Positions 1 to 64,000 of a stretch of DNA of 64,000 nucleotides are shown in pieces. Where the stretch lies: assembly GCA_958296385.1 (NCBI GenBank), contig OY282494.1, positions 1,285,416 to 1,349,415 of the forward strand, written 5' to 3'. The stretch is from an uncultured Dehalococcoidia bacterium. GTDB lineage: Bacteria; Chloroflexota; Dehalococcoidia; Lucifugimonadales; UBA3495. Position numbers and translations under genes: made by a program. The notes beneath the pieces were generated by a model, which was not told the DNA's origin, made no database searches, and saw nothing but the letters and a program-made list of their open reading frames with translations. How positions within the stretch are numbered: the stretch's first letter is position 1; each line of letters opens with the position of its first letter.

Positions 1-1292
1 CCGGACGAGAACTTGTGCGGGCAGGCGCCCACGCCGTCGCCGGCGGCAAACAGGCCGCTGACGGTAGTCATCTTGCTGTAACCCCAGTGGTAGCCGTCCG
101 GCGCAACGTCCGACGGGCCGCTCACCCAGGCGCCGGCCTCCCCGCTATGGCTGCCCATAATGTACGGCTCCGCCAGCACCACCTCGGAGGGGCGTTCCTC
201 CGGAGCGATGTTGTGGGCGGCCCAGAGGATGGCCTGCGAGATGGTCATATCCAGAAAGTCTTCCCACGCTTCGGCGATGATTTCGCGCTTGCGCCCCTCG
301 TCGCCGGCGGCCAGGGCGTCAATCGCCTCGGGCGTTTTGAGCTGGATGGGGCCGTTGCCGGCCTGGATTTCCGTCCACAGCAAATGGTTGCGCAGCGGCG
401 TCGGCGTCGGGAAAGCCGAGCCGTAGGGGTCGTACTTCTTGAGCTCCGGCAGGCGGTTGATAAAGTAGTTGTCCCCGGCGGCGTTGGTCAGGTCGGCCCG
501 GAACAGCTGCGACCACGCCCCCACCGGGCCGTAGGAATCCTTGAAACGACTCGGCACAAAGCGGTGTTCCATCTGCGTCATCTCGCCGCCGATGGGGATG
601 ATAAGGCCGTACACCGAGCCGGTGTCAAAGATGGAGTACCAGGTGCGCCCCATGCCCTCGCCCACGCTGCGGGGACGGAACAGGGCAGTTGCGCCGCCCG
701 CCCCGCAAACGACGGCGTTGGCCTTGAACACGTAAGTAACGTCCTCCCGCACGCCGAACCCGACGGCGCCGGCGATGCGGTTGGGGTCGTCGGCGTCGGT
801 GAACAGATGCGATATAAACACCCGCTCGTAGTGGTTGTCCGGGCCAATGGCCTTCTTGGTAGCCTCGGCGACGATGGGCTTGTAAGCCTCGCCGTGAATC
901 ATCACCTGCCAGCGCCCCTCGCGGACGTACTGGCCGTTTTCGTCGTACCAGAAAGGCAGGCCCCATTCCTCAAACATATGCACGCTGCTGTCCACGTGGC
1001 GCGCCACATCGTACACCAGGTCTTCCCGGGAAATGCCCATCATATCGTTGCGGACGTACTCCACGTAATCCTCAGGCTGGTTCCAGCCGGAGCGCGTCCC
1101 CATGTACATATTGATGGCTGACAGCCCCTCGCCAACGGCGCCGCTGCGGTCGGTAGCCGCCTTGTCAACCATAACGATGCGGAGGTCATCGCCGCCCCAA
1201 TAGCGGGCTTCAATAGCGGCGCCGCAGCCGGACATACCGCCGCCAATAATCAGGACGTCGCTTTCAACGATGCGGGTAGTGGGTTCAGGCAT
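1..1292 (-). CDS. aprA: Adenylylsulfate reductase alpha subunit (C-terminus beyond window)
   Basis: AprA is the FAD subunit of APS reductase, which interconverts adenylylsulfate and sulfite plus AMP in the cytoplasm; the direction cannot be told from sequence. The visible 430 residues start with an FAD-binding Rossmann motif (LIIGGGMSGCGAA, about residues 13-25), followed by the typical AprA stretch VDKAATDRSGAVGEGLSAIN and, near the window edge, CPHKFSSG. The reading frame runs off the left edge, so the stop is not seen. The ATG has a good AGGAG ribosome site 8 bases upstream. A possible extended -10 lies at 1353-1361. The beta subunit is not adjacent but about 6 kb upstream on the same strand, which is unusual. 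The family call is secure from motifs. Confidence 0.95.
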   Translation of the reverse strand, partial: MPEPTTRIVESDVLIIGGGMSGCGAAIEARYWGGDDLRIVMVDKAATDRSGAVGEGLSAINMYMGTRSGWNQPEDYVEYVRNDMMGISREDLVYDVARHVDSSVHMFEEWGLPFWYDENGQYVREGRWQVMIHGEAYKPIVAEATKKAIGPDNHYERVFISHLFTDADDPNRIAGAVGFGVREDVTYVFKANAVVCGAGGATALFRPRSVGEGMGRTWYSIFDTGSVYGLIIPIGGEMTQMEHRFVPSRFKDSYGPVGAWSQLFRADLTNAAGDNYFINRLPELKKYDPYGSAFPTPTPLRNHLLWTEIQAGNGPIQLKTPEAIDALAAGDEGRKREIIAEAWEDFLDMTISQAILWAAHNIAPEERPSEVVLAEPYIMGSHSGEAGAWVSGPSDVAPDGYHWGYSKMTTVSGLFAAGDGVGACPHKFSS

Positions 1293-1352
1293 CTGAAGTT
1301 CTCCTCTGCAATTAGCTGGGCCACCGGCAACACACGCCGAAAGCCGCAAGGC

Positions 1353-1361
1353 AGTATAGCA
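1353..1361 (-). promoter_or_regulatory. Extended -10 promoter of aprA
   Basis: On the minus strand this reads TGC-TATACT, an extended -10 box about 60 bases before the aprA start. No convincing -35 hexamer is seen 17 bases upstream, as expected when TGn is present. It suggests aprA can be transcribed independently of the PaREP1 genes upstream. Confidence 0.4.
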
Positions 1362-1400
1362 GATTGAAACAGCAGCCGGCGGCCCACGCGCCGGCCGGAT

Positions 1401-1766
1401 TCAAGGCAGGGCGGCCAGAGTTTGGACGAACTGAGCAATAAGCTCCCTGCTGGCGCGGATATTATCGGCGCTAAACACCCGGTCTCCATAAAAACCGACG
1501 TGGAAATCGGATGCTATCCTGTATTGGCCTATCAAATGTGGCGGCGCCCCTTCGTCTATCAAGCGGAGGACGCTGGCGAGCAACAGCTCGTGCGAACCGT
1601 GTGCCCATCCTTTCCTCTGGGCAACCGCTTTTATGGCGTGTGCCGAGGCGCCCCACAAAACTTCACAAGCGAGCTCCAACTCGCCCAAGTCAAGCATTGC
1701 GTCTATCAGGTTCAGAAAATGCTGGCTGCGTTCCCGGTAATACTCCGCAGGGCGTGGCGCAACCAT
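1401..1766 (-). CDS. PaREP1/HEPN-like protein (copy 1)
   Basis: A 121-residue, all-helical-looking cytoplasmic protein of the PaREP1 type, a HEPN-like fold of unknown function. The family signature is visible as LWGASAHAIKAVAQRKGWAH (about residues 38-57), followed by a second helical half containing IGQYRIASDFHVGFYG. It is the closest relative in the window of the gene at 6888-7253 (roughly half the residues match by eye). Its start codon overlaps the stop of the upstream PaREP1 gene by one base (TGATG), so the two are translationally coupled. It lies 108 bases upstream of aprA on the same strand. No HEPN RNase RxxxxH motif is obvious, so nuclease activity should not be assumed. Confidence 0.7.
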   Translation of the reverse strand: MVAPRPAEYYRERSQHFLNLIDAMLDLGELELACEVLWGASAHAIKAVAQRKGWAHGSHELLLASVLRLIDEGAPPHLIGQYRIASDFHVGFYGDRVFSADNIRASRELIAQFVQTLAALP

Positions 1767-2143
1767 CAGTCCATACTCTCCAGAATCCGCAGTAGCTCAG
1801 CAACCGGCCCTTTGGCGTAGATAACTTCGTACTCGCTAAGAGGTATCTCCCACGCCCGGTCGATGCGGTCAAAACTGTGAGCGATAAGAAGGTTCGAGTT
1901 CAGGTCGATGGGGCCGTCCTCTTCCTTCATCAGCCGAATCACAACTTTCATCAAGTCGTTGACGGATGCGTTGGGCCAGCCCCGCCGCGCAGCAGCGGCC
2001 TTGACGCCGTGGGCTGCCGCCTCCCAAAGCGTCTGGGATGCCGCCTCAAGTTCGCCATCCTGCAACTTGACATCTACCTGATCAAGCGAATGCCAGCTTG
2101 CCTTGCGATGATGGTCAACGATGTTGGCGTTTGCAGTAGTCAT
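1766..2143 (-). CDS. PaREP1/HEPN-like protein (copy 2)
   Basis: A 125-residue protein of the same family as its downstream neighbour. It has the shared core LWEAAAHGVKAAAARRGWP (about residues 39-57) and a more diverged C-terminal half. The ATG is preceded by a GGAGGGG ribosome site 7 bases upstream. It is the first gene of a two-gene coupled unit ending at 1401, with an extended -10 promoter 30-35 bases before the start. Function is unknown. The tandem pair implies a local duplication or a heteromeric partner. Confidence 0.7.
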   Translation of the reverse strand: MTTANANIVDHHRKASWHSLDQVDVKLQDGELEAASQTLWEAAAHGVKAAAARRGWPNASVNDLMKVVIRLMKEEDGPIDLNSNLLIAHSFDRIDRAWEIPLSEYEVIYAKGPVAELLRILESMD

Positions 2144-2172
2144 AGAACCCCTCCAAGTTGCGGCGTCGGTTC

Positions 2173-2181
2173 AGTATAGCA
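2173..2181 (-). promoter_or_regulatory. Extended -10 promoter of the PaREP1 pair
   Basis: Minus-strand TGC-TATACT, identical to the box in front of aprA, 30 bases upstream of the start at 2143. A transcript starting here would have a leader of about 25 bases containing the GGAGGGG ribosome site. Confidence 0.45.
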
Positions 2182-2285
2182 AACCGGTACGACGGCGATT
2201 GCAGCAGCACCGCCGCCGCGTACCAGCGCGGTACGGCAAAAATCCCGCTCCAATCGGCAACTACTAAACTAATTTGCAATGCCGG

Positions 2286-2531
2286 TTAGTCCAGCCGGGC
2301 CGAGACGGGAGCCGCCTCAAAAGCGAACAGCGCCGCAACGGGCACGCCCAGCGCGTCGGCGATGGCGCGGATGTTTTTCAGCGATGGATTGCGTACGCCC
2401 CGCTCCACGCCGGACAGATAGGTGACGTGAATACCGGCGCGGTGGGCCACCTCTTCCTGAGTAAGCCCCCGCTGATTGCGCATCAAGCGCAGCTGCCGGC
2501 CAAAAGCCGCTTGATAAACGTAAGCGTCCAC
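2286..2531 (-). CDS. XRE-family helix-turn-helix regulator
   Basis: An 81-residue DNA-binding protein consisting of a single Cro/CI-type HTH domain. The visible motif runs from RQLRLMRNQRGLTQEEVAHRAG through ITYL-like HVTYLSGVERGVRNPSLKNI (about residues 12-55). The best start is the GTG at 2531; no upstream ATG exists in frame. It is divergent from the lipoprotein gene at 2631, and the 100-base gap contains a palindrome overlapping the lipoprotein promoter (2532-2577), the likely operator. It probably autoregulates and controls the lipoprotein array. Without a sensor domain, the signal cannot be guessed. Confidence 0.85.
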   Translation of the reverse strand: MDAYVYQAAFGRQLRLMRNQRGLTQEEVAHRAGIHVTYLSGVERGVRNPSLKNIRAIADALGVPVAALFAFEAAPVSARLD

Positions 2532-2577
2532 TTGACAGGAACGCTAACCACGCATAGACTATGCGTCCATAGACTAT
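2532..2577 (+). promoter_or_regulatory. Promoter with overlapping palindromic operator
   Basis: A -35 TTGACA (2532-2537), a 17-base spacer and a -10 TAGACT (2555-2560) point to the lipoprotein gene at 2631. A near-perfect palindrome, ACGCATAG-A-CTATGCGT (2550-2566), covers the -10, and its core CATAGACTAT is repeated 15 bases downstream (2568-2577). This is a typical arrangement for repression by the divergent XRE protein. The regulator assignment is inference. Confidence 0.5.
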
Positions 2578-2584
2578 AAGTCAT

Positions 2585-2735
2585 CAACGGCGCATCCAAG
2601 AGGGCGCTGACGACGGGACAAGGAGGCGCTATGGAAACGAACCGCACTGGCATTGTACTGAACCCCGGCCGATGGTTGGCGGCGGCTGTAACGGCAATCG
2701 CACTGGCAACGTTGGCCGGAGGGTTGGCGTGTGGC
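2585..2735 (+). repeat. Duplicated leader plus signal-peptide cassette (copy A)
   Basis: About 46 bases of leader and the first 35 codons of the lipoprotein gene are repeated at 3121-3272. In the coding part only three bases differ over 105, while the sequences after the lipobox cysteine are unrelated. This marks a recent duplication or gene-conversion tract that ends at the signal-peptide cleavage site. Confidence 0.85.
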
Positions 2736-3041
2736 TCCGACTCAGATCCAGTTGATGAGCTTATCAAAGAGGAGGCGGAAAGAAGCTATCAAGAAATAGT
2801 GAAGTTCGACTACCCTTTTCAACTCTCAAGCCGCTTTGATGCTACCGATGACCGTATTGCCTCAGCTTGTGAGACTCTGCGTGATAACAACTGGGATGCC
2901 AGGAGTGCAACTGCGGTAATGCTAACAGTAATAAGAGCGATGCCCATTAATGCACAAATAGGATTTGAATTGATAGCGGTTATGGAAGCCATATATCTAC
3001 AAGTCGACAACATCGAGCAGTACTGTGAGCAGAAGTTGTGA
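2631..3041 (+). CDS. Small predicted lipoprotein, chimeric member of array
   Basis: A 136-residue exported protein with a charged N-terminus, a hydrophobic segment (VTAIALATLAGGLAC) and a lipobox ending in Cys34, so it should be lipid-anchored outside the cytoplasmic membrane. The mature part begins with a short helical acidic stretch (ELIKEEAERSYQE), then SSRFDATDD and FELIAVMEAI, and ends YCEQKL. This mature domain matches the broken gene at 3701-4189, whereas the signal peptide matches the gene at 3168. So this gene is a chimera of its two neighbours. The ATG has AAGGAGG ahead of it. No known domain is recognised and the function is unknown. Confidence 0.75.
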   Translation: METNRTGIVLNPGRWLAAAVTAIALATLAGGLACGSDSDPVDELIKEEAERSYQEIVKFDYPFQLSSRFDATDDRIASACETLRDNNWDARSATAVMLTVIRAMPINAQIGFELIAVMEAIYLQVDNIEQYCEQKL

Positions 3042-3120
3042 CAGTGGCGCCTGCTCGGTCAAAGAGAAGCCGGGTGGTCCGCTGAGTCGCCTTCTTTCTG
3101 GACGGAAAGCGAGGAAAACA

Positions 3121-3272
3121 CAACGGTGCCCCCAAGAGGGGGGCCGACGATGGGAGTACGAAGCGTTATGGAAACGAACCGCACTGGCATGGTACTGAAC
3201 CCCGGCCGATGGTTGGTGGCGGCTGTAACGGCAATCGCACTGGCAACGTTGGCCGGAGGGTTGGCGTGCGGC
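3121..3272 (+). repeat. Duplicated leader plus signal-peptide cassette (copy B)
   Basis: Second copy of the cassette at 2585-2735. Similarity begins at the shared CAACGG about 46 bases before the ATG and stops abruptly after the lipobox cysteine codon. Confidence 0.85.
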
Positions 3273-3704
3273 CCCGGATACGATACGAGTTGCCTCACGT
3301 CCGACGAGGAGGATTATTTCGCCGAGATTGATGATGCTATGTCAGAATTCGGGAAAATTTCGTCATATCGTATTACGCTCTTGACTATCAACAATGAGCG
3401 ATATGACATCGTCAACAACATGGCTGAACGGCAAGGGTGGCTAAACAAACTCGAGTCGGAAGCACCAGACCTCGCCATTGCCCTGGCAGCTATTGACGCT
3501 GCCGAGCCTCCTTCTGCTAAGACTGTATCCATTCATAGAGAATTATCTGATATATCTTACGATGTTTCGCGTTCATATGACCAAGCTAAAGAAGGGCTTA
3601 TCGTAGGTGATCCCAGTCTTTTGAGCAACGCCTGGAGCACTTATGCCTGGGTGAGCGTTGCCCGTACAGACTACGATGAGGCAAAGGAGATTTTTTGTCA
3701 ATGA
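3168..3704 (+). CDS. Predicted lipoprotein of unknown function
   Basis: A 178-residue lipoprotein whose first 35 residues are almost identical to those of the gene at 2631 (lipobox LAGGLAC). The mature portion is unrelated, helical and acidic (for example SDEEDYFAEIDDAMSEFGKI), and contains regular polar helices suggestive of a short helical bundle. The ATG at 3168 is preferred over the in-frame one at 3126 because it aligns with the duplicated start. The base composition of the mature part is visibly more AT-rich than that of neighbouring genes, consistent with transfer. The stop overlaps the ATG of the next gene (ATGA, 3701-3704). Confidence 0.7.
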   Translation: METNRTGMVLNPGRWLVAAVTAIALATLAGGLACGPGYDTSCLTSDEEDYFAEIDDAMSEFGKISSYRITLLTINNERYDIVNNMAERQGWLNKLESEAPDLAIALAAIDAAEPPSAKTVSIHRELSDISYDVSRSYDQAKEGLIVGDPSLLSNAWSTYAWVSVARTDYDEAKEIFCQ

Positions 3705-4189
3705 CCAACAACGCAAAACAAACCGCGAGTAATGCTGTGAAATCACAATATAGCATCGGACAGGCTGTACTTGTACTGGTTGCTATCATAATGGGCTCTA
3801 TCGTCGGCTGTGGAGACGTTCCAAGCACAGCCTCGCCACAGGGCAATGGCAAGATTGAACCAGCACTTATGATTGACGAACGTATCAAAGAGGATGCAGA
3901 GAACCATTGGCAAGAATCACTGAAGAATGACAATCCACATTCATTTTCAAGTCAATTTGATGCTACCAATACACATCTTGCTGATGTCTGCAAAATGCTG
4001 TACCTGTATGACTAGAATATAGAGATAACTTGGGGTGAAATATTGGTCTCCTCTGTACAGAAATCGACTTGGTCACAAACAACCGATGAATTGATTATGC
4101 CGCAAACAGAGTTTGAATTAATTGCGGTTCTGGGCGCAATAAACCGCAATGTCGATGACTTTGAGCGGTACTGCGAGCCAAAGTTGTAA
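3701..4189 (+). pseudogene. Lipoprotein gene interrupted by an in-frame TAG
   Basis: Reading from the ATG at 3701, a lipoprotein signal (VLVLVAIIMGSIVGC) is followed by ERIKEDAENHWQES and SSQFDATNTHLADVCK, homologous to the mature domain of the gene at 2631. A TAG at 4013-4015 stops translation after 104 residues. The same frame continues without a shift for 57 more codons (FELIAVLGAI, then RYCEPKL) to TAA at 4187-4189, matching the C-terminal half of the homologue. A single nonsense change therefore splits an otherwise intact gene. The region is AT-rich. It could still give a truncated lipoprotein, and a sequencing error cannot be excluded. Confidence 0.75.
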
Positions 4190-4289
4190 CAGTGGTGACT
4201 GCCTATTCAATGAGAAGTGGGGCGGCCCGCCCGGCCACCTCTACTGCTGAACGAAAACCGACGAACCTACCAACAAAGGAGAACAACCG

Positions 4290-4751
4290 ATGACCGGCCA
4301 AGTGCTTGACTACTCCGTCCAGAACAACGAGGTGATTATCTCCGGCGATGACGGCATCCGCTATACCTGCGGCGGTACGGATTGGCCGGCCGGAGCCGCC
4401 CCGTCACGCGGGATGCGCGTTGATTTTGACGTGCAAGGAACCCAGGCCGTGAGCATCTACTTGCTGGATACGGCGCCCCCCGCCAGCGCGGCCCCCGTTG
4501 CCGCCGCCGCTGCTCCGGCCGCTCGTTCGTCAGGGGCAACCTCTCCCAAAAGCCGGATGACCGCTGCATTGCTGGCTCTCTTGCTAGGCGGATTTTGCGC
4601 TCACAAATTCTATTTGGGCGAATCATACAAGCGTTTGCTCTTATTGCTCATCCCGCTTGTGGGATGGTCCATCCTGGCGGTATTGGCAGTGATGGACGCC
4701 ATCAAACTGTTCACTATGACGGACGACGATTTTGATACCCTCTACGGCTGA
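4290..4751 (+). CDS. TM2-domain membrane protein
   Basis: A 153-residue protein. Residues 1-60 look like a small beta-barrel domain (VLDYSVQNNEVIISGDDGIRY, then GMRVDFDVQG), followed by an Ala/Pro-rich linker (about 62-85) and a TM2 domain (about 90-145). The TM2 domain has LLLGGFCAHKFYLG, then a second hydrophobic segment and a cytoplasmic-like acidic end. TM2 proteins carry two membrane helices joined by a short turn, and their role in bacteria is unclear. The ATG follows an AAAGGAG site. It stands alone between the lipoprotein array and a convergent gene. Confidence 0.8.
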   Translation: MTGQVLDYSVQNNEVIISGDDGIRYTCGGTDWPAGAAPSRGMRVDFDVQGTQAVSIYLLDTAPPASAAPVAAAAAPAARSSGATSPKSRMTAALLALLLGGFCAHKFYLGESYKRLLLLLIPLVGWSILAVLAVMDAIKLFTMTDDDFDTLYG

Positions 4752-4905
4752 ATGACCAAAATCACGCCACCGGCACGAATTAGACGCATTACATTTTGAT
4801 GCAATGCTGGCTATACCCTGATGACTACCCCTTTGGCCGGCGCTATGCGTCGCTTTGCATAGCGTCGGGGTTGATTGTCAACATACACTCAGCCGCCCAT
4901 CCCCG

Positions 4906-6891
4906 TCACCGTCCAACGGGAAACCGTATCTCCTCCTCCCAAATATGGTTGACTCCCCCTGCTACCGGCACGTACTGCCCAACCCTGATAGCCGCAATGT
5001 CATATGCGGGCAGCCCGCGCATCGCTACGGAACGCTCAGTCTGCCGAATCCGGAACTTGTCGGAATCGGCCAGCCGCAGCTCATAGTCGGCAAAGCGGAA
5101 GTCGAGAACCTCAAAGCCATCCTGCCTGCGTTGGTCCGGCAGGTCGTCTGCGTCAACCGGGATGACGTGCAGCAGGAATACCAGGCCAGTGGCGCTGCCG
5201 GGCTGCACGCGCAGAGAGGGCGCCGTCATCGCCTTGACCCGATTGCCCCGGCCGTCGGTGTAGTGCGTGTAGGCCCGCAGCCGGTAGCCCGCATCGGCGG
5301 CGGTGGGCGTGTACTCGTAGGTGCGACTCTGCGTCGTGCCGGGGATTTTAGCCCAGCCCCCGGCATCGCTCCCGCGCTCCCACTGCCAGCGGCTGCGGTC
5401 AGTAAAACCCGCGCGGCGCACGGCAAGGGGCAGGCTGGCGGCGAACGGCCGGCCCACTATCGGAACGTCCTGGATGAATTGAGCGGCTCCATCCTCGCCT
5501 TGCCCCTTGACGTAAATCAGTATGTTATCGTTGCGATACACGTCAAAATCCCGGCGGATTACCGGCTCGGATTGTCCAATCATATCGTCTATCTGCCCCG
5601 CATAACGGTTGGTGTAGATATACATAGCGGCGGCCACGCCCAACCCCTGCTCGTTGGCCTGCATAATTACGCGCGCGTTGAGCAGCGCGCCCCCGGCCAG
5701 CCATAGCGCCCCGGAAAGGACAATGGCCGCCACCAGCAAACCATGCCTCCGTACCCTCTCACGCGCATAGCCCAGCAGCCTGTCCAGCGTGAACACCACC
5801 GCAAACAGCAGCGGTATGTACGCCGGCGCCAGATACCGCTCGCCCAGCGGCTCAAGGTCAATCCGCCATTGCGTCGCCGTGATGAAAACCAGATATACCA
5901 GCGCAAAGCCGCCGAACAGATAGAACGGACGCCATCCCTCCATACCCGTGCCATTCCGCTGCGCCCGCACGAACGTATAGCCAACAGCAGCCGCCAGCGC
6001 CAGCAAGACTGCGGCGATAAGTACAGCGGCGACGGCCCGCGCACCCCCCGACGGCAGATAGATGAACACCCAACCGGCCATGTCGCTGCAAAACTTGTCC
6101 AGAATCTCCATCAGGCTGTACGGCGACGGCCAGGTTGGCCCGTGTATTCTGCCGTGCCGCAAAGCGTTCTGCACCAGCCACAACCCCACCGGCGCCATGG
6201 CAATCAGCAGATACAGCCCGATGCGCCGCACCTTATCCAACGGCACAACGCCCCGCTGCAAGAGCACCAGCGGCACGATGGCCAGTATCAGAGTGACGCC
6301 GATGTAGCGCGTCAATATAGCCAGGGACGTGAACACCGCCGCCCAAATCAAGTCGGAGCGCCGCCCCCGGTCCAGATACTTGTCCGCTTGCACCAACGCC
6401 AGCGTCACCAACAGGATGAACGGCGCCTCGGATATGGCGAAAGACGCAACCCAAGTCAGCGGCAGCGCCAGCATTATGGCGATGACCGCCCCAACCACCA
6501 GCCAGGTACGCCGCACGTGCCGCCGCAGTCCTTGACCGGCAACGAATATGGTCAGCCCAAAGATGGCGGCGTTCAGCGGCCCGGCAACGTTGTAAGGGTC
6601 AAACACCCCAAGACTGGCCGCCGCCAGCAGCGCCGGATACAGCGGCGGCCAGTGCAGATACGGCCATCCGTAAATCTGAACAAACCACTCCCCATCCAAC
6701 AGGTTCCGGGCCGTAGCGATGTAAGCCGCCCAATCCGACGCAAGCCCTACGCCATAACTAGCCTCCCGCGCCAGAATAAGCGCCGTTCCCAAGACGGCAA
6801 GCCCAGCCAGCAGCAGCGTAAATCGCCCCGGACGTATTGCGGAGGGCAAAAGCGGTTGCAGTTTCAAGCGACTCAGCCGCCTCCGGTTCAC
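4906..6891 (-). CDS. GT39-like polytopic glycosyltransferase with C-terminal Ig-like domain
   Basis: A 661-residue membrane protein. After an N-terminal anchor, an acidic loop (SDWAAYIATARNLLDGEW) and about ten hydrophobic helices up to residue 410 resemble the GT39/ArnT-PMT group, which transfers sugars from polyprenyl-phosphate donors on the outer face of the membrane. The soluble C-terminal 230 residues contain an Ig-like module (WQWERGSDAGGWAKIPG through YTPTAADAGYRLRAYTHYTDG) of the sort found in surface proteins. The GTG start overlaps the stop of the PaREP1 gene upstream by four bases (GTGA). The membrane family call is moderate and the sugar and acceptor are unknown. Confidence 0.7.
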   Translation of the reverse strand: MNRRRLSRLKLQPLLPSAIRPGRFTLLLAGLAVLGTALILAREASYGVGLASDWAAYIATARNLLDGEWFVQIYGWPYLHWPPLYPALLAAASLGVFDPYNVAGPLNAAIFGLTIFVAGQGLRRHVRRTWLVVGAVIAIMLALPLTWVASFAISEAPFILLVTLALVQADKYLDRGRRSDLIWAAVFTSLAILTRYIGVTLILAIVPLVLLQRGVVPLDKVRRIGLYLLIAMAPVGLWLVQNALRHGRIHGPTWPSPYSLMEILDKFCSDMAGWVFIYLPSGGARAVAAVLIAAVLLALAAAVGYTFVRAQRNGTGMEGWRPFYLFGGFALVYLVFITATQWRIDLEPLGERYLAPAYIPLLFAVVFTLDRLLGYARERVRRHGLLVAAIVLSGALWLAGGALLNARVIMQANEQGLGVAAAMYIYTNRYAGQIDDMIGQSEPVIRRDFDVYRNDNILIYVKGQGEDGAAQFIQDVPIVGRPFAASLPLAVRRAGFTDRSRWQWERGSDAGGWAKIPGTTQSRTYEYTPTAADAGYRLRAYTHYTDGRGNRVKAMTAPSLRVQPGSATGLVFLLHVIPVDADDLPDQRRQDGFEVLDFRFADYELRLADSDKFRIRQTERSVAMRGLPAYDIAAIRVGQYVPVAGGVNHIWEEEIRFPVGR

Positions 6892-7253
6892 CCCAGGCTT
6901 TCCAGCGTATGGACGAACTCAACGATGATTTCCCGGCCGTAGCGGATGCCGTCGGCGTTGGGCGGGCCGCCGTAAAACCGCTGGTGGTAGGCCGTCGCCA
7001 TCATATACTGGCCGAACAGATGCGGCGGGGCGCCCTCCTCACGAATCAGCCGCACCACGGCATCCTCCAGCAGAGCGTGAGCATTATGCGCCCACCCCCG
7101 GCTTTCAGCGACGGCTTTGATAGCGTGAGCGGCGCCGCCCCATACCTTGTTGCTGGCCTCCTCGAGTTCGCCCCGGGCCAGCTCATCGTCCACCAGGCCC
7201 AGAAAATGCCAACTGCGTTCCCGGTGGTAAGCGATGGTCTCGGTGGTGGTCAT
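6888..7253 (-). CDS. PaREP1/HEPN-like protein (copy 3)
   Basis: A 121-residue PaREP1-type protein with VWGGAAHAIKAVAESRGWAH (about residues 38-57) and a second half containing LFGQYMMATAYHQRFYGG. It is closest to the gene at 1401-1766. It starts one base after the aprB stop and its own stop overlaps the start of the GT39 gene. It is therefore the middle gene of a tightly packed aprB-PaREP1-GT39 unit. Function is unknown. Its repeated closeness to apr genes suggests a shared history or an accessory role. Confidence 0.75.
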   Translation of the reverse strand: MTTTETIAYHRERSWHFLGLVDDELARGELEEASNKVWGGAAHAIKAVAESRGWAHNAHALLEDAVVRLIREEGAPPHLFGQYMMATAYHQRFYGGPPNADGIRYGREIIVEFVHTLESLG

Positions 7254-7254
7254 C

Positions 7255-7698
7255 TCACTCTGCGGTTCGCTCCGGCACCGTCAGGTAATGCGGTTCGCCG
7301 AACAAATCCTGCGAGCGCAGCGCGTCCCGGTCGGCCGGTTCTATGCCGGCGTAGGGGTCAATGCTGCCCCACTCGGTGGAGCGGGATGCAAAGCGGAAAT
7401 GCTCGGTGCGCCCGTCGCGGAACGTAACGTCCCACACGATGTCCTGCCCCTCGTAGTGCGGCTGCACTTCGGCGCCCAGCGGCACAAAGTCGGCGTACCC
7501 CCGCACGTGAATCGCGTTCTCCGGGCACAGCTTGACGCAGGCGTAGCACTCGGAGCACATCTCCGGCTCCTGATTGCTGCCCTTGTTCAAAATGTCGTCC
7601 AAAACCATCAGGTCGTTGGGGCAAATGTACACGCACTGCGGCCCGCCATGCACTCCGGCGCAGGCGTTGCAGGCGGCAGGATTAACGTAGGTAGGCAC
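7255..7698 (-). CDS. aprB: Adenylylsulfate reductase beta subunit
   Basis: AprB is the ferredoxin-like subunit that carries electrons to the FAD of AprA. The 147-residue protein has two [4Fe-4S] motifs: Cys10, 13, 22, 26 (with an insertion, GVHGGPQ, in the first) and Cys48, 51, 54, 58 (MCSECYACVKLC). These are followed by VRGYADFVPLG and the AprB tail with TFRDGRTEHF and STEWGSI. The start is GTG at 7698 with GAGGAGA 7 bases upstream; a longer in-frame extension to 7929 runs through repeat DNA and is not coding. Normally aprB and aprA are adjacent. Here a PaREP1 gene follows by one base and aprA lies 6 kb away. Confidence 0.95.
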   Translation of the reverse strand: MPTYVNPAACNACAGVHGGPQCVYICPNDLMVLDDILNKGSNQEPEMCSECYACVKLCPENAIHVRGYADFVPLGAEVQPHYEGQDIVWDVTFRDGRTEHFRFASRSTEWGSIDPYAGIEPADRDALRSQDLFGEPHYLTVPERTAE

Positions 7699-7770
7699 GG
7701 CTGTCTCCTCTAATTCCGCTAAAAACGCCGGGCCGATGCAACCCCAACCCGGCGGGCAATTCCGGCACGC

Positions 7771-7779
7771 ATTGTAGCA
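7771..7779 (-). promoter_or_regulatory. Extended -10 promoter of aprB
   Basis: Minus-strand TGC-TACAAT about 70 bases before the aprB GTG. It matches the extended -10 pattern seen upstream of many units in this window. Confidence 0.4.
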
Positions 7780-7841
7780 CACCGCCATTGCGAATGGGGC
7801 CGGATCGCGTTTGCCGCAGCAAATCGCAAAACTGCCCCCAA

Positions 7842-7872
7842 CGTCATTCTGCGCTGCGCTCAGAATCTCGAC
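7842..7872. repeat. Short palindromic dispersed repeat (single arm)
   Basis: One arm of the dispersed repeat built on CATTCTGAGCGCAGCGAAGAATCTCGAT, here in the variant GTCATTCTGCGCTGCGCTCAG. Other copies are at 8452, 12769-12869, 17299-17399 and 34369. Confidence 0.6.
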
Positions 7873-7905
7873 GCCGTAGCAGCTCCCCTCGCCCTCAAAA
7901 ATCCG

Positions 7906-8414
7906 CCGAGGGGGTCTGGGGGAAATCATTTCCCCCAGCGCAGCCCCCTTAGGATACGCCCTCCGCCAAATCCAAAATCAGCGACCCCAACCCCTTGCAA
8001 CCGCACATCGGTTCGTGTAAAATACATCTATCGGGCGTAACAACCAATCCCCGCCTCAGCCGTTCTCCACCGAGAGCGTCCCCTGAGGAACCGGGGCCAT
8101 CACACTATCACAACACCGCGTCAAACGTCGCCGGAGATTCCAGTCACCACGGCCACCCCCGTCAGCATCCAAATCGCAATCGGCCAGGCCGACCCATCGA
8201 CGCATCCACGGCGTGGGCGGTACTCCGCAGGGTATCGAGCTTCAGCCCGCGTGCTGCTCCCCCAAAGGGCAGGACACGTAAAATGAAGGTCCGTAATAGT
8301 TGCGTAAAAACCTTCCGGCCGTAAGGGCTGACACCGACTGGAATCTCCGGCGATAACCAACAACCGAATCACCCAAACCCACCGCCCGATACGACACCCG
8401 CCCGATACCAGCCA
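7906..8414. repeat. Long dispersed repeat element, copy 1
   Basis: About 500 bases that recur in the same orientation at 38635-39133 with only scattered differences. It opens with an 11-bp-arm palindrome (CTGGGGGAAAT-C-ATTTCCCCCAG, 7916-7938). The most conserved core (8126-8354) is bounded by an inverted repeat of about 18 bases (CGCCGGAGATTCCAGTC and its complement). The differences between copies cluster in loops, while stems such as GYGGGC/GCCCGC and CTGC/GCAG are kept, which suggests a structured RNA or a MITE-like element. Short frames inside it differ between copies and are not credible genes. This element fills most of the 877-base gap between aprB and lepA. Confidence 0.85.
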
Positions 8415-8451
8415 ACTACAAAACCCATTCCCCATAGATGCGCTGCGCCAT

Positions 8452-8480
8452 CGCAATTCTGCGCTGCGCTCAGGATGACC
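8452..8480. repeat. Short palindromic dispersed repeat (degenerate arm)
   Basis: A diverged arm (ATTCTGCGCTGCGCTCAGGATGA) of the dispersed palindromic repeat, about 100 bases before lepA. Confidence 0.5.
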
Positions 8481-8536
8481 GATTATGCAATGACCAAACC
8501 ACCTAAAACAAAACGCCGCCCAACCTCCCCGGTGCG

Positions 8537-8566
8537 TTGGCAGTAATTTTGGCGGCGTGTTACCAT
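8537..8566 (+). promoter_or_regulatory. Promoter of lepA, possibly leaderless
   Basis: TTGGCA (8537-8542), 18 bases, then TACCAT (8561-8566) preceded by TGT (extended -10). The ATG of lepA is only 9 bases beyond the -10 box and has no ribosome-binding site, so the transcript may begin at or very near the start codon. Confidence 0.4.
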
Positions 8567-8575
8567 GCAGCCGTT

Positions 8576-10399
8576 ATGGAACAGCAGCGCATACGCAACT
8601 TTTGCATCATCGCCCACATCGACCACGGGAAATCCACCCTGGCCGACCGTTTTCTCGAGATTACGGGTACCGTGCGCCCCCAGGAGATGAAGGCCCAGTT
8701 CCTCGACCAGATGGACCTGGAGCGGGAACGCGGCATCACCATCAAGGGTAAGGCGGTTTCAATGAACCACCGCGCCCCGGACGGCGCTGACTACCTGCTC
8801 AATCTCATTGACACGCCGGGCCACGTGGATTTCTCCTACGAGGTATCCCGCGCGCTGGCCGCCTGCGAGGGCGCGCTGCTGGTGGTGGACGCCAGCCAGG
8901 GCGTGGAAGCCCAAACCATCGCCAACACCCTCCTCGCCTTGCAGTACGACCTGGAGCTGATTCCCGTCATCAACAAGGTTGACCTGCCCTCCGCCGAACC
9001 GGAGCGCGTCGCCGCCGAGATGGAGCAGATTTTCGGATTCCGCCGCGACGAAGTTGTGTTCGTCTCGGCCAAAGCCGGCACCGGAGTACGCGAGCTGCTG
9101 GACACCGTAGTCGAGCGCGTCCCGCCGCCCGCCGGCGTTCCCGATGGCTCTTTCCGGGCCCTGGTGTTTGACTCCACCTACGATTCCTACAAAGGCATCA
9201 TCGCCTATGTCCGGGTGGCCGACGGCAGTATGTCCCGCCACGACCGCCTGCAAGTGATGTCGTCCGGCCGCACGGTGGAGGTGCTGGAAGTTGGCGTGTT
9301 CGCCCCCGAACCCACGCCCACCGATACGCTGGCCGCCGGGCAGGTGGGCTATCTGGCTACCGGATTCAAGGGCGTGCAGGAATGTGCCGTCGGCGATACC
9401 CTCACCAGCCAGGTGCACCCGGCCGCCGAGCCGCTGCCCGGCTACGTCGAGCTCAAGTCAATGGTGTTCGCCGGCCTGTACCCCTCCGACGGAGAGGACT
9501 ACACCCGCCTGCGGGCCGCCCTGGAGAAACTCAAGCTCAACGACGCCTCGCTGACCATCGAGCCGGAGAACAGCGGCGCGCTTGGTTTCGGATTCCGCTG
9601 CGGATTCCTCGGACTGGTGCATCTGGAAATCGTGCAGGAACGGCTGGAACGCGAATACGACCTTGACCTAATCGTAACCGCCCCCAGCGTGGCCTATGAA
9701 GTGCTGCTCACCAACGGCGATGTGATACGGGTGGACAACCCGTCGCTGCTGCCGCCGCCCAACTCCATATCCGAGATTCGCGAACCCATCCTCGGCGTCA
9801 CCATCGTCACCCCCAACAGCTCGGTGGGCGCCATCATGGAACTGATGCACGCCCGCCGCTCCGAGTTCCGGCGCATGGAGTACATCCAGGGACTGGGCGA
9901 CACCGAGCAGGCCCGCGTGGTAATGGAGTACACCATGCCCCTGGGCGAGATGCTGGCCGATTTCTACAACCAGCTCAAATCCCGCACCCAGGGCTACGCC
10001 TCCCTGGACTACGCCTTTGAGGGCTACCGCGCCGCCTCCCTCGTGCGGGTGGACATCCTCGTCAACCAAACCCCGGTAGAAGCCCTCTGCATGATAAGCC
10101 ACCGCGACAACGCCGTAGTCCAGGGCCGCAGCCTGGTCGAAAAACTCCGCACCACCATCCCCCGCCAAATGTTCGAAGTCCCCATCCAGGCCGCCATCGG
10201 CAGCCGCATAGTAGCCCGCGAAACCGTCCGCGCCATGCGCAAAGACGTCCTCGCCAAATGCTACGGCGGCGACATCACCCGCAAACGCAAACTGCTGGAA
10301 AAGCAAAAAGAAGGCAAAAAACGCATGAAACGAGTAGGCCGCGTCGAAGTCCCCCAGGAAGCCTTCCTAAGCCTGCTCAAAATCGGGGACGAGGGGTAG
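8576..10399 (+). CDS. lepA: Elongation factor 4 (back-translocase) LepA
   Basis: A 607-residue translational GTPase, the usual length for LepA/EF4, which acts on stalled ribosomes. The G domain shows the P-loop AHIDHGKST (residues 13-21), the switch region [14 protein letters not shown] and NKVD. The C-terminal LepA-specific domain ends in lysine-rich sequence ([16 protein letters not shown]). The ATG at 8576 aligns with the family start ([20 protein letters not shown]). An in-frame ATG at 8537 lies inside the promoter and is rejected. There is no Shine-Dalgarno site. The next gene begins 5 bases after the stop, so the two are probably co-transcribed. Confidence 0.97.
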
Positions 10400-10403
10400 A
10401 GGG

Positions 10404-11066
10404 ATGGCTCACGGATATTTGTGCGGCGCCAGCACACGACCGGGACAGTGCCCGTCTTGCGGTGGTTCTATTTTCTATTTCTCGTGCGACTGCGGCTCAA
10501 AAGTGTTTTTTGACGACTTGGGCGGAGATTGGCCTAGGCACAACTGCACGTCCGATTGGGTACGGAGTCTGGTCAAGATTGTAGAATCTGATGGACGCAT
10601 TGTAGTTGACTTGGGCGATGGCATTTTCGCGCAACGCCCCGGCAAATCGTCTGGCCCGGTTAGGGCAACCAAACCACGCAGCCCACGACCGGCAAGCTTG
10701 GATATGCCCATCGTGAGGGTTGCTCCGGGAACATCGGAACCCCGGGAAATTACCGGCGTGCTGCGCGAGGTTTCCCACGACGCCAGTCTGCTGAAATCTC
10801 TGGACCTTGGCGATACCGTTATGACCCGGGAAATGTTGGCGGCCCAACTAGGCCCGGAATGGGCTAAAAATCTGGGCAGGATAACCGTACACTCCATACG
10901 CGAAGGCAGCGACCAGCGTGAGAGTTATACCGCGTGGGTGCCGGCTGCGCAAATTGCAGACCCCCGGATACGTAAGGACACAATGGTTTCCATACTGCTG
11001 GCCAGTGTCGACGTGCTTGGGATGGGATCAGAATGGCTATGCGCTCATTTGAGCATAATTGAATAA
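10404..11066 (+). CDS. Zinc-ribbon hypothetical protein
   Basis: A 220-residue protein with an N-terminal cysteine cluster: CPSCGG at about residues 17-22, then CDCG and a further Cys after WPRHN. It looks like a zinc-binding knuckle. After a Pro/Arg-rich linker (about 85-110) comes a folded region with no recognised domain (ITGVLREVSHDASLL through ITVHSIREGSDQRESYTAWVP). It follows lepA by five bases with a GAGGG site before the ATG. No function can be assigned. Position suggests a link to translation or simply read-through from lepA. Confidence 0.65.
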   Translation: MAHGYLCGASTRPGQCPSCGGSIFYFSCDCGSKVFFDDLGGDWPRHNCTSDWVRSLVKIVESDGRIVVDLGDGIFAQRPGKSSGPVRATKPRSPRPASLDMPIVRVAPGTSEPREITGVLREVSHDASLLKSLDLGDTVMTREMLAAQLGPEWAKNLGRITVHSIREGSDQRESYTAWVPAAQIADPRIRKDTMVSILLASVDVLGMGSEWLCAHLSIIE

Positions 11067-11163
11067 CGCTCCGAGTGCTGATTAAACAGCCATCCGATTG
11101 ATGTCCTTGGGCAAGCACGGCAATATCTACCGCGCAATGCCGCGCTTGCTGCCGTGATTTTGC

Positions 11164-11199
11164 AAAACCAACCGCCGCCAGTACTCCGGCGGCGGTTGG
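11164..11199 (-). terminator. Intrinsic terminator of the 11229-12080 gene
   Basis: Read on the minus strand, a 12-bp perfect stem (CCAACCGCCGCC, 8-base loop, GGCGGCGGTTGG) is followed by TTTT. It lies about 30 bases past the stop of the minus-strand gene. The plus-strand side lacks a U-tract. Confidence 0.7.
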
Positions 11200-11228
11200 C
11201 GCATTAGCCCGTCGTCGCTACCGCCGGC

Positions 11229-12080
11229 CTACCTTACCAGGTTGGGCGTCACTTCGGCGGGTATGCCGTCGGATTCCATCTCCCGGCCCCGTGTTTCCAC
11301 CTGCGGAATGATTGACGCCACCAAATCCTCGTCCAAATCGGCCGCTACGCCGGGGTAGCCGGCCCGTTCCAGCATCGCCTTGAGCTTGCCGCTCTTGAAC
11401 TGGTCCAGGCACCAGCCCAGCGGGTCGGGAACCAGCGTTTTATCCCAGAATATCCGGTGGTTCTTGTTGCGCGGGCCGTAGTGATAGTGCGGGTCGTCGC
11501 GGAAGCAGTCAAACGCCAGCAGCTCGGTTTCCTCGGTAAAGACCCGCCCCGTGTTGCCGGCCAGGTCGCTAAGCACGTGGATGGCCAGCCCGCCGTCGCC
11601 GGACGCCTGCCGCCGCATCTCCAGCCCAAAGCGGATGTTGCCGGCCTCAATTATGTCGGTGCCCCGGTTGTGCTTGACGGTGTTGCGGTCGGCGGCAAAC
11701 TTCACCCGGGCCACGCTGTCCACCTCGTCCAGCGCGGCGGCAACGGCATCGGCGTCCAGCGCACCGGCGGCGTCGGCATAGCCGGCGGCGGCCAGCATCG
11801 TCCCCAGATTCCGGCGCATCGTCCGCACCGACCAGCCGATGGGGTTGCCGTCCACCGTGTGGTCCATCCGGTACTGCGTGTTCCGGCCGTCGGGCGCATA
11901 AACGTAACTGCGCTCAATGTCAAAACAGTTAAACCGCAGCGCAGTCTCGCCCCCCACCTCCACCAGAATAACCACGCCCTGATCGGAATGGTCCTGTATG
12001 TTGCCGTCCCACAGCTCATGCTGCACGATGAAAGTTACGTTGCCAGCCGCTACGCTGACGCGTCCTCGCGGTGTCACCAT
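11229..12080 (-). CDS. Hypothetical protein with internally duplicated domain
   Basis: A 283-residue soluble protein made of two similar halves. ALRFNCFDIERSYVYAP... GNPIGWSVRTMRRNLGTMLAAAGY in the first half corresponds to LLAFDCFRDDPHYHYGP... PDPLGWCLDQFKSGKLKAMLERAGY in the second, each preceded by a beta-rich segment (VTFIVQHELWDG; IRFGLEMRRQ). The repeats indicate a tandem fold duplication. The conserved aromatic and acidic residues resemble small uncharacterised DUF-type proteins, but no function can be named. The start at 12080 has GGGAGG upstream. A strong terminator follows. The leader contains a 15-base tandem repeat. Confidence 0.7.
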   Translation of the reverse strand: MVTPRGRVSVAAGNVTFIVQHELWDGNIQDHSDQGVVILVEVGGETALRFNCFDIERSYVYAPDGRNTQYRMDHTVDGNPIGWSVRTMRRNLGTMLAAAGYADAAGALDADAVAAALDEVDSVARVKFAADRNTVKHNRGTDIIEAGNIRFGLEMRRQASGDGGLAIHVLSDLAGNTGRVFTEETELLAFDCFRDDPHYHYGPRNKNHRIFWDKTLVPDPLGWCLDQFKSGKLKAMLERAGYPGVAADLDEDLVASIIPQVETRGREMESDGIPAEVTPNLVR

Positions 12081-12098
12081 GTCAAGTTACCTCCCTGT

Positions 12099-12177
12099 GG
12101 ATTGTTGCGTTATGGACTGTTGCGTTATGGATAGTGGCGTTATGGATTGTTGCGTCAAACGGATAATGGCGTCAAGC
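12099..12177. repeat. 15-base imperfect tandem repeat in gene leader
   Basis: Five consecutive units of the form GGATTGTTGCGTTAT (12099, 12114, 12129, then two 17-base variants at 12144 and 12161). It sits immediately upstream of the minus-strand gene starting at 12080 and is not in any gene. Confidence 0.8.
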
Positions 12178-12261
12178 GGAATATAACCACGCCGCAAAAC
12201 GGTGTCAATCAGGATCTGTCACCCGCCCGTCGCTGCCGGCGATAGCGCGGCGCCGCCATCG

Positions 12262-12744
12262 TCACATCCCCAGCGCCTCCCGCAGCGCCCGCAGCTGCCC
12301 CAGATGCTCCCCCCAGTGCCGCTCCAGCCCGTCAATCAAAGTCTGCGCCGTGCGGGTTTCGTGAATACCTCTGGCCGGCAGATGAGCAAAGGCAGTGCGC
12401 TCCTCAAAATCGGCATCGCCGGCCCCGGCAATAGCATCCTCGGCAGTCTGCAAGATAGACAGCGGCCCCGCGCTAGCCTGCTCAATATCGGCAGCCAGCC
12501 GCTCCGGAGTAATGTTATTGGCGTCGGGCAGGATAGTAATTTCCGCCAAACTCCCATCCAGCACCCCGGCAATCATCCCCCCAATCCCCCCCTCCGGCGT
12601 ATCCACCAGATGATACAGCACCTCACGCGCGCACCACCCATCGCCATCCTTCCAGTCCAAACAATAGTCCATACCATCCAGCAGACCGATAAGTTCAGCG
12701 CGGATACGGCGGACGGTGGCCAGATTCTCAGCTTGCGTTGCCAT
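12262..12744 (-). CDS. DinB-family protein
   Basis: A 160-residue four-helix-bundle protein of the DinB superfamily, which are metal-binding and often thiol-dependent transferases. The expected metal-ligand positions are visible: a His in the second helix (EVLYHLVDTPEGG, about residue 46) and the paired histidines near the end (HWGEHLGQLR, about residues 143-147). The ATG at 12744 with GGAGGAA in front is chosen over an upstream in-frame ATG that falls in repeat DNA. It is a single gene between a tandem repeat and a palindromic repeat. The substrate is unknown. Confidence 0.8.
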   Translation of the reverse strand: MATQAENLATVRRIRAELIGLLDGMDYCLDWKDGDGWCAREVLYHLVDTPEGGIGGMIAGVLDGSLAEITILPDANNITPERLAADIEQASAGPLSILQTAEDAIAGAGDADFEERTAFAHLPARGIHETRTAQTLIDGLERHWGEHLGQLRALREALGM

Positions 12745-12768
12745 AGTTCCTCCGGATATATTCCCCCT

Positions 12769-12869
12769 GTCATTCTGAGCGCAGCGAAGAATCTCGATGA
12801 CGTAGGACACGCTTTAGGGTCAACGCCGTTGCTACGCTATCGAGATTCTTCGCTGCGCTCAGAATGACA
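12769..12869. repeat. Palindromic repeat pair
   Basis: Two 31-base arms in inverted orientation (TGTCATTCTGAGCGCAGCG... 12769-12799 and its complement 12839-12869) separated by 39 bases. The RNA would form a long hairpin between the DinB gene and the upstream membrane protein gene, perhaps acting as a transcription or mRNA-end barrier. The same layout occurs at 17299-17399. Confidence 0.9.
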
Positions 12870-12880
12870 AAGCGGGCGCA

Positions 12881-13558
12881 TTATGACGAGATTTGCGGCC
12901 CTTTGAGACGGCCGGCCAGCAGCCAAACGCCGCTAACAATCAGCCAAATCAGAAAGGCGATGCCGGATATACGGTGCATAGCGGTAGCGGCGTCAACCCA
13001 GATGAACAGCATAGCGACGCCAATGATTACGCTGGCAACGGCGCCAATTTTCAGCATCCCGCCGATGCGCCACTGCGCCGGCCCCAGGGCAGCCAGCCCC
13101 AGCCCGGCCAGCGTGAACCCCACCGTGCCGGTTATCCAGCGCAGCTCAGACACCAGCACAACCCCGTCGGGAACCTGCACCAGCATAGCCGTCGCCGTCG
13201 CCCCGGTCGCCGACGCCGCCGTCACCGGCAAAACCGCCACCAAAGCCAGCGCACAAGCCCCCGACACCGCCGTCACCAGCCCCGATGCCGCCAGCAACGC
13301 ACCCGCCATACCAACCGTCGGCCGCTGATACCCGGCCAGCGCCCGCCACAAAAACCAGCCCGCCGCCAGCAAAGCCACCCCCGACACCAGCCGCGCCGCC
13401 CCGCCGGTAGCATAAGCCGGCTTGCTGAGCATAATGGCCCGCAAAGCCTCCACCAGCGTCGGCTGGTCAGCATCAGCCAGCAGCCGCGCCGGCACCGACA
13501 CCGCCGTTGCCAAAGCGGTAAGCAGCAAAAACAGGCCGGCAGTACGGGCAGCAGTCAT
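12881..13558 (-). CDS. DUF4386-like integral membrane protein
   Basis: A 225-residue protein with about six hydrophobic helices and short loops. The N-terminus GLFLLLTALATAVSVPARLL, a conserved-looking loop (ADQPTLVEALRAI) and the later GGAARLVSGVALLAAGWFLWRAL fit the DUF4386 type of small membrane protein of unknown role. Its ATG overlaps the stop of the PaREP1-like gene upstream by four bases, so the two are co-translated. Confidence 0.6.
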   Translation of the reverse strand: MTAARTAGLFLLLTALATAVSVPARLLADADQPTLVEALRAIMLSKPAYATGGAARLVSGVALLAAGWFLWRALAGYQRPTVGMAGALLAASGLVTAVSGACALALVAVLPVTAASATGATATAMLVQVPDGVVLVSELRWITGTVGFTLAGLGLAALGPAQWRIGGMLKIGAVASVIIGVAMLFIWVDAATAMHRISGIAFLIWLIVSGVWLLAGRLKGPQISS

Positions 13559-13935
13559 ACAGTCACGCCGCCGACATCCCGCACCGAATACCCCAGCAGC
13601 CGGTCAATAAAGGCGGTTGAAATGTCCCAATCCTCCTCAATTTCGTACCGCTCCATAACCAGGCCCTGCCCATTGGCGCGGGACAGTTCCGCCGAACCCA
13701 GCGCGGACATCAAAGCGTATTCGTTGGGGTGTTCTTTGGCAATCCGGCGCCCGGATTCGTAAATCTCCTCAAAGGTAGCACAGGGCCAGCCCCGTTGTCG
13801 GGCAACGCACTTGATGGCGTGGGCGGTGGCCTCCCAAATTCGCCGGGCAAACTGCTCGTGGTCGCGCTGCGCCATTGCCTGGTCAGCCAGCCAAACCTTG
13901 TTGCGTACTTCCTGCACCTGCTCCGGCGATAGCAT
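13555..13935 (-). CDS. PaREP1/HEPN-like protein (copy 4)
   Basis: A 126-residue member of the PaREP1-type family with IWEATAHAIKCVARQRGWP (about residues 33-51). The second half is diverged. The ATG at 13935 has GGGAGGA upstream and an extended -10 box 35 bases before it. Longer in-frame starts would run into that promoter. It overlaps the membrane protein gene downstream by four bases, so here the PaREP1 protein is paired with a membrane protein, as copy 3 is with the GT39 protein. Confidence 0.7.
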   Translation of the reverse strand: MLSPEQVQEVRNKVWLADQAMAQRDHEQFARRIWEATAHAIKCVARQRGWPCATFEEIYESGRRIAKEHPNEYALMSALGSAELSRANGQGLVMERYEIEEDWDISTAFIDRLLGYSVRDVGGVTV

Positions 13936-13969
13936 CGTAATCCTCCCGTTTTGGCCCTTGCCGGCATCC

Positions 13970-13978
13970 ATTGTATCA
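13970..13978 (-). promoter_or_regulatory. Extended -10 promoter of PaREP1 copy 4
   Basis: Minus-strand TGA-TACAAT about 35 bases before the ATG at 13935. Confidence 0.4.
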
Positions 13979-13993
13979 GCCGGCAATCGCCCC

Positions 13994-14461
13994 TCAAAAA
14001 CCCCCCACCGCTTTGATGCAATCAAACTTCCACACCAGCACAACCGCAGCCACCAGCACCCCATAGAAAGGCCAAATCGCAGTTGACCGCAGGCTAGTCA
14101 AAAGCTGCCGGTTGACCCGGCCCACCGGACGTACCCTGTAGATGTCCGTCAACACTACCTCGTTTCTATGCAACTTTTCGACAAAAGCGTTGTACGAATT
14201 GCGAAAGACTTGCTCCAGCGCCAGGTAATAGGCGTCCAGAAACAGAAACAACGCCGTCGGCAGCAGGGCCAGCAGGGCGTAGTCGGGCTGCTCGGTGCGG
14301 GCTACCAGCACCAGCATTGCGGCTACCAGTACGATGCACCAGTTCTTGCACGACGCACTGTTGCCGGCCATCCGCCGGATGACGTCCTGCATAATGGACA
14401 GGTGCGCGCGCACCGCCTCCGATTCCGGCCCGAACCGCGTCGTTTCCGCTTGCTCTGCCAT
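13994..14461 (-). CDS. Small membrane protein of unknown function
   Basis: A 155-residue protein with a soluble N-terminal 40 residues, two close hydrophobic helices (WCIVLVAAMLVLVA and YALLALLPTALFLFLDAYYLALE), a soluble helical middle (RNSYNAFVEKLHRNEVVLTDIY) and a final helix (WPFYGVLVAAVVLVWKF). The LDAYYLALEQVFR stretch is reminiscent of small uncharacterised RipA-like membrane proteins, but I do not assign it. It follows the MFS gene by 12 bases on the same strand. Confidence 0.6.
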   Translation of the reverse strand: MAEQAETTRFGPESEAVRAHLSIMQDVIRRMAGNSASCKNWCIVLVAAMLVLVARTEQPDYALLALLPTALFLFLDAYYLALEQVFRNSYNAFVEKLHRNEVVLTDIYRVRPVGRVNRQLLTSLRSTAIWPFYGVLVAAVVLVWKFDCIKAVGGF

Positions 14462-14473
14462 CACATCCCCGGA

Positions 14474-15796
14474 TTAGGCCGGCACTGCCACCGCCTCCGG
14501 CGTCCGGGGTTTGCCCGGTATCATCAACGATGCCAGGAACCCCACCAGGTAGATTGCCGCTGCGATAAAGAACCCGTACTGCCAGCCCAGCCACTCGATG
14601 GGCCCGAATATGAACACGGCGGCCACCGCCCCAAACAGCACGTTGTTGCCCCACATCAGGCCCAGAAAGCTGGATTCCAGGCGGTATTTGGCGGCTACGT
14701 CGGCGGCGGCGGCCGACGTCAAGTTAATGACGGTGAAATGCTGCAACCCGTACAATGCCACGCAAACCGTTATCCAGATGGAATACTGCTGCCCGTTCAG
14801 CGGTATCGCCAGCGTCAATATCGTCGCAAACGCCATCAGGAATACAATCAGCGGCTTGCGCCCCACTTTATCCGACAATGCCCCGATAAGCGGCGCGGTT
14901 ACGACGGCCGGCCCCACCATCAGCGCCAGATGCGTTGCCGCCTGAAACGTGTTGACGCCCAGCGCCTGCGTCAGGTAGAGCGGCACCAGGAACAGCATTG
15001 ACCCGTCGGCCATCCCCCGCACTGCGGACACCGCAAAGATGGCCCACAGCCCGGTGCCCCGGAACGCTACGTAAGTCCCCTGCCACATCGTCCGCAGCTT
15101 GCTGACGGGGTTGAAGTTCACCGGCGGCGCTCCTCCCGCGTGGCGCAGCAGCCCGTAAATAACGAACGTCGCAACGAACATTATCGGCGCGCTGCACGCC
15201 AGAATCCACCGCCAGCCCACCGGCTCCACTCCCAGCTCCCACGCCACCACCACGCCATCGGTGGCTTCCCACTGCAAAGCGCCCAGCAGCAAAATCCCGG
15301 CCACCATCGGCCCCACCACGTCGCCCACGCTGCCGGTGGAGCGGTGCAGCGACATAAACAGCCCCCGCCGGTTGGGGAACCGCTGCGCCAGCAGGCCCAG
15401 CGCCGGCGGATGCCACAGCGCCGCCCCCGACGACGCCAGCGCCAGCGCCAGCAGTATCACCGCATACGACGGCGCGATGGCAATCAGAAACAGCCCCAGC
15501 GCCGACAGCAGCGCGCTGATTGACAGCACCCACGCGATGCGATGGTGCAGCAAGTCCGAGAGGAACCCCCCGGTCACGCTGGTAACCCCGGCCGACGCGG
15601 AACGCACCGCGACGATGGCCCCCACCTGCCACGCGCTCAGTTGCAGGTCAACCGCAATTACGGTGGTCAGCAGCGGGATGCTGTTGGATATGAGATGCTC
15701 AAACCCATGCGCGCCGATGAGCGTTGACGCCATCAGCCCCCGGCCCGTGCGCCGGGTTCCCGCCGGCCCCTGCCGGAGTGCCGATTGCCCTGCCAT
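14474..15796 (-). CDS. MFS transporter (tandem pair, second)
   Basis: A 440-residue major facilitator with 12 predicted helices. The MFS loop 2-3 region appears as GGFLSDLLHHRIAWVLS and the matching half-way motif as GALSDKVGRKPLIVFL. WHPPALGLLAQRFPNRRGLFMSLHRSTGSVGD is shared with the next gene upstream, to which it is clearly paralogous along its whole length. The substrate is unknown; the WHPP-type sequence recalls the fosmidomycin-resistance branch. Start choice is uncertain: the ATG at 15796 lacks a ribosome site, and the ATG at 15733 is an alternative. Confidence 0.85.
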   Translation of the reverse strand: MAGQSALRQGPAGTRRTGRGLMASTLIGAHGFEHLISNSIPLLTTVIAVDLQLSAWQVGAIVAVRSASAGVTSVTGGFLSDLLHHRIAWVLSISALLSALGLFLIAIAPSYAVILLALALASSGAALWHPPALGLLAQRFPNRRGLFMSLHRSTGSVGDVVGPMVAGILLLGALQWEATDGVVVAWELGVEPVGWRWILACSAPIMFVATFVIYGLLRHAGGAPPVNFNPVSKLRTMWQGTYVAFRGTGLWAIFAVSAVRGMADGSMLFLVPLYLTQALGVNTFQAATHLALMVGPAVVTAPLIGALSDKVGRKPLIVFLMAFATILTLAIPLNGQQYSIWITVCVALYGLQHFTVINLTSAAAADVAAKYRLESSFLGLMWGNNVLFGAVAAVFIFGPIEWLGWQYGFFIAAAIYLVGFLASLMIPGKPRTPEAVAVPA

Positions 15797-15821
15797 TCCG
15801 ATTCGGCCCGGCCCGGCTAAT

Positions 15822-17171
15822 CTAGGCCCGCGCGGTTACGGGCTCGGGCTGCACGCTTTTCGGCTTGCCCGGAATCAGCAGCGACACCAGGAACCCCACG
15901 CCGTAAATGCCGGCGGCGATGTAAAAGCCGTACTGCCAGTCAAACCACTCCACCGGGCCAAATATCATAAAGGCCGCAATCGCCCCAAACAGCGTGTTGT
16001 TCCCCCACATCAGGCCCAGGAAGCTGGACTCCAGCCGCCGGCCGGCCGCAATGTCCGCCGCCGCCGCCTGCGTCAGGTTGTTCACCGAGAAGTTCATCAT
16101 CCCGTAGATGGCCACGAACAGCGTAATCAGCCAGGTGTACCCGTCATTGCTCACGAACACGATGGCCAGCGTAAGCAGCGTAGTTACGCCCATGATGAAA
16201 ATAATCAGCGGACGCCGGCCCATTCGGTCTGACAGCCCTCCGATTAGCGGCCCGAACAGGATGCCCGGCAGCACCATCAGCATAACGTGTATCGCCGCCT
16301 GAAACTCGTCAACTCCCAGCGCAATCAGGTACAGCGGCACCAGAAACACCAGCGAGCGGTCGGCCATCCCCCGCACTGCCGACACCGTAAAGATGGCCCA
16401 CATCCCGGTGCCGTTAAAGGCGTCTTTCATCCCGGCCCAGTTCGTCCGCATCCGCGCGCCTACGTCCACGTTGACCGGACGCTCGCTGCCCGCGTTCCGC
16501 AGCAGAAAGAATATCGCAACGGTGGCAATGAACATCACCGGGGTGCTGAACCCCAGAATGTACCGCCAGTCCACCGTCCCCCACGGCAGCGGCCAGGACA
16601 CCTCAACCGCCCCGTCGCCCACGCCGCCGCTCCAGGTCAAAGCCCCGGCAATCAGCGCCCCGGCCGCCAGCGGCCCGATTACGTCGCCAATGCTGCCGGT
16701 CGAGCGGTGCATCGAGATGAACAGCCCCCGCCGTTCCGGGAACCGCCGCGCCAGCAGCCCCAGCGCCGGCGGGTGCCACAGCGCGCTGCCCATCGACCCC
16801 AGCGCCAGCGCGCACAGTATCAGCAGGTAAGACGGCGCAATGGACATCAGCAGATAGCCCAGCCCAATCATAAAGGTGCTAATCGACAGCACCAATGCCA
16901 CCCGGTGGTGGAACAGGTCAACCAGAAACCCGCCGGCCGTGCTGGTAACGCCCCCAAAGATGGAACGAATCGCCACCACCGCCCCCACGCTCAACGCCCC
17001 CAGCTCAAACTCCGTGATGATGGCCAGTATGATGATGGGGATGCTGTGGGCGTACAGATGCTCAAAAGCGTGCGCCCCCACCAGGGTAGTCGCCATCACC
17101 GAGCCTTTCGTGCGCGGCTTTGCGTCCTGAGCGCCGGATTGGAGAGGACTGACGCCTGCTGCCTGAGCCAT
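15822..17171 (-). CDS. MFS transporter (tandem pair, first)
   Basis: A 449-residue, 12-helix major facilitator paralogous to its downstream neighbour. Visible motifs are GGFLVDLFHHRVALVLS, WHPPALGLLARRFPERRGLF and GGLSDRMGRRPLIIF. The ATG at 17171 has AAGGAG 9 bases upstream. The stop is 25 bases before the next MFS start, so the pair forms one operon with the small membrane protein at 13994. Two similar pumps in one unit could act as a heterodimer or have diverged substrates. Nothing in the sequence identifies the substrate. Confidence 0.87.
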   Translation of the reverse strand: MAQAAGVSPLQSGAQDAKPRTKGSVMATTLVGAHAFEHLYAHSIPIIILAIITEFELGALSVGAVVAIRSIFGGVTSTAGGFLVDLFHHRVALVLSISTFMIGLGYLLMSIAPSYLLILCALALGSMGSALWHPPALGLLARRFPERRGLFISMHRSTGSIGDVIGPLAAGALIAGALTWSGGVGDGAVEVSWPLPWGTVDWRYILGFSTPVMFIATVAIFFLLRNAGSERPVNVDVGARMRTNWAGMKDAFNGTGMWAIFTVSAVRGMADRSLVFLVPLYLIALGVDEFQAAIHVMLMVLPGILFGPLIGGLSDRMGRRPLIIFIMGVTTLLTLAIVFVSNDGYTWLITLFVAIYGMMNFSVNNLTQAAAADIAAGRRLESSFLGLMWGNNTLFGAIAAFMIFGPVEWFDWQYGFYIAAGIYGVGFLVSLLIPGKPKSVQPEPVTARA

Positions 17172-17298
17172 CGGGTGCGCTCCTTATATGTACGTCTGCC
17201 AACGCCGCCGCAACGGACGGGTTACGCTGCGCCGCATTATACACGACGGGCCGCCGCCGGGAACGGGCAAACTGTCACTCCCGGCCGCTCCCCCCTAA

Positions 17299-17399
17299 TG
17301 TCATTCTGAGCGTAGCGAAGAATCTCGATAGCGTAGCAATGCCGTTGCCCCCAAGTATGCGCTGCCCCGTCGAGATTCTTCGCTGCGCTCAGAATGACA
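17299..17399. repeat. Palindromic repeat pair
   Basis: Same design as 12769-12869: an arm starting TGTCATTCTGAGCGTAGCG (17299) and its inverted partner ending at 17399, about 40 bases apart. It lies between the MFS operon and the asparaginase-like gene, where one would expect a transcription boundary. Confidence 0.9.
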
Positions 17400-17425
17400 T
17401 TGAATGGATGGCCCGGAGCGGATGG

Positions 17426-18427
17426 TCAGTATTCGTAAAACATCTGCTGCAACGCGTCCCGGTCGTCAGTCACCGTCAGCCCCAGCATCAGCAGGATGCG
17501 CGCCTTTTGCGGCATCAGGTTGTCCGACACGATGAACCCCTGCTCCGCTTTGCGCGGCGTCATCACCACCCGCCCGGCGCTGGAGCGGCTGGCCAGCACT
17601 ACCGGCATCCCGTCCGCAACGGCGGCCTCCGCAGCGGATATGACCGCCGGCGGGAACGTTCCCGCCCCGAACCCGGCCAGTACCAGCCCGTCCGAGCCGT
17701 GCGCCCGCACCGCGTCAATCAGCATCCCGTCCGCCCCGGCGTAGGCGTGCAGGATGTCCACCCGGGGCAGGCCGTCCCGCCCGTCAACGTTAAAGGGAGT
17801 ATCCACCGTGTGCTTGCGGACGGGCCGCCGGTAGAACACCACCCGGTGGTCCGAATCGGCATACCCCAGAAACCCCAGCTCGTTGGGCTTGAACGTTTCC
17901 ACCCGCAGCGTGTTCGCCTTGTACACCTCGCGGGCGCAGTGAATCTCGTTGTTCAGCGCCGTCAGCACCCCCATCCCGCCCGACTCCGGCACGGCGGCAA
18001 TCCGCACCGCATCCATCAGATTCAAGTCGGCGTCCGTGCTGATTGACGTCGGCGGCCGCATCGCCCCGGTAACCACCACGGGCCGGTCGGTCTTGACGGT
18101 CAGATGCAGAAAGTAAGCCGTTTCCTCCAGCGTAGCCGTGCCGTGGGTGATGACGATGCCGGCGGTATCCGGCTCATCCCGAAAGATGGCGTGAATCCGC
18201 TCCGCCAGCGCAATCCAGTTAGCCGGGCCGATAGCGGTACTGCCCACGCTCACCATATCCTCGGCAATCACGTTCCAGTTATCGCCAATCTCCGGAACCC
18301 GGGCCAGGTTCTGCTCAATCGTCAGGTGGTCGCCAATCTCCGGGTAAAGCGTGTAATCCATCCGGTCCGGCCCAACGCCGGCAATGCTCCCCCCGGTGGC
18401 AATAATATGGACGGTAGGTTTGGGCAT
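17426..18427 (-). CDS. Asparaginase-like protein with altered catalytic triad
   Basis: A 333-residue protein of the bacterial L-asparaginase/glutaminase type II family, matching along its full length (ATGGSIAG near the start, THGTATLEETAYFL, GAMRPPTSIS, NPQKAR-like MPQKARILL near the end). Compared with E. coli AnsB (from memory), Tyr25, Thr89 and Lys162 are kept (Tyr25, Thr97, Lys170 here). The nucleophile Thr12 is Ser14, Gln59 is Thr, and the triad Asp90 is Ala98 (HGTDT becomes HGTAT). Loss of that Asp makes ordinary asparaginase activity doubtful. There is no signal peptide, so it is cytoplasmic. It may be a different amidohydrolase or a binding protein. Confidence 0.85.
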   Translation of the reverse strand: MPKPTVHIIATGGSIAGVGPDRMDYTLYPEIGDHLTIEQNLARVPEIGDNWNVIAEDMVSVGSTAIGPANWIALAERIHAIFRDEPDTAGIVITHGTATLEETAYFLHLTVKTDRPVVVTGAMRPPTSISTDADLNLMDAVRIAAVPESGGMGVLTALNNEIHCAREVYKANTLRVETFKPNELGFLGYADSDHRVVFYRRPVRKHTVDTPFNVDGRDGLPRVDILHAYAGADGMLIDAVRAHGSDGLVLAGFGAGTFPPAVISAAEAAVADGMPVVLASRSSAGRVVMTPRKAEQGFIVSDNLMPQKARILLMLGLTVTDDRDALQQMFYEY

Positions 18428-18499
18428 GATACGTTCCTTATATGAGATGCGATGATGCTGACCGGCCGCGGATACCCGGCGGCGCGCGGGTTCGGATTA

Positions 18500-18508
18500 T
18501 GCTACCAT
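18500..18508 (+). promoter_or_regulatory. Extended -10 promoter of phosphoesterase gene
   Basis: TGC-TACCAT ends 8 bases before the ATG at 18517, so the transcript is probably leaderless. There is no ribosome-binding site between them. Confidence 0.4.
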
Positions 18509-18516
18509 AGCCGGCG

Positions 18517-19260
18517 ATGCGCGCTCTGATTGTGTCGGACATCCATTCCAACCTGGAAGCCTTTGAGGCGACGCTGGCCGACGCCGCCGCACAAGGCGGC
18601 TTTGACGTCGTGTGGTTCCTCGGCGACCTCGTTGGCTACAACGCCGACCCCGGCGCCTGCATCGCGCTGCTCCGCAGCCTGCCCAACGTAGCCATCGCCG
18701 GCAACCACGACCACGCCGTCACCGGCCAGCTGGACCCCAACCTCTTTAACGGCGCCGCCCGGGCCGCCGCCCTCTGGACCGCCGAAGTCCTGTCCGCCGC
18801 CGAGCTAACCTACCTCGCCGAACTGCCCGCAGTAACGCAGGCGTCCGATTTCACCATGGCCCACGGCAGCCTGCGCGACCCGATAATGGAATACCTGCTC
18901 AACCCGGACGCCGCCATCGCCACCTTTACCCGGCTGCAAACCCAATTCTGCCTGGTCGGACATTCCCACTACCCGCTAGTCTGGCGGGAAACCGGCGACC
19001 GGCCCAAAGGCGATTTGCTCGACGAATCCAACCCGCCTCAGCTGGAACCCGGCCAACGGCTAATCCTGAACCCCGGCAGCGTAGGCCAACCCCGCGATGG
19101 CGATTGGCGCGCCTCCTACCTGCTCTACGACAGCGACGCCGGCCCCCTGGGCAGCCTGCAATACCGGCGCGTTGAGTACGACATTGCCGCCACGCAAGCC
19201 AAAATACGCGCCGCCGGCCTCCCCGAATCCCTGGCCAACCGCCTCTCCGAGGGGCGCTAA
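18517..19260 (+). CDS. Metallophosphoesterase of the YfcE/MJ0936 type
   Basis: A 247-residue calcineurin-like phosphoesterase with the full set of metal motifs: SDIHSN (Asp8, His10), GDLVGY, AGNHDHAV, and VGHSHYP near residue 148, then LNPGSVGQPRDG. Such enzymes hydrolyse phosphodiesters in the cytoplasm; the natural substrate is not known for this group. It is a single gene, probably on a leaderless transcript, upstream of the 16S promoter. The C-terminal 60 residues are beta-rich and typical of the group. Confidence 0.88.
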   Translation: MRALIVSDIHSNLEAFEATLADAAAQGGFDVVWFLGDLVGYNADPGACIALLRSLPNVAIAGNHDHAVTGQLDPNLFNGAARAAALWTAEVLSAAELTYLAELPAVTQASDFTMAHGSLRDPIMEYLLNPDAAIATFTRLQTQFCLVGHSHYPLVWRETGDRPKGDLLDESNPPQLEPGQRLILNPGSVGQPRDGDWRASYLLYDSDAGPLGSLQYRRVEYDIAATQAKIRAAGLPESLANRLSEGR

Positions 19261-19359
19261 CGGCATTTCCAGGTACGCTAACCCCCTTTCCAGGGGCGCT
19301 ACCCCCCCTTTCCGGGGAAAGCTGGCCGAATTTCCCGATTTTTCGGTTGCAAATCGGTG

Positions 19360-19388
19360 TTGACAAGGCGGCTGGAAAGGAGTATCGT
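19360..19388 (+). promoter_or_regulatory. rRNA promoter
   Basis: TTGACA (19360-19365), a 17-base spacer and TATCGT (19383-19388), about 95 bases before the mature 16S 5' end. The A-rich part just upstream (TTTCCCGATTTTTCGG) might act as an UP-like element. It is the best consensus promoter in the window. Confidence 0.65.
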
Positions 19389-19480
19389 ATCCGAACTTGC
19401 CGCTGTTGAGGGCGCAGCCCTCCGGTGAGCGACGGCAAATTAACAGCTGAATAGTGGAAGGAAACGAGTAAGGTTCAAAA

Positions 19481-21216
<1,736 letters not shown>

Positions 21217-21245
21217 CAACCGGGCCCTTGAAACGGCCCGGTTTT
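21217..21245 (+). terminator. Intrinsic terminator of the 16S transcript
   Basis: AACCGGGCC, an 8-base loop, GGCCCGGTT followed directly by more T (TTTTC). A clean 9-bp GC-rich hairpin with U-tract, placed between 16S and thiL, showing that the rRNA unit ends here. Confidence 0.85.
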
Positions 21246-21301
21246 CTATGCAACCAACGATGTCGTCCAACCTCACCAAGCCCTCGACTGCCCCATCGCT
21301 T

Positions 21302-22357
21302 ATGCGTATCTCCGACTTGGGCGAATTTGGCCTGATTGAACTAATCCAGCAATGGACTCAGCCCACCACCGCCCAAAACCCGGCCGGCGAGGGCCTTTGC
21401 CGTCTCACCCTCGGCAACGGCGATGACGCCGCCGCCGGCACCTTCCCCCATCACCCCGTCACCGAGTTCTACACCACCGATACCATGGTGGACGGCGTGC
21501 ATTTCACCTCCGCTACCACCCCCTGGCGCGATTTGGGCTGGAAAGCCCTGGCTTCCAACATCAGCGACGTCGCCGCCATGGGCGGCCAGCCCGCCTGGGC
21601 GCTGGTAACCTTGGGCCTGCCCGGCGCAACGGCGGTGCACGACATCGCCGAACTGTACGCCGGCATGAACGAAATCTGCACTGAATACGGCGCCCAAATC
21701 ATCGGCGGCGATTTGGTAAGCTCCCCGGTAACCTTTATAACCGTAGCCCTAACCGGCGTAACCCGCGGCCCGACAATGACCCGTTCCGACGCCCAACCCG
21801 GCCATCAAGTAGCAGTCAGCGGCCCGGTAGGCGGTTCCGCCGCCGGCCTGCAACTCCTGCTCAACAACAGTAACCCGGACACCCCCCCCGATAACCCGCT
21901 GATTGCCCTGCACCGGCGCCCCCATCCCCACGTCGCTGCGGGCAAAGCATTGGCCGCCGCCGGCGTGCCCGTCGCCATGGACGTCAGCGACGGCCTCGCC
22001 GCCGACTTGGGCAAACTGTGCAAGTCCAGCAGCGTAGCCGCCCGCATCAACACCCCAAACATCCCCGTAGTAGATGCCCTCAAAACCACCTATCCCACCC
22101 GCTGGCTTGATTTAGCCCTCTACGGCGGCGAGGACTACGTGCTATTGTTCACCGCGCCGCCCGACGTAATGTCCGCCGCCGTCAAAAGTGTAAAATCGGC
22201 GGCAATCATTGGCGAAATCGTCCCCGGCCCGCCCGGCCAGGTTGCCATCATGGACGCCAGCGGCAGCGCCATAGACACCACCGGCGCCGGCTGGGACCAC
22301 TTCACCAACGCCTCCGCCCCCACTAACGCCCATCAGCCGCAGACCTCCCCAGCATGA
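21302..22357 (+). CDS. thiL: Thiamine-monophosphate kinase
   Basis: ThiL phosphorylates thiamine monophosphate to the active diphosphate. The 351-residue protein shows the family landmarks ISDLGEFGLIELI at the start, GNGDDAAA, TTDTMVDGVHF, then ISDVAAMGG and a late MDVSDGLAADLGKL and YGGEDYVLLF. The ATG at 21302 fits the family N-terminus. The in-frame ATG at 21248 lies in the tail of the rRNA terminator and is rejected. The stop overlaps tsaE by four bases (ATGA), so thiL heads a thiL-tsaE-tsaB-ndk unit. Confidence 0.93.
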   Translation: MRISDLGEFGLIELIQQWTQPTTAQNPAGEGLCRLTLGNGDDAAAGTFPHHPVTEFYTTDTMVDGVHFTSATTPWRDLGWKALASNISDVAAMGGQPAWALVTLGLPGATAVHDIAELYAGMNEICTEYGAQIIGGDLVSSPVTFITVALTGVTRGPTMTRSDAQPGHQVAVSGPVGGSAAGLQLLLNNSNPDTPPDNPLIALHRRPHPHVAAGKALAAAGVPVAMDVSDGLAADLGKLCKSSSVAARINTPNIPVVDALKTTYPTRWLDLALYGGEDYVLLFTAPPDVMSAAVKSVKSAAIIGEIVPGPPGQVAIMDASGSAIDTTGAGWDHFTNASAPTNAHQPQTSPA

Positions 22358-22896
22358 GCAACAGCATCGTCATCCAAACCGACACCGCCGCCGCAACGCG
22401 TCAAGTCGGCGCCCTGCTGGGCCAGCACGCCCAGCCCGGCGACGTGTTCCTGCTCACCGGCCCCCTGGGCGCCGGCAAAACCTGCCTCATCCAGGGCATC
22501 GCCAGCGGACTCCAAGTCCCCGGCCACGCCCGCAGCCCCACCTTCGTGCTAATCACCCGCTACCAGGGCCGCCTAACCCTCCACCACGCCGACCTCTACC
22601 GCATCAACCACCCCGCCGAAGCCTGGGACTTGGGCCTTGATGACGCAATCGCCGCCGGCGATGACGTGATAGCCGTAGAATGGGCCGACCGGGCCGCCGA
22701 GCTGTTCCCCGACGATGCCCTCTGGATTTCCCTAAACTACACCGACGACGGCAACCCGGCCGGCACAGCCACGCTAGATGACGACGGTTCCATCCCCGGC
22801 CGGCACACCCTGACTTTCCAGAACCCCCCACCGCGTTTCGCCGCGCTGACCCAAGTCTTGTCCCAACAATTCAACACTTGCGACGCGATCCGATAG
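22354..22896 (+). CDS. tsaE: tRNA threonylcarbamoyladenosine ATPase TsaE
   Basis: TsaE is the small P-loop ATPase that helps TsaBD make the t6A modification at tRNA position 37. The Walker A motif is TGPLGAGKT (about residues 35-43), followed by SPTFVLITRY and LHHADLYRI, then the WADRAAELFP segment in place of the usual EW-E-. At 180 residues it is slightly longer than typical because of a C-terminal extension. It overlaps thiL by four bases and lies six bases from tsaB, which makes partner TsaB an immediate neighbour. tsaD is not in the window. Confidence 0.93.
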   Translation: MSNSIVIQTDTAAATRQVGALLGQHAQPGDVFLLTGPLGAGKTCLIQGIASGLQVPGHARSPTFVLITRYQGRLTLHHADLYRINHPAEAWDLGLDDAIAAGDDVIAVEWADRAAELFPDDALWISLNYTDDGNPAGTATLDDDGSIPGRHTLTFQNPPPRFAALTQVLSQQFNTCDAIR

Positions 22897-22902
22897 CTGA
22901 CC

Positions 22903-23610
22903 ATGCTGCTGGCCATTGACACATCATCCCGCTACGGCGGCGTAGCCCTGGCCGACGCCGCCGGCGTCATAACCGAATCTCGCACGTGGCACACCCGGAT
23001 GAACCACACCGCGCAGCTGATGCCGGCAGTAGCCGACATCCTGCAAAACCACGGCCTGGCCGTTGCCGACCTCGCCGGATGCGCCGTCGCCCTCGGCCCC
23101 GGCCCGTTCAGCGCCTTGCGCGTGGGCGTCAGCGCCGCCAAAGGGCTGGCGATGGCCGCCAATCTGCCCATCATCGGCGTTGACACCCTGGCCCTGGAGG
23201 CCGCACGACATCTCCAACCCGGCCGCATCACCATAGCCTGGCTGGACGCCGGCCGCCGCGAAGTTGCCGCCGCCCGTTTCAACCCCAACGGCCAGCGCAC
23301 CCAGGATGACGACATCGCAACCCCGGAAAGCCTGCTGGCCCAGGACGCCAACACCCCTGCGCCGCGCCTGTACTGCGGAGAGGCTGCCCACGCCCGCAAA
23401 GACGACATCCTCAACCACAAACCCGGTGCGGATAGCCGGATTACCGTAGCGCCCTGGACACCGGCCGACCGCCTCTGGGAACTAGCCGCCGCCGGATTGC
23501 GCAAACTGCAATCACCCGACGCCGCCAGCGAACTGCCCACCCTGCAACCCTACTACCTGCGAATGCCCACCATCGGCGCCCCCAAACAACGCGACCGGAC
23601 GCCGCCCTGA
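22903..23610 (+). CDS. tsaB: tRNA threonylcarbamoyladenosine protein TsaB
   Basis: TsaB is the inactive ASKHA-fold paralogue that pairs with TsaD in t6A synthesis. The 235-residue protein starts MLLAIDTSSRYGGVALAD, the ASKHA phosphate-1-like motif, and has GPGPFSALRVGVSAAKGLA around residue 68, typical of TsaB. It ends with the PYYLRMP sequence common in the family. It follows tsaE by six bases, matching the usual gene pairing. Confidence 0.93.
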   Translation: MLLAIDTSSRYGGVALADAAGVITESRTWHTRMNHTAQLMPAVADILQNHGLAVADLAGCAVALGPGPFSALRVGVSAAKGLAMAANLPIIGVDTLALEAARHLQPGRITIAWLDAGRREVAAARFNPNGQRTQDDDIATPESLLAQDANTPAPRLYCGEAAHARKDDILNHKPGADSRITVAPWTPADRLWELAAAGLRKLQSPDAASELPTLQPYYLRMPTIGAPKQRDRTPP

Positions 23611-23669
23611 AAACCGGCGCCCCCAACTCATCCACCAACACAATCACCAGCCCAGGAGAACGAACCAAC

Positions 23670-24122
23670 ATGGAGAGAACATTCGTCGCCGTAAAACCGG
23701 ACGGAGTACAGCGCGGTATCATCGGCGAGGTAATAACCCGCCTGGAACGGCGCGGCCTCAAGCTGGTAGCCATCAGCATGATGCAGGTAAGCGACAGCCT
23801 GGCCCGGGAGCATTACGGCGAGCACGTGGAGCGCCCCTTCTTTGCCGGGCTGGTGTCATTCATCAGCTCCGCCCCCATCGTCGCCATGATTTGGGAAGGC
23901 GAGAACGCCGTAGCCCTCGCCCGCCAAACCATGGGCGCAACCAACCCCGCCAACGCCGCGCCCGGCACCATCCGGGGCGACTTCGGCATCAACATCGGCC
24001 GCAACATCGTCCACGGCTCCGACAGCCTGGCCGCCGCCGAACGTGAAATCGGACTGTTCTTCGGCCCCAGCGCCGGCCTGGACTACACCCGCAGCAACGA
24101 CGTCTGGATTACAGAATCCTGA
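23670..24122 (+). CDS. ndk: Nucleoside diphosphate kinase
   Basis: Ndk transfers phosphate from ATP to other NDPs through a phosphohistidine. The 150-residue protein has the classic sequence: ERTFVAVKPDGVQRG at the start, the Kpn-type loop, GATNPANAAPGTIRGDF, and the active-site NIVHGSDS (His115). Residue length and motif spacing are normal for the hexameric type. AGGAGA precedes the ATG by about 10 bases. Its last 14 bases overlap the convergent rsfS gene tail to tail. Confidence 0.97.
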   Translation: MERTFVAVKPDGVQRGIIGEVITRLERRGLKLVAISMMQVSDSLAREHYGEHVERPFFAGLVSFISSAPIVAMIWEGENAVALARQTMGATNPANAAPGTIRGDFGINIGRNIVHGSDSLAAAEREIGLFFGPSAGLDYTRSNDVWITES

Positions 24123-24471
24123 CCACCTGCGGCGCCCGGTTCCAAAGCCGCTCCAGGCCAAAAAACTCCCGCTCCTCCGGCCCGAAAATGTGAACCACCA
24201 CGTCGGCAAAATCCAGCAAAACCCACCCCGACGCCGGCGCCCCTTCCCGGTGATGCAGGGCCGCCCCGGCCGACTTCATCGCCCCCGTCAGGTCTTGCTC
24301 CAGCGCCTCAATCTGGCGCACCGAGTCGGCGGTCATAATCACGAAGTAATCGGCAAACACCGTCACCTGGCGCAAGTCCAGCATCACGATGTCGGTAGCC
24401 AGCTTCTCAGCGGCCACGTCAACCGCAAGGCGCGCAACGTCGGTAGTGGTTAGCGTATTGGCAGTGGTCAT
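24109..24471 (-). CDS. rsfS: Ribosomal silencing factor RsfS
   Basis: A 120-residue protein of the RsfS/Iojap family, which binds uL14 of the 50S subunit and blocks subunit joining under starvation. Motifs visible are DIVMLDLRQVTVFADYFVIMTADS, RQIEALEQDL and the end SGWVLLDFADVVVHIFGPEEREFFGLERLW. The C-terminus overlaps ndk in the opposite orientation by 14 bases. It is 14 bases downstream of the coiled-coil gene, so those two are likely co-transcribed. Confidence 0.95.
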   Translation of the reverse strand: MTTANTLTTTDVARLAVDVAAEKLATDIVMLDLRQVTVFADYFVIMTADSVRQIEALEQDLTGAMKSAGAALHHREGAPASGWVLLDFADVVVHIFGPEEREFFGLERLWNRAPQVVRIL

Positions 24472-24485
24472 AATCGCAAGCGCCC

Positions 24486-25217
24486 CTAATTGTCAGCGGC
24501 AACCGGGGCCGGTTCAGCATCGGTAGGAACGTCAATCATAACCCGGCCATCAATATGCTGGTGATTCGCCAGCGCATTCAAAACCCGCTCAATATCCTGC
24601 CGGATTAGCCCCGTCTGCAACTCCATATCCTGCCGGAGCTGGGCCGTATCCCGGCTGAGTTCGCCCGTCCGGTGCTCCATATCCTGCCGGAGCTGGCTAG
24701 TCTGGCGTTCAATGTCCCGCCGGAGATGGCTCGTATCCTGCCGGAGTTGGTCCGTCTGCTGATCCATCTGGCGCTCTATGTCCTGCCGCAGTTGGCTCGT
24801 ATCCTCACGCAGCAGACCGGTCTGCTGGCTCGTATCCTGCCGTAGCTGGCTCGTATCCTGCCGGAGTTGGTCCGTCTGCTGATCCATCTGGCGCTCTATG
24901 TCCTGCCGCAGCTGGCTCGTATCCTCACGCAGCAGACCGGTCTGCTGGCTCGTATCCTGCCGTAGCTGGTCCCCCTGGCGATCCATGTCCTGCCGGAGCT
25001 CAGTTACCTGCCGGTTCAGATTATCATTGAATTCTCTGGCCGCCGCGCTGATGGCCTCCCGTAGCTCCGTCCGAAACTCCGTGGACAGCCGCTCGTACAT
25101 TTCGTACATCTCTTTGCGGCTGGCGGTTTGGCCCTGGCGAAACAGGATGCCAAACAGCGCAACCAGCATCAGCGTCAGAATGGCGCCAAAAAATGCTTGT
25201 AGCGGTGATATATCCAT
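24486..25217 (-). CDS. Membrane-anchored repetitive coiled-coil protein
   Basis: A 243-residue protein with one N-terminal membrane helix (LQAFFGAILTLMLVALFGILF, about residues 6-26) and a long coiled coil (about 35-215). The coil is built from repeats of QLRQD-x-S/E-x-Q, with blocks such as REDTSQLRQDIERQMDQQ occurring twice. A DNA segment of about 120 bases is tandemly duplicated almost exactly (24727-24969), so the coil length can change in 40-residue steps. The acidic tail (VPTDAEPAPVAADN) is unstructured. The ATG at 25217 starts just before the membrane helix. It resembles DUF1640/tail-fibre-like coils. Function unknown. Confidence 0.75.
   Translation of the reverse strand: MDISPLQAFFGAILTLMLVALFGILFRQGQTASRKEMYEMYERLSTEFRTELREAISAAAREFNDNLNRQVTELRQDMDRQGDQLRQDTSQQTGLLREDTSQLRQDIERQMDQQTDQLRQDTSQLRQDTSQQTGLLREDTSQLRQDIERQMDQQTDQLRQDTSHLRRDIERQTSQLRQDMEHRTGELSRDTAQLRQDMELQTGLIRQDIERVLNALANHQHIDGRVMIDVPTDAEPAPVAADN
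24727..24969. repeat. 120-base tandem duplication inside the coiled-coil gene
   Basis: 24727-24849 and 24847-24969 are repeats offset by exactly 120 bases (40 codons), differing by one base (GTTGGCTCG versus GCTGGCTCG). The near identity shows a recent slip or unequal exchange that keeps the reading frame. Confidence 0.95.
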
Positions 25218-25293
25218 CGGTGGCCAATCCCTGCTCCGGCGGAGGCCCGCGCCGCCGCCCTGCGCTGCCAGTATAAGGCTGCCGCGCATCGCC

Positions 25294-25321
25294 TTGCAAT
25301 CCCCCTCATTTGTGATATATT
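25294..25321 (+). promoter_or_regulatory. Promoter of gltBD
   Basis: TTGCAA (25294-25299), 16 bases, TATATT (25316-25321) with TGA just before it. The leader to the gltB ATG is about 120 bases and contains a GC-rich hairpin-forming region (GGGGCGGTGCAGCCCAGCC) of unknown role. Confidence 0.5.
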
Positions 25322-25448
25322 ACACAAGCAAGCGTCCCATCGCTTATTTCGTGTTCCGACGCCCCGGATTACGGCTGATTGGGGCGGTGCAGCCCAGCCG
25401 CCGGGTGGATAGCTGGCCGGCCGTAGAGTATCGCGCAAGGGTGCAACC

Positions 25449-28400
25449 ATGAATTCGCTCAAAGAACTGGCGCAATCCGGTTTATATTCGCCGGAACAGG
25501 AACACGACGCCTGTGGCGTAGGCATGGTCGCCAATATCCAGGGCGCAAAGACCCACTCCATCATCCAGGAATCCCTTCAGGTTCTGGTCAATCTCGGACA
25601 TCGCGGCGCCTCCGGTTCCGACCCCGACACCGGCGACGGCGCCGGCATCTTGGTGCAAATGCCCGACGCGTTCTTTCGTCAGGCCACCGCTGATGCCGGA
25701 TTCGTACTGCCGCCCGAAGGCGAGTATGGCGTAGGCATGGTCTTTCTGCCTCAGGAAACCAGCGCCCTTGCTGCCGTAACCGCCCACATCGAGCGCGTTA
25801 TCGCCAGCGAGGGCCTGACCCTGCTGGGCTGGCGCAGCGTTCCCCTCGACCACTCCCGCATCGGCCGCGACGCCCGCTCCGTCTGCCCCACCATCCGCCA
25901 GTTTTTCGTCGGCAAAGGCACCGCCGACACCCCCGACCGGGCCGCCCTGGAGCGCAAGCTCTACGTAGTCCGCAAGGTGATTGAGAACACGCTGCCCACA
26001 ACCGGCATCAGCGACGATGACGCCGATTTTTGCTACGTGTGCAGCCTGAGCGCTAACACCGTTGTGTACAAAGGGCTGCTCGTTTCCCACCAGTTGCCCC
26101 AGTTCTATCTTGACCTGAACGACGAATCTATGGTGTCCGCCTTTGCGCTGGTGCATTCCCGTTTCAGCACCAACACCCTCGGCCATTGGAAACTGGCGCA
26201 CCCCTACCGCTACCTCGCCCACAACGGCGAAATCAACACCCTGCGCGGCAACATCAACTGGATGCACGCCCGCGAGCGCCAGTTCCGCTCGCCCCTTTAC
26301 GGCGCAGACGTCCGCAAGCTCGCGCCCGTCTGCGACCCCGCCGCCAGCGACACCGCCAGCTTTGACAACTGCCTCGAATTGCTGGTGATGAGCGGACGGG
26401 AACTGGCCCATTCCATGCTGATGATGATTCCCGAAGCGTGGGACCAGCACGAAACCATGCCCCAGGAGAAAAAGGATTTCTACGAGTTCCATTCCTGCAT
26501 GATGGAACCCTGGGACGGCCCGGCGATGATGCTGGCCACCGACGGCAAGGACGTTTGCGCCGTACTCGACCGCAACGGCCTGCGCCCTTTCCGCTACACC
26601 GTCACCCACGACGACAAGCTGGTGATGGCCTCGGAGACCGGCGTCCTTGACCTACCCGCCGCCAGCGTTAAAGAGAAAGGACGCTTGCAGCCGGGGCGTA
26701 TGTTCCTGGTTAGTTTTGACGAGGGCCGCATCATCGGCGATGCGGAACTCAAGCACACCCTGTCCAGCCGCCGGCCTTACGGCGAATGGCTCCGCGACAA
26801 CAAGGTTGCCCTGGCCGATTTGCCCGCCGCCGTTCCCGCGCCGCCCGTCGGCGATGCCGGCCTCCGCCCGCAGCAGCGCGCTTTCGGCTACACCATCGAG
26901 GAACTGCGGATGCTCACCACCCCCATGGCCGCCGACGGCTACGAGGCCATCGGTTCCATGGGCAACGACGCATCCCTGGCCGTGCTGTCCAATCAGAACC
27001 GCCAGCTTTTTGACTACTTCAAGCAGCTGTTCGCCCAGGTATCCAACCCGCCCCTGGACGCCATCCGCGAGGAACTGGTCACGTCGCTGGAGGCGTTCGT
27101 CGGCAGTGAGCAAAACCTGTTTGACGAAACCCCGCTGCACTGCCGCCAGCTGCGCCTGCCCAGCCCGCTGCTCACCGACGAGCAGCTGGCCCGCATCCGC
27201 GCCCTGGACTTGCCCGGCCTGTCCTCGGCAACCATCCCCATCCTCTTTGACGCCCGCGCCGGCTCGTTGCAGGATGCTCTCGACCGCCTTTGCGCCGCTG
27301 CAACGCAAGCCATCGCCGACGGCAAGAACATCATCATCCTGTCCGACCGGGGCGTTGACGACAACCATGCGCCCATCCCCAGCCTGCTGGCCACCGGCGC
27401 CGTGCATCACCATCTAACCCGTGAGGGCACCCGCACCCGCGTCGGACTGGTCGTTGAATCCGGCGAACCCCGCGAAGTGCAGCATTTCTGCCTGCTCATC
27501 GGCTACGGCGCCGGCGCCGTCAACCCCTACCTCACCCTGGAATCCGTCCGCGATTTGGCCCAGCGGGGCGAACTCAACGGCACCAAGCCCGACTATGCCG
27601 AGTACAATTTCATCAAGGCCAACGAGAAAGGCATCCTCAAAGTAATGTCCAAGATGGGCATTTCAACGGTGCAGTCGTACCGGGGCGCCCAGATTTTTGA
27701 GGCCATCGGCCTCCACGATGACGTAGTAGAACGCTACTTCACCGGCACCCCGTCGCGCATCCAGGGCATCGGTCTGGACGTCATCGAGGAGGAAACCCTC
27801 CAGCGTCACCGCGCCGCTTTCAACGACCCCTACCTGCCCGGTATGCAGGAACTGGAAATGGGCGGCCAGTACCAGTGGCGCCGCCACGGTGAGTTCCACC
27901 AGTGGAACCCCGAGGCCATCGCCAAACTGCAATACGCTACCCGTTCCAACGACCCGAAAGCCTACCGGGAGTTTGCCGAACAGGTCAACGACCAGAGCCG
28001 GGCCATTGCCACGCTGCGCGGCCTGATGGAGTTCAAGCCCGCTCAGCCCATCCCCATTGACGAAGTTGAGCCGGCCATTGACATCGTAAAACGCTTTGCC
28101 ACCGGCGCAATCTCCCTCGGTTCCATCAGCCGCGAAGCCCACGAAACTATGGCCATCGCCATGAACCGCCTCGGCGCCCGCAGCAACACCGGCGAGGGCG
28201 GCGAGGATTATCACCGCTACGCCCCGGACGACAACGGCGATGACCGTTCCAGCGCCATCAAGCAGGTTGCCTCCGGCCGCTTTGGCGTCACCCCCAACTA
28301 TCTGGTGAACGCTACCGACTTGCAGATTAAGATGGCCCAGGGCTCCAAGCCCGGCGAGGGCGGGCAGCTCCCCGGCCATAAGGTTGACGACTACATCGGC

Positions 28401-29996
28401 TGGGTGCGCCATACCACGCCGGGCGTTGAGCTAATCTCGCCGCCGCCACACCACGACATCTACTCCATCGAGGACTTGGCCCAGCTCATTCACGACCTGA
28501 AAAACATCAACCCCGCAGCCCGCATCCACGTCAAGCTGGTTTCCGAAGTCGGCGTCGGCACCATCGCCGCCGGCGTGTCCAAGGGACACGGCGACGTAGT
28601 GCTGATTAGCGGCCACGACGGTGGCACCGGCGCGTCTCCCGAATCGTCCATCAAGCACGCCGGCCTGCCCTGGGAGCTGGGCGTTGCGGAAACTCAGCAG
28701 GTTCTCGTTGCCAACGACCTCCGCAGCCGCATCGTCGTGCAAACCGACGGCCAGCTGAAAACCGGCCGCGACGTCGCCATCGCCGCCCTGCTTGGCGCCG
28801 AGGAGTTCGGCATGGCCACCGCCGCCCTCATCGTCAACGGCTGCATCATGCTCCGCAAGTGCCACCTCAACACCTGCTCCGTCGGCATTGCCACCCAAGA
28901 CCCCGAACTCCGCAAGCGGTTCGCCGGCCAGCCCGGCCATCTCGTCAACTATTTCTACTTCGTGGCCGAGGACTTGCGGGAAATCATGGCCCAGCTCGGA
29001 TTCCGCACCGTTGCCGAGATGGTGGGCCGCGCCGATATGCTGGAAACCCGCCAGGCCGTTGACCACTGGAAAGCCTCCGGCATTGACCTGTCCAAACTGC
29101 TGGCCATCCCCTCCCGCGCCCAGCGCGTGCCAACCTACTGCTGCACCGACCAGGACCACGGCCTGGCCAACGCCCTTGACCATCGGCTAATCGCCCAGGC
29201 CCAACCCGCCATTGATAACGGCGTTCCCGTTCGCATCGACCTGCCCGTCAGCAACGCCAACCGCACCGTCGGCGCCATGCTCAGCGGACGCGTCGCGCGC
29301 AAGTACGGCGAGGCCGGCCTGCCCGACGGCACTATTGACATCCGACTGCACGGCTCCGGCGGGCAAAGTTTCGGCGCCTTTCTCGCCCCCGGCGTCGCCA
29401 TCACCCTGGCCGGCGATACCAACGACTACATGGCCAAAGGCATCGGCGGCGGCCGCATCGTCATCGTGCCGCCCGACGGTTCCGTGTTCACCCCTGAGGA
29501 CAACATCATCATCGGCAACGTCGCCCTCTACGGCGCCACCGGCGGCGACGTGTTCATCCGGGGCCGCGCCGGCGAGCGGTTCGCCGTCCGCAACAGCGGC
29601 GCCCGCGCCGTCGTTGAGGGCGTTGGCGACCACGGCTGCGAGTACATGACCGGCGGCGTTGTCGCCGTAATCGGCAGCGCCGGCCGCAACTTTGCCGCCG
29701 GCATGAGCGGCGGCATCGCTTTCGTCTATGACCCCGACGGCGATTTCCACGTCCGCTTTAACGACGGCATGGCCGACCTGGAAAACCTGTCCGAACCGGA
29801 CGACATCGACCTGCTCCACAAAATGCTTACCGAGCATCTCGAGCGCACCGGCAGCGGCCCCGCCCGGCGCATCCTGTCCGACTGGCGCGCCAGCATCGGC
29901 CGGTTCCGCAAGGTAATGCCCCGCGATTATCGCCGGGTGCTGGCCGAGCGCAAAGCCCGCTCCGATGCCGAACTGGTGGCGGTGCAGCATGGGTAA
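25449..29996 (+). CDS. gltB: Glutamate synthase large subunit
   Basis: GltB makes two glutamates from glutamine and 2-oxoglutarate; ammonia formed in the amidotransferase domain tunnels to the FMN site. The 1,515-residue protein has the Ntn-type amidotransferase domain with nucleophile Cys22 (HDACGVGMVA) after a 21-residue propeptide, the central and FMN-binding synthase domains (SGHDGGTGASP), the 3Fe-4S cysteine cluster (CHLNTCSVGIAT) and the C-terminal glycine-rich beta-helix domain (GGDVFIRGRAGERF). Length is normal. The stop overlaps gltD by 8 bases, so the subunits are translationally coupled. Confidence 0.97.
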   Translation: MNSLKELAQSGLYSPEQEHDACGVGMVANIQGAKTHSIIQESLQVLVNLGHRGASGSDPDTGDGAGILVQMPDAFFRQATADAGFVLPPEGEYGVGMVFLPQETSALAAVTAHIERVIASEGLTLLGWRSVPLDHSRIGRDARSVCPTIRQFFVGKGTADTPDRAALERKLYVVRKVIENTLPTTGISDDDADFCYVCSLSANTVVYKGLLVSHQLPQFYLDLNDESMVSAFALVHSRFSTNTLGHWKLAHPYRYLAHNGEINTLRGNINWMHARERQFRSPLYGADVRKLAPVCDPAASDTASFDNCLELLVMSGRELAHSMLMMIPEAWDQHETMPQEKKDFYEFHSCMMEPWDGPAMMLATDGKDVCAVLDRNGLRPFRYTVTHDDKLVMASETGVLDLPAASVKEKGRLQPGRMFLVSFDEGRIIGDAELKHTLSSRRPYGEWLRDNKVALADLPAAVPAPPVGDAGLRPQQRAFGYTIEELRMLTTPMAADGYEAIGSMGNDASLAVLSNQNRQLFDYFKQLFAQVSNPPLDAIREELVTSLEAFVGSEQNLFDETPLHCRQLRLPSPLLTDEQLARIRALDLPGLSSATIPILFDARAGSLQDALDRLCAAATQAIADGKNIIILSDRGVDDNHAPIPSLLATGAVHHHLTREGTRTRVGLVVESGEPREVQHFCLLIGYGAGAVNPYLTLESVRDLAQRGELNGTKPDYAEYNFIKANEKGILKVMSKMGISTVQSYRGAQIFEAIGLHDDVVERYFTGTPSRIQGIGLDVIEEETLQRHRAAFNDPYLPGMQELEMGGQYQWRRHGEFHQWNPEAIAKLQYATRSNDPKAYREFAEQVNDQSRAIATLRGLMEFKPAQPIPIDEVEPAIDIVKRFATGAISLGSISREAHETMAIAMNRLGARSNTGEGGEDYHRYAPDDNGDDRSSAIKQVASGRFGVTPNYLVNATDLQIKMAQGSKPGEGGQLPGHKVDDYIGWVRHTTPGVELISPPPHHDIYSIEDLAQLIHDLKNINPAARIHVKLVSEVGVGTIAAGVSKGHGDVVLISGHDGGTGASPESSIKHAGLPWELGVAETQQVLVANDLRSRIVVQTDGQLKTGRDVAIAALLGAEEFGMATAALIVNGCIMLRKCHLNTCSVGIATQDPELRKRFAGQPGHLVNYFYFVAEDLREIMAQLGFRTVAEMVGRADMLETRQAVDHWKASGIDLSKLLAIPSRAQRVPTYCCTDQDHGLANALDHRLIAQAQPAIDNGVPVRIDLPVSNANRTVGAMLSGRVARKYGEAGLPDGTIDIRLHGSGGQSFGAFLAPGVAITLAGDTNDYMAKGIGGGRIVIVPPDGSVFTPEDNIIIGNVALYGATGGDVFIRGRAGERFAVRNSGARAVVEGVGDHGCEYMTGGVVAVIGSAGRNFAAGMSGGIAFVYDPDGDFHVRFNDGMADLENLSEPDDIDLLHKMLTEHLERTGSGPARRILSDWRASIGRFRKVMPRDYRRVLAERKARSDAELVAVQHG

Positions 29997-31437
29997 AGTC
30001 ACCGGCTTTATAGATTTCGGACGCACCCCGCCGGAACGCCGTCCCCCGGCCCAGCGCGTCGGCGATTACGACGAATACTATCGCCGCTGGTCCAACGCGC
30101 AGGCCATCGAGCAGGGCGGCCGCTGCATGGATTGCGCCGTGCCGTTCTGCCACATGGGTTGTCCCCTCGGCAACGTCATCCCGGAGTTCAACCATCAGGT
30201 GTACCTCGGCAATTGGGAGCGCGCCCTGGAAGTCCTGCACAGCACCAATAATTTCCCCGAGTTCACCGGGCGAATTTGCCCCGCCCCCTGCGAAGCGTCC
30301 TGCGTGTTGAGCATCAACGCCGACCCGGTAACCATTGAATACATCGAGAAAGAGATCAGCGACCGCGGCTTTGAGGAGGGCTGGATTAAACCGGCCCCGC
30401 CGGCCAACCGCACCGGCAAAACCGTCGCCGTCGTCGGCAGCGGCCCATCCGGACTAGCCGCCGCGCAGCAGCTGAACCGCGCCGGCCATCAGGTAACCGT
30501 TCTGGAACGTGCCGATTACATCGGCGGCCTGCTGATGCTGGGCATCCCCAATTTCAAGCTGGGCAAAGACGTAGTGCAGCGCAGGGTTGACCTGATGGCC
30601 GCCGAGGGCATCCAATTTCGCACCGGCGTCAACGTCGGCGTCAACTACCCCGCGCCGCAACTGCTCGATGAGTTCGATGCGGTCTGCCTCACCGGAGGCT
30701 CCACCCAGGCCCGCGACTTAAACGTGCCGGGCCGGGAACTGAACGGCGTCCATCTGGCTATGGAATACCTGCCCCAGCAGAACCGCAAACTGGCCGGCGA
30801 GGACGTCAAAAATCAGATTTCCGCTGAGGGCAAGCGCGTGGTAATCCTCGGCGGCGGCGATACCGGCGCCGACTGCCTCGGCACCGCCCATCGCCAGGGC
30901 GCCGAAATCGTGCGCCAATTCGAGCTGCTCCCCGAACCCCCTCCGGAACGCTCCGGCGATAACCCCTGGCCCCAGTGGCCCATGATTCTGCGCACCTCCG
31001 GCGCCCACGAGGAAGGCGGCATCCGCGATTACAACATCCTCACCAAGTCTTTCAGCGGCGACAGCGAACAAGTCAAGCGCCTGCACGCCGTCCGCGTCGA
31101 TTGGACGCGCGGCGAGGATGGCCGTTTCCAGATGTCCGAAATCCCCGGCAGCGAGTTCACCGTAGAAGCCGACCTGGTGCTGCTGGCCATGGGCTTTCTC
31201 CACCCCGAACACGACGGAATGTTAGAGCAGCTGGGCGTAGCCCTCGACGGACGCGGCAACGTCCAGGTTGACGCCAACAAGATGACGTCCGTACCCGGCA
31301 TATTCGCCGGCGGCGATATGGTGCGCGGCCAGTCGCTGGTAGTATGGGCCATCGCCGAGGGCCGCGACGCCGCCCAGGGCATCGACCAGTACCTTTCTGG
31401 CGCCAGCCTGCTGCCCCGCTCCAGCGCCAGCCGCTAA
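29989..31437 (+). CDS. gltD: Glutamate synthase small subunit
   Basis: GltD passes electrons from NAD(P)H through FAD and 4Fe-4S clusters to GltB. The 482-residue protein begins MGKVTGFIDFGR, then has the N-terminal Cys-rich domain (CMDCAVPFCHMGCPLGN and later CPAPCEASC), a first Rossmann motif GSGPSGLAAAQQL and a second, GGGDTGADCLG, ending with a FAD-binding GIFAGGDMVRGQSLVVWAI. The start inside the gltB stop (ATGGGTAA) is supported by the family N-terminus. It converges on pyk with only 13 bases between stops. Confidence 0.97.
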   Translation: MGKVTGFIDFGRTPPERRPPAQRVGDYDEYYRRWSNAQAIEQGGRCMDCAVPFCHMGCPLGNVIPEFNHQVYLGNWERALEVLHSTNNFPEFTGRICPAPCEASCVLSINADPVTIEYIEKEISDRGFEEGWIKPAPPANRTGKTVAVVGSGPSGLAAAQQLNRAGHQVTVLERADYIGGLLMLGIPNFKLGKDVVQRRVDLMAAEGIQFRTGVNVGVNYPAPQLLDEFDAVCLTGGSTQARDLNVPGRELNGVHLAMEYLPQQNRKLAGEDVKNQISAEGKRVVILGGGDTGADCLGTAHRQGAEIVRQFELLPEPPPERSGDNPWPQWPMILRTSGAHEEGGIRDYNILTKSFSGDSEQVKRLHAVRVDWTRGEDGRFQMSEIPGSEFTVEADLVLLAMGFLHPEHDGMLEQLGVALDGRGNVQVDANKMTSVPGIFAGGDMVRGQSLVVWAIAEGRDAAQGIDQYLSGASLLPRSSASR

Positions 31438-31450
31438 CTAACCCCCCACA

Positions 31451-32911
31451 TCAAGCCGAAGCCGGCGCGTGCGCCGCGTGGGGCACTGCGTTGCGCCCGA
31501 TGTGGTTCAGGTATTCCTGGATATTCAGCACCTGGATGGTGTTCGTCGTCCCCGTAACCCCGGTCATAAACCCGTGCACCAGCGTCACCGTGTCCCGCTC
31601 CGACACCAGCCCGGTGGCCATCGCCTCGTCCACCAGCAGCGTTACCAGATTCGCCACGTCCGGCTCCGCCGGTATCACCCCTTTCGGCGCCAGCCCCCAC
31701 GCCATGCACACCCGCCGCTGCACCCGCTCGTCGTGTGAGAACACCAGTATGTCGTTCTCCGGACGGAACCGCGCCATCTCAAACGCCGCCCGCCCCGTAC
31801 TCGTAATCACAATTGGCTTGGCGTCCAGCGATTTCGCCAGCTGCGTTGCCCCCCAGGTCACCGACTGCGTTTGGTCCCGCTGCGGAAACTCGGTGTAGTA
31901 GCGGTACATCTTTTCGGCCTGCACGATGGCCGCGTCCGCGATTCGCACCGCCTCCACCGGGTAGCCCCCCACCGCTATCTCATCCGACAGCAAGATTGAG
32001 TCGCACCCATCCAGCACTGCGTTGGCGATGTCCGATATTTCGGCCCGCGTCGGCGTCGGCGAGTTCACCATCGACCGCAGCATTTGCGTTGCCACCGATG
32101 ATATTCGCCCCGCCTCGTTGGCCCTGGTCACCATATTCTTCTGGATGACCGGCACTTCCTCCATCGGCATCTCCACGCCCAGGTCGCCCCGCGCCACCAT
32201 AATGCCGTCAACCTCTTGCAGGATTTCATCCAGGTTGTCAATGCACTCCCGCCGCTCCAGCTTGGCCATCACCGGCGCCCGGCTGTCCAGCTGGTTCAGA
32301 TACGCCCGCGCGTAGCGCACGTCCTCGCCGGTACGCACAAACGACAGCGCCACCCAGTCCACGTCCTGCTCCACCCCAAACTGCAACGCCAGCTTGTCGC
32401 TCTCCGTAATCACCGGCATATCAATCGGAACGTCCGGCAGGTTGACGCCCTTGTACGACGACAGATTGCCCCCGTTGCGCACCCGCGTCCTAACCTCCAG
32501 TTCGTCGCTAACGCTCAGCACCTCCAGGCAGACCGTGCCGTCCGAGATATAAACCAGATTCCCCGGACGCAGGCTGCGCAGTATGGACGGCTCCGGGAAC
32601 GGCAGCACGTAAGGATCATCCGACCGGGATTCGTTAATAATGGAAACGGCGTCCCCAAAGTTGAGCTGCACCGCCTCGGCCATCGTCCCCAGCCGGAACT
32701 TGTTGCCCCCCAAATCTTGCAGCACCGCCACCGGCCGGTTGTGCCGCTTTGACGCCGCCCGCACGCCGGCGATAACCTCCGCGTGTTCCTCCAATGTGCC
32801 GTGCGAGAAGTTCAGCCGCGCCACGTCCATTCCGGCGGCCACCAGACGGTCCAGAACCTCCGGGGACCGGGAGGATGGCCCAATCGTTGCGATAATCTTG
32901 GTTTTCCGCAT
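31451..32911 (-). CDS. pyk: Pyruvate kinase (divergent nucleotide/PEP loop)
   Basis: The enzyme converts phosphoenolpyruvate and ADP to pyruvate and ATP. The 486-residue protein has TKIIATIGPSS, RLNFSHG, KGVNLPDV, the catalytic MAKLE segment, MVARGDLGVE and VATQMLRSM followed by PTRAEISDIANAVLDG. The usual DTKGPEIR loop is replaced by DLGGNKFR, so it belongs to a divergent subgroup; the lysine and acidic metal ligands elsewhere are kept. The ATG at 32911 has GGAGGG 8 bases upstream; a TTG two codons earlier is too close to it. The C-terminal domain is complete (TGTTNTIQV). Confidence 0.9.
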   Translation of the reverse strand: MRKTKIIATIGPSSRSPEVLDRLVAAGMDVARLNFSHGTLEEHAEVIAGVRAASKRHNRPVAVLQDLGGNKFRLGTMAEAVQLNFGDAVSIINESRSDDPYVLPFPEPSILRSLRPGNLVYISDGTVCLEVLSVSDELEVRTRVRNGGNLSSYKGVNLPDVPIDMPVITESDKLALQFGVEQDVDWVALSFVRTGEDVRYARAYLNQLDSRAPVMAKLERRECIDNLDEILQEVDGIMVARGDLGVEMPMEEVPVIQKNMVTRANEAGRISSVATQMLRSMVNSPTPTRAEISDIANAVLDGCDSILLSDEIAVGGYPVEAVRIADAAIVQAEKMYRYYTEFPQRDQTQSVTWGATQLAKSLDAKPIVITSTGRAAFEMARFRPENDILVFSHDERVQRRVCMAWGLAPKGVIPAEPDVANLVTLLVDEAMATGLVSERDTVTLVHGFMTGVTGTTNTIQVLNIQEYLNHIGRNAVPHAAHAPASA

Positions 32912-32947
32912 TTTCAATTCCCTCCGTCTAACCTGACCATCCCGGTC

Positions 32948-32988
32948 TAAACAAGGCGGGCGCCGCCGGCCATCCGACTGCGCCCGCC
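32948..32988 (-). terminator. Intrinsic terminator of the monooxygenase gene
   Basis: On the minus strand GGCGGGCGC, a 16-base loop and GCGCCCGCC are followed by TTGTTTAG, 17 bases after the stop at 33006. It separates this gene from pyk. Confidence 0.65.
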
Positions 32989-33005
32989 CCTCTCATACGC
33001 TTTGT

Positions 33006-34172
33006 TCAGCCCTGCTGCCGGCTCTGCTCGTAAGCGGCGGCGGCCCGCTCCAGCCCCGCCCGCCGGTTCACTTGCAGCGTATCCTTCAGCTCCGACGCCC
33101 ACCGCTGCGACGACTCAATCCCGGTCAGCGTCCCCTGGAATTGCGGCATCACGTACCGCGCCAGCAGCTCGTAAGAACGATGCAGCTTGTCCCGCGGCGC
33201 CCAGTCCTCCACCCGCACCAGCATCCCGCCAAACCCGCCCGACATCTCCTGCAACTCGTTAATCCGCTGGATGCAGTCGTCCGGCGTCCCCACAATCCAC
33301 TGCTTGTTGTCGGTCATAAAGTCCACAATCTGCTCCCGCGGCACGTCCGGCACCTCGTGGCCCAGCGTGTTCCCAAAGTACTCCGTTACCACCCGCGCCG
33401 AACCCTCCCGGATGTCCTCCTGCGCCTCTTTCCGGCTCTCCGCCAGATGCACCCCCACCGACAGCCGCCATTCCTCCCGCTTGACCGTCTGCCCATGCTC
33501 CGCCGCCGCTTCCTCAGCGATGGCCCACTGCGATTGCAGCGACGTTGACCGCACCATATCCCGCGGCACGCTCAGCGAGATGACGCCCGCCCCGTACTTG
33601 CCGGCCGTCATCACGCCGGCCGGCGATTGCACCGACGCCACCACCAGCGGAAACGGCTGCTGATACGGACGCAGTTGCAGATGCGCGTCGTGCAGCTCAA
33701 ACCAGTCGCTCTGGTAGCTGTACGGTTCCGGACTGTCCATCAGCCGCTTGATAGCGCCTAGCGACTCGTCCATCATCTCCCGCTGCCGGGCCGGGTCGAT
33801 GCCAAACATATAGGCGTCCGAGGCCAGCGCCCCCGGCCCCACGCCCAGCATCACCCGCCCCCGCGTCAAATGGTCCAGCAGCACCATCCGGTTGGCCACC
33901 ATATAAGGATGGTGATAAGGCAAACTCACCACGCCCGTACCCAGACGCAGGTTCCGGGTCCGTTCGGCGGCGGTGGCCATAAAGACCTCCGGCGATGCAA
34001 TCGTCTCCCAGCCGGCGCTGTGGTGTTCGCCAATCCAGGCTTCATCGTAGCCCAGCTGGTCCAGCCATTGCAGCAACTCCAAATCACGCTCCAGCGCCAG
34101 CGTAGGGTTCTCCCCCACCCGGTGAAACGGAGCCATAAAAACGCCAAACTTCATCCGACCCACAGCAGCCAT
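33006..34172 (-). CDS. LLM-class flavin-dependent monooxygenase
   Basis: A 388-residue protein of the bacterial luciferase-like family, using reduced flavin and oxygen in the cytoplasm. Visible features are MKFGVFMAPFHRVGENP at the start, GYDEAWIGEHHSAGWE, LRLGTGVVSLPYHHPYMVANRM and GRVMLGVGPGALASDA, matching the limonene-monooxygenase/alkanal group. The ATG at 34172 has AGGAGG upstream. It has its own extended -10 (34222-34230) and terminator, so it is a single-gene unit. SAR202-type Chloroflexota are known for large numbers of such genes. The substrate is not predictable. Confidence 0.9.
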   Translation of the reverse strand: MAAVGRMKFGVFMAPFHRVGENPTLALERDLELLQWLDQLGYDEAWIGEHHSAGWETIASPEVFMATAAERTRNLRLGTGVVSLPYHHPYMVANRMVLLDHLTRGRVMLGVGPGALASDAYMFGIDPARQREMMDESLGAIKRLMDSPEPYSYQSDWFELHDAHLQLRPYQQPFPLVVASVQSPAGVMTAGKYGAGVISLSVPRDMVRSTSLQSQWAIAEEAAAEHGQTVKREEWRLSVGVHLAESRKEAQEDIREGSARVVTEYFGNTLGHEVPDVPREQIVDFMTDNKQWIVGTPDDCIQRINELQEMSGGFGGMLVRVEDWAPRDKLHRSYELLARYVMPQFQGTLTGIESSQRWASELKDTLQVNRRAGLERAAAAYEQSRQQG

Positions 34173-34221
34173 CAAGTGCCTCCTCAAATGCGCCAAGCCA
34201 TTCCATCCATCAAGTGGCGCC

Positions 34222-34230
34222 ATTCTAACA
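34222..34230 (-). promoter_or_regulatory. Extended -10 promoter of the monooxygenase gene
   Basis: Minus-strand TGT-TAGAAT about 50 bases before the ATG at 34172. The rest of the 276-base gap to 34448 is low-complexity C-rich sequence plus one arm of the dispersed palindromic repeat. Confidence 0.35.
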
Positions 34231-34368
34231 CGCCCGCCAACCCCCCGTACCCGCCCCCCGGTCACTCCGTGCCCACCACGTCATCCCGCCAACCCCCTAT
34301 ATCATCCCGCCCGTCCCCAATGTCGTCCTCCCACCACCGATGTCGTCCTGCCCACCACCCCCCCCAAT

Positions 34369-34400
34369 GTCATTCTGAGCGCAGCGAAGAATCTCGATGT
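34369..34400. repeat. Short palindromic dispersed repeat (single arm)
   Basis: One arm (TGTCATTCTGAGCGCAGCG onward to ATCTCGAT) of the dispersed repeat, without the inverted partner nearby. It lies within a low-complexity run of CCCGCC/GTCGTCC motifs. Confidence 0.8.
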
Positions 34401-34448
34401 CGTAGCACACACTTTGCCGGCCGGCCGTATGACATAGGCGATGACAGA

Positions 34449-34955
34449 TTAGACGCCCACCACCCCACTGCGCCGCTCCACGATGAGCGTATCCCTCCAC
34501 ACCCCATTAAGCATCGCAACCCGCTTGCGCCGCCCCAGAATCCGGAACCCGCAGGCCAGATGTATCGCGATGCTGGCCCGGTTCTCCGGAAATATGCTGC
34601 TCTGCAACGTCCAGTAACCCGCCCTTTCGGACACGCCCACAAACTCCGACAGCAGCCGCTTGCCGATACCCCGGCCCCGCAGCGCAGCGTCAACGTAGAT
34701 GCTATGCTCCGCAACCCCCGCGTAGCACGCCCGCGCCGACACCGGCGACAGCGCCGCCCAGGCAACCGTAACGTCCTCAACCCGCGCTACCAGCCGGCAA
34801 TCCGGCAAGTGATTGCGATTCCAGGCGTCCCAATCCGGCGTTTCCGTCTCAAAAGTAGCATCGCCCGTCGCAATCCCGGCCGCATAAATCCGCCGCACCG
34901 CCGGCCAGTCCGCCGCCGCCATCGCAACAATCCTCAAATCCGCGCTGCCAGCCAT
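34449..34955 (-). CDS. GNAT N-acetyltransferase, phosphinothricin-acetyltransferase type
   Basis: A 168-residue acetyl-CoA-dependent transferase. The N-terminal helix IVAMAAADWPAVRRIYAAGIATGDATFE and the middle HSIYVDAALRGRGIGKRLL, with the Q/RxxGxG/A acetyl-CoA loop as RGRGIG, match the PAT/bar-like branch, followed by FPENRASIAIHLACGFRILG. Such enzymes acetylate small amines or amino acids. The exact start is uncertain (34955, 34967 or 34979, none with a strong ribosome site). It is a single gene divergent from the VOC gene. Confidence 0.85.
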   Translation of the reverse strand: MAGSADLRIVAMAAADWPAVRRIYAAGIATGDATFETETPDWDAWNRNHLPDCRLVARVEDVTVAWAALSPVSARACYAGVAEHSIYVDAALRGRGIGKRLLSEFVGVSERAGYWTLQSSIFPENRASIAIHLACGFRILGRRKRVAMLNGVWRDTLIVERRSGVVGV

Positions 34956-35045
34956 ACCCGTCAGCATACTACACCCCAATCACCGACGCCCCACGCCGGC
35001 CGGAAATGCAGTGACACCCGGCCACTAGCCCACCGGCACAAAAAA

Positions 35046-35054
35046 TGGTATCGT
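35046..35054 (+). promoter_or_regulatory. Extended -10 promoter of the VOC gene
   Basis: TGG-TATCGT about 33 bases before the ATG at 35088. The -10 hexamer is the same as that of the 16S promoter. Confidence 0.4.
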
Positions 35055-35087
35055 TGCGCCAATTGACACAATGGCAAGGAGGGAATC

Positions 35088-35510
35088 ATGCCCCAGATTA
35101 AGCATATCGCCATCGCTACCAACGACGCCGCCGGCACCGCCAAGTTCTACGCCGAGGTGTTCGGCCTGCGCGAAGTCGCCCAGATTGACGGCGAGAACGC
35201 CCGCGGCATCATGCTCAGCGACGGCAACATCAACATGGCGATCCTCGACTTCCAGAACGACGCCGTTGCCGGTGTGCGCGGCAAGGATTGGGAGGGCATC
35301 CACCACATCGGCTTTGAGGTCGAGGACTTGGAGGACATCGAGAAGCGCTTGATGGAGAACAACTCCAAGCCCATGGATGAAGTCAACCACGCCCTCCACG
35401 CCGGTATGGGCCCCCGCACCGAGAACGTGGAAACCAAGTACGAAGGCCCCAACGGCGAGATGATTGACGTCTCCGGCACCGGCTGGGTTGGCACCCGCGG
35501 CTTTGATTAA
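35088..35510 (+). CDS. VOC-family (glyoxalase/dioxygenase fold) protein
   Basis: A 140-residue single-domain vicinal-oxygen-chelate protein. It begins IKHIAIATNDAAGTAKFYAEVFGL, with a metal-ligand His at residue 4, and has HHIGFEVEDLEDIEKRL in the second beta-alpha-beta module and a C-terminal KYEGPNGEMIDVSG with a Glu ligand. These proteins catalyse varied metal-dependent reactions such as epimerisation, glyoxalase or ring cleavage; which one applies is unclear. The ATG has AAGGAGG ahead. It stands alone with its own promoter. Confidence 0.88.
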   Translation: MPQIKHIAIATNDAAGTAKFYAEVFGLREVAQIDGENARGIMLSDGNINMAILDFQNDAVAGVRGKDWEGIHHIGFEVEDLEDIEKRLMENNSKPMDEVNHALHAGMGPRTENVETKYEGPNGEMIDVSGTGWVGTRGFD

Positions 35511-35689
35511 CCCGCCGGGCCAGCGGCCCGCCGGCATCTGGCGCCAGCAATCCCCATCGCCAACCCCGAATCGGGCGCGGGTATCACCCCCCTGCGCCCG
35601 ATTATCCCCCTTTAACCCCACTCCCTGCCCCATGCGCCTCTGACCAACAAGCCTCTAACCAGGAACCGTCTGTTAAGGAGCCTCTGCTT

Positions 35690-36085
35690 ATGTCAAAGGC
35701 AATCACCCTCGCCATCATCGGCGTTGTCGCCGTCATCGCCCTCAGCACGGTTGGCACTCTCGGCTACCGCTGGCTGATTGCGCCGGCCCGGGGCGCCGTC
35801 GAACAGCGCGAGATTATCAACCGGGGCCAATTCCGCATCCAGGCTTACGAGCAGTTCTACCGCTGGAGCGAGGAGCGCGCCGCCATTGAATCCAAACTGG
35901 CCCTCTATCCCGAAAGCGGCCTCGACATCCGACAGCAAACCGAGTGCCGGGGACTGCTGGCCCAGCACGCCAACATCGTCGCCGAGTACAACGCCGCCTC
36001 CCGCGCCGAACTCACCCAGGGACAATGGCAGGCCCCCGACCTGCCCCAAACCCTGCCTCATGCCCCCGTCCGGAGGTGCGAATAG
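35690..36085 (+). CDS. Small exported or membrane-anchored hypothetical protein
   Basis: A 131-residue protein with an N-terminal hydrophobic segment (ITLAIIGVVAVIALSTVGTLGY, about residues 4-25), then a soluble helical part (REIINRGQFRIQAYEQFYRWSEERAAIESKL) and a cysteine at about residue 84. AAGGAG precedes the ATG. Its stop is directly followed by the ATG of the next gene (TAGATG), so the two form a unit. The layout recalls small phage or plasmid helper proteins, but no phage gene is nearby. No function assigned. Confidence 0.6.
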   Translation: MSKAITLAIIGVVAVIALSTVGTLGYRWLIAPARGAVEQREIINRGQFRIQAYEQFYRWSEERAAIESKLALYPESGLDIRQQTECRGLLAQHANIVAEYNAASRAELTQGQWQAPDLPQTLPHAPVRRCE

Positions 36086-36619
36086 ATGAATCCCTACGCC
36101 ATCGGCATCCTGGCCGCCCTGCTCGGCATCCTTGCCCTCGCCGGCTGCCAAACCACCCCCACCGACTCCCAGCAGTCCCGCGCCGCCCAGCAGGAATCAT
36201 CCTCCCGCGCTTTCACCGCCGTGCCGCCCTACATCCCCAACGAGTACACCGCCCGCGAGGACATCAACTGGTATCTGCGGGAAACCGAGGGCCAGCACAC
36301 CTGGTACGTGTACGCCCTCTCGTTCACCGGCGAGCCCCTGTTCTACATCGTCAGCGATATGAAACCCCGCAACATCTGCGTCTCAATCACCGCCCCCGAC
36401 CGCGTTGACTACAGCGGAACCACCGACGTAGTTCGCAGCGCCCCCGCCCTGGACGGCGTGTACTACGGCGGCGCCGGCTGCAACGCCTACTATATGCGCG
36501 ACGCCACCACCGGCGGCTTCATCGAACTGGCCGGCGATACCTTTTCGCTAGTCAGCTCCAAAACCCCCCTATTCATCGAAACCGACATCCAACGCCTGGA
36601 ACCGGGCCAGCAGCAATAA
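36086..36619 (+). CDS. Predicted lipoprotein of unknown function
   Basis: A 177-residue lipoprotein with signal GILAALLGILALAGC (lipobox cysteine at about residue 21) and a Thr/Ser/Gln-rich linker. A beta-rich domain follows (YLRETEGQHTWYVYALSFTGEPLFYIVSDMKPRNIC through DGVYYGGAGCNAYYMRD) and includes paired cysteines. It is immediately downstream of the small membrane protein gene with no gap, suggesting the two act together at the cell surface. No known family recognised. Confidence 0.65.
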   Translation: MNPYAIGILAALLGILALAGCQTTPTDSQQSRAAQQESSSRAFTAVPPYIPNEYTAREDINWYLRETEGQHTWYVYALSFTGEPLFYIVSDMKPRNICVSITAPDRVDYSGTTDVVRSAPALDGVYYGGAGCNAYYMRDATTGGFIELAGDTFSLVSSKTPLFIETDIQRLEPGQQQ

Positions 36620-36642
36620 ACGTTCCATTTAATCTGGACGAA

Positions 36643-37062
36643 TTAAGCCGGACGAAACACCAGCCCCGGATCGTCGCCGTCAATTTCGTCAAAGGCCAGC
36701 GTCACCGCAAGATTCACCGGAATGTTCTGCGGATTGGCCGCGTCCACTCCCGATATGCGCGCGCTGATGCGCGGCCCCTCCGCCAGCGTAACTATGCCGG
36801 TGCAGTAAGGATTGTTGCGCCCGTACCCCTTCGCCTCCAGCGACGCCGGCGCCACCGAGATGCACGTAAAAGCGCTCAGCGTAGCCCGCCCGCTCAGCTC
36901 GTGCCACTCCATATCCCGGCTGTGGCTCACCGGGTCAAGCGGCCGCGCCTCCGCATAGATGTTGCCATTCTCCCGGCACCGCACCCCCATAAACCGCCCC
37001 TCTTTCAGAAAGGCGTAGAACGATGCCGCCGTGAACGGACGCGATTCGGTTTCGGTGGTCAT
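36643..37062 (-). CDS. DUF35 (OB-fold) acyl-CoA-associated protein
   Basis: A 139-residue protein of the type found beside thiolases, where it binds acyl-CoA and stabilises or channels substrate. The N-terminal helix FTAASFYAFLKEGRFMGVRC and the OB-fold part (LSAFTCISVAPASLEAKGYGRNNPYCTGIVTLAEGPRISARISG) are recognisable. The zinc-ribbon cysteines normally present (CxxC...CxxC) are almost all gone; only Cys29 remains in the expected place. It lies 100 bases downstream of the thiolase gene on the same strand, the usual pairing. Confidence 0.8.
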   Translation of the reverse strand: MTTETESRPFTAASFYAFLKEGRFMGVRCRENGNIYAEARPLDPVSHSRDMEWHELSGRATLSAFTCISVAPASLEAKGYGRNNPYCTGIVTLAEGPRISARISGVDAANPQNIPVNLAVTLAFDEIDGDDPGLVFRPA

Positions 37063-37162
37063 TGGGAATTACCCTCACCTTTGACCCTTTCCCATTTACC
37101 GGACTTTGTGATTAGGGAAAGGGTCTTGTCGAAAGATTACAGAGATTTCGCCGCCGCCGTTT

Positions 37163-38437
37163 TTAGCCCCGTTGCAGCACGTTGACGACGCAGGTTCCCC
37201 CCGTGCCGCCCACGTTGTGCGTCAACCCGAATTCCAGATTCGGATTGTCCAGCTGCCGCTCGCCGGCCTCGCCCCGCAGCTGCTTGTACACCTCAATAAC
37301 CTGTGCCACGCCGCTGGCCCCCACCGGATGCCCTTTGGATTTCAGCCCGCCGCTGGTGTTGATAGGCCGGTCGCCGGTGCGCGCCGTCCGCCCCTCGTCC
37401 ACCGCGTGCGGCCCCTCGCCCGGCGCAAAGAACCCCAAGTCCTCACTGGCGACAATCTCCGCGATGGTAAAGCAGTCGTGCACCTCCGCAACCCCCACGT
37501 CATCCGGCCCAATCCCGGCCATCTCGTAGGCTTGTGCGGCGGCGATTTTCGCAGCCGACAGCGACGTAAGTTCCTCCGCATCGTGCAGCGGACGCCCGGT
37601 AGCCTGCCCAATCCCGGCCACGCCAACCGGCCGGTCGGTGAACTGATTGGCGATGTCGCTGGCCACCAGCAGCACGCACGACGCCCCGTCCGTAATCGGC
37701 GCGCAGTCGTACAGACGCAGCGGCCACGCAATCCACGGATTCGCCCGCGCATCGTTCAGAAAGTCCAGCTCATCGTCCCATTCGGGAACCGGCTCCCCCC
37801 GCTGTTCCGCCCGCGCCCGCCGCCGCTCCATCATATCCCGCACCGTCTGCCGGAACTGCGCCTTCGGATTCAGCTTGCCGTTCTCGTGATTCTTGATGCC
37901 AACCTTCAGCAGATGATTCAGGTTGGTCTCATAGCGGTCCATATGGGCCTTGGCGATAGCCCCAAAGATGCCGGGAAAAGTCAACCCGGCCGGCACCTCG
38001 TAAAGCCCGTCGGCCGCCGACGCCAGCACGTCCGTAACACCCTCCGTCGGCAGCGACGTCATCTTCTCCACGCCGCCCACCAGCACCACGTCGTACATCC
38101 CGCTGGCAATCGCCATCACGCCCTCCCGCAGCGCGCTGCCGCTGCTGGCGCAGGCATTCTCCACCCGCGTAATCGGCGTCGGCGTCATCCCCAGCCAGTC
38201 CGCCATAATCGGCGCCGTATGCCCCTGATGCTCAAACAGGTCAGCCGAATAGTTCCCCAGGTAACCCGCCTCAATATCCTGAGCCGATATGCCCTGGTCA
38301 ATAGTATCCTGCAAATCCTGAAAAGCCTCCACAAACAAGTCGCGGCTCGTCTTCCCCGGATAAGCCCCAAACTGAGACAACCCGGCCCCAACAATAGAAA
38401 CCGGCCGCGCGAGCCGCCGAGAACGAACAGTAGCCAT
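37163..38437 (-). CDS. Thiolase-family acetyl-CoA acetyltransferase
   Basis: A 424-residue SCP2-thiolase-like enzyme for acyl-CoA condensation or cleavage. The nucleophile cysteine sits in ENACASSGSALREG (about residue 91). The catalytic histidines are in EVHDCFTIAE and KGHPVGASGVAQ near the C-terminus, with NVGGTGGTCVV at the end. Residues 190-240 contain the long insertion typical of this non-degradative branch. It is paired with the downstream DUF35 protein, so a joint complex is likely. The ATG at 38437 is consistent with the family start. The specific acyl substrate is not clear. Confidence 0.88.
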   Translation of the reverse strand: MATVRSRRLARPVSIVGAGLSQFGAYPGKTSRDLFVEAFQDLQDTIDQGISAQDIEAGYLGNYSADLFEHQGHTAPIMADWLGMTPTPITRVENACASSGSALREGVMAIASGMYDVVLVGGVEKMTSLPTEGVTDVLASAADGLYEVPAGLTFPGIFGAIAKAHMDRYETNLNHLLKVGIKNHENGKLNPKAQFRQTVRDMMERRRARAEQRGEPVPEWDDELDFLNDARANPWIAWPLRLYDCAPITDGASCVLLVASDIANQFTDRPVGVAGIGQATGRPLHDAEELTSLSAAKIAAAQAYEMAGIGPDDVGVAEVHDCFTIAEIVASEDLGFFAPGEGPHAVDEGRTARTGDRPINTSGGLKSKGHPVGASGVAQVIEVYKQLRGEAGERQLDNPNLEFGLTHNVGGTGGTCVVNVLQRG

Positions 38438-38634
38438 CAGAACACCTCAACTCCAAAAACGTCCCCCCATCCTACACCCAACCCCCCCCAATTACCAGCA
38501 AAACAACCGCCCGGCAATCTCAACTTGCGCTGTAATTGCGCGCACCCTTCCGTTTCCGGCAGTTCAATCACCCCCTCGCCGCCCATCCCGCCATCCCCAA
38601 CGTCATCAACAGCCCCCATGCCCCCAAAGACACA

Positions 38635-39133
38635 CCGAGGGGGTCTGGGGGAAATCATTTCCCCCAGCGGAATCCCCCGCCAAATCCCAAAAATCAGCGA
38701 CCCCACCCCCTTGCAACCGCACATCGGTTCGTGTAAGATACATCCATCGGGCAAATCAACAACCAATCCCCGCCTCAGCCGTTCTCGACGGAGAGCGTCC
38801 CCTGAGGAACCGGGGCCTACACACTATCACAACACCGCGTCAAACGTCGCCGGAGATTCCAGTCACCACGGCCACCCCCGTCAGCATCCAAACCGCAATC
38901 GGCCAGGCCGCCTATCCCTGCTTCCACAGCGCGGGCGGTACTCCGCAGGGTATCGAGCTTCAGCCCGCGTGCTGCCTCTCATTAGGGCAGGACACGTAAA
39001 ATGAAGGTCCGTAATAGTTGCGTAAAAACCTTCCGGCCGTAAGGGCTGACACCGACTGAAATCTCCGGCGATAACCACCACCAAATCAAACCGAACCGAA
39101 CCAACAGCCCGATACCACACCCGCCCGATACCG
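38635..39133. repeat. Long dispersed repeat element, copy 2
   Basis: The second copy of the element at 7906-8414, in the same orientation. It has the palindrome at 38645-38667 and the conserved core at about 38846-39072 with its flanking inverted repeat (one mismatch, GACTGAAATC for GACTGGAATC). It fills the gap between the thiolase gene and the PaREP1-like gene. The apparent coding frames across it differ from copy 1 after small indels, arguing against a protein. Confidence 0.85.
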
Positions 39134-39191
39134 ACAACCCACCATCCCAACAACCCCGGAGCCTGACTTGCCTATACATCCATTCCGACCG

Positions 39192-39602
39192 ATGCAGCCG
39201 CATCTCCGGCGCTCCGTCGCCCACCACCAGGCGCAAGCCACTCATTATCTGGACGTCGCCAACGCCGGCATCGCCGCCGGCGCCTACTACGACTCGGCCC
39301 ACGCTCTGCGTCGCGCCGCCACTCACGCCGTGGCCTCCGCCACTTCCCATTGGCAATTGCCTTACCGTTCCCGAAATAAAATCTCCAACGACTTGCTCTG
39401 CCTCTTCGTCGCCGGCTACATCGGACTCCCCCAAATCCGCACCTTCCAGCGCGTCCACAACCTCCCCGACTCCATCGCCGCCGCCAATCCCGCCTCGGCC
39501 CGACGCACCCTGCGCGCCGAACACCGCCGCGTCGCCAAACTCGCCCGCACCATGGCCCAAGCCATCGCCAGCGCCCCCGACCCCAACGTCCAGCGCGTGT
39601 AA
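39192..39602 (+). CDS. PaREP1/HEPN-like protein (copy 5, diverged)
   Basis: A 136-residue helical protein with the family-like segment HALRRAATHAVASATSHWQLP (about residues 38-58) and a basic second half (TLRAEHRRVAKLARTMAQAI). It is the most diverged of the five relatives in the window, and membership rests on this core alone. The ATG at 39192 is preferred, although a TTG at 39168 is possible; neither has a clear ribosome site. It follows repeat copy 2 by about 60 bases. Confidence 0.5.
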   Translation: MQPHLRRSVAHHQAQATHYLDVANAGIAAGAYYDSAHALRRAATHAVASATSHWQLPYRSRNKISNDLLCLFVAGYIGLPQIRTFQRVHNLPDSIAAANPASARRTLRAEHRRVAKLARTMAQAIASAPDPNVQRV

Positions 39603-39637
39603 CCCCCCCTGACCGGACGCTAGTTGCCCTGGGGGTA

Positions 39638-39646
39638 TGGTATGAT
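39638..39646 (+). promoter_or_regulatory. Extended -10 promoter of the cupin gene
   Basis: TGG-TATGAT about 33 bases before the ATG at 39679; the leader carries a GGAGG ribosome site. Confidence 0.4.
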
Positions 39647-39678
39647 TGTGCGCAGCAATGCACTCATACGGAGGAACC

Positions 39679-40041
39679 ATGAAAATTGTAAAGATGTCGG
39701 CCGTCCCCAAGACCGAGGGCACCGCTCCTTTGTTCACCGGCCCGGTTGGCCGTCAGGCCATCCTTGACCCCGACGACAGCAGCAACTTCAACTTTGGCAT
39801 CGTCCACTTTGGCGCCGGTGTCCGCAACAAGTTCCACAAGCACAGCGGCGATCAGATTCTCATTGTCACCGAGGGCACCGGCACCGTTGCCACCCGCGAC
39901 GAGTCCGTTGAAGTCACCGAGGGCGACGTCGCCATCATCCCCGCCGGCGAGGACCACTGGCACGGCGCCCCCGACGCCACCGCCATGTCCCACATCACCA
40001 TCACGGTAAAGGGCAGCGAAACCGAGCAGACGGAAGCCTGA
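39679..40041 (+). CDS. Cupin-domain protein
   Basis: A 120-residue single-domain cupin. Metal-ligand motifs are FHKHSGDQILIVTEGTG (about residues 54-70, His56 with His/Asp and Glu) and the second motif GEDHWHGAPDATAMSH. The fold suits a metal-dependent dioxygenase, isomerase or sensor; no activity can be fixed. The ATG has GGAGG 5 bases upstream. A good terminator follows. A single gene. Confidence 0.88.
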   Translation: MKIVKMSAVPKTEGTAPLFTGPVGRQAILDPDDSSNFNFGIVHFGAGVRNKFHKHSGDQILIVTEGTGTVATRDESVEVTEGDVAIIPAGEDHWHGAPDATAMSHITITVKGSETEQTEA

Positions 40042-40069
40042 CCCTCAGGCCGCCGCAACCCTTAAACCG

Positions 40070-40110
40070 TACCGGGGCGACGCAATCGCATCGCCCCGGT
40101 TCCTTTTGGC
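40070..40110 (+). terminator. Intrinsic terminator of the cupin gene
   Basis: ACCGGGGCGA, a 10-base loop and TCGCCCCGGT (40071-40100) followed by TTCCTTTTGG. A perfect 10-bp stem. It lies between the convergent cupin and MFS genes and may serve both sides. Confidence 0.75.
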
Positions 40111-40125
40111 CCGTGCCAGCGCCGG

Positions 40126-41661
40126 TCAGTGCCGGTGCCCGTGCCCCTCGTGATGGCCCTGCTCCTCGTGATGCCCGTGCCCCTCGTGATGGCCATGGCC
40201 CCCATCTCCATGCCCGTCATGGCCGCCGTGTCCCCCGCCATCGTGCTCTCCGTGATGGCCGCCGCCATGATGCCCCCCGTCGTGGTCATCATGCTGCACT
40301 GCCGCCGGCCGGGGCAGGCGCACCAGCAGCAGTATGACGGCCGCAACTACGTACAGCCCGGCGGTGTAGTAGAACAGGTACGTGTAGTCCATGTCGTACA
40401 GCGACGCCGCGATAATCGGCGATACCGCGCTCAGGATAAACCGCGACGTTGACAGCAGCCCCAGCGTAGTTGCCGCCGTCCCCTCCCGCACAATGTCCAT
40501 CGCCGCCGCCGTCAAAATCGGCTGGTCGCTGTACAGGAACAGCCCCAGCGCCCCCAGCAGTATCGCCCCAATTAGCAGGTCATCCTTGCCGCTAATCAGC
40601 GGCGCCATCAGGAACGTTACCACCGCCAGAAACAGCATCCCCGGCACCAGCACCATCTTGCGCCCCAGCCGGTCCGACAGGTACCCCATTACCGGGCTGG
40701 CCGGTATCCCCACCAGCACCAGCAGTCCAATCAGCGAACCCCGTATAAACAGGTTCTCAAACCCGCCGTGTTCCGTTGTCGCCAGCCCCAGCACGTCCGC
40801 CAGGTAAAACGGCAGCACCGTTATAAACCCGATGTACGCCATCCCCCGCAGCCCGGCCACCAGCGTGATTCCCCAAACCCGGGGATTCCGCACCAGCAGC
40901 TTGGTCTCCGCAATCTGCGTCTGCATCGTGCTGACGGCCCGCTCCTCGATCGCCGCCTGCGCCCTTTGCCCGATGTCCCGAAAGGCCCAGAACACCAGAA
41001 ATGCCAGGAATATCGGCACGGCGGCGTAGATTGTGATGATGGCCTGCCACGTCAGCGCTCCCAGCAGCAGCCCGGTCAGCACCGGCCCCAGCACGTCGCC
41101 CACGTTGCCGCCCACTCCGTGAAACGACAGCACCGACGCCCGCCGGTGCGAAAAGTGCGACGACAGCGCCGCCATCGCCGGCAAGTGCCACACCGACGCC
41201 GCCACTGCCACCACCGCCATTCCTATTATCAGCAGCGCGTACCCAACGGGATTCAGCGCGGTCGAGCCGGCGCCGCCCCCGGAGGCGGCAATCCACGAAC
41301 TCCCCGGCATCTGCCAGCCCGCCGCCGCCATCAGCAGCCACCCCACCCCGAACACCGCCATGCAGACGGCCATCACCCAGCCCCAGTACCGCCGCAGCGC
41401 ATCCGTCAGCACCCCGCCCGGCAGCGCTACCACCCCCGACGCAATCTCCCGCGTGGTCTGTATGCTGCTGGCGGCCACGGTGCTGCCGCCCAGCAGCAGC
41501 TCCCGCACCTCCGGCAATACCACGATAAAACTCTGCGCTATCCAGTGAAATACCCCGTGCCCGCTGGTCAGACCGCCAATAATAAAAGCGGCCCCCCGTC
41601 GAAACCCGGTGCGTCCCTCCGTTACCGAAGGCACTCCGTGATGATGATGGGCGTGTGCCAT
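40126..41661 (-). CDS. MFS transporter with His-rich C-terminal tail
   Basis: A 511-residue, 12-helix major facilitator. It begins with HAHHHHG and ends with a 57-residue tail (about residues 455-511) containing 21 histidines in HDGGHHGG/HGHHEGH runs, next to Asp and Glu. The membrane part has the same WHLPAMAALSSHFSHRRASVLSFH region as the MFS pair at 14-17 kb and GYLSDRLGRKMVLVPG at mid-length. It is the last gene of the zinc island, about 90 bases after znuB, on the same strand. Histidine tails of this kind usually bind Zn, Ni or Cu. Transport of a metal or metallophore, or metal buffering, is inferred. Confidence 0.8.
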   Translation of the reverse strand: MAHAHHHHGVPSVTEGRTGFRRGAAFIIGGLTSGHGVFHWIAQSFIVVLPEVRELLLGGSTVAASSIQTTREIASGVVALPGGVLTDALRRYWGWVMAVCMAVFGVGWLLMAAAGWQMPGSSWIAASGGGAGSTALNPVGYALLIIGMAVVAVAASVWHLPAMAALSSHFSHRRASVLSFHGVGGNVGDVLGPVLTGLLLGALTWQAIITIYAAVPIFLAFLVFWAFRDIGQRAQAAIEERAVSTMQTQIAETKLLVRNPRVWGITLVAGLRGMAYIGFITVLPFYLADVLGLATTEHGGFENLFIRGSLIGLLVLVGIPASPVMGYLSDRLGRKMVLVPGMLFLAVVTFLMAPLISGKDDLLIGAILLGALGLFLYSDQPILTAAAMDIVREGTAATTLGLLSTSRFILSAVSPIIAASLYDMDYTYLFYYTAGLYVVAAVILLLVRLPRPAAVQHDDHDGGHHGGGHHGEHDGGGHGGHDGHGDGGHGHHEGHGHHEEQGHHEGHGHRH

Positions 41662-41751
41662 GTTGACCCCCTTTGGCCGTGATGGATGATGGAGGTTAAA
41701 AAATAGAGATTTGCAGATGGTGGTTAGCAGATAGAAGTTTGCAGATGCTGG

Positions 41752-42630
41752 TTAGTCCAGAGCGCTCCCCGACCCTTGCGGCAGCCGCGACAGGCTGCTG
41801 CTCGGATGGGACGCCCGGCTGATGCGATGCCGTATCTTTGACCAGCACAACGCCAGCACGAACAGCGCCGCCGACAGCAGCACCACGCTGGCCCCGGATG
41901 ATACATCAACGAAGTAGCTGATGTAGATGCCCACCGCCCCGCAGAATACCCCAATGCCCGTTGACGCCAGCGCCATCTTGCGGAAACTGTTAGTCAGCAA
42001 ACGCGCAATAATCGGCGGTATCACCACTGCGGCCGCAATCATCGTCACCCCCAGCACCTGCATCGAAACCACGATAGTGCCGGCCAGCAGCAGCGAGAAC
42101 AGCGTATCCACCCACCCCGTAGGCACCCCGTAAAACTGCGCGGCGTCCGGGTCAAAAGTCGCAAACAGAAACAGCTTGTAAGCGGTAAAAAACACCGCCA
42201 GCACCACGGCGGCAACCACCGCAATCGCAATCAGATCGCCCCCGTCCACCGCCAGCACGCTCCCCCACAGCGACGCCTCAAAATCCCGCGTAAAACTGCC
42301 CCCGCTGCTGATGATGGCAATGCCCAGCGCAAAGCTGGCCGTAGTTATAATCCCAATCGCCGCATCCGCCCCAATCGGATTCCGCCGCGCCGTCCACGCA
42401 ATCAGCAGCGCCGACAGAAACCCCCAAATCGTAGCCCCCACAAAAAAGTTGATGGACATAATCCAGCTCACCACCGCCCCCCCAAAGATGGCGTGCGACA
42501 GCCCGTGCCCAATGTACGACATCCCCCGCAGCACAATGTACACGCCCATCACGCCGCACAGCCCGCCGACCAGACTCGCCGCAATCAGCGCCCGGACGAA
42601 AAACGCAAATTCAAAAGGTTCCAGGAGCAA
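41752..42630 (-). CDS. znuB: Metal ABC transporter permease (ZnuB/MntB family)
   Basis: A 292-residue inner-membrane permease with eight or nine hydrophobic helices, of the cluster 9 metal family. The family-typical start LLEPFEFAFFVRALIAASLVGGLCGVMGVYIVLRGMSYIGHGLSHA and the later GVTMIAAAVVIPPIIARLLT are visible. The start is TTG at 42630, directly after the znuC stop (TGATTG), so the two are coupled. The C-terminal tail (SSSLSRLPQGSG) is a soluble extension. Zinc is preferred to manganese because of the His-rich partners and the Fur-type regulator, but this is inference. Confidence 0.88.
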   Translation of the reverse strand: MLLEPFEFAFFVRALIAASLVGGLCGVMGVYIVLRGMSYIGHGLSHAIFGGAVVSWIMSINFFVGATIWGFLSALLIAWTARRNPIGADAAIGIITTASFALGIAIISSGGSFTRDFEASLWGSVLAVDGGDLIAIAVVAAVVLAVFFTAYKLFLFATFDPDAAQFYGVPTGWVDTLFSLLLAGTIVVSMQVLGVTMIAAAVVIPPIIARLLTNSFRKMALASTGIGVFCGAVGIYISYFVDVSSGASVVLLSAALFVLALCWSKIRHRISRASHPSSSLSRLPQGSGSALD

Positions 42631-43734
42631 TCAGGGCTCTCCAGTCGCGGCAACTCCCGCAGCAGGTTCGGAATCCGTATGCTGGCCGTGCGCGTGCTGC
42701 CCCGCAGCGTGCCGGCCGTCGGGATGCGGGCCGTCAGCGTGCCGGCCGTCAGTATGCGGCCCGTCGGTATGCGGCCCGTCGGTATGCGGCCCGTCGGTAT
42801 GCGGGCCGTCGGTATGATGATGGTGCGACGGCAGGCGTCCCGGCGCGGGGTGCGTGTGCGCCTCGGTATCGTGATGGCTGTTGTCCGGCACGGTAGCCAG
42901 CGGCTCCCCCCCGTTCTGCTCCATCCAGAAATGCGCGCTTTCCGCCACCAGCGTCATCCCGTGATACTGGATGACCGGCATCTCGGAACCGTACACCTCC
43001 AGCAGAATGTGCGGCGTAATCACCCGATGCGCCGGCCCGTCGGCCACAATCGCCCCGTTCAGGCACACAATCCGGGGCAGATGCACCGCCACCGCGTTTA
43101 TCTCGTGCGTCGTCAAAATGATGGTAACGCCAGCGTGATTCAAGTCGTGCAGCAAGTGCATCACGTCATCCCGCGTCTTGATGTCCACCCCGGAAGTCGG
43201 CTCGTCCAGCAGCAGCAGCTCCGGGTTGCTAATCAGCGCCCGCGCCAGAAACACCCGCTGCTGCTGCCCCCCGGACAGCTGCCGTATATGACGCCCGGCC
43301 AAATCCGCAATCCCCAGCCGTTCCATCATATCGTAGGCCAGCTCCCGCTCCCGCCGGCGATACCACGGGAACCAGGCGTTGACCATCGTCCGCCCCATCA
43401 TCACCGTTTCCTCCACCGTAACCGGAAAGTTCCAGTCGATGGTTTCCAGCTGCGGCACGTACCCCGCCCGGTTGCGCCGCCCGCTCGCCCGGCCGTACAC
43501 CCGCACCGCCCCCGACATCACGTCCGCCGCCCCCAGCACCGTGCGCAGCAGCGTAGTTTTACCCGACCCGCTCGGCCCCAGCAGCCCCACAAAATCGCCG
43601 GGCATCACGCGCAAACTGACGTCGTTGAGTACCGCAAAGCCGTTATAGCCGGCGGTAACGTTCCGCAGCTCCACAATGGGCTCAGCGTCCGGCGCCGGCC
43701 GGTGCAAATGTTCCAGTTCGGGGGGATGCAGCAT
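42631..43734 (-). CDS. znuC: Metal ABC transporter ATPase with His-rich repeat tail
   Basis: The cytoplasmic ATPase of the metal importer. Walker A GPSGSGKT (residues 53-60), signature LSGGQQQR, Walker B LLLLDEPTSGVD and the switch histidine in TTHEINAVA are all in place, in a normal 250-residue domain. At 367 residues it is about 100 longer than usual: residues 304-352 are nine tandem pentapeptides (T/A/P-D/A-G-P/R/Q-H, for example TDGPH) after HHHH. This tail likely binds zinc, perhaps as a sensor or store at the permease. The matching DNA is a 15-base tandem repeat. Confidence 0.92.
   Translation of the reverse strand: MLHPPELEHLHRPAPDAEPIVELRNVTAGYNGFAVLNDVSLRVMPGDFVGLLGPSGSGKTTLLRTVLGAADVMSGAVRVYGRASGRRNRAGYVPQLETIDWNFPVTVEETVMMGRTMVNAWFPWYRRRERELAYDMMERLGIADLAGRHIRQLSGGQQQRVFLARALISNPELLLLDEPTSGVDIKTRDDVMHLLHDLNHAGVTIILTTHEINAVAVHLPRIVCLNGAIVADGPAHRVITPHILLEVYGSEMPVIQYHGMTLVAESAHFWMEQNGGEPLATVPDNSHHDTEAHTHPAPGRLPSHHHHTDGPHTDGPHTDGPHTDGPHTDGRHADGPHPDGRHAAGQHAHGQHTDSEPAAGVAATGEP
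42679..42825. repeat. 15-base minisatellite encoding His pentapeptides
   Basis: Nine to ten units of 15 bases (plus-strand consensus GGCCCGTCGGTATGC), most exact in the centre, each coding for five residues ending in His on the minus strand. Repeat number can vary in frame. Confidence 0.9.
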
Positions 43735-43770
43735 CTCAGTTATCGCCGTTCCAGCAGTTATTCCTCGCCG

Positions 43771-44817
43771 TTATTGCGGGTACCCCGCCGTAGCCGGCCC
43801 GTCAAACACCGGCCCCACGTCCACCGCGTCCAAAGCCGCTGCGTCCCCGCCCAGCGCGGGAATCATAATCCGCAGGTTATTCACCACCAGCCCCAAATAG
43901 CTGTGCAGCGCGTCCCCCGGCTTGCCCGGCAAGTCGTCGTCGCTAAGGTCGTCAATGTAAGCGGCGCCGGACTCGTCCGCAATGACGCGCATCACGTCGC
44001 TAGGGAACACGTTGGAACCGAATATCGCCGGTATCCCCGCGTCCCGTATTTGCTCAATCAGCCCGGCCACTTCCTGAGCGGACGGCTCCGAGAAATCCGA
44101 GGGGTGCACGGCCCCGATGACGGTCATGCCGTAGCGGTCGGCGAAGTAGGCCCAGGAGTCATGGTAGGTCAGCAGCTTGCGGTTCGGCGGCGGCACGGTA
44201 GCCACGGCGGTCTTGATGGCCCCGTCAAGGATGGCGATGCGCGCGGCGAAAGCGTCGTAGTTGGCCGCATAATAATCCCCATTCTCCGCATCCCTGTCCG
44301 ACAGCGTTTGACGAACCACCTCAGCGTACCGCAGCGCCAGTATCGGGTCCGGCCAGAGATGCGGGTTGGGATAGCCTTGCGCCTCCGGGAACGAGAAGTC
44401 AAACTTCCACTGGTCGCGCCCGATGCTCTCATCCCCCAGGCTGACGATAGCCGCGCCCGATTTCAGATTAGCCTCGGCCAGCTCCAGCGTAGGTTCCTCC
44501 AGAAACAGGCCGTTCAGAATCACCAGATCGGCATTGGCAAGCACGGTTGCCACCGATGGCGCCGGCTCAAAGGTATGCGAGTTCACCCCCTCCGGCACAA
44601 TTCCTTGCAGCCGGATGCGCGTTCCGCCGATGTTCTCGACGATGCTGGTGATTGGGGACACGGTAGTCACAACTTGCAGTACTTCATCTTGGGCGGTAGC
44701 GACGGCAGTATCAGCGGCGGACGGCTGCGGCGCCGCGGCTGCGTCAGGTTGCGAAGTGCAGGCCAGCGCCACCGCGATAGTCGCCGCCATCGCCAGGACA
44801 GTTATGACCATGCGCAT
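43771..44817 (-). CDS. znuA: Metal ABC transporter substrate-binding lipoprotein
   Basis: A 348-residue lipoprotein of the cluster 9 (ZnuA/MntC/PsaA) solute-binding family. The signal is VLAMAATIAVALAC with the lipobox cysteine at about residue 20, followed by an Ala/Pro-rich linker. Metal-ligand positions are visible: GVNSHTFEP, NPHLWPDP, LTYHDSWAYFADRYG and a late acidic YIDDLSDDDLPG. The long His-rich loop of classical ZnuA is absent, which leaves Mn or Fe as alternatives. It is first of the transport genes, with znuC 36 bases downstream. Confidence 0.88.
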   Translation of the reverse strand: MRMVITVLAMAATIAVALACTSQPDAAAAPQPSAADTAVATAQDEVLQVVTTVSPITSIVENIGGTRIRLQGIVPEGVNSHTFEPAPSVATVLANADLVILNGLFLEEPTLELAEANLKSGAAIVSLGDESIGRDQWKFDFSFPEAQGYPNPHLWPDPILALRYAEVVRQTLSDRDAENGDYYAANYDAFAARIAILDGAIKTAVATVPPPNRKLLTYHDSWAYFADRYGMTVIGAVHPSDFSEPSAQEVAGLIEQIRDAGIPAIFGSNVFPSDVMRVIADESGAAYIDDLSDDDLPGKPGDALHSYLGLVVNNLRIMIPALGGDAAALDAVDVGPVFDGPATAGYPQ

Positions 44818-44877
44818 CGTAAAATGTTCTCTCCGGTAAGTTGGGCCAGCCCCCGCCCAGGCAGCGGCGGCCTATGA

Positions 44878-44921
44878 GGGTAATTATCAGATGGAGGTAA
44901 TTAGCAGAGGGGTAATTACCC
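44878..44921. promoter_or_regulatory. Iterated GGTAATTA motif with 12-base palindrome upstream of znuA
   Basis: Three copies of GGTAATTA (starting 44879, 44896, 44911), the last inside the perfect palindrome GGGTAATTACCC (44910-44921). They lie 60-105 bases before the znuA start, between it and the regulator gene. It looks like a Fur/Zur-type operator array; decayed tandem repetition is the alternative. Confidence 0.4.
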
Positions 44922-44952
44922 GGCAGCAAGGCTATTCGGATTCAAAGGCAGG

Positions 44953-45387
44953 CTATTCGGATTCAGCGGTCTGGCATTTGGAGCAAACGCCCCCAATCGT
45001 AAAGTTTTCCACGTCCGGGGCAAATCCAAACTCCCGCTGCAACCGCCGGTTCAGCTCGTCCAGGTAAGCCGGACTGAGGGTTTGCACGGCGTCGCAATGC
45101 GAGCAAACCATATGGTGGTGCCGGTTCTGCTGGTCGGTCAACTCAAAATGCAGCTTGTTGCCAATCACCACCTCCGTAACCACCCCCTCCCGCTTGAGCA
45201 GCTGCAAAGTGCGATAAACGGTAGCCAGGTCAACGTAAGGATGCTGAATTTTAACCTGATTCCAAACCTCATCCGCCCCAACGTGTCCGGACTTCCCAGC
45301 GACAATATCCAGCACCGAAAGACGCTGCGGCGTCATCCGGTAACCCTGGGTGCGCAAACGGTCAACCGCCGAACCATGGCCAGACAT
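44953..45387 (-). CDS. zur: Fur-family regulator, probably Zur
   Basis: A metal-sensing repressor. The winged helix is in LRTQGYRMTPQRLSVLDIVAGKSGHVGADEVWNQV and VDLATVYRTLQLLKREGVV. The sensor half has the HHHMVCSHCDAV (regulatory site plus structural CxxC) and the final structural CSKC. The ATG at 45387 with GCAGG upstream is preferred to ATGs at 45402 and 45438. A TTGACA-16-TATGAT promoter lies 40 bases upstream. It heads the znuACB-MFS string on the same strand, hence Zur rather than Fur, but metal specificity is inferred. Confidence 0.9.
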   Translation of the reverse strand: MSGHGSAVDRLRTQGYRMTPQRLSVLDIVAGKSGHVGADEVWNQVKIQHPYVDLATVYRTLQLLKREGVVTEVVIGNKLHFELTDQQNRHHHMVCSHCDAVQTLSPAYLDELNRRLQREFGFAPDVENFTIGGVCSKCQTAESE

Positions 45388-45425
45388 AGCGTACCTGCTC
45401 ATTATTGCAAAGATTTGCGGAAACC

Positions 45426-45453
45426 AATCATAGCACACCCAACAACCCTGTCA
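45426..45453 (-). promoter_or_regulatory. Promoter of the zur gene
   Basis: Minus strand: TTGACA (45448-45453), 16 bases, TATGAT (45426-45431) with TGC before it (extended). One of the best promoter matches here. Confidence 0.65.
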
Positions 45454-45514
45454 ACGGTGCATAGCGCCCCCCTTTCGGCCATTCTAAGCGCCGGGTGTAA
45501 GCCGTTGCGCCGGA

Positions 45515-45523
45515 TGCTAAAAT
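45515..45523 (+). promoter_or_regulatory. Extended -10 promoter of the HAS-barrel/HerA unit
   Basis: TGC-TAAAAT ends 10 bases before the ATG at 45534, so the transcript would be nearly leaderless. There is no ribosome site in the gap. Confidence 0.35.
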
Positions 45524-45533
45524 CAGCTCATCA

Positions 45534-46151
45534 ATGATGGCGGCGGGTGCGCGGCGCATGGCAAATCCAATAGCGGGTCAGCGGGTAGGGGAGGTTACGG
45601 CGTCCCACACCGAGCGGGTGGAGGGGCAGTGCTACGAACTGCACGCCCCGCCGCCGCTGGGCGCACTGCTGCGCATCGGCTCCCCCCCGGTGTACGCCGT
45701 AGTGCGCCAGATTTGGAACGCCCCCATCGACCCGGCGCGCCCCCTGACCCCGCGCGGCGCCGACCTGGAAACGGTAGATGAGGTTTATGCCAACAACCCC
45801 CAGCTAACCTCGGTTCTGATAACCCGGTTCCAGGCTACGGTAGTAGGCTACGCCATCGGCGCGGCAATCCGCCACGGCCTGCCCCCGGCGCCGCCAATTC
45901 TCCATTCCTTCGTATTCGTCTGCGATGCCGGCGAAATCGCCGCGTTCACGGCACACCCCGGCTATCTGAAACTGCTAACCGCCGAGGGCAATCTCACCGC
46001 AGACCTGGCAATGTCAGCCTTTCTGCGACAGGCCGCAGACGCCGCATCCGACAAACGCGGTTTCCTGCTGCGCGCCGGCCGCACCCTGGCCACCGAGCTG
46101 GCCGACGACGGGCCGCGGCTGCGCACCATCCTGGGAGAAATGGCACTATGA
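45534..46151 (+). CDS. HAS-barrel-like protein, partner of the HerA ATPase
   Basis: A 205-residue soluble protein. The N-terminal half (RVGEVTASHTERVEGQCYEL, GALLRIGSPPVYAVVRQIWNAP) looks like the HAS beta-barrel found at the N-terminus of HerA-type ATPases, and the C-terminal half is helical with Arg-rich ends (AMSAFLRQAADAASDKRGF). Its stop overlaps the start of the ATPase gene (ATGA), so the two are made together. It lacks NurA nuclease motifs. It may be a barrel-only subunit or loader for the ATPase hexamer. Confidence 0.6.
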   Translation: MMAAGARRMANPIAGQRVGEVTASHTERVEGQCYELHAPPPLGALLRIGSPPVYAVVRQIWNAPIDPARPLTPRGADLETVDEVYANNPQLTSVLITRFQATVVGYAIGAAIRHGLPPAPPILHSFVFVCDAGEIAAFTAHPGYLKLLTAEGNLTADLAMSAFLRQAADAASDKRGFLLRAGRTLATELADDGPRLRTILGEMAL

Positions 46152-47854
46152 CGCTGCACGGCAACTCCGGCAAAGTCAACGGCCGGCGCATCGGCGCAGT
46201 GGTCGGCGGCCAGCTTTCCCGCGGCTTGCAGGTGCGCGTTGACCGCGCCGGCGGAACATCCATCGAGGATTTGGCAGTAGGTTCTTTCGTCACCATACAG
46301 GGCCGCAAGCAGCGCTTTTTCGGCGTCATCACCGACGTAGAACTGCGCGTCGCCGATGATAGCCTGCGCCACTTTCCGCCGTCCGGCAGCGCTGATTTCA
46401 CAAATGACGACTTCATCGCCGAAGTAGTCGGCGGCACGACGGCCTACGGCTTGCTGTCCGTAATGCCGGCAATGGCGGCCCCGGACGATGCCACATCCCC
46501 GGAATCGGCATCCCCGGAATCCGCCACGACAATACCGGAGCATTTCGCGCCGGTATTCACGGCGTCGCAAGCCGACATTGACGCCGTGTTCAAGGCGGCC
46601 GGCGATGGGGCAATGTCGCTGGGCGAACCCCAGGGGATGGACGGCGCCAGCGTGCGGCTGGACCTCAGCGCCCTGCCCGCCCGCTCGGTGGGCGTGTTCG
46701 GCGCGTCCGGCTCCGGCAAAACCTTTCTCGCCCGTATGCTGCTGGCCGGCATGGTCAAGCAGGGCGAAGTGGTGTCGCTGGTTTTCGATATGCAGAACGA
46801 GTACGGCTGGCAGGGCCAGGACAACGACCGGGGCCGTCAGGTCAAGGGATTAAAGCAGCTTTTCCCCAGCCGGGTGGTTACGTTCACGCTGGACGAAGCC
46901 AGCAGCCGGCGCCGGGGCATTACCCCGGACGGCGCAGTCCGCATCGGCTACCGGGAAATCCAGCCAGCCGACATTGAGCTGCTGCGGGAATCGCTGAACC
47001 TGACCCCGGTAGCGGCGGCGGCGGCGTATAACCTGGAGCGGCATTTCGGCAGCGGCAACTGGCTCGCCGAATTCGTCGCCAAGTCCGGCCCGGAGATTAC
47101 CGAACTGGCCGAAAGCATCGGCGTGAACGCGTCGGCACTGGGCGCCCTGCATCGCCGCCTGGCCGCGTGGGAGCGGTTCGAGTTTCTCGACCCAGCTGCC
47201 CACGGCAACGCCGCCGCCGACATCGTGCAGCATCTGCAACGCGGCAATCACGTAGTGCTGGAATTCGGCCAGTACGGACGCAACGAGGCGGCCTACGTGC
47301 TGGTCAGCAACCTGCTCACCCGCCGCATCCACGATGAATGGGTGCGCCGCAAAGAGCTGGCCGACGGCGGCCAGGGCGACGACCCCCGCCCGTTAGTCAT
47401 CTTTATTGAGGAAGCACACAAGTTCCTGACGCCGGAAGTAGCCTCGCAAACTATTTTCGGAACCATCGCCCGCGAGTTGCGAAAGTACAACGTCACCCTG
47501 ATGATTGTTGACCAGCGACCCAGCGGCATCGATTCGGAAGTAATGAGTCAACTTGGCACACGACTAACCTGCCGCCTCAACGATGACCGCGACTTGTCGG
47601 CGGCGCTGATGGGCGCCCGGGACGCCGGCCAGCTGCGGGAGGTGCTGGCCCGGTTAGGCAGCAAACAGCAAGCCCTGGTCTTCGGCCACGCCGTCCCCAT
47701 GCCCCTGGTGGTACGCCCCAGAGACTACGATGAAAGTTTCTATCAGGAAATGTCGCTTGGAACCACCGGCGCGCCGGCCGGAACGCCGGCGGTTGCCGAA
47801 ACCGCCGAGGAGCGGATGCAGCGCGAGATTGACGAGCTGTTTCCGCCGGAATAA
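46148..47854 (+). CDS. HerA-like DNA-translocating ATPase (DUF87)
   Basis: A 568-residue P-loop ATPase of the HerA/FtsK superfamily. The HAS barrel is at residues 10-100 (GRRIGAVVGGQLSRGLQVRV, VGSFVTIQGRKQRFFGVITDV). Walker A is GASGSGKTFLARMLL (about 193-207) and Walker B LVIFIEEAHKFL (about 418), followed by sensor IVDQRPSGIDSEVMSQLGTRL. Such hexameric motors drive DNA for repair (with NurA) or for defence. No nuclease gene is adjacent, only the barrel protein and panC. Role open; cytoplasmic. Confidence 0.85.
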   Translation: MTLHGNSGKVNGRRIGAVVGGQLSRGLQVRVDRAGGTSIEDLAVGSFVTIQGRKQRFFGVITDVELRVADDSLRHFPPSGSADFTNDDFIAEVVGGTTAYGLLSVMPAMAAPDDATSPESASPESATTIPEHFAPVFTASQADIDAVFKAAGDGAMSLGEPQGMDGASVRLDLSALPARSVGVFGASGSGKTFLARMLLAGMVKQGEVVSLVFDMQNEYGWQGQDNDRGRQVKGLKQLFPSRVVTFTLDEASSRRRGITPDGAVRIGYREIQPADIELLRESLNLTPVAAAAAYNLERHFGSGNWLAEFVAKSGPEITELAESIGVNASALGALHRRLAAWERFEFLDPAAHGNAAADIVQHLQRGNHVVLEFGQYGRNEAAYVLVSNLLTRRIHDEWVRRKELADGGQGDDPRPLVIFIEEAHKFLTPEVASQTIFGTIARELRKYNVTLMIVDQRPSGIDSEVMSQLGTRLTCRLNDDRDLSAALMGARDAGQLREVLARLGSKQQALVFGHAVPMPLVVRPRDYDESFYQEMSLGTTGAPAGTPAVAETAEERMQREIDELFPPE

Positions 47855-47881
47855 GTCATATATTACTGGTGACGTGTTGCT

Positions 47882-48721
47882 ATGAAAGTCATTAAGACTT
47901 GCGCCGAAATGTCGGCGCTGTGCCAGGCGGCAGAACGCCCGCTGGGACTGGTGCCCACGATGGGCGCGCTCCACGAGGGTCACCTGTCGCTAACCCGGCA
48001 GGCCCGCGCCGACAACGCCGCGCTGGCGGCATCCATATTCGTCAACCCCACGCAGTTCGGCCCACACGAGGACTTCGGCAGCTACCCGCGCCGCCTGGAA
48101 CGGGATTTGGAACTGCTGGCGGCACAGGGAACCGATGTAGTCTTCGCCCCGCCGCCGGAGGAAATATACCCCGCCGGCTTTGACACCTGGATCGAACCCG
48201 GAGCCGTAGCGGAAGGAATGGAAGGCGCCGCCCGCCCCGGCCACTTTCGCGGCGTAGCCACAGTAGTAGCCAAACTATTCGGCATAACGCGCCCCAACCG
48301 GGCATACTTCGGTCAAAAAGACGGCCAACAAGTAGCAGTAATCCGCAAAATAACCACCGACCTCAACCTGGCCGTAAATATAATAACAATGCCAACCATC
48401 CGCGAACCCGACGGCCTGGCCCAAAGCAGCCGCAACGCCAACCTAACCCCCGAACAACGAACCGCCGCCCCGGTAGTCTATCGCGCCCTACGCGCCGCCG
48501 AATCGCTATGGCACACCGGCGAACGAGACGCCGGCCGGTTGCAAGCCGCCGCGCGGGCCGTACTGCAATCCGAGCCGCTGGTAGAGTCGGTGGACTACGT
48601 CAGCGTGGTGGATGCGGATACGATGGCAGCAGTGGATGCGGTAAGCAACCAGCCGGCGATGGTGGCGATAGCGGCGCGAGTGGGCAGCGTGCGGCTGATT
48701 GATAATGTTGTTTTGGTATGA
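47882..48721 (+). CDS. panC: Pantothenate synthetase
   Basis: PanC joins pantoate and beta-alanine using ATP, the last step of vitamin B5 synthesis. The 279-residue protein has the adenylate-forming motifs PTMGALHEGHLSL (HxGH type), FVNPTQFGPHEDF, FGQKDGQQVAVIRKI and the KMSKS-like QSSRNANLTPEQR. Its length matches the family. It starts 27 bases after the HerA-like gene and may be co-transcribed with it; other pan genes are not in the window. Confidence 0.95.
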   Translation: MKVIKTCAEMSALCQAAERPLGLVPTMGALHEGHLSLTRQARADNAALAASIFVNPTQFGPHEDFGSYPRRLERDLELLAAQGTDVVFAPPPEEIYPAGFDTWIEPGAVAEGMEGAARPGHFRGVATVVAKLFGITRPNRAYFGQKDGQQVAVIRKITTDLNLAVNIITMPTIREPDGLAQSSRNANLTPEQRTAAPVVYRALRAAESLWHTGERDAGRLQAAARAVLQSEPLVESVDYVSVVDADTMAAVDAVSNQPAMVAIAARVGSVRLIDNVVLV

Positions 48722-48734
48722 TAGAGTTCGCCCG

Positions 48735-48743
48735 TGCTATAGT
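48735..48743 (+). promoter_or_regulatory. Extended -10 promoter of the DUF262 gene
   Basis: TGC-TATAGT about 30 bases before the ATG at 48774, just past the panC stop. It gives a leader of about 25 bases with AGGAG. Confidence 0.4.
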
Positions 48744-48773
48744 CGCGATTCTGCACGTCAGGAGTGGGAAACG

Positions 48774-50441
48774 ATGCCAGATACCATCAAAGCCAGCGAG
48801 CACAATCTCAATGCCATTTTCAACGATGCTTACCTCTTTGAGATACCTGAGTTCCAACGCCCCTATGCGTGGACTACCGAACAGGTTGACGATTTGCTGG
48901 ACGACCTGCTCTATGCGATGGGCCGGAATGACGATGAACCTTACTTTCTGGGGAGCGTTGTCCTTATCAAGGGAGACGATGCAAAAAGCCAGGTGGTTGA
49001 CGGCCAGCAGCGTTTGACGACGTTGACCATGCTGCTGTGCAGTTTGCGCGAACTGGCGGAAGGAGAATTTCAGACCGCCTTGGATGCTCGTATCCGACAG
49101 AAGCGCGACATATTGGCAGGGACGGAGGAAGTGGTTCGCCTCAGCCTCAGATCCCGTGACCAGTCGTTCTTTCACAAGAACGTTCAGGCCAGCGGTGGGA
49201 TAGGCGGCTTGCTTGCTAACGCGCCAGCAAGGGAAACGGACAGCCAGCAGCGCGTGTTCGAAAATGTCAGGTACTTGCACGAAAAAATGGTGGCTCTTGA
49301 ACCTGACAAGCGGCAGCGTCTGGCTACCTATGTCTTACAACGATGCTATCTGGTGATAGTCTCCACACAGGATATGACCTCTGCGTACCGGATATTCTCG
49401 GTTATGAATGACCGGGGGCTGGATCTTTCGGCGACGGACATTTTGAAGGCCGAAGTCGTCGGCGCTATCGAAGACGCCGAGAAGCAGCACAGTTACGCCA
49501 GCAGATGGGAAGATGTGGAGCAGGAGTTGGGACGCGAACGGTTCGGCGCCCTCTTTGCCCATATACGGATGATTTACGCGAAAGCCAAACAGCGACGGAG
49601 CTTGCAGGAGGAATTCAGAGAGTACGTATTGAAGGCACATTCAGGCGCTGATTTCATTGATCACATTCTGGACCAGTACGACGATGCTTATAAAAGCGCA
49701 CTCGGCTTGCCTAACGGGAGCATCACGAATACGTCGCAGGTCGATACTTATCTGGAGCATTTGAACCGCCTCGAAACCTTTGACTGGATTCCTCCGGCGC
49801 TGGCATTTTTCCATCGCAATCAGCGCAACCAGGAAGAATTTCCTCGGTTCACCAAAGATTTAGAACGGCTGGCCTATGGATTGTTAATCCAGCGTGCAAA
49901 TATCAACGCGCGGATAAGCCGTTATGCAGCAGTTTTGCGTGACATTGAGCAAGGCGACGTCATTTGGCGGGATGACGGGCCGCTTCAGCTAAGTGAGGAT
50001 GAGAAAGCCGCAATTGTGCGTATATTGGATGGTCCAATTTACACACTGCCACGCGTTCCCCAACCTTTGCTGTTGCGGCTGGACAGTTTGCTGGCCGATG
50101 CCGGAGCAATTTACGACCGCTCGATAATATCCATTGAGCACGTACTGCCACAAAACCCGGCAGAGGGTTCTCAGTGGCGTACTTGGTTTCCGGACAACGA
50201 AGTGCGGACGCAATGGACGCATCGGCTTGCCAATCTGGTGCTTTTGTCATTCCGCAAAAACACCAGCGCATCAAATTGGGATTTTGACCGTAAGAAGAGC
50301 ACGTACTTCCAGAGAGGGGGCACGGCGCCTTTCGCGCTCACTACTCAGGTAGTGAATGAAAAGGAATGGACGCCGGCAGTTTTGGAGCGACGCCAGCGTG
50401 AATTGGTTGGCCTTCTCAAAAAGGAATGGCGGCTCGGCTAA
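48774..50441 (+). CDS. DUF262/DUF1524 protein, GmrSD-type restriction factor
   Basis: A 555-residue protein that joins an N-terminal DUF262 domain (FQRPYAWTTEQVDDLL at about 28-43, then VVDGQQRLTTLTML, a DGQQR NTPase/nickase motif) with a C-terminal DUF1524 HNH-type domain (IEHVLPQNP at about 458, then HRLANLVLLSFRKNTSASNWDF). This single-chain layout is that of GmrSD-like type IV systems that cut modified phage DNA. It is followed within 15 bases by a toxin-antitoxin pair, fitting a defence cluster. The ATG at 48774 is chosen for its position after the promoter and ribosome site. Confidence 0.85.
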   Translation: MPDTIKASEHNLNAIFNDAYLFEIPEFQRPYAWTTEQVDDLLDDLLYAMGRNDDEPYFLGSVVLIKGDDAKSQVVDGQQRLTTLTMLLCSLRELAEGEFQTALDARIRQKRDILAGTEEVVRLSLRSRDQSFFHKNVQASGGIGGLLANAPARETDSQQRVFENVRYLHEKMVALEPDKRQRLATYVLQRCYLVIVSTQDMTSAYRIFSVMNDRGLDLSATDILKAEVVGAIEDAEKQHSYASRWEDVEQELGRERFGALFAHIRMIYAKAKQRRSLQEEFREYVLKAHSGADFIDHILDQYDDAYKSALGLPNGSITNTSQVDTYLEHLNRLETFDWIPPALAFFHRNQRNQEEFPRFTKDLERLAYGLLIQRANINARISRYAAVLRDIEQGDVIWRDDGPLQLSEDEKAAIVRILDGPIYTLPRVPQPLLLRLDSLLADAGAIYDRSIISIEHVLPQNPAEGSQWRTWFPDNEVRTQWTHRLANLVLLSFRKNTSASNWDFDRKKSTYFQRGGTAPFALTTQVVNEKEWTPAVLERRQRELVGLLKKEWRLG

Positions 50442-50454
50442 TCGGAGGGCAACG

Positions 50455-50697
50455 ATGGCTAAACGATTACAAGTGTTGCTGGACGAGGCCGAATACGCCT
50501 CGATTCAGAATACGGCTCGGCTCCAGGGGCTGAGCGTTGCCGAGTGGGTGCGTCAGTCCCTCCGCAATGCTCAGCACGGATCCCCCGAATCTATAGAGGC
50601 CAAATTGCGTGCAGTGGCCAAAGCTGCGCAGCATGAATTCCCTACCGCAGACATTGACGATATGCTGCGCGAGATAGACGAGGGGCGAGGCATCTAG
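50455..50697 (+). CDS. Ribbon-helix-helix-type antitoxin
   Basis: An 80-residue small protein with an N-terminal beta strand and helix pair (MAKRLQVLLDEAEYASIQNTARLQGLSVAEWVRQSLR), the sequence pattern of ribbon-helix-helix repressors, and an acidic tail likely to bind the toxin (ADIDDMLREIDEGRG). The GGAGGG site precedes the ATG. Its stop overlaps the GTG of the PIN gene by one base (TAGTG), as in many toxin-antitoxin operons. It should autoregulate the operon. Confidence 0.82.
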   Translation: MAKRLQVLLDEAEYASIQNTARLQGLSVAEWVRQSLRNAQHGSPESIEAKLRAVAKAAQHEFPTADIDDMLREIDEGRGI

Positions 50698-51092
50698 TGA
50701 TTTTCATTGATTCCAACGTGCCTATGTACATCGTAGGCACACCGCACCCGAACAAAGAGAACGCTATGGCTGCGGTTACCGACCTTTTGAGGAACGGCGA
50801 GCGTCTAATCACTGATATAGAGGTTTATCAGGAAATACTCCATCGCTACACCTCTCTCCGGCGTCCGGCGGCTATGGACGCTGCGTTCGAGGTAATTGAC
50901 GCATTGGCGAATGACGTATTGTCTTTTGGGATGCCGGAAATACGCGCCGCCCGCGTACTACTCGCTTTAGTCCCGGGCATCTCCGCACGCGATGCTCTGC
51001 ACGTAGTGGTGATGCAGTCCGCGGGTTGCAATCGCATCTTGAGTTTTGATGCCGGGTTTGACGCTTGCCCCGGCATTGTGCGCGTCAGTTGA
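50697..51092 (+). CDS. PIN-domain toxin (VapC type)
   Basis: A 131-residue PIN-domain RNase. Acidic metal ligands can be placed: Asp5 in IFIDSNVPMYI, Glu43 area in DIEVYQEILHRY, Asp in SARDALHVVVM (about residue 100) and the last in ILSFDAGFDA. VapC toxins cut tRNA or rRNA; the target here is unknown. The start is GTG overlapping the antitoxin stop, and the frame fits the family N-terminus. It converges on etfA with 8 bases between stops. Confidence 0.88.
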   Translation: MIFIDSNVPMYIVGTPHPNKENAMAAVTDLLRNGERLITDIEVYQEILHRYTSLRRPAAMDAAFEVIDALANDVLSFGMPEIRAARVLLALVPGISARDALHVVVMQSAGCNRILSFDAGFDACPGIVRVS

Positions 51093-51100
51093 GCTGTGCC

Positions 51101-52099
51101 TTACGATTGCGTCAGTTCCCGCACGGTTTCGGTCAGGGCGGGTATCACCTTCTCCCAATCTCCCACCACTCCGTAGCGGGCTTCTTTGAATATGTTGGCG
51201 TCGCCGTCTTTGTTGATGGCTACTATGGCTTTGGAGCCGCTGCAACCGGCCATGTGCTGGCTGGCGCCGGAGATGGCTACGGTTATGTACAGGTCGGGGG
51301 TGATGGTTTTGCCGGTTAGCCCGACTTGCTGGTTGGCCGGCACCCACCCGGAGTCCACGGCGGCGCGGGATGCGCCCACTGCTCCGCCCAGCAGCCCGGC
51401 CAGCTCTTCCAGCTGCGCGAACGGCTCCGGCCCGCCCAGCCCGCGCCCGCCGGACACCACGATGCGCGCGTCTTCCAGCTTGATGCCCTCGGCCTCTTCT
51501 TTCACCACGTCCACCACCCGCGTCCGGGCGGCGGCCGGGTCGATGTCCACCGGGAAGGCCACGACCGTGCCGGCCCGGGCTGCGTCGGGTTCCAGCGGTT
51601 CGTAGGTCTTGGGGCGGATGGCGGCAATCTGCGGCGACTGGTTGCAGCTGACCACCGCGACGGCGCTGCCGCCGTACACCGGACGGTTGGCCAGCAGCCG
51701 CCCCGTGCCGGCGTCCGCCGCAACCTCCAGGCAGTCCTGGGCCAGGCCCACGCCCAGCCGAAAAGCCAGACGCGGCGCCAGTTCCCGCCCCTCGTTGTTG
51801 CGCGCAATCAGTATGATGCCGGCGTTGGTGTCCGCCGCCACCGCCTGCATCGCGGCGAGATGCAAGTCGGGGTGGTAGTCGGCCAGGGCTGGGCTGGTTA
51901 CCGCCAGGGCCTGGTCGGCGCCGGCGGCGATGGCCTGCTGCGGAGCGTCGCCGACGTCAGCGCCCAGAATGGCGATGGACAGTTCCTGGCCCAGGGCATC
52001 GGCCAGGCTGCGGCCGGCCGCCAGCAGCTCGCCGGCGGTGGCGCCCAGCTGCCCGCCGGGGGCGTCGCCAAAAACAAGAATTCCGGTTGCGTCTGCCAT
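51101..52099 (-). CDS. etfA: Electron transfer flavoprotein alpha subunit
   Basis: EtfA carries the FAD of the ETF heterodimer, which takes electrons from acyl-CoA and other dehydrogenases. The 332-residue protein has the N-terminal EtfB-like domain ([23 protein letters not shown]) and the C-terminal FAD domain with [29 protein letters not shown] and [16 protein letters not shown]. It follows etfB after an 84-base gap filled with a 14-base tandem repeat. Partner dehydrogenase genes are not adjacent. Confidence 0.94.
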
Positions 52100-52119
52100 T
52101 AGAGTCTCCGTAGGTTGAT

Positions 52120-52187
52120 GTAGTCAGGTAGGGGTAGTCAGGTAGGGGTAGTCGGGTGATGTAGTCGGGTAGGGATAGTCGGGTCAG
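52120..52187. repeat. 14-base tandem repeat between etfB and etfA
   Basis: Five units based on GTAGTCAGGTAGGG (52120, 52134, 52148, 52161, 52175) fill the etfB-etfA spacer and run into the last codons of etfB. No stem is evident. Confidence 0.85.
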
Positions 52188-52984
52188 ATAAAGCGGTCTT
52201 CGCGCAGGCGCAGCGCCAGCTTGCGGGCGGCGTCCGCGTCGTCGTCGCCCTCAATCAGCTCGCACTCCTGATTGCGTTCGGGAATGAAAAGGTCGTGCAG
52301 GGTGATGCGCGGTTCCAGCTGCTGCGCGCTCAACTCCAGGTCGCCGGACGTCCAGACCGTAGGCCGCTTGCGGGTGGCCGCCATTATGCCGCGCAGCGTG
52401 GGGTAGCGGGGCTGGCCCAGCTCGTTGCTCACGGTTACCAGCACGGGCAGGTCGGCCTCCACCACGTCGTAGCCGTCGGGCGCCAGCCGCTCCACCACCA
52501 CCTTGCCGTCCTGCACGTCCACCTTTTTGCCCAGGGTAATGCAGGACATCCCCAGCGTTTCGGCAACGCCCAGCGGCACCTGCGCGTTGTCCCAGTCGGA
52601 AGCCTGGCGCCCGCAGATGATGAGGTCAAAACCGCCCAGCTTGTTGATGGCGGCGGTGAGCATCTGCACCGTCAGAAAGGCGTCAATCGTGTTGGCAAAG
52701 GCGTCGTCCTGCAACAGCACCAGCTCGTCGGCGCCCATTGACAGCGGCTTTTTCATCACGTCCAGCGCAAAGGCGGTGCCGGATGATATGACGGTAACCG
52801 CCGCATCCTGCGCGTCCTTAATCCGCAGGGCGGCTTCGACGGCGTTCTCGTCAAAACCGTTGACGACGGGCGGTATGTTGGGCGGCGGCACGACTTGCCG
52901 CGCGTCGCTGTCGATGCGGAAAGCGGCGGCGGGCATCTCAGGGTCAACCACCTGTTTGGCAAGCACGCAGATATTGACAGGCAT
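52184..52984 (-). CDS. etfB: Electron transfer flavoprotein beta subunit
   Basis: EtfB binds AMP and completes the ETF dimer. The 266-residue protein begins NICVLAKQVVDPEMP, has NGFDENAVEAALRIKD, GADELVLLQDDAFA and DLIICGRQASDWDNAQVPLGVAETLG, and ends with the TLRGIMAATRK recognition-loop region. Motifs and length are normal for the family. It is first of the etfBA pair. A possible promoter in the short gap to 53148 was not convincingly located. Confidence 0.94.
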   Translation of the reverse strand: MPVNICVLAKQVVDPEMPAAAFRIDSDARQVVPPPNIPPVVNGFDENAVEAALRIKDAQDAAVTVISSGTAFALDVMKKPLSMGADELVLLQDDAFANTIDAFLTVQMLTAAINKLGGFDLIICGRQASDWDNAQVPLGVAETLGMSCITLGKKVDVQDGKVVVERLAPDGYDVVEADLPVLVTVSNELGQPRYPTLRGIMAATRKRPTVWTSGDLELSAQQLEPRITLHDLFIPERNQECELIEGDDDADAARKLALRLREDRFI

Positions 52985-53148
52985 CAGGAAAGCACTCCCT
53001 CAAAGGCGTAAAATACTAGTCTGTGAAAGTTATCACTAGCACATTGGCCTGTCAATTGACCGAACCCGTGAACCGAGCCCATTGAACCGAACCCCTTGAA
53101 CCAAACCCGTCGCCGCAGCGCCGGATTTCGCCGGACGGAACCGCAGCG

Positions 53149-54156
53149 TCAGATTTCGCGGAACTCCGGTTCCGGTTCCTCGATGTAGAAATTGTTGGCC
53201 CAAAGGTCGTCAATGATGGCCTGGTCGCCCTCGGTGATTGGCGGGGTGTCCACGGCGTCGGAGTATTCTTGCAGCTCGTCCGGCGTGGTGAAGTTGGGCA
53301 GCACGCTGGTGATGGTGGGCTGGTGCAGCACAAACTGGATGGCCGCCTGGCTCATCGTGCGCCCCACCTCTTCGCCGGCCAGAAACTTGACCTGCGCCAC
53401 CTTGACCAGCGCCTCGCTGAGCCACTGGTGCCGGCGGAACGAGCGGTGGTCAGCCTCGTCAAACTCCGGGGGAGCGTCATAGCGTCCGGTGAGCGCCTCG
53501 GATGCGTGGGGCACCCGCGACAGCAGCCCCACCTGTTCCTGCGCCGCGATGGGAAAGAAATCTTTGGCCGGGTCCTGCTCCAGAATACTGTAAATAATCT
53601 GGACGCTGCTGACCTTCCGCTCCTCCATACTGGCCTGCCCCTCCTCAAACCAGCCGATGTCCGGCCCCAGGGCGGAACCGTAATGGCGGATTTTACCTTC
53701 CTGCTTGAGGGCTTCCAGCGTCTCAAAAACCTCGTCGTCCGCGATGGCGGCGATGCGCGGATTGTGCAGCTGGTACAGGTCAATGTAGTCGGTATCCAGC
53801 CGGCGCAGCGACTGCTCGCAGGCAAAGCGGATAAACTCCGGCTCAAACTTCTGCGGCCGTTCCTGATGGCCGACCCGGGGCGTAGTCTGGTCGTAGAAAT
53901 CGTACCCAAACTTGGTGGCGATAATCATCTCGTGCCGGCGATGCCCCATAAACTTGGCCAGCACCTCCTCCCCATACCCTTCGCCATAGGTATCGGCAGT
54001 GTCAAAGAAGTTAATGCCCAGCTCAAGAGCCTCCTCCAGCAAGCGCCGGCGCATCTCCTCCTCAATACGGCCCCACCAGTTAGTGGCCACCGTCCAAACC
54101 CCAAAACCCACCTCAGAGATGAGCAAGTCAGTGCGCGGCAAACTGCGGTACTTCAT
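53149..54156 (-). CDS. Aldo/keto reductase
   Basis: A 335-residue NADPH-dependent oxidoreductase with the TIM-barrel catalytic set: Asp and Tyr in NFFDTADTYGEGYGEEVLAKFM (about residues 51-72), Lys in MIIATKFGYDF, His in YQLHNPRI. The sequence is the AKR11/12-like group, with MKYRSLPRTDLLISEVGFGVWTV at the start. The natural substrate is unknown, and such enzymes reduce diverse carbonyls. The ATG at 54156 fits the family start. It is a single gene between etfB and the overlapping unknown pair. Confidence 0.88.
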   Translation of the reverse strand: MKYRSLPRTDLLISEVGFGVWTVATNWWGRIEEEMRRRLLEEALELGINFFDTADTYGEGYGEEVLAKFMGHRRHEMIIATKFGYDFYDQTTPRVGHQERPQKFEPEFIRFACEQSLRRLDTDYIDLYQLHNPRIAAIADDEVFETLEALKQEGKIRHYGSALGPDIGWFEEGQASMEERKVSSVQIIYSILEQDPAKDFFPIAAQEQVGLLSRVPHASEALTGRYDAPPEFDEADHRSFRRHQWLSEALVKVAQVKFLAGEEVGRTMSQAAIQFVLHQPTITSVLPNFTTPDELQEYSDAVDTPPITEGDQAIIDDLWANNFYIEEPEPEFREI

Positions 54157-54197
54157 AATACGTGCGTCCTTGTGTGCGTCATTGTGTGTGGAGATAA

Positions 54198-54641
54198 TCA
54201 ATTGGTGGCGGGATATATTTCGTTGGAGTCAACCGACATCGCCAGCAGAGCGGCAGCGGCAGCATTGCGAGTTGTGTAACCGTATATTCCGGCGTGGGAT
54301 GGGTCATGCGACTCGCCCAACACTATAAACCGGATGTCCAGTCCCAGGTTGTTCCGGCACGCGGCAGTGGCAATCCCTACATTAAGCACGGCAAACGACG
54401 CAGTGGGCCTGACCCTGAAACCTTTGTCGGCCAGTGCGTGTTGCGCGCCGGAAATTTGGGATTGACGGTCGGAATCGTGAAAATACTCCAGCCAGTTGGT
54501 GGACAGATATTCCTCGGCAGAGCGGAGGAGAAACGCGCCTTCTTCGATAATTCCGTCTGCTGCGATGTCGCGGGGACGGCAATAACGCGCTACGTGATGC
54601 GCCGGCGGGAGTTCGTGACGGCCAGACTGTCCTTGTACCAT
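54198..54641 (-). CDS. Unrecognised protein, second of an overlapping pair
   Basis: A 147-residue protein I do not recognise. Conserved-looking parts are HHVARYCRPRDIAADGIIEEGAFLLR, YLSTNWLEYFHDSDRQSQI and a C-terminal HALADKGFRVRPTASFAVLNVG with DPSHAGIYGYT. It contains scattered Cys, His and Arg but no metal motif. The ATG at 54641 with AAGGA nine bases before it is chosen, giving a 52-base overlap with the upstream gene in another frame. A pair of overlapping unknown genes beside a restriction-modification operon suggests a toxin-antitoxin or defence module, but there is no direct proof. Confidence 0.6.
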   Translation of the reverse strand: MVQGQSGRHELPPAHHVARYCRPRDIAADGIIEEGAFLLRSAEEYLSTNWLEYFHDSDRQSQISGAQHALADKGFRVRPTASFAVLNVGIATAACRNNLGLDIRFIVLGESHDPSHAGIYGYTTRNAAAAALLAMSVDSNEIYPATN

Positions 54642-55087
54642 GTGAACCATTCCTTGGATTCCACCAATTTTGCCATGATAGATGAACGGCTGCCAACCTC
54701 GCTGCGGGTGTCAAGGTCGCTGAAATAGCCGTCCGATTTGCGCGCGGCGTACATAACCGTGTCAAAGTCTTGAAACCAGACACTTACCCGCCGATAGTCC
54801 GGGAAACGCCAGACCGACAAAATCCAGCCCTCCGGCGAACAGGTCAGGCTTATTTCCCCATCCTCCGATTCAACCGCTCCGAAAAACGCCAGAAAGCCCA
54901 GCGTACTGTCCAGCGTGACCGGAACATCGCCATCGTCCAAGTCGGCATCCGAAGCAAAATAGGCAATGCGGTCGGCAAGTTCCGGCCGCCCCCAACCGCG
55001 CAGCACAGCGCACACCTCCGCCACAGAGCGCAGGCCGGCGATAGCCTCCGGAGAAATGGGGCGGGGGATAATTGATTGCATAACCAT
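54590..55087 (-). CDS. Unrecognised acidic protein, first of an overlapping pair
   Basis: A 165-residue acidic soluble protein. Features are ELADRIAYFASDADLDDGD, LGFLAFFGAVESEDGEISLTCSPEGWILSVWRF (beta-rich) and WFQDFDTVMYAARKSDGYFSDLD. No known domain is recognised. Its 3' end overlaps the next gene by 52 bases, which implies coupled synthesis of the pair. The acidic, small, paired design would suit an inhibitor or antitoxin of the downstream protein, although roles could equally be reversed. Confidence 0.65.
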   Translation of the reverse strand: MVMQSIIPRPISPEAIAGLRSVAEVCAVLRGWGRPELADRIAYFASDADLDDGDVPVTLDSTLGFLAFFGAVESEDGEISLTCSPEGWILSVWRFPDYRRVSVWFQDFDTVMYAARKSDGYFSDLDTRSEVGSRSSIMAKLVESKEWFTWYKDSLAVTNSRRRIT

Positions 55088-55149
55088 AGGATGTCCTTTT
55101 GGCGGAACTGAACGCTGCCAGCCCGTTCCAGTCTATCACGCCGCTTTTG

Positions 55150-55818
55150 TTAGCAATTCCGCGCTGGCAAGCTGGCTGACATAATCTGCCGGCAATAGTA
55201 TGCTATTTCGTCCGACGTTTTTAGAGCGTCACAAAGCACGTCAAAAAGGTCGTGCAAAGCATTCTCGTCGTTTGTGGCTTTCTGATAAAAAGAAGCTCCG
55301 TCAATTTCGTAGATTGGCCTGGTCTCACTAGGCCCGATCCTGGTCTCGTATCGGTTTGGAACTTTCGGAACGATAACGACCAAGTATCCCGTCCAGCCGC
55401 GCCCCTTTTGTCGTACTGCGATGTCCAAGTCGGCAATAACCTTTTCCCGGTTGCTGGCATTCATCGTATTGTGCTTGTTTTTCACTTCTGCCAACATTTG
55501 CCTTGCCGGATTTTCCAAGTCATAGCCCGCATCGTGATTCGCCCACCCTGCTACTGAACTCAGAATTTCCTGATGAAAAGCTCCCAGGGCATTTGACATA
55601 CCTCTAAGAGCTGAGCTGCTGCTTTGAACCCCGCGCAAACTCTGCTCTCTGGCAATATTGAAAGCGGTCGCGATGAGCAAAGACGAAAACGGGTCTATTA
55701 CGTTTCGCTGTTGTCGTTGGTCAGCCTGATGTATAGCTGCGTTGGCACTGTAGCGCAACGTCGCTATGGCGGCTTCAAGCCGCTCGTCAGAAATCCAGCT
55801 TAATTTGTTCGTCGCCAT
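55150..55818 (-). CDS. Eco47II-family restriction endonuclease
   Basis: A 222-residue type II restriction enzyme. The match to the Eco47II/Sau96I-like family is visible at VIDPFSSLLIATAF, ALGAFHQEILSSVAGWANHDAGYDLEN, and the key AEVKNKHNTMNASNREKVI (catalytic E-x-K-type core), then IDGASFYQKATNDENALHDLFDVLCDAL near the end. Members cut GGNCC; the specificity here is inferred from the family. Its first 32 bases overlap the methyltransferase gene in another frame, coupling enzyme and methylase. Confidence 0.88.
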   Translation of the reverse strand: MATNKLSWISDERLEAAIATLRYSANAAIHQADQRQQRNVIDPFSSLLIATAFNIAREQSLRGVQSSSSALRGMSNALGAFHQEILSSVAGWANHDAGYDLENPARQMLAEVKNKHNTMNASNREKVIADLDIAVRQKGRGWTGYLVVIVPKVPNRYETRIGPSETRPIYEIDGASFYQKATNDENALHDLFDVLCDALKTSDEIAYYCRQIMSASLPARNC

Positions 55819-56668
55819 AATTCACCTCTGTTACGTACTCGTGGTTTAGCTCGATAGCGATAGGAATACGTTGCAATTGTGACGCTACCCTGAAGGTAGT
55901 CCCGCTGCCGGCAAAGGGGTCTAGCACGACATCCCCTTCGTCGGTGAACAGGTTGATAAAAAACTCCGGCAGCCATTCGGGGAATGCGGCGCTGTGGCCG
56001 GTGTTGTGGCAGATGGGCGATTTGTGCAGTACGTTGGACGGATAGACGGTGCGCTTGCCCTCCCACGCGGCGATGCGCCGGCCCACGCCGGAGTTGGTGG
56101 CCGATTCCTGCCGGGCGCGGTCGTTTGCGCTCATGTTGCTGAGCCGGGCGGCCGTCCAGTCCCCGATGGGGACGCGGACGGCATCCTGCCTCATCTTTAC
56201 GTCTTTGGTCTTGCTGAAGTGGAGGATACGTTCCCACGAATCCCGGAATCGGTACTTCCACTTGCCCGGCGCCGCCGTAGTTTTGTGCCAGATGTATTCC
56301 TCCACCCAGCGGAAGCCGGTTTCTTTTTTCAGCGCCAGTATCAGCTCCAGCACGTAGGTGTGCCGTTCGCCGTCAACCGCCTTTTCCTTGATGTTGAGGA
56401 CGAACGAGCCGGTAGGTTTCAGGATGCGCAGCATCTCGTCGGCGCGTTCGGTGAACCAGGCTACGTAGTCATCGGGGGCGATGCCGCCGTAGGTGTGCTT
56501 GCGCGCGTCGGCGTAGGGCGGCGACGTTACGATGAGGTCAACCGAATCGGCCGGCATCCGCCGCATCACGTCCAGGCAGTCTCCCACGTGAACCTGCCCC
56601 AGCCGCGGCGCACCCAACGGCCCGCCGTCAGCGGCGGATTGTACCGGAGCGCTGGGCAAGTTCGTCAT
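55787..56668 (-). CDS. DNA methyltransferase (beta class, likely N4-cytosine)
   Basis: A 293-residue modification methylase protecting the sites of the adjacent endonuclease. Motif IV is TSPPYADARKH (about residues 49-59), the SPPY form that suggests N4-methylcytosine. The SAM-binding motif I, DPFAGSGTTFRVA, is near the C-terminus, which defines the beta order. GQVHVGDCLDVMRRMP starts the catalytic part. It overlaps the DUF1802 gene upstream by four bases (ATGA) and the endonuclease downstream, so the whole set is one operon. Confidence 0.93.
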   Translation of the reverse strand: MTNLPSAPVQSAADGGPLGAPRLGQVHVGDCLDVMRRMPADSVDLIVTSPPYADARKHTYGGIAPDDYVAWFTERADEMLRILKPTGSFVLNIKEKAVDGERHTYVLELILALKKETGFRWVEEYIWHKTTAAPGKWKYRFRDSWERILHFSKTKDVKMRQDAVRVPIGDWTAARLSNMSANDRARQESATNSGVGRRIAAWEGKRTVYPSNVLHKSPICHNTGHSAAFPEWLPEFFINLFTDEGDVVLDPFAGSGTTFRVASQLQRIPIAIELNHEYVTEVNYGDEQIKLDF

Positions 56669-57255
56669 GCCGGCACCAGCCCCAGGCTGTCGCGCACCGC
56701 CGCCACCATCCCGGCAAAAGCGGCGTCATCCACCACCGGCGTGAGCTGGCCCAGGTTGACGGTTGGGATGACGTCCACCCACGACCGGCAGCCGCCGTAT
56801 TCGGGAATGAACGGCACGGTTACCGGGTTCTCCATCCGATACACCCGCAGCAGCATTATCGTCAGCGGCACCATCGGCTTCCAGTGCAGCCGCGATTGTG
56901 CGTAGGTATCCGTCCAGATGTGATGCGGCGCCAGATCCTCCACCTTGCCCTGCCGGTCAATCTCGATAAGCTCGTGTACTTTGGCCCAGTGCGTAAAGGT
57001 TACGGCGTCGTCGTCGGCCGGGTCGTCGGCCAGCAGCTGCCGCAGCGTGGGCTGGTGGCTGTCTTTCAGCAGGTATTCCCGCTGGTGCAGGTAGGTCGGG
57101 TACAGCAGGAACTCCGGGTGGATAACCCGAAAGTCCTTGCTCTCCTCGTGGATTCCGCCTTTGCGGAGCATCAGTATCTGGTCGCCGTCGGCCAGTGCGC
57201 GCACGGTGATTGCCCATTCTTTCAGGGCCAGTTGGCAGGTTGCGTTGGCAGTCAT
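56665..57255 (-). CDS. DUF1802-family protein
   Basis: A 196-residue protein matching DUF1802 by ALKEWAITVRALADGDQILMLRKGGIHEE and HPEFLLYPTYLHQREYLL, then VHELIEIDRQ. The family is widespread in cyanobacteria and Chloroflexota and has no proven function. The ATG at 57255 is the first with the family N-terminus. The four-base overlap with the methyltransferase shows co-translation, which links DUF1802 here to the restriction-modification system. The promoter is likely in the 56 bases upstream. Confidence 0.85.
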   Translation of the reverse strand: MTANATCQLALKEWAITVRALADGDQILMLRKGGIHEESKDFRVIHPEFLLYPTYLHQREYLLKDSHQPTLRQLLADDPADDDAVTFTHWAKVHELIEIDRQGKVEDLAPHHIWTDTYAQSRLHWKPMVPLTIMLLRVYRMENPVTVPFIPEYGGCRSWVDVIPTVNLGQLTPVVDDAAFAGMVAAVRDSLGLVPA

Positions 57256-57311
57256 AGCGTTTGACCTCCGGGTTTTTTCCCCGTCGTGTTGTCCAGTCCA
57301 GGCGGCCTGGC

Positions 57312-57785
57312 TTACTTGCCGCGCTTGCAAAACTCGCCGTATTCGGGCACATCCTCGCCCAGCACGTAAAGCCAGTAGTACGTGCCGGTATCGCCCATGT
57401 ACTTGAACTGCTTGCGCACGTCTTTCAGCACGGCGTAGAAATCCCCGTGCGCGCGCAGGTAATTTTTGATGCCGTCATATTCGTCGTCCAGCTCGATCAG
57501 CCGCTGCGCGTTATGGACGGTAGCGGCAATTTTGCGCCGGTTGCGGACGATGGCCGGGTTGACGGCCAGCGCGTCGATGTCCGCTTCGTCCATCGTAGCC
57601 ACGGCGGTCACGTCAAAGCCCTTGAACCCGGCCTGAAACCCCGGCCACTTGCCGGTTACGACTTTCCACGACAGCCCGCTCTGAAACACGGCTTTGGTCA
57701 TCACTTCCAAATAGTCGTTCAGGCTCTGCGGAACCACCTGCTCCGGCGCATCGTGGTCCATAGGATAGGCGCGCTCAGTGGTCAT
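57312..57785 (-). CDS. DNA-3-methyladenine glycosylase I-like protein
   Basis: A 157-residue base-excision repair protein of the Tag family. Recognised by LNDYLEVMTKAVFQSGLSWKVV (about residues 22-43), WPGFQAGFKGFDVTAVATM and NPAIVRNRRKIAATVHNAQR, the helix-hairpin-helix-like part. It is slightly shorter than E. coli Tag and lacks its C-terminal zinc-snap residues. It lies 14 bases downstream of the TatD gene on the same strand and upstream of the DUF1802 operon. Confidence 0.75.
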   Translation of the reverse strand: MTTERAYPMDHDAPEQVVPQSLNDYLEVMTKAVFQSGLSWKVVTGKWPGFQAGFKGFDVTAVATMDEADIDALAVNPAIVRNRRKIAATVHNAQRLIELDDEYDGIKNYLRAHGDFYAVLKDVRKQFKYMGDTGTYYWLYVLGEDVPEYGEFCKRGK

Positions 57786-57799
57786 AGCGTCAATGCTCC

Positions 57800-58636
57800 T
57801 TATCCGGTTTCCGATTCCGTCCCCGATTCTGCCCTTGCTGTGATGTCCGGAGATGGCACGTCCAGACCGAGCAGGCGGCTGAGGTTGGCGGTGGTGATTT
57901 CCGCCACTTCCTCTACCGAGATGCCCTTGATGTCGGCCAGGCACTGCGCTACGCCGGCCAGGTGGCGCGGCTCCGTCCAGTTGTGGCGGTACTTCTTGAA
58001 CGGCTGCGGGTAGGCGTCGGTTTCCAGTACGATATGCTCCATCGGAATGTCCCGCGCCACCGCTTGCAGTTCGGGCAGCCGGGTCAGCGGGCGGGCCAGC
58101 GATATGTAAAAGCCGCCGGCGATGGCCTCCCGCGCCGTTTCCGCATCCCCCTGAAAGTAGTGCATTGCCCCGCCCACCAAACCGGCGTTCTCCTCCCGCA
58201 GCGCCTTGAACACCGCCGGGTGCGATTCCCGCGAGTGAAAGATGATGGGCAGCCCCAGGCTTTTGGCCAGATGGATATGCTGCCGGAACACCTGCTCCTG
58301 CACCTCATGGTCCGGCGACGTCGGCAGGTAGTCCAGCCCCACCTCGGAGATGCAAACCACCCGCCGGTTGTTCCGGGCCAGCGCCTCCAGCCGGGCGTAG
58401 GCGTCGTCGTCCACCGGCCGGTCGGCCTGCATCGGGTGGATGCCCACCCCGGCGTAAAACATCGGATGCCCCGCCGCCAGCCCGATGCACCGCTCCGTAG
58501 ATTCAATGGTAGTGCCGGCCAGCAGGATGTACCCCACGCCGGCATCACGGGAGCGTTGCAGTATCCCCGGAATCTCGTCCGGCGCGTACTGGTCAAGATG
58601 AGTATGAGCGTCGCAAAAAACTGGCGCAGCCGCCAT
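57800..58636 (-). CDS. TatD-family metal-dependent hydrolase
   Basis: A 278-residue TIM-barrel DNase/deoxyribonuclease-like hydrolase. Metal ligands are seen as DAHTHLD (His11, His13), SEVGLDY, FHSRESHPAV, AMHYFQGD and ETDAYPQP. Family members have 3'-5' exonuclease activity and are linked to DNA repair. It is the first gene of a two-gene unit with the glycosylase, driven by an extended -10 promoter 38 bases upstream. The C-terminal extension after residue 255 (SPDITARAESGTES) is unstructured. Confidence 0.9.
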   Translation of the reverse strand: MAAAPVFCDAHTHLDQYAPDEIPGILQRSRDAGVGYILLAGTTIESTERCIGLAAGHPMFYAGVGIHPMQADRPVDDDAYARLEALARNNRRVVCISEVGLDYLPTSPDHEVQEQVFRQHIHLAKSLGLPIIFHSRESHPAVFKALREENAGLVGGAMHYFQGDAETAREAIAGGFYISLARPLTRLPELQAVARDIPMEHIVLETDAYPQPFKKYRHNWTEPRHLAGVAQCLADIKGISVEEVAEITTANLSRLLGLDVPSPDITARAESGTESETG

Positions 58637-58673
58637 CGCGCAACCTCCGCAAACGGGTTAGCAAATCAGCCCA

Positions 58674-58682
58674 AGTATAGCA
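58674..58682 (-). promoter_or_regulatory. Extended -10 promoter of the TatD gene
   Basis: Minus-strand TGC-TATACT, the same nine bases as those before aprA and the PaREP1 pair, 38 bases before the ATG at 58636. Confidence 0.45.
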
Positions 58683-58760
58683 TCACCGCCCAATCGCGAA
58701 ACGCCGCCCCGCCCGGCCATTACGCCCCGGCCCGCCGCCGCCGTTCTCCCGTCGTTCTCG

Positions 58761-58809
58761 TTGACAGTATCCGTAACCCCGTGTACGATAATTGTTGACC
58801 TTAGAGGTC
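58761..58809 (+). promoter_or_regulatory. suf operon promoter with adjacent inverted repeat
   Basis: TTGACA (58761-58766), 17 bases, TACGAT (58784-58789). Just past the expected start site is GACCT-TAG-AGGTC (58797-58809), an inverted repeat placed where a repressor would block transcription. The regulator is not in the window and could be a SufR/IscR-type protein. The leader to sufB is about 75 bases. Confidence 0.55.
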
Positions 58810-58870
58810 GGGAATACCCCGCTTGCACCGCCGGAGTACCGCTAATCGCCGGCGAGGAGGATTTTGGCCG

Positions 58871-60346
58871 ATGACCACCACCCAGGGCCAGCGCGTAATC
58901 TCACGGGACACCACGCCGGAGGAGTTGAACTCCGATTACAAATGGGGTTTCACCATTGACATCGAGGAGGAGGCTTTCCCCAAGGGCCTCAGCGAGGACG
59001 TGGTCCGGCTCATCTCGGCCAAAAAGCACGAACCGGAGTGGATGCTGGATTGGCGCCTGCGCGCGTTCCGTTTCTGGACGCGGCAAAATTACTCGGAACC
59101 CACCTGGGCCAACATTGAGCACCCCCCCATCGACTTTCAGGACATCCACTACTACGCCGCCCCCAAGTCCGCCGGCGATGGCCCGCAAAGCATCGACGAC
59201 GTTGACCCCGAAGTGCTGGAGGCGTTCAGCAAGCTGGGCATCCCCCTGGAGGAGCAGGCCCGGCTGGCCGGCGTTGCCGTTGACGCCGTTTTGGACAGCG
59301 TTTCCGTGGCCACCACCTATCAGGAGCAGCTGGAGAAAGCCGGCGTCATTTTCTGCTCCATGAGCGATGCCGTCCAGAACCACCCCGAACTGGTGCAAAA
59401 GTACCTGGGTTCGGTGGTGCCTTACGCCGACAATTTCTACGCTACGCTGAACTCCGCGGTGTTCTCCGACGGCTCATTCGCCTACATCCCGCCGGGCGTG
59501 CGCTGCCCCATTGAGCTGATGACCTACTTCCGGATTAACCAGGCGGACAGCGGCCAGTTCGAGCGGACGCTCATCGTCGCCGACGAGGGATCCTACGTCA
59601 GCTACCTGGAGGGCTGCACGGCCCCGATGCGCAAGACGAACCAGCTGCACGCCGCCGTCGTAGAGCTGGTGGCCATGGAGGGTGCCGAAATCAAGTACAG
59701 CACCCTGCAAAACTGGTATCCCGGCGATAAAAACGGCGAGGGCGGCGTGTACAATTTCGTCACCAAGCGCGGCAAGTGCGCCGGCGCCGACTCCAAAATC
59801 TCGTGGACGCAGGTTGAAACCGGCTCGGCCATCACCTGGAAATACCCCAGCGTCATCCTGCAAGGCGATAACTCGGTGGGCGAGTTTTACTCCGTGGCCC
59901 TGGTCAACAACTGGCAGCAGGCCGACACCGGCACCAAGATGATTCACATGGGCAAAAACACCCGCAGCACCATCGTCGCCAAGGGCATCTCCGCCGGTCA
60001 GGGCCAGCAAACTTACCGGGGCCTGGTCAAGATTAACCCCACCGCCAACGGCGCCAAGAACTTCACCCAGTGCGATTCCCTGCTGGTTGGCGACAAGTGC
60101 GGCGCCCACACCGTCCCCTACATCGAAGTCAAGAACCCCACCGCGCAGCTGGAACACGAAGCCACCACGTCCAAGGTATCCGATGACCAGCTGTTCTACT
60201 TGCAACAGCGGGGCATTGGCGTTGAGGACGCCCACTTTATGATTATCAACGGTTTCTGCCGGGGCATTTTTCAGGAATTGCCTTTTGAGTTTGCCATGGA
60301 AGCCTCCCAGCTGCTCAAGGTAAGCCTGGAGGGAACCGTAGGCTAA
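58871..60346 (+). CDS. sufB: Iron-sulfur cluster assembly scaffold SufB
   Basis: SufB is the scaffold subunit of the SufBCD complex where Fe-S clusters are built. The 491-residue protein has the core beta-helix with [26 protein letters not shown] and [23 protein letters not shown], containing the cysteine and acidic ligands, and ends [18 protein letters not shown]. The ATG at 58871 follows a GAGGAGG site. It is the first gene of sufBCDSU, preceded by its own promoter. Length and motifs are normal. Confidence 0.97.
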
Positions 60347-60409
60347 CCGGCCCGCCCGGCAAACGATGCTGTTCACAACGACGCTATTCGCGAGGATTCG
60401 GCAATCACA

Positions 60410-61192
60410 ATGACCACCGCCAACCCCATCCTTGAGGTGCAAGACCTCCACGTTTCCATCGACGAGCAGGAAATCCTGCGCGGCGTTAACCTGACCGTGC
60501 GCCCCGGCGAAATTCACGCCATTATGGGCCCCAACGGCTCCGGCAAGAGCACCCTTGCCAACACCCTCGCCGGCCGCCCCGAATACACCGTCACCGGCGG
60601 CAAGGCCATTTACAACGGTATGAACTTGCTGGACATGGAACCCGAAGACCGCGCCCGCGCCGGTATGTTCCTGGCCTTTCAATACCCGGTTGAGCTGCCC
60701 GGCGTGCGGGCCTGGCAGTTCCTCAAGGCGGCGATTGACGCCAAGCGCGTGCATCACGGCGACGAGGAGATGGGCGCCCGCGACTTTGACCGCCTGCTCC
60801 GCGCGAAAGTAGCCGAGGTTGAGATTGACCCTGAACTGGTGCGCCGTTCGGTGAACGAAGGTTTCTCCGGGGGCGAAAAGAAGCGCAACGAAGTTTTGCA
60901 GATGGCGCTGCTGGAGCCCACCCTGTCCCTGCTGGACGAAACCGACTCCGGCCTGGACATCGACGCCCTGCGCATCGTCGCCGACGGCGTGAACCGCCTG
61001 CGCCGCCCCGACAACGCCGCCGTGGTGGTAACCCACTACCAGCGCATCCTCAACTACATCACCCCCGACCGCGTGCATATCCTGCTGGATGGCCGCATCG
61101 TCCACAGCGGCGGCCCCGAACTCGCCGAACAGCTGGAAGCCCAGGGCTACGATTGGGTGCGCGAGGAATCCGCAGCCGCCGCCGCCGGATAA
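60410..61192 (+). CDS. sufC: Suf complex ATPase SufC
   Basis: SufC is the ABC-type ATPase of the SufBCD complex. The 260-residue protein has Walker A MGPNGSGKSTLANTL (about residues 39-53), the Q-loop AFQYPVE, signature-like FSGGEKKRNEVLQ and Walker B LSLLDETDSGLDIDAL with the switch VVVTHYQRIL. It starts 63 bases after sufB; the ribosome site is weak (GAGGA 13 bases away). Ordering B-C-D-S-U is that of many Gram-positive-type and Chloroflexota operons. Confidence 0.97.
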   Translation: MTTANPILEVQDLHVSIDEQEILRGVNLTVRPGEIHAIMGPNGSGKSTLANTLAGRPEYTVTGGKAIYNGMNLLDMEPEDRARAGMFLAFQYPVELPGVRAWQFLKAAIDAKRVHHGDEEMGARDFDRLLRAKVAEVEIDPELVRRSVNEGFSGGEKKRNEVLQMALLEPTLSLLDETDSGLDIDALRIVADGVNRLRRPDNAAVVVTHYQRILNYITPDRVHILLDGRIVHSGGPELAEQLEAQGYDWVREESAAAAAG

Positions 61193-61270
61193 TGCCGCCG
61201 CCCGCCGCCGGCCTTTCCCGCCCATCCCACTAATCCCGTCCCGCCCTCACTCACCCCCCAGGTCCATCGG

Positions 61271-62635
61271 ATGACAACTGCCACTACCGCCGACGCCTAC
61301 CCCCACTACGCCGCCGCTTTCCAGGCGCAATCGCCGGCGGCCCCGCCGCCCCTGCGCGCCCTGCGCGATAGGGGATGGGACGCTTTCGCCCGTCTGGGCC
61401 TGCCCACCGCCCGCCGGGGCAACGAACCCTGGAAGTACACCAACGTTGCCCCCATCGCCCGCGCCGCCTTCGCCCATCCCGAACCCCTGCCGGTCGACGA
61501 ATCGGCGGCCACGCTGGCCCACGTGCAAGCCAATGCGCCCTGGCACTCCGATTGGCGTAATCTGGTGTTCGTGGACGGCGTTTTTGCCCCCGCCCTGTCC
61601 GCTGAAATTGCGCCGGGCGATTCGCCCCACTCCCTGATTGTAGCCCCCATATCAGCGACGCTGCGGGCCGGCCACGACGATTCGTTAGATCTGCTTGGCG
61701 AACTGGCCGCCCCGGACGATGACGGCTTTGTCGCCCTCAACACCGCCTTTTTGCAAGAGGGCGTGAACATCGCCGTACCCGCTGACGTGGACGCCGGTGT
61801 TGCTAATCTGGTCTATTTGTCCACTGGCCGCGCCCAGCCGCGCGCCACCTACCCCCGCATCATCATATCCGCCCAGCGCAACGCCCGCCTGCGGGTGATT
61901 GAAACCTACGCCGGGCCCGACGACACCCGTTATTTCACCAACGCGGTTACCGAAATCCACGTCCACGACGGCGCAGCGGTGGAGCATTACCGCCTGCTGC
62001 TGGACGGCCGGGACGCCTACCACGTTGGCACCAGCCGGGTCATCCAGCACCGCGATTCCACGTTCTCGTCGGTAGCGATCGCCCGCGGCGCGGCTTTGGG
62101 CCGCAACGATTTTGGCGTAGTCCTCGCCGGCGCCGGCGCCCACTGCACGCTCAACGGCCTGTACCTGACCACCGGCCAGCAGCACATTGACAACTACATC
62201 AACATTGACCACCCGGAACCCCACGGCACCAGCCGCCTGTTTTACAAGGGCATCCTGGATGGCCAGTCCCGGGCCGTGTTCGGCGGCAACGTCACCGTCC
62301 GGGAGGGCGCGCAAAAAACCGACGCCCAGCAGACGGACAAAAACCTGCTGCTGTCCGAGCAGGCCGAGGTGGACAGCAAGCCCAGCCTGCTGATTTACGC
62401 CGACGACGTAAAGTGCGGACACGGCGCCACCGCCGGCCATATTGACCTGGACACCGTATTTTATATGCGCAGCCGGGGACTCGACCTGCCCACCGTCAGC
62501 CGCATCCTGATTCACGCCTTTGCCAGCGAGATTATCGACACCGTCGCCCTGGCGCCCCTGCGCGATTACCTGCACGACCAGTTCCGCAACGCCATCCCCG
62601 ACGCCGACATCTCGCTGCCCATAGGAGGCCGCTAG
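61271..62635 (+). CDS. sufD: Iron-sulfur cluster assembly protein SufD
   Basis: A 454-residue beta-helix protein paralogous to SufB. Key regions are GNEPWKYTNVAPIARAAF at the start, TLNGLYLTTGQQHIDNYINIDHPEPHGTSRLFYKGILDG and AEVDSKPSLLIYADDVKCGHGATAGHIDLDTVFYMRSRG, with the GHGA-type sequence of SufD. The N-terminal 100 residues are typical helical region. The stop overlaps the sufS GTG by one base (TAGTG), so sufD and sufS are coupled. Confidence 0.95.
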   Translation: MTTATTADAYPHYAAAFQAQSPAAPPPLRALRDRGWDAFARLGLPTARRGNEPWKYTNVAPIARAAFAHPEPLPVDESAATLAHVQANAPWHSDWRNLVFVDGVFAPALSAEIAPGDSPHSLIVAPISATLRAGHDDSLDLLGELAAPDDDGFVALNTAFLQEGVNIAVPADVDAGVANLVYLSTGRAQPRATYPRIIISAQRNARLRVIETYAGPDDTRYFTNAVTEIHVHDGAAVEHYRLLLDGRDAYHVGTSRVIQHRDSTFSSVAIARGAALGRNDFGVVLAGAGAHCTLNGLYLTTGQQHIDNYINIDHPEPHGTSRLFYKGILDGQSRAVFGGNVTVREGAQKTDAQQTDKNLLLSEQAEVDSKPSLLIYADDVKCGHGATAGHIDLDTVFYMRSRGLDLPTVSRILIHAFASEIIDTVALAPLRDYLHDQFRNAIPDADISLPIGGR

Positions 62636-63903
62636 TGACCACTGCGACAGGACAAAACCCGGCCGCCCTGGCCGATGGCCTGAACGCCATTGACGCCCAC
62701 CGCCTGCGCCGGGATTTTCCCATCCTCAATCAGGAAATCAACGGCCAGCCGCTGGTGTACCTGGACAGCGCGGCAACCACCCAAAAACCCCAGGTAGTCA
62801 TTGACGCCATCGTTGACTACTACACCCGCAACAACGCCAACGTGCATCGGGGCGTCCACACCCTCAGCCAGCGCGCCACCGACGATTACGAGCGGGCCCG
62901 CGAGGCGGTGCGCCGTTTCATCAACGCCCCGGAGTCCTGCGAAGTCATCTACGTGCGCGGCACCACCGAGGGCCTGAACCTCGTCGCCAGCAGCTACGGG
63001 CGCAAGTATTTCAAGCCCGGCGATGAAGTCATCGTCACCGGAATGGAGCATCATTCCAACATCGTCCCCTGGCAGATTCTCGGCAAGGAAATCGGCGTCA
63101 AACTGCGCGTCGTGCCGTTCAACGACGACGGCGAATTGCTGCTTGACCAGTTTGAGTCCATGCTTGGCGACCGCACCCGCATGGTGTCGGTAGTCCACCA
63201 GTCCAACGCCCTGGGCACCGTGAACCCGGTCAAGACCATGGCCAGCCTGGCCCACGCCCGGGGCGTTCCGGTGATGCTCGACGCCGCCCAGTCCATACCC
63301 CATATGCCCATTGACGTGCAAGACCTGGGCGCGGATTTCGTAGCGTTCTCCGGGCATAAGATGTACGGCCCCACCGGCATCGGCGTGCTGTGGGGGCGGG
63401 CCGAACTCCTCGACGCAATGCCCCCCTACCAGTCGGGCGGTGAGATGATTCGCTCGGTTACCTTTGAGGAAACCATCTACAACGACCTCCCCGCCAAGTT
63501 TGAGGCCGGCACCCCGGACATCGCCGGCGCCATCGGCCTGGGCGCCGCCGTAGAGTACCTCGAGGCCATCGGCATGGCCCGCATCGCCCGCTACGAACAC
63601 GCCCTGATGCGCTACGGCGCCGAGCGTCTGGGCAGCATCGCCGGCGTGCGCCTCGTCGGAACCGCTGCCAACAAGGGCGGCGTTCTGTCCTTCATAATGG
63701 ACGCCGCCCACGCCCACGACATCGGCACCATCCTGGACGCCGCCGGCATCGCAGTACGCACCGGCCATCACTGCGCCCAGCCCGTAATGGCCCGCTACGA
63801 AATATCGGCAACCGCCCGCGCCTCGCTGGGCCTGTACAACACCACCGACGACATTGACGCCCTGGTAAAGGCGATTGACCGCGTGATTGAGGTATTTGGC
63901 TAA
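62635..63903 (+). CDS. sufS: Cysteine desulfurase SufS
   Basis: A 422-residue PLP enzyme of the group II cysteine desulfurases that supplies sulfur as a persulfide. The PLP lysine is Lys242 (FSGHKMYGPTGIGVLWG) and the active-site cysteine is Cys380 (VRTGHHCAQPVMAR). VYLDSAATTQKP and SNALGTVNPVKTM are also typical. The start is GTG. Its TAA stop overlaps the next ATG (TAATG), linking it to its sulfur acceptor SufU. Confidence 0.96.
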   Translation: MTTATGQNPAALADGLNAIDAHRLRRDFPILNQEINGQPLVYLDSAATTQKPQVVIDAIVDYYTRNNANVHRGVHTLSQRATDDYERAREAVRRFINAPESCEVIYVRGTTEGLNLVASSYGRKYFKPGDEVIVTGMEHHSNIVPWQILGKEIGVKLRVVPFNDDGELLLDQFESMLGDRTRMVSVVHQSNALGTVNPVKTMASLAHARGVPVMLDAAQSIPHMPIDVQDLGADFVAFSGHKMYGPTGIGVLWGRAELLDAMPPYQSGGEMIRSVTFEETIYNDLPAKFEAGTPDIAGAIGLGAAVEYLEAIGMARIARYEHALMRYGAERLGSIAGVRLVGTAANKGGVLSFIMDAAHAHDIGTILDAAGIAVRTGHHCAQPVMARYEISATARASLGLYNTTDDIDALVKAIDRVIEVFG

Positions 63904-64000
63904 TGACATCGGACTTGAGCGACCTTTACCAGGAGATTTTGCTGGAACACAACCGGCGCCCCCGCAACTTCCGCACGGTGGACGGCGCAACCCACCAGGC
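63903..64000 (+). CDS. sufU: Sulfur acceptor/scaffold SufU (N-terminus only)
   Basis: The visible 32 codons read MTSDLSDLYQEILLEHNRRP then RNFRTVDGA, the standard N-terminus of SufU/IscU-type proteins, which take sulfur from SufS. The rest lies beyond the window. The ATG overlaps the sufS stop by one base. Confidence 0.85.
   Translation, partial: MTSDLSDLYQEILLEHNRRPRNFRTVDGATHQ

Follow-up and report, generated by a model that had tools for sequence, protein, structure and literature searches.

What are the two small, overlapping genes that follow a restriction-modification (R-M) operon in this Dehalococcoidia genome, and do they form a defence system of their own? The window, a 64,000-nucleotide stretch of contig OY282494.1, carries on its minus strand an upstream gene, A (54590..55087, 165 aa, ATG start), and a downstream gene, B (54198..54650, 150 aa, ATG start), in different frames. 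We propose that A is a protector or antitoxin and B an effector or toxin. The two genes share 61 bp (54590..54650, minus strand) if B is read from its first ATG, and 52 bp if it is read from a second in-frame ATG (54639-54641), which is better placed, 9 nt after an AAGGA (54651..54655, minus strand). A Shine-Dalgarno-like AAAAGGA (55094..55100, minus strand) precedes the ATG of A by 6 nt. The initial annotation had described two same-strand genes overlapping by about 50 bases in different frames, directly downstream of an Eco47II-type endonuclease; both points are borne out, the endonuclease gene ending 62 bp upstream of A.

Purifying selection acts on both genes. With the overlap excluded, dN/dS against homologues in four sister pairs (54-66% identical across the non-overlapping parts) was 0.21-0.30 for A and 0.17-0.24 for B, that is, about 0.2. 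Because dN/dS stays within 0.17-0.30 and the gene order is kept at every B locus examined, A and B are genuine beyond chance, and their status as a real, conserved overlapping pair is confirmed. The G+C content of A-B is 57.4%, as compared to 62.1% (sd 3.9) in 900-bp windows, which hints weakly at a foreign origin.

Neither protein belongs to a family that we could recognise, as had been supposed from the letters alone. The window A and B proteins gave no match at E<=1 in Pfam, NCBIfam or PADLOC. PDB sequences yielded nothing convincing (best E about 0.5; 0.15 and 1.5 in the profile searches), and PHROGs only unconvincing hits at E 0.04 and 0.14. No match was obtained when A, B and their distant relatives were compared with plasmids and phages by tblastn. 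Homology of A or B to a housekeeping family, which would have spoken against a defence role, was looked for in the same libraries and was not found. Weak PAS_3 matches came from 3 of 12 B members (best E 0.004). AlphaFold models were built from 3-4 sequences and reached a mean pLDDT of 50 for B and 55 for A, too weak for naming a fold; Foldseek searches with them returned no significant match, and neither a toxin nor an antitoxin fold was recognised. At low confidence, the model of A has a helical N-terminal half and a four-stranded antiparallel C-terminal half. Conservation in B is concentrated in a small set of residues (R22, F40, S50, W53 and H119), whereas A diverges; across 16 aligned B sequences, S50 and H119 never vary, and R22, A39, F40, W53 and L54 hardly do. 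A search of the literature by titles and abstracts turned up no evident description of the pair.

Relatives of B, alignable over their full length, occur at the genus, family, order and phylum level (Chloroflexota, as indicated by the organism name of L015, a close relative). Among 250 genomes of the order 15 have B, as do 8 of 400 in a phylum sample searched with a narrower profile and two viral contigs; a scan of genome contigs gave one relative. In each of the 27 further B loci (28 B genes, from Chloroflexota and the viral contigs), the gene just upstream of B on that strand is an A-type match. These matches make up three subfamilies, to which weak ones in the two viral contigs and in G224 are added. 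The B subfamilies match each other by profile at E 5e-56 (one sequence being common to both profiles), whereas matches between the A subfamilies are weaker (E 1e-5 to 7e-15). We encountered five cases in which A lacks an intact B: G025; G009, where A is truncated; G015, with an additional A fragment; G001, where B has an internal stop; and G501, where B is truncated. The converse, an intact B without A, was observed at none of the loci examined. Small as these counts are, A-only but no B-only loci are the pattern expected if B were harmful without A.

In G006, two A-B pairs lie in tandem behind an EcoO109I R-M pair. The DNA of their A genes is 88-98% identical over codons 1-80 but only 44-48% identical beyond codon 100, and their B genes are 60% identical to each other. 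The sequences indicate that the N-terminal half of A has been exchanged or converted here, while the C-terminal half stays with its own B. The C-terminal half, with its four predicted antiparallel strands, is probably the part that recognises B.

In the window, A-B occupies a hotspot bordered downstream by an aldo/keto reductase-like gene (53149..54156, minus strand; placed by synteny, named from its sequence alone) and upstream by a DUF1802 gene (56665..57255, minus strand; PF08819 and synteny). The same interval holds the Eco47II-type endonuclease gene (55150..55818, minus strand; PF09553, E 1.1e-30), overlapped by the gene of its N4/N6 DNA methyltransferase (55787..56668, minus strand; PF01555, E 5.3e-43). 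At the same site in other genomes, we found nothing (G617, G030, G029 and G028), an Eco29kI-type R-M system (G012; Pfam RE_Eco29kI, E 1.3e-58; similar genes in G001), an EcoO109I R-M system either without A-B (G011) or with it (G006 and G015), an AIPR gene with A-B, overlapping A by 4 bp (G005 and G008), an AIPR gene beside a fragment of A (G009), or A-B together with a small gene that we call C (G003). Since the contents vary in this way among members of the family, A-B is one exchangeable cargo of the hotspot and not a fixed part of an Eco47II module.

Other features of the region may be recorded here. In sister genomes, the Eco29kI-type endonuclease and a methylase-like gene of the hotspot span L096:10132-11400, with similar genes in L097 and L098. 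Within the hotspot, a small conserved ORF (MGLSIGVV...) separates DUF1802 from the defence genes (L037:6811-7125; L038:6709-7023; L039:12161-12481; L040:13134-13532). The window also contains, at 48774-51092 on the plus strand, a second defence-like block (GC 53-56%) in which a GmrSD-family gene (PF03235/PF07510; PADLOC Orf5/HEC-06) is followed by a small antitoxin-like ORF and then a PIN-domain gene.

Outside the hotspot, relatives in G057 and G472 are embedded in type III R-M operons with the order res - small ORF (80-90 aa) - TIGR04255 - A - B - mod, a DUF1828 gene being inserted between B and mod in G472. Elsewhere the pair is found near a type ISP R-M enzyme (G128), HsdS (second locus of G057), a DUF6791/ThiF E1-like gene (G005, contig 93) or DUF4238 (G010). 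In G035 a phage-type integrase precedes it by 1.6 kb. The G501 locus is accompanied by an N4/N6 methylase and a PDC-S35 TIR gene, and that of G015 by a HEC-01A-like ATPase. One of the two viral contigs carries AbiEii and the other a KAP NTPase. Some loci are devoid of any obvious nearby defence gene (e.g. G590 and G184). At 3 of the 18 non-hotspot loci an N4/N6 methylase gene stands within 5 kb, where the density of such genes in these genomes would predict 0.74 (P 0.034, the background being measured for N4/N6 methylases only). The load of these genes is very high, at 1 to 38 per genome among the window's genome (23 genes) and 20 relatives. Given how many defence genes such genomes carry, closeness by itself is modest evidence, and the association is supported without being overwhelming. 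A-B does show repeated linkage to defence genes in contexts unrelated to each other, as a defence-associated mobile module would. The initial annotation had proposed a toxin-antitoxin or accessory defence module and had suggested looking for co-occurrence with defence genes. That linkage does appear in other genomes, twice inside R-M operons, and the defence setting stands; "accessory" to R-M is too narrow, as the partners are varied and sometimes lacking.

Pairs of a similar layout exist. In G038, G461, G006, the window's genome and others, overlapping or abutting genes encode a WNxYGA-type first protein and a second protein ending in GxGHC...G. Over 94 columns the GxGHC protein can be aligned to B with motif matching motif (P 3e-5); for the first proteins the alignment to A is marginal (P 0.009 and 0.11). 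It is plausible from these alignments that both kinds of pair share a superfamily. In the window's genome such a pair lies at 2.75 Mb (L113:1438-2384; others in L112, L110 and L109), with no Pfam match over cut-off.

The reading that we favour, although we put its chances at only about even, is that A-B forms a self-contained module of two genes, shuffled horizontally, which belongs to the hotspot and acts in the manner of a toxin-antitoxin or abortive-infection pair. The toxin-antitoxin reading fits the overlap, the obligatory position of A before B, the A-only but no B-only loci, and the conservation of B as opposed to the divergence of A. What the data show is that the genes are real and coupled, keep the order A then B and are associated with defence genes; toxicity, neutralisation, binding and defence are inferred. 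A would be made first, and its C-terminal beta half would bind B and hold it inactive. The effector would be B, whose conserved polar residues R22, S50 and H119 may form, with W53, an active site. Infection, or loss of A, would then free B and halt growth. In some relatives the upstream TIGR04255-type gene could act as a sensor or adaptor, and the R-M pair of the window would be an independent cargo of the same site. A more far-reaching proposal, possible but tentative, is that A-B, with or without the TIGR04255-type gene, represents an anti-phage system not described before, whose effector has a new fold. It would belong to a broad superfamily of overlapping pairs that has no name yet; in it, the C-terminal half of A would set the specificity for its own B, and recombination within A would shuffle the modules.

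That the pair is a new system, as initially suggested, is plausible; to be complete, it may require a third gene, of TIGR04255 type, which is absent here. A-B could indeed be a truncated or alternative form of a larger system, TIGR04255 (or small C) - A - B, in which the first protein senses infection, A and B respond, and B is not toxic in growing cells. We consider this explanation rather unlikely. In its favour, TIGR04255 precedes A-B in G057, G472 and the viral contig L057, a TIGR04255-like ORF does so in the viral contig L094, and members of the small C family lie upstream of A in G003, G015, G005 (contig 93), G010 and G224 (L042:9912-10520; L040:10670-11134; L046:10318-10911; L055:8038-8712; L088:8341-8961). 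However, neither third gene accompanies A-B in the window, G006, G005 (contig 83), G008 and others. TIGR04255 is absent beside the window pair and has no match in the window's own genome (G000), and a kinship between the small C proteins and TIGR04255 is unsupported, with no profile match between them. A literature search found no mention of TIGR04255.

Two further explanations remain. If islands collect any mobile gene, a pair serving stress responses, signalling or metabolism might accumulate there; the modest enrichment near methylases and the lack of a recognised activity in A-B would agree with this. We nevertheless hold it to be improbable, as A-B stands mid-operon in the type III R-M systems of two families and is swapped with R-M and AIPR genes in a single hotspot. 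About as improbable is that A and B are controllers, stabilisers or specificity helpers of the adjacent R-M system: their place directly downstream of Eco47II and EcoO109I R-M genes and inside two type III operons would suit such a role, but A-B is also seen after AIPR and next to defence genes of other kinds, or with no such gene nearby, and the EcoO109I R-M system of G011 occupies the site without A-B.

The favoured reading, a self-contained module, turns two anonymous ORFs into a defined entity: its gene order is fixed, residues of a candidate active site can be named, a specificity boundary has been mapped inside A, and restriction and abortive-infection genes are its recurrent company. 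If the pair is active, a function would be gained for a family unnamed in the libraries used, and A-B could help to explain TIGR04255, a sporadic family of unknown function.

Set against known systems, A-B resembles several of them in part. TIGR04255 operons (NCBIfam 'sporadTIGR04255') have in common with it that TIGR04255 immediately precedes A-B relatives, as seen on a viral contig and in both type III R-M operons, but they differ from the window pair, which has no adjacent TIGR04255. The WNxYGA/GxGHC pairs are at best distant kin of A-B, with first proteins only marginally alike, but have the same gene order and the same close or overlapping spacing. Abortive-infection modules (AbiE, AIPR/AbiU-like) have no homology to A and B, yet are found in the same genomic company. 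As for type II toxin-antitoxin systems, neither protein matches a toxin-antitoxin family in the libraries searched, and no DNA-binding domain was recognised in A. In contrast, the architecture is that of such systems: two small genes overlapping by 61 or 52 bp, in an order kept in 27 of 27 further loci, with a protector-like first gene and a conserved second one, antitoxin-only remnants, mobility, and residence in defence islands.
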